A DNA stretch of 10,391 nucleotides. Source: JAFGIT01 sp016929465 [NCBI: Candidatus Coatesbacteria bacterium] (GTDB lineage Bacteria > B130-G9). The translations under genes were made by a program, and so were the position numbers. The DNA is taken from assembly GCA_016929465.1 (NCBI GenBank), contig JAFGIT010000237.1, positions 1 to 10,391 of the forward strand, written 5' to 3'. Shown here in pieces: positions 1 through 10,391 of the stretch; position 1 is the first letter of the stretch, and every line of letters starts with the position of its first letter. The notes under the pieces were generated by a model. It was not told the DNA's origin. It ran no database searches and worked only from the letters and a program-made list of their open reading frames with translations.

Positions 1-30
1 AGGAATGGAGTCTTCATATAACGCGGTCCC

Positions 31-1140
31 TCAGGCGAACTGGCTCGGACGTCTCAGCAGCAGTCGGCGTTCCATCTCGAATGCGGCAAACTGCTTAGAG
101 AGCAGCGCAAGAATTTCTCTTCCGAGTGGTGTTAGCACCAAGGGCACCCCCGGAGAGGGCCGGTGCTCGCACAAGCCCATCTCGCAGGCATAATTCCCAT
201 ACCACGCAAAGGACGATTTCTGAGAGCAATTCGCCCAGCGGCTCTTGGAGTTGCAGAGCTCCACAAAGCTGTTCATCTGCGATTCCGCAGACACGATCGC
301 CTGGTCCTCTGAATTTTCGACGGCTCTCAGGATACAGAATATGCCGAATTTGTGGCCATTGGTGCAGCGAGCAGCCGAGAGGCCGGCGATGAGAATCCTT
401 CTCTGACGTGGCGAGACCGTCCAGACAAGGGATTTATCTGAAGAGACGGCATAGGCCTTCCCGAGCTCGGTCAGAATTATTCCGCCATCGCCACGCTCGA
501 GCAGACCGAAGCTCTCTCCAAAGCGCACCCACAGCTTGGCACGATGTGCCGGATTCCGAATCTGACGTGGATTCTTCGCCACATTAGGGACATTCTCCAT
601 AATCTCTCGAAATGTCACTCGCGTGCGCTTTGCCATAAATGCGAAGAAACCATTCATGTAAGAGAGCTTTGCGAAACCGGCAATCGCAGGTTTGGGACAA
701 TCGAGACCGAGACGCTTCTCCTCCTCCGCCTCGAGCGATTCCGCCAGCTGAACGATTTTGCTTGCCTCGAAGCGGACACGATAGAGCGGAGGGCCGTAGC
801 GAGGAAGCGACCTCGGAAAGCCCTCGGCGAAGTGGACGCCTATTACGCTCGAAAATGAGAACCGCTCCGAATAGACATCGACGTAAGAAACGAGGCGGTC
901 GTAGTGGTCTTTGTTCGCAATGCCGAGTTGCAGCTCCAAAAGGACGAGCAGGTTGCGGGCCCTCTCGCGAAAGGCAAGGTCTATTCGACCGGTCTCGCAG
1001 ACATCCTCGCACTGCTCAACCTCCAACGATGAGACCGGAAGGCGCCTCTTCAATAGGTGGGATTCGACTATTTGCGGATAGCGAAACAAGATGTCCTGAA
1101 TAGTCTTCTCATCTATGTCCTGTCTCTGTTGCCACGTCAT
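31..1140 (-). CDS. Probable nuclease with PD-(D/E)XK-like N-terminal domain and winged-helix-like C-terminal part
   Basis: A 369-residue protein of no family I can name. The N-terminus looks like the NucS/DUF91-type restriction-endonuclease fold: a helix with Glu12, then GRID (Asp54), then the strand LLVLLELQ (Glu69-x-Gln71) and a helix containing HYDRLVSYV. This gives a D...ExQ core in which Gln replaces the usual Lys. Some PD-(D/E)XK-like families (for example DUF4268-type proteins) also carry ExQ, so the protein could still be active. The C-terminal part has two 'LTxLG' wing-like segments (near residues 223-227 and 336-340), suggesting winged-helix modules that bind DNA. The ATG lies 1 nt beyond the queD stop, with GGGA 5 nt upstream, so translation is probably coupled to queD. 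No methyltransferase or helicase is next to it. The fold assignment is inferred from motifs only. It could also be a DNA-binding regulator with a dead nuclease domain. Confidence 0.6.
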   Translation of the reverse strand: MTWQQRQDIDEKTIQDILFRYPQIVESHLLKRRLPVSSLEVEQCEDVCETGRIDLAFRERARNLLVLLELQLGIANKDHYDRLVSYVDVYSERFSFSSVIGVHFAEGFPRSLPRYGPPLYRVRFEASKIVQLAESLEAEEEKRLGLDCPKPAIAGFAKLSYMNGFFAFMAKRTRVTFREIMENVPNVAKNPRQIRNPAHRAKLWVRFGESFGLLERGDGGIILTELGKAYAVSSDKSLVWTVSPRQRRILIAGLSAARCTNGHKFGIFCILRAVENSEDQAIVSAESQMNSFVELCNSKSRWANCSQKSSFAWYGNYACEMGLCEHRPSPGVPLVLTPLGREILALLSKQFAAFEMERRLLLRRPSQFA

Positions 1141-1141
1141 T

Positions 1142-1510
1142 TCATTCCCAATAGGCAGCGCAGCAGTCGCGATTCTCCCAGATCGTGACCCGAGACATCA
1201 AGACCGAATACTCCCTTAGTCGCTCAGCCAAATCTTCATACAGCCACCTTGCGATGTTCTCGCTGGATGGATTGATCTCATCGAAGGGAGCCACTTCATT
1301 CAACATCCTGTGGTCAAGGAGTTGAAGGGCTGATTCCAGGGCTGTTTTCAGGTCTTTGAAGTCGATCGCGAGACCGGCGCTATTCAGCGACTCAGAGGTC
1401 ACGCTCATCTCAACCACCCAGTTATGGCCGTGAATATTCTCGCATTTGCCCCCGTAGTTGCGCAGCCGATGTGCAGCCGCAAAGGAGCTCTTCACCGTCA
1501 ATTCATACAT
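1142..1510 (-). CDS. queD: 6-carboxy-5,6,7,8-tetrahydropterin synthase (QueD/PTPS family)
   Basis: A 122-residue cytosolic enzyme of the 6-pyruvoyl-tetrahydropterin synthase fold. Bacterial QueD converts 7,8-dihydroneopterin triphosphate to 6-carboxytetrahydropterin, the second step towards preQ0 and queuosine. The zinc-binding histidines are visible as FAAAHRL (His14) and IHGHN (His27, His29). The catalytic Cys23 lies just before them, the Asp66-His67 pair is in LLDHRMLN, and the pterin-anchoring Glu112 is in VTIWE. The length matches short QueD proteins. The start has an AGAGG-like Shine-Dalgarno about 10 nt upstream. It is the middle gene of a minus-strand run, 75 bp after spoVG and 1 nt before the nuclease-like gene. 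No queC, queE, queF or folE is nearby, so the rest of the pathway must be elsewhere. A sepiapterin- or PTPS-like activity cannot be excluded, but Cys23 in its usual place favours QueD. Confidence 0.92.
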   Translation of the reverse strand: MYELTVKSSFAAAHRLRNYGGKCENIHGHNWVVEMSVTSESLNSAGLAIDFKDLKTALESALQLLDHRMLNEVAPFDEINPSSENIARWLYEDLAERLREYSVLMSRVTIWENRDCCAAYWE

Positions 1511-1539
1511 GCTTGCATTGCCTCTGATCCTATGTTTCT

Positions 1540-1582
1540 GCCGACTATCCCGAGGCTTCGATCGGAGAGAGGGGATATCGGC
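1540..1582 (-). other. Intercistronic hairpin between spoVG and queD
   Basis: In the transcribed sense, GCCGATATCCC begins 3 nt after the spoVG stop codon. It pairs with GGGATA-G-TCGGC after a 20-nt loop, giving an 11-bp stem with one bulged G. No T-run follows, so it does not look like an intrinsic terminator. A second CCGA in the loop could pair with the same downstream TCGG, allowing an alternative fold. It may serve as an RNA stability or processing element, or modulate expression of the downstream genes. Confidence 0.55.
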
Positions 1583-1585
1583 GTG

Positions 1586-1867
1586 TCATTCATCGAGTTT
1601 CGGGAAATACTCCCTGTATTTGGCCACAACAGCTTCGCGTATCTTGCTCTTGAGCTCTGCATTCTGTGCAGCGACGATTGGGACGAAATCACCGCCTTGT
1701 TGCCGCGTAGAGGGATAGCCCACGAAAAGGGCGCCATTCGGCTTGAGGACGACCTTGAAGCCCCTTATCATGAGTTCCCCGTCGAAAGTCACATCCGCGT
1801 ATGCGTGGACCTGACTAGTCCCTTCGCGGGATTCAAATGGATATATCCGAACATCACTCACTTCCAC
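1586..1867 (-). CDS. spoVG: SpoVG family protein
   Basis: A 93-residue protein with the conserved SpoVG start MEVSDVRIYPF, the strand run VHAYADVTFDGELMIRGFKV, then LFVGYPSTR and the C-terminal helix REAVVAKYREYF. Family members are small site-specific nucleic-acid-binding proteins. In Bacillus, SpoVG affects sporulation septation; in Staphylococcus and Borrelia it acts as a regulator. The homologue here probably has a regulatory role, since it is widespread in non-sporulating bacteria. The start is GTG, chosen because it begins exactly at the family's conserved N-terminus. No Shine-Dalgarno precedes it. Instead a -10-like TAATAT ends 6 nt before the GTG, which predicts a leaderless mRNA. It is the first gene of the minus-strand run spoVG-queD-nuclease, and an inverted repeat in its promoter suggests operator control. 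Confidence 0.92.
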   Translation of the reverse strand: MEVSDVRIYPFESREGTSQVHAYADVTFDGELMIRGFKVVLKPNGALFVGYPSTRQQGGDFVPIVAAQNAELKSKIREAVVAKYREYFPKLDE

Positions 1868-1873
1868 GGTGAT

Positions 1874-1903
1874 ATATTACTACGTTCTTAAGCCATTGGT
1901 CAA
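1874..1903 (-). promoter_or_regulatory. Sigma70-like promoter of spoVG, predicted leaderless
   Basis: Read on the minus strand: -35 TTGACC (5 of 6 consensus bases, at 1898-1903), an 18-nt spacer, and -10 TAATAT (4 of 6, at 1874-1879). Counting 7 nt downstream of the -10 box places the transcript start on the G of the GTG start codon at 1867. Confidence 0.65.
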
Positions 1904-1915
1904 GGGCGACCAATG
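1894..1915. promoter_or_regulatory. Candidate operator: 8-bp perfect inverted repeat over the spoVG -35 box
   Basis: CATTGGTC (1894-1901) and GACCAATG (1908-1915) are perfect reverse complements separated by 6 nt. A third, one-mismatch half-site GATCAATG follows at 1927-1934, in direct orientation with the second and 19 bp from it. The repeat covers the spoVG -35 hexamer, so a bound dimer would be expected to block that promoter. The binding protein is unknown; SpoVG itself is one candidate. Confidence 0.5.
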
Positions 1916-1954
1916 CCGCGCGGGACGATCAATGTCTCTGGGCCGAGTTCAACC

Positions 1955-1984
1955 TTGTTGATGGACCGGGGATTGAGATATACT
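1955..1984 (+). promoter_or_regulatory. Putative promoter of the DUF1232-comF-fliK-like operon, predicted leaderless
   Basis: The -10 hexamer is TATACT (5 of 6, at 1979-1984). A weak -35 TTGTTG (3 of 6, at 1955-1960) lies 18 nt upstream; TTGATG at 1958-1963 is an alternative, but with only a 15-nt spacer. The -10 box ends 6 nt before the ATG at 1991, the same geometry as the divergent spoVG promoter, and there is no Shine-Dalgarno in between. Confidence 0.5.
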
Positions 1985-1990
1985 CGTCCC

Positions 1991-2350
1991 ATGTCCAAGG
2001 CGAATAAGTCGAAAGAGAATAAGAAGCAAAGGAGCGATCACAGCCTGATACCGTCGGGCAATGTGCTCTCCTTCCTCTTCCACTTGCCGAATTTCGCGAA
2101 GCTTTATTGGAAGCTCTTCTGGGATAGGAGAGCGCCGAAAATCCCCAAGATTGTCCTGATCCTGGCCATAATCTATCTACTCTCTCCGATCGACCTGCTC
2201 CCGGATTTCGCCATCCCAGGAGTTGGCTATGTGGATGATCTCGCTCTTCTCGCGCTCGCGTTCAAGTATTTCATCAAGGCCATGCCGAAGGACCTGCTCT
2301 CCGAGAAGATCGAATCGATCGATAAGGACGCCAACGTCGGAAGACCATGA
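1991..2350 (+). CDS. DUF1232 (YkvA-like) small membrane protein
   Basis: A 119-residue protein. After a Lys-rich polar N-terminus (MSKANKSKENKK) come an amphipathic region (residues 24-45) and the DUF1232 signature SPIDLLPDFAIPGVGYVDD at 65-83. This is flanked by a hydrophobic helix (about 52-64) and a second hydrophobic stretch (about 84-96), so two membrane-embedded segments are likely. The family's function is not established; members occur in many bacteria, sometimes near stress or envelope genes. I chose the ATG at 1991 because the conserved region needs no more sequence upstream and the -10 hexamer ends 6 nt before it. An in-frame ATG at 1961 would add ten residues but also lacks a Shine-Dalgarno. 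The stop overlaps the comF start (ATGA), so it is the first gene of a coupled operon. Confidence 0.85.
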   Translation: MSKANKSKENKKQRSDHSLIPSGNVLSFLFHLPNFAKLYWKLFWDRRAPKIPKIVLILAIIYLLSPIDLLPDFAIPGVGYVDDLALLALAFKYFIKAMPKDLLSEKIESIDKDANVGRP

Positions 2351-3192
2351 TCCCGAATACTCGTCAGCTTGCCGAGACCGTTGCTGCCTCCCTGAACGCG
2401 CTGTTCGGACTAGCCCTGAACTCCCTGTGCGCGCTCTGCGGCAAGCGGTCCAGTGCTGCTATATGCCCGGGCTGCGTTTCGACATTCGAGCGACTCGAAT
2501 CAGCGTGCTGTCCCAAGTGCGGCCGGCCGAAATTTGCTCCGGGCTCATCGGATCACGCAAGGACGATATACTGCGGAGAATGCGAGGAGCGCCGTATCGA
2601 CCGTCGCAAAAGATGGTATTTCGACCGCGCCGTGTCGCTCTTCCTATATGAGGGGCGCATGAGGGAGGCGATATTGACGCTCAAGTATCGGAGACGATTC
2701 AGGATAGCCGATGTTCTCGGAGCTCTCTTTGCCCAATACTTCCCCCATCGGCTAATCTGCGAATCTGTCGAGGCAAGTTCAGAGTTCAATGTCGTCATAC
2801 CGGTGCCTCTGCATATTTCCCGGCTGATGGAACGAGAATTCAATCAGGCTGCAATTCTCGCCAGGTATGTCGCCGAGGCGATGTCTCTTCGAGTATCGTA
2901 TGAGGTCCTCGAGAGGACGAGGGCGACGGCACCGCAGTGGACGCTGACAAGCATTCAGCAAAAGATCGAGAACGTTAAGGGCGCATTCAAGGTCAGGCGC
3001 CCCAAGGCGATCAAGGACGCGAAGATACTTCTTATCGACGATATATTCACGAGGGGCGCAACCGCGAATGAATGCGCGAAGACACTCATGAAAGCGGGAG
3101 CCGGCTCCGTGGTTGTGGGCGCGCTCTCAACTCCGCACCTCGGCCATGATACGCCTGGTGCCGCCTATGAATCTGTGGAGCAGCGACCTTGA
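2347..3192 (+). CDS. comF: ComF family phosphoribosyltransferase-like protein
   Basis: A 281-residue protein with the double zinc-finger plus phosphoribosyltransferase layout of ComF/GntX proteins. The first zinc site is CALC...CPGC (Cys28, 31, 40, 43). A second Cys group follows: CCPKC (Cys54, 55, 58) and CGEC (Cys76, 79). The PRTase domain contains the PRPP loop ILLIDDIFTRGAT (residues 227-239, acidic pair Asp231-Asp232). It is preceded by the family's TxxQWTL...NVKGAF segment, which positions the nucleotide site. In competent bacteria ComF takes part in DNA uptake and in processing single-stranded DNA; in others its role is unclear. No comE or pil genes are adjacent. GGAAG lies 5 nt upstream of the ATG, and the start overlaps the preceding stop by ATGA. 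Its own stop overlaps the TTG of the next gene. It is somewhat longer than typical ComF (about 230-240 residues), with extra sequence at the N-terminus and a tail past the PRTase domain. Confidence 0.9.
   Translation: MIPNTRQLAETVAASLNALFGLALNSLCALCGKRSSAAICPGCVSTFERLESACCPKCGRPKFAPGSSDHARTIYCGECEERRIDRRKRWYFDRAVSLFLYEGRMREAILTLKYRRRFRIADVLGALFAQYFPHRLICESVEASSEFNVVIPVPLHISRLMEREFNQAAILARYVAEAMSLRVSYEVLERTRATAPQWTLTSIQQKIENVKGAFKVRRPKAIKDAKILLIDDIFTRGATANECAKTLMKAGAGSVVVGALSTPHLGHDTPGAAYESVEQRP
3177..3180 (+). promoter_or_regulatory. Shine-Dalgarno deciding the TTG start of the FliK-like gene
   Basis: GGAG lies inside the end of comF, exactly 8 nt before TTG at 3189. It favours this start over in-frame ATGs at 3231 and 3243, which have poorer upstream sequences. 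Confidence 0.6.
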
Positions 3193-4349
3193 GTATCGTT
3201 GGCGGAATAGACCGGCTGATAGTCGGCCAGATGCGGATTCTGATGAAGGACCAAGACACCCTTCCGAGTCTGAGCCTGAAGGTCGGAGACCTGCTCAAGG
3301 GGAAGGTCCTTAAGTTGCTGCCCGATGGGCGAGCGCTCATCTCGATCAAGGGAGCGAACATCCTGACGAGGCCCAAGATGTCGCTCGCGCCGGGAGAGGA
3401 GATTTTCGCGAAGGTTCAGAGCCTCGGCAGCGAGATTACGCTCGGCTTATTGTCGAAGCAGGCGAAGCTCCAGAACGATTTCCTGCAGGTTCTCGGGAGG
3501 GCGTGGCAGCAAAATTCCTCTATTTCAAAGCTGGCTGAGGGGCTGGCAAAGGTCGCCACCTCCCTTAAGTCCGCCGATGCCCTCAAATCGAACGAGCTAT
3601 CGACACTCGACAGAATACTCACGCTGCTCACGGGGGTAGAGGGTAGAGACGCATCCGCAATTGCGAAACGCCTCGTGGGCCTCGCCCGAGCGCTCGGATT
3701 AAATCACGAGGCGTCGATTGCGAGGGCAGTAGCGCTCGGCACGCCGGTCATTATCCTGAAGAGGCAACTTCAGAAGACGATGAAACCGAATGTTGAGAAA
3801 TTGATAAGTATGGTCTCAAGGCGGCTCTCCGGAGAAGCAAAAGTCGAGGAAGGAATAAAGGCGCAATTGGAGAGGCTTTTGTCACTTTGCGGTGACATTC
3901 GAGATAACGTGGAATTCCAGCAGTTGGCGAACCACTTCCTGAGGCAACGTGGAGCGCAGCTCTACATGCAAATGCCTCTCCTCTGGATGGGCGAAGACGG
4001 GCTCGCGGAGCTGACAGTTCGCTCCAAGAAAGATGACGCAAAAGAGGGGCAAATTGACCCCGATAACTGTCAGTTTTCGGTCTCAATAGAGCTTTCTGGT
4101 CTAGGGAGGGTGAAGGCAATAGCAGCCGTCAGCAAAAAGCGTATATCTTGCCTCCTCGCGACCGAGAAGAAAGCGATAAGGGAATTCATCGCAGAGCACT
4201 CGCAGATACTCGCGGATGGTCTGAATGCCGCTGGATTCGAGGTCTCCGACATAAAGGCGATGGTGAGCTCCGAGCCGCTCGAACGGCAGTTCGAGGCCTT
4301 CGTGCAGATGTTTATAGCCCAGGGACCGGCCTTTGACGTTACAGTGTAA
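3189..4349 (+). CDS. FliK-like protein with C-terminal Flg_hook domain
   Basis: A 386-residue protein with three parts. Residues 27-90 form a small beta-rich module (LKVGDLLKGKVLKLLPDGRA...SLGSEITLGLL) that is typical of the N-terminal part of many FliK-like proteins. Residues 95-255 are helical and charged. Residues 257-360 resemble the Flg_hook domain (PF02120): hydrophobic strands LYMQMPLLW and AELTV, then ELSGLGRVKAIAAV, a strand pair, and a helix ending in LNAAGFEVSDIKAMV. In FliK this domain contacts FlhB and switches export specificity. No flagellar or type III export genes are visible here, so it is either an isolated flagellar gene or a paralogue with another job. The TTG start overlaps the comF stop (TTGA) and has GGAG 8 nt upstream; ATGs at 3231 or 3243 would lose at most 18 residues outside the domains. 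It has no signal peptide or membrane helix. Confidence 0.7.
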   Translation: MSIVGGIDRLIVGQMRILMKDQDTLPSLSLKVGDLLKGKVLKLLPDGRALISIKGANILTRPKMSLAPGEEIFAKVQSLGSEITLGLLSKQAKLQNDFLQVLGRAWQQNSSISKLAEGLAKVATSLKSADALKSNELSTLDRILTLLTGVEGRDASAIAKRLVGLARALGLNHEASIARAVALGTPVIILKRQLQKTMKPNVEKLISMVSRRLSGEAKVEEGIKAQLERLLSLCGDIRDNVEFQQLANHFLRQRGAQLYMQMPLLWMGEDGLAELTVRSKKDDAKEGQIDPDNCQFSVSIELSGLGRVKAIAAVSKKRISCLLATEKKAIREFIAEHSQILADGLNAAGFEVSDIKAMVSSEPLERQFEAFVQMFIAQGPAFDVTV

Positions 4350-4361
4350 CAAAGCTACACT
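4333..4361 (+). promoter_or_regulatory. Sigma70-like promoter for glcD and downstream genes
   Basis: The -35 box TTGACG (5 of 6, at 4333-4338), a 17-nt spacer and the -10 box TACACT (4 of 6, at 4356-4361) overlap the last codons and stop of the FliK-like gene. A transcript would start near 4368 and have a leader of about 52 nt with the AAGGTGG Shine-Dalgarno of glcD. Confidence 0.55.
4338..4350. promoter_or_regulatory. Candidate operator palindrome in the glcD promoter spacer
   Basis: GTTAC-AGT-GTAAC is a 5-bp inverted repeat lying between the -35 and -10 boxes, where a bound repressor would block RNA polymerase. It also spans the last codons and stop of the FliK-like gene, so part of the pattern may be chance. 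Promoters of glcD-type genes are often controlled by GntR- or LysR-family regulators, but no regulator gene is in this window. Confidence 0.35.
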
Positions 4362-4419
4362 CTCCGGCGTTGATCCTTTTGATGCAGCGTTTGATTTCAA
4401 CTCCAAGGTGGTCTGATAT

Positions 4420-5790
4420 ATGGACAACAATCTCAAAAAGGAATTCAAGAGCATCGTAGGAAGTAGAAACTACAGTGATGGCGAGGCCGAGCGATTCTGC
4501 TACTCCTACGATGCGACGAGGCTTCAATATAGGCCCGATATAGTTATCTTCGCCGAGAATACCGAACAGGTTGTCCGGATAGCGAAGCTCGCGAACGAGA
4601 ATCGGATACCACTATTTCCAAGGGGGGCGGGTTCAGGATTCTCAGGAGGCTCTCTCCCCGTGAAGGGAGGAGTAGCGCTATGCCTGACCAAGATGAATCG
4701 GATAAAAGAGATCGACGTTGCGAATCTCGTTGCGACCGTTGAGCCCGGCGTGGTCAATGCAGACCTCAGAAGGGCGGTCGAGGCTAGAGGCCTATTCTAC
4801 CCGCCAGACCCCGCCAGTCTGGAATTCTCGACTATCGGGGGAAACGTGGCGGAATGCGCTGGGGGGCCAACATGCATCAAATACGGCGTCACCAGGAGTT
4901 ATATTCTCGGCCTGGAGGTCGTGCTCGGAACAGGGGACGTGATACGACCGGGAGGTGTACTGGTCAAGAACGTCGCGGGCTATGACCTGGTCAGGCTATT
5001 TTGCGGCTCCGAGGGCACTCTCGGAATAATCACTGAGATCAATCTGCGGCTGATCCCTCTGCCCGAAGGCAAGACGACGATAATGGCGATCTTCCCGTCG
5101 GTGGAGCAAGCCGCCAAGACAGTCGCACGGACCGTTCAGTCTCGAATATTGCCGGCTGCTCTCGAATTCATGGACGCAACATGTATCATGGCAGTTGAGA
5201 GATACAAGAAGATAGGTCTTCCGACGGACGCCGGCGCCGTCCTTATAATAGAGGCGGATGGGCCGGCGCGGGTACTTGCGGCTCAGCGCGAGCGTATTGA
5301 GTCGCTGTGCCGGGAGTGCGGTGCTATTTCCGCCGCATCCGCCGATGACGAAAAAGAGAGAGAGAATCTCTGGCAGGCGAGGCGCGCCATCTCCTCAGCT
5401 GTATCGAGCCTTGCTCCCAGAAAAGTGAACGAAGATGTCGCTGTGCCACCTGCTCAGATTCCCGAGCTCTTGCGCAGAATTGATATCGTTGCGAAAGAGA
5501 TGGACCTCGTCATCGCCAATTTCGGCCATGCGGGGGACGGAAACATCCATGTCAATATACTCTACGATCCAGATGTGCAAGGCATGCAGAAGCGAGCGGA
5601 GGACGCTGCCGAGAGAGTCTTTGACATCGCATTGGAGCTGAATGGGACCATAACCGGCGAGCACGGAGTCGGGATCACGAAGGCGGATTTTCTGGAGAAG
5701 CAGATAGGGCGAAAGCAAGTGGAACTGATGCGTGCATTAAAGGGAGTCTTCGATCCGAATAACATCATGAATCCGGGCAAGATATTTTAG
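4420..5790 (+). CDS. glcD: FAD-linked D-2-hydroxyacid dehydrogenase (GlcD/D-lactate dehydrogenase family)
   Basis: A 456-residue cytosolic flavoenzyme of the vanillyl-alcohol-oxidase fold. It is expected to oxidise glycolate, D-lactate or a similar 2-hydroxyacid to the 2-oxoacid. The FAD-binding half shows PRGAGSGFSGGSLP (67-80), TIGGNVAECAGGP (138-150) and GYDLVRLFCGSEGTLG (187-202). The C-terminal FAD-oxidase domain has the substrate/metal segment NFGHAGDGNIHVNI (367-380), GEHGVG (413-418) and the closing FDPNNIMNPGKIF. The length is close to that of family members (about 460-500). The start is ATG at 4420 with AAGGTGG 8 nt upstream. GlcE and GlcF, the usual partner subunits, are absent; the next gene is ispG, 14 bp away. 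The substrate cannot be decided from sequence. The electron acceptor may be an ETF, a separate Fe-S protein, or the PduS/RnfC-like protein two genes downstream. Confidence 0.92.
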   Translation: MDNNLKKEFKSIVGSRNYSDGEAERFCYSYDATRLQYRPDIVIFAENTEQVVRIAKLANENRIPLFPRGAGSGFSGGSLPVKGGVALCLTKMNRIKEIDVANLVATVEPGVVNADLRRAVEARGLFYPPDPASLEFSTIGGNVAECAGGPTCIKYGVTRSYILGLEVVLGTGDVIRPGGVLVKNVAGYDLVRLFCGSEGTLGIITEINLRLIPLPEGKTTIMAIFPSVEQAAKTVARTVQSRILPAALEFMDATCIMAVERYKKIGLPTDAGAVLIIEADGPARVLAAQRERIESLCRECGAISAASADDEKERENLWQARRAISSAVSSLAPRKVNEDVAVPPAQIPELLRRIDIVAKEMDLVIANFGHAGDGNIHVNILYDPDVQGMQKRAEDAAERVFDIALELNGTITGEHGVGITKADFLEKQIGRKQVELMRALKGVFDPNNIMNPGKIF

Positions 5791-5791
5791 C

Positions 5792-5796
5792 GGGAG
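5792..5796 (+). promoter_or_regulatory. Shine-Dalgarno deciding the TTG start of ispG
   Basis: GGGAG (5792-5796) leaves 8 nt before TTG at 5805. The next candidate, GTG at 5814, has no good Shine-Dalgarno. The geometry matches that of the other TTG-start gene, at 3189. Confidence 0.6.
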
Positions 5797-5804
5797 ACAC
5801 TCTA

Positions 5805-6893
5805 TTGCAGCAGGTGAACGAAAAGCGGCGGAAAACGAAAGCGATATCGATAGGAAATGTGCCGATTGGGGGGGATTCGCCCATATCGGTGCAATCCATG
5901 ACCAAGTGCGAGACCAGCGACCGTGGTGCTGTTCTCGACCAGATTCGCTCGCTCGCAACGGCCGGATGCGACATCATCCGCCTCGCCATCCCAGACGAGT
6001 CCTCAGCGAGGGCGATCGAGAGAATATGCAAAGCGAGCCCGATTCCCGTTGTCGCGGATATCCACTTCGACTATCAGCTTGCGTTGATAACCATCGCGGG
6101 CGGCGTGGATGCAGTACGAATAAATCCCGGCAATATGAAGAGAGAAAGCCACGTGAAGGCGGTGGCCGACGCGGCCCAGAAAGCGGGCATACCGATCCGA
6201 ATAGGTATAAACAGCGGCTCATTAGAGAGATCGCTCCTGAAAAAATACGGCGGGCCGACAGCTGAAGCGATGGCAGAGTCCGCAATGATGTGCGCGAAGA
6301 AATTCGAGGGATGGGGCTTCAAGGACCTGAAGCTGTCGCTCAAATCGCACGATGTCGCCGAGACGGTATTCGCCTACAGGAAGGTTGCCGCGGTGTGTGA
6401 CTATCCTCTTCATCTAGGCATTACTGCAACCGGGGCGGGGCTGGAGGCGAAGCTGAAATCCGCGGTAGGAATTGGGGCTCTTCTGATCGACGGGATCGGA
6501 GATACGATAAGAGTCTCCCTCTCTTCCGAGCCCGAGGAGGAGGTTGTCGTGGGCCTCGCGCTATTGAAAACGCTCGGATTGCATCCGCGCGGCCTTGAGC
6601 TCGTAGCCTGCCCAACCTGCGGCAGGTGCAAGGTTGACCTATTGAATTATCTCGAAATCGTGAAGAAGGGCCTCTCCGGAATTCAGGGCGAGATAAGCGT
6701 GGCGGTCATGGGCTGCGTGGTCAATGGTCCGGGGGAGGCCCGACAGGCGGATATCGGAGTTGCCTTCTCGGATGATGGGACCGCTAGCGTATTTCGGGAC
6801 GGCAGACACTACGCATCTGGCCCGGCAGGCGAGATGCTCGAGCGCCTGATTGATGACGCCCGTCGTCTTGCTGAGGAGAGGAGAACTCAATAG
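5805..6893 (+). CDS. ispG: 4-hydroxy-3-methylbut-2-en-1-yl diphosphate synthase (IspG/GcpE)
   Basis: A 362-residue cytosolic [4Fe-4S] enzyme of the MEP pathway. It converts 2-C-methyl-D-erythritol 2,4-cyclodiphosphate to HMBPP using two electrons from ferredoxin or flavodoxin. The TIM-barrel half starts with KAISIGNVPIGGDSPISVQSMT, followed by ADIHFDYQLAL, RINPGN and RIGINSGSLE. The C-terminal domain carries the cluster ligands Cys269 and Cys272 (CPTC), Cys304 (GCVVNGPGEA) and Glu311, which match E. coli Cys270, Cys273, Cys305 and Glu312 with an offset of one. The length matches bacterial IspG without the large insertion of plant forms. The start is TTG with GGGAG at good spacing. One oddity: the usual TEAG motif reads ITATG (residues 206-210), with Ala208 where Glu is expected. 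It lies 14 bp after glcD and 57 bp before the PduS/RnfC-like gene. Confidence 0.96.
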   Translation: MQQVNEKRRKTKAISIGNVPIGGDSPISVQSMTKCETSDRGAVLDQIRSLATAGCDIIRLAIPDESSARAIERICKASPIPVVADIHFDYQLALITIAGGVDAVRINPGNMKRESHVKAVADAAQKAGIPIRIGINSGSLERSLLKKYGGPTAEAMAESAMMCAKKFEGWGFKDLKLSLKSHDVAETVFAYRKVAAVCDYPLHLGITATGAGLEAKLKSAVGIGALLIDGIGDTIRVSLSSEPEEEVVVGLALLKTLGLHPRGLELVACPTCGRCKVDLLNYLEIVKKGLSGIQGEISVAVMGCVVNGPGEARQADIGVAFSDDGTASVFRDGRHYASGPAGEMLERLIDDARRLAEERRTQ

Positions 6894-6896
6894 AAT
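6868..6896 (+). promoter_or_regulatory. Weak candidate promoter before the PduS/RnfC-like gene
   Basis: TTGCTG (3 of 6, at 6868-6873), a 17-nt spacer and TAGAAT (5 of 6, at 6891-6896) overlap the ispG 3' end. The transcript would start near 6903 with a leader of about 48 nt. The -35 box is weak, so read-through from the glcD promoter is equally likely. Confidence 0.25.
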
Positions 6897-6950
6897 GTCC
6901 CATCGGGGCCGCTTGAACGACCGTGAATAACTAGAGGTCGAGTTAATCTG

Positions 6951-8279
6951 ATGCAGAACCACAGACTGACTGCAGAGAAGGTCAGAGACGCCGGCGTCAT
7001 CGGTGCTGGGGGAGGGGGATTTCCGACACACGTAAAGCTCTCAGCGAAGGCGGACACTCTGATCGGCAATGGTGCGGAATGCGAGGCGCTCTCATATAGT
7101 GACCAGGCATTGATGCTACATCGGCCCAAGGATATCCTCGATGGTCTTCTCCTGGGAGCCGAGGCGGTGTCCGCTGGACGGGTCGTTCTTGCCCTCAAGA
7201 AGAAATTTTCAGGGCAAATCGCCCTGTTCAAGAAGCTCATGTCGGAAGGCGCATATAGCGGCATTGAATTGCTGCTCCTTCCTGACGTCTATCCCGTGGG
7301 CGACGAATTCGTTCTGGTCTATGAGGCGACCGGCCAGGTTGTCCCTCAGGGGGGGATTCCGATAGACATAGGGGTGGTCGTGCAGAACGTCGCGACGCTC
7401 TTCAACATAGCCGAGGCAGAAGCTGGAGTTCCTGTGACAGAGAGGCTCGTTTCCGTCTGTGGCGAGGTGCCCAGGCCATCGGTCTTCGAAGTTCCCATCG
7501 GGGCGTCATTCAGAGGGGTTCTGCACGCGTGTGGGCTATCCTCGTTCTCGGGCCTCTCAGTGCTGGATGGCGGCGTCATGATGGGCAAGATCGTCGATCC
7601 GGACAATTCATATATATCCAAGACGACCTCTGCGATTGTCGTATTGCCGGAGGACTCGCCCCCGATTCTGGAGAGAACGTCTTCCCTGGACCGGGTCTTC
7701 AGAATCGCCAAATCCGTTTGCGACCAGTGCAATTTCTGCACGGAGCTCTGCCCCCGGTATCTCCTGGGCCACAGGTTGCGCCCACACCTCGCGATGCGTC
7801 GGATGGGATTCGAGCTCTCGCTCAGGGACGAGGTGCTCTCTGAGGCTCATTACTGCTCTGAATGCGGAATCTGCTCGCTCTATGCTTGTCCGCTGGGGAT
7901 CTCGCCGAGACGGGTCAACGTCCTTTTGAAATCGAAATACAAAAGGCCTAGAATCGACAAACTGGAATTCGAAGCAAGGCCCGAATACACCGACCGCCGG
8001 CTGCCAGCTGCAAGGCTCAAGAAAAGACTCGGCGTCGCTCGATATGAGGCCAGATTGCCCGAGTATGCCGGCCGGCTTGCAGTCGAATCAGTGAGTATCT
8101 CACTGAAGCAGCACGTTGGAAAGGTGGCCCTGCCCCTGGTGAAGGTAGGCGCATCCGCGAGTAAAGGAATGCTGATCGCCGATATTCCGGAGGGCGAGCT
8201 CGGCGCCAGGATACATGCGTCGATCGATGGCCATGTGACAAACATAACGAACGAAGCCATTACCATCGGCAATCCGTGA
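6951..8279 (+). CDS. PduS/RnfC-like flavin and iron-sulfur oxidoreductase
   Basis: A 442-residue soluble protein of the RnfC/PduS group. It has the Complex I 51-kDa-like FMN/NADH domain with GAGGGGFPTHVKL (18-30), NGAECE (40-45) and GGIPIDIGVVVQNVATL (134-150), then an SLBB-like segment (about 163-215). Two [4Fe-4S] motifs follow: CDQCNFCTELCP (Cys257, 260, 263, 267) and CSECGICSLYACP (Cys302, 305, 308, 313). The C-terminal 60 residues resemble a barrel-sandwich hybrid domain. The PRYLLGHRLRPH stretch after the first cluster is typical of PduS. PduS transfers electrons from NADH to reduce cobalamin; RnfC is the NADH subunit of the membrane Rnf complex. No pdu, eut or rnf genes are present, so the partner is unknown. 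ATG at 6951 has a GAGGT 12 nt upstream. It follows ispG and may be co-transcribed with the exonuclease gene 16 bp downstream. Confidence 0.88.
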   Translation: MQNHRLTAEKVRDAGVIGAGGGGFPTHVKLSAKADTLIGNGAECEALSYSDQALMLHRPKDILDGLLLGAEAVSAGRVVLALKKKFSGQIALFKKLMSEGAYSGIELLLLPDVYPVGDEFVLVYEATGQVVPQGGIPIDIGVVVQNVATLFNIAEAEAGVPVTERLVSVCGEVPRPSVFEVPIGASFRGVLHACGLSSFSGLSVLDGGVMMGKIVDPDNSYISKTTSAIVVLPEDSPPILERTSSLDRVFRIAKSVCDQCNFCTELCPRYLLGHRLRPHLAMRRMGFELSLRDEVLSEAHYCSECGICSLYACPLGISPRRVNVLLKSKYKRPRIDKLEFEARPEYTDRRLPAARLKKRLGVARYEARLPEYAGRLAVESVSISLKQHVGKVALPLVKVGASASKGMLIADIPEGELGARIHASIDGHVTNITNEAITIGNP

Positions 8280-8295
8280 GAGGCAGACGACTATT

Positions 8296-9174
8296 ATGGC
8301 GAAGCTAAGTCGCGAATCTCTGCAGCGTCTGGGAGAGCTGAATCGCAACCGACTGAAATCCGCGAAGGAACGGCCTGAGAAAGAGGAAATACTGCAACCT
8401 AAGGTCCCCCGCAGCCCCGGAGCGCGCAATCATTCGACTGCAGGATTCATTGATCCGCCGGATGAGATCACCGGTCGCGAGGTCGAGATGCCGAGTGGCA
8501 AGTTCTTGCTGATAAGAAGAGACCTGGCGGAGATCTGGGATGCGGCGGAGAGATTCGCCTCCCACTATTGCCTGGTATTCAATAGAGGCGCAATCGGTGT
8601 CGATATCGATTCGCTACACGAGGATGTGAGGCGATTTTGCGAGGTCGATCATAATCAGCTGCTCTATCTTGATATCGAGACATGCGGACTTTCGTCGGTG
8701 CCGGTGTTTCTTGTGGGAGTTCAGCAGTTGGTCGGGGAACGACTGGTTCTCGAGCAGTATTTGGCGCGGGATTACTCAGAGGAGAAGCCGATGCTCGAAT
8801 ATTTCTGGGGCAAGATGGCGGAATTCGAGGCGGTGACGACATATAACGGGAAGTCATTCGACGTTCCATTCTTGAGGGACAGAGCGGTCTATCACGGCGT
8901 GCCGCACGTCGTCCCTGGTTTCCATCTCGACCTCCTCCACGAGGCACGACGCAGATTCAAGGGACAATTCCCGAACTGCAAGCTTCAGACGCTGGAGGCC
9001 CGTCTCTGCAACAGATTACGGAGAGGTGACATCCCCGGTGAGTTGATCCCCAAGGCCTATCATGACTTCGTAAGGACCAAGGACCCGCAGTTGATCCGCA
9101 ATGTCATCCACCACAACGCGCTCGACATCGTGACGATGAGCGAGGTCTTGCTCAGGCTTCTTTCTGGTCTGTAG
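8296..9174 (+). CDS. YprB-like ribonuclease H-fold DEDDh exonuclease
   Basis: A 292-residue protein with a 3'-5' exonuclease domain of the RNase_H_2/YprB type. After a charged, probably disordered N-terminus (residues 1-55) come LYLDIETCGL (Asp126, Glu128), TYNGKSFDVPFL (Asn184, Asp189), LDLLH (Asp212) and HHNALDIVTM (His272-x4-Asp277). The last gives the DEDDh arrangement of metal-binding and catalytic residues. Family members are predicted nucleases acting on DNA or RNA ends; no specific substrate can be inferred. There is no fused helicase and no adjacent helicase gene, though in some bacteria this domain sits near a DEAD-type helicase. ATG at 8296 has AGAGG 12 nt upstream. It follows the PduS/RnfC-like gene by 16 bp, so it is the last gene of that run. 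Its 3' end overlaps the convergent glycosyltransferase gene by 23 bp. Confidence 0.88.
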   Translation: MAKLSRESLQRLGELNRNRLKSAKERPEKEEILQPKVPRSPGARNHSTAGFIDPPDEITGREVEMPSGKFLLIRRDLAEIWDAAERFASHYCLVFNRGAIGVDIDSLHEDVRRFCEVDHNQLLYLDIETCGLSSVPVFLVGVQQLVGERLVLEQYLARDYSEEKPMLEYFWGKMAEFEAVTTYNGKSFDVPFLRDRAVYHGVPHVVPGFHLDLLHEARRRFKGQFPNCKLQTLEARLCNRLRRGDIPGELIPKAYHDFVRTKDPQLIRNVIHHNALDIVTMSEVLLRLLSGL

Positions 9175-10391
9175 GCTTCACATTCCCGATGCGCAGGATC
9201 TTGCGCTTGATGAAATGGGCTGCTCTCCAGGTCCGGGTATTCGTTATGTCATGAATGTATCTCTGCTTGAGAGCCATTTCCACTCTGGCTTCTTCGAGCT
9301 CACGCTCCAGCCTACGGGACTTATCACGCCAGAAATCCACCTCGCCATGAATGCGGCCGGTCTCCTTTGCTATCGCGATGTGCTCGGCGGAGAGTCTCGC
9401 CATCTCTTCCGCGACGACCGCGATCAAGGTATTCGCTCTCTCCAGTTTGGATGGTGATTTGCAGAACTCGTCGAGCCCCTCGACACACTTGTCCCAGGTC
9501 AGGTTTTCGCGAACGAGTCTCTGTGCATTTAGAGCCTTCGGCCTAAGGACCTGCGGGTCGCGCAGAATACTCTCTGTGATCCTCCGCACTGCGCCCTTCT
9601 CGAGAGGATCGACGAGCCATCCTGCATCGTAGTGCTCGATGAGTTCTGATATCCAATAAAAGTTGGAGACTATGACCGGTATCCCCAGCCAGAGATAGGT
9701 CGTGGTCCGCATGGGATTTGCGAGTGCGCGTTCGAGATTTTGCTTCATGACGTCTATCGCACAGCCGTATTTGGCCCATTCAGTGGTGATCTCGCTGAAT
9801 GGGAAGAATCCTCTGACCTTCAATCGCTCGCTATTGCCAAGCCGCATCCTCGGGTCGATCAGCCTTGTGTTTATATCTTGCCAGGTCGGGTGCTTGCCCG
9901 TGAAGATCGTGAATTCTCCCTTTTTGGCTGCGTCGAGCGTTGAGAGAAGCTCCTTCTGGGCATCGAAAGGGTCCTGCCAGGGATAGAACATCCCTGCACA
10001 GATGAAGCTTGGTTCATCCCGCTCGGGAATCGGGGGCAAGTCCGGCGAACAGCAGATCGGTATTATCGTAAAATGCCTCTGTTGGATATCGAGCCCAGCG
10101 AGTATCCAGAAAGGTGTGTACCAGGGCAGTTGCCTCGGGCTGCCGATTATGAAGAAGTCGGCCCTCGCATATTGGTCGAGGCGGCCCATTATCACATCGG
10201 AGAAGTCTGAACCGGGCGTAAAGACTGCCTCGAGTTCGATATTCGCCGCGAGATCGAGGACCACGGGGAGTGAATTTCCAGAATAGAACCTCATGAGATA
10301 AGAGGTCGCGAATAGGATAATGTCGGCGCCCGAGGCCGCAACCTTCTCGTCGATATCGGTCAGGTCGTGCGCTAGAGCAAGAAACTCCTCC
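9152..10391 (-). CDS. GT-B glycosyltransferase with C-terminal coiled coil (5' end outside window)
   Basis: The frame is open from the window's right edge to the stop. The visible 412 residues contain no convincing start: the ATG at 10294 lies inside conserved-looking sequence (ADIILFATSYLMRFYSG), so the gene begins beyond the window. Features fit a GT-B (GT4-like) enzyme: the acceptor-side VVLDLAANIELE segment (43-54), the FICAGMFYPWQDP start of the nucleotide-sugar domain (129-141), and the donor-site helix PMRTTTYLWLGIPVI (226-240) followed by EL and GWLVDP. A long charged helix (about 317-380, many Glu, Arg and Lys) is probably a coiled coil, and the end has the TWRAAHFIKRKI tail (387-398) seen on many cell-envelope glycosyltransferases. 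It likely adds sugars during surface polysaccharide assembly at the inner face of the membrane. Sugar and acceptor are unknown. It converges on, and overlaps, the exonuclease gene. Confidence 0.85.
   Translation of the reverse strand, partial: EEFLALAHDLTDIDEKVAASGADIILFATSYLMRFYSGNSLPVVLDLAANIELEAVFTPGSDFSDVIMGRLDQYARADFFIIGSPRQLPWYTPFWILAGLDIQQRHFTIIPICCSPDLPPIPERDEPSFICAGMFYPWQDPFDAQKELLSTLDAAKKGEFTIFTGKHPTWQDINTRLIDPRMRLGNSERLKVRGFFPFSEITTEWAKYGCAIDVMKQNLERALANPMRTTTYLWLGIPVIVSNFYWISELIEHYDAGWLVDPLEKGAVRRITESILRDPQVLRPKALNAQRLVRENLTWDKCVEGLDEFCKSPSKLERANTLIAVVAEEMARLSAEHIAIAKETGRIHGEVDFWRDKSRRLERELEEARVEMALKQRYIHDITNTRTWRAAHFIKRKILRIGNVKPTDQKEA

Follow-up and report, generated by a model that had tools for sequence, protein, structure and literature searches.

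Candidate leaderless starts at the heads of two divergent operons in a Coatesbacteria lineage that also carries Shine–Dalgarno genes

Leaderless genes are well known to occur alongside genes preceded by a Shine–Dalgarno (SD) sequence (PMC3160421, PMC12340547, PMC5397173, PMC9581028). Zheng et al. (2011) treat as leaderless the 'TA-led' genes, in which a TATAAT-like signal lies about 10 bp before the start, and report them beside SD genes in 207 of 953 bacterial genomes; groups of medium GC content show the signal as TAtaaT, and more than 20% of genes are leaderless in Actinobacteria and Deinococcus–Thermus (PMC3160421). For Deinococcus–Thermus, Zhong et al. (2025) describe a TANNNT motif roughly 6–7 bp upstream of the start codon of genes without a 5' UTR, which make up nearly one-third of the genes of D. 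radiodurans (PMC12340547). A 5'-terminal GTG supports leaderless initiation in mycobacteria and does so poorly in E. coli (Shell et al. 2015, PMC4633059). By the overview that the StartLink paper gives of earlier work, leaderless and leadered transcription coexist in one genome, are predicted for 21.6% of bacterial species, and the leaderless kind reaches up to 40% of transcripts (PMC9581028). On spoVG and leaderless mRNA together, our literature search returned one C. difficile paper, which in the portions considered mentions the two separately. Among the matches listed (15 of 384) for leaderless mRNA in candidate phyla or metagenome-assembled genomes, nothing was recognisable as concerning the lineage studied here, which is a weak negative. 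Subscription papers fell mostly outside the scope of the search.

In this work, we follow up a preliminary description of a 10,391-nt stretch of DNA (the window) from a Candidatus Coatesbacteria bacterium, which read two divergent genes, spoVG and a DUF1232 gene, as leaderless and extended this reading to operon-first genes of the organism. The window is contig 376 of 423 of a 3.19-Mb genome that is 86% complete (G000). We compared it with G001, G002 and G003, all of the same family; the four genomes represent three genera, with G003 a congener of G001. Among the 60 genomes searched (G000 included), kinship jumps from these 3 to 56 that share only the domain, and the lineage is thus isolated within this set. 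The 80 loci retained from a scan for IspG had at most 53% identity and came mostly from Actinobacteria.

The two genes resemble TA-led genes in having a TATAAT-like signal near the start in a genome that also has SD genes (PMC3160421), and the -10-adjacent ORFs of Deinococcus–Thermus in having TANNNT about 6–7 bp before the start and, by prediction, no 5' UTR (PMC12340547); the GTG of spoVG fits the mycobacterial case (PMC4633059). Whereas leaderless genes exceed 20% in the groups of Zheng et al., they would amount to a few percent at most of the operon-first genes sampled here (PMC3160421), and the lineage, although alike in mixing both modes, would sit at the low end of mixed genomes (PMC9581028). 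Compared with Deinococcus–Thermus, the pattern occurs rarely here and is usually accompanied by a -35-like hexamer (PMC12340547), and whereas mycobacterial leaderless genes are common and experimentally mapped, those described below are predicted from sequence (PMC4633059).

Promoter-to-start geometry is kept in three genera

As the preliminary description had it, the two genes diverge from a 123-nt spacer (1868–1990), and in each a -10-like hexamer stops 6 nt short of the start codon, a -35-like hexamer is set off from it by an 18-nt spacer, and no SD match reaches 4 nt (Table 1). All of this could be read directly in the sequence, with the qualification that the DUF1232 -35 is weak, having only 3 of 6 identities to TTGACA. 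ATG and GTG are the starts expected of leaderless bacterial genes, and the two genes begin with one of each; in both, the first base of that codon is the sole purine 5–8 nt past the -10 hexamer and is preceded by C. SpoVG matches its Pfam family at 63.4 bits (gathering score 29.6), and scores 50.7 against the NCBIfam equivalog PRK13259.1, below the cut-off of 108.

Table 1. Features of the two divergent operons in the window.
Feature	Position	Strand	Remarks
spoVG	1586..1867	-	GTG start at 1867; PF04026; residue 1 aligns at orthologous starts
spoVG -10-like TAATAT	1874..1879	-	ends 6 nt (ATCACC) before GTG; seen in sequence; counterparts in G001 and G002
spoVG -35-like TTGACC	1898..1903	-	spacer 18; seen in sequence and in 9-of-12 scan; TTGACT in G001, TTGACG in G002
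Inverted repeat CATTGGTC-6-GACCAATG	1894..1915	.	centred on spoVG -35 box; possible operator
DUF1232 gene	1991..2350	+	ATG start at 1991; PF06803, 46.4 bits; residue 1 aligns at orthologous starts
DUF1232 -10-like TATACT	1979..1984	+	ends 6 nt (CGTCCC) before ATG; TATGAT in G001 and G002
DUF1232 weak -35-like TTGTTG	1955..1960	+	spacer 18; seen in sequence; TTGTCG in G001, TTGCCC in G002
queD-like gene	1142..1510	-	second in spoVG operon; PF01242, TIGR03367; SD match of 4
369-aa protein gene	31..1140	-	third in spoVG operon; beside queD in G001 and G002 too, 54–67% identity
comF-like gene	2347..3192	+	after DUF1232 gene; PF18912 zinc ribbon only; no SD match of 4

We scored promoters by their identities to TTGACA/TATAAT, out of 12, which gives 9 for the spoVG site and 8 for the DUF1232 site; only the former passes a 9-of-12 scan. 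The whole window yields 6 such sites against 5.1 in shuffles; single promoter-like sites are thus no better than chance, and it is conservation in two other genera that raises the pair above it. SpoVG has orthologues in G001 (84% identity) and G002 (73%), as has the DUF1232 protein (69% and 63%); neither protein was found in G003, which is 83% complete. Upstream of spoVG the arrangement is TTGACT-18-TATAAC-6-GTG in G001 (score 10) and TTGACG-17-TAAGAT-8-ATG in G002 (score 9), and upstream of the DUF1232 gene it is TTGTCG-18-TATGAT-6-ATG and TTGCCC-18-TATGAT-7-ATG, respectively (score 9 each). All six sites (two genes in three genera) score 8–10, with spacers of 17–18 nt and 6–8 nt to the start. 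The placement of the -10 such that the predicted transcript start (+1) coincides with the start codon therefore holds at sequence level for both window genes and, at 6–8 nt, for 4 of 4 orthologous sites.

Against the background of all sampled operon-first genes, a site at 5–8 nt reaches a score of at least 9 in 5 of 327 (window spoVG included) and of at least 8 in 17 of 327. The chance of all four orthologous sites scoring at least 9 would be about 5 × 10−8 if they were independent (7 × 10−6 at a cut of 8), figures that are guides only because orthologues share ancestry. Apart from the promoter geometry, the upstream DNA of the orthologues is mostly unalignable: start-anchored identity over 60 nt is 0.15–0.38 (chance about 0.25) and is above chance (2–3% of shuffles) only in the two G000–G001 pairs.

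Both genes come first in their operons, spoVG-queD-(369-aa protein) and DUF1232-comF-FliK-like-glcD-ispG-rnfC-like-exonuclease. The order of the former is kept in G001 and G002, as is DUF1232-comF-FliK-like, which continues in G001 to the exonuclease gene; the G002 locus stops inside the FliK-like gene. In both relatives the operons sit on separate contigs (C57 and C86 in G001, C54 and C68 in G002), so the head-to-head spacer, seen in G000 only, is not needed for the promoter-to-start geometry.

An SD-like match is present in six of the eight downstream genes (queD 4 nt, FliK-like 4, glcD 5, ispG 4, rnfC-like 5, exonuclease 4), and no match of 4 nt was seen for comF and the 369-aa gene. Of four genes credited with an SD at the outset, glcD, ispG and the FliK-like gene thus keep it and comF, by the 4-nt criterion, does not. 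The name comF is that of the preliminary description, with the zinc ribbon as its sole profile support, and the 369-aa protein has no Pfam or NCBIfam match. The 16S rRNA of G001 ends in GGATCACCTCCTTTCT, an intact anti-SD; searches for 16S rRNA in G000, G002 and G003 did not find it.

Some orthologous starts have additional signals nearby. A further in-frame ATG, 12 nt before the start of the G002 DUF1232 gene, overlaps its -10. In G001, an SD-like GAGGT (SD match of 5) lies 11 nt before the DUF1232 start, abutting the -10, and GAGG lies 1 nt before the spoVG start; these could serve as SD sequences only if transcripts were to start further upstream. Gene-start prediction can err at such genes, as when our own caller set the start of G001 spoVG 36 nt too far upstream.

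Operon-first genes sampled from three genomes

The preliminary description proposed scoring -10 hexamers 6–7 nt before operon-first starts throughout the genome. From G000 we sampled 454 kb (14% of the genome), from G001 513 kb and from G002 199 kb; our own script, based on codon log-odds, called 122, 146 and 59 operon-first genes there (327 in total). A Deinococcus deserti plasmid and E. coli served as controls. In one 50-kb E. coli stretch the caller recovered 43 of 46 annotated stops, 31 of them with exact starts; start errors of this kind weaken the test, but the same caller nonetheless sees the D. deserti peak, with TANNNT at 6–7 nt in 13 of 114 genes (expected 1.5), and none among the 88 of E. 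coli (3.3). The corresponding counts were 7 of 122 in G000 (2.7 expected from other distances), where two of the seven are the window genes, 3 of 146 in G001 (4.3) and 2 of 59 in G002 (1.4). With nearby alternative starts allowed, G000, G001 and G002 gave 11 versus 7.0, 10 versus 10.0 and 3 versus 3.4, and with a -35 required 2 versus 0.4, 3 versus 1.2 and 0 versus 0.3. The sharp TANNNT peak of a Deinococcus- or Actinobacteria-type genome was not seen in these 454, 513 and 199 kb, so the proposed scoring yields no clear excess, and neither did earlier runs on parts of the samples (340, 232 and 199 kb).

Scoring of whole promoters gave a similar picture. Consensus promoters at 6–9 nt precede 7 of the 327 pooled operon-first genes against 4.4 expected (p = 0.15), or 5 of 325 against 4.4 once the window genes are excluded; judged against distances of 11–30 nt only, p is 0.03 with the window genes and 0.19 without. 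A distance histogram over all gene classes with no gap limit, which is kinder to a general rule than the operon-first test, has 10 pooled sites at 6–8 nt, and at a promoter score of at least 8 the operon-first genes of G002 yield 5 of 59 versus 1–3 at other distances. Whole-genome pattern counts for the three genomes are flat (57 at 6–8, 48 at 14–16 and 59 at 22–24 nt, with 8, 11 and 7 for reversed-pattern controls), but weigh little alone because the pattern was detected poorly in a Corynebacterium genome meant as positive control (1 match, reversed 0). Footprinting of reciprocal best hits within the samples started from 66 pairs, of which 23 were dropped for unaligned start codons and 31 of the remaining 43 because a member was not operon-first or lay at a contig edge. 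The 12 left are too few for an estimate; among them spoVG is the sole joint hit at 5–9 nt, with 0–3 in other distance classes at a score of 7.

SD sequences had further been expected to be scarcer in operon-first than in internal genes, which is not what G000 shows (matches of at least 4 nt in 0.56 versus 0.54). The operon-first fraction is lower in G001 (0.47 versus 0.64) and G002 (0.46 versus 0.69), which leaves room for a leaderless minority, though the difference in E. coli is similar (0.53 versus 0.66). All SD fractions in the three genomes exceed those of shuffles, and most genes sampled from G000 appear not to be leaderless.

A leaderless reading of the two operons and its competitors

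We hold it likely, at a probability of roughly 0.8, that both operons have leaderless mRNAs of an ordinary kind, conserved across three genera, and are among the few operons to do so in an otherwise SD-using lineage. A promoter of the housekeeping (sigma-70-like) type, with its -10 box 6 nt before the start codon, would drive each operon. Given the usual -10 to +1 spacing of about 7 nt, RNA polymerase would start on the G of GTG and the A of ATG, and the spoVG and DUF1232 mRNAs would have neither 5' leader nor SD, the ribosome binding their 5'-terminal RTG in leaderless initiation. Transcript start and ribosome entry mode are what we infer here from the promoter-like elements and their spacing. 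Most later genes of the two operons have an SD-like match, and the leaderless arrangement would be a property of these operons in the three genera, with SD sequences and an intact anti-SD in use elsewhere in the lineage.

The reading thus survives for the two window genes, whose geometry is kept at all six sites, and falls as a rule for operon-first genes. That such genes are generally leaderless in G000 is highly improbable: both window genes look the part, as do wbqC-like, gatB and galT (below), and small excesses point the same way (TANNNT in G000, the counts with a -35 in G000 and G001, the high-scoring sites in G002, the 10 pooled sites and the p of 0.03), but the script that finds a peak in D. 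deserti finds no clear one in G000, G001 or G002, consensus promoters number 7 of 327 against 4.4, or 5 of 325 against 4.4 with the window genes removed, the whole-genome counts are flat, and SD sequences in G000 are as common before operon-first as before internal genes. We rejected the rule on the TANNNT spacing, promoter scores, distance histograms, whole-genome counts and SD fractions. Two adjacent genes that look leaderless do not make a leaderless genome, and the over-general reading is corrected in this respect; a leaderless start can instead be a stable, gene-specific trait, here in a lineage whose relatives are sparsely sequenced.

For the two operons themselves, transcripts might start further up and have leaders without an SD (for example, S1-dependent or unstructured), with the near-start -10 hexamers coincidental or unused. 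Single sites at chance level and the SD-like GAGG near two G001 starts would agree with this, but six of six sites at 6–8 nt in three genera, within upstream DNA that is otherwise mostly unalignable, make it unlikely. A little less improbable, and much alike in function, is a leader of 1–5 nt instead of none. Spacing among the orthologues varies from 6 to 9 nt, so +1 could fall 1–3 nt before the codon in some of them, as may be the case for G002 spoVG (8 nt) and G000 wbqC (9 nt); in both window genes, however, the first codon base is the only purine within reach of the hexamer, which argues for a fully leaderless start.

Further candidates and recurring promoter-like elements

The three samples gave 34 candidate rows, 4 of which are spoVG or DUF1232, and we compared 3 of the other 30 in the relatives: wbqC-like, gatB and galT, chosen for good scores and not at random, their orthologues being unselected. 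Ahead of the wbqC-like gene, G001 and G003 (its congener) have TTGACC-17-TAACCT-7-ATG, while G002 and G000 have TTGACC-17-TAATTT at 7 and 9 nt from the ATG, respectively. For gatB we found TTGAAC-16-TAGAAT-8 in G001 and TTGAAC-16-TACAAT-8 in G002, with only weak matches (33–34%), taken as paralogues, in G000 and G003; the galT -10 is TATAAT in G000 and G001 and TATACT in G002, each time at 7 nt, with only a 32% match to galT in G003. The -10 lies at 7–9 nt in each close orthologue examined, and a conserved minority of leaderless genes seems to exist in the lineage. A speculative and rather doubtful extension is that spoVG, DUF1232, wbqC-like, gatB and galT form a fixed set of operon heads selected to stay leaderless, a small translational class whose expression would track the state of the ribosomes (such as 70S abundance or stress) and not SD strength.

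Around the spoVG -35 box, the inverted repeat ATTGGTC-6-GACCAAT occurs once in the genome at 0–1 mismatch, and no like repeat was seen upstream of spoVG in G001 or G002; on both counts we rejected an operator shared by the divergent genes.

Some promoter-like sequences recur in the genomes. Near-alike promoters starting with TTGACCCGGGAACGCT are found at G000:C246:1460, G002:C28:386 and G002:C48:1556, with an ATG 6–8 nt past the -10; they span two genera, with two copies in G002, and are a candidate for either a further leaderless case or a repeated element. Promoter-like repeats with the common ending TTTACACACTTAATG and an ATG 14–16 nt past the -10 lie on G002 contigs C97, C150, C195 and C205 and on G001:C114, and form a recurring element, perhaps from a mobile or multicopy family. 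Lastly, one G000 contig has a pair of related promoter-like elements with TAAAGTCGGC and a downstream ATG, 11.5 kb apart on opposite strands (G000:C280:9080 and 20600).
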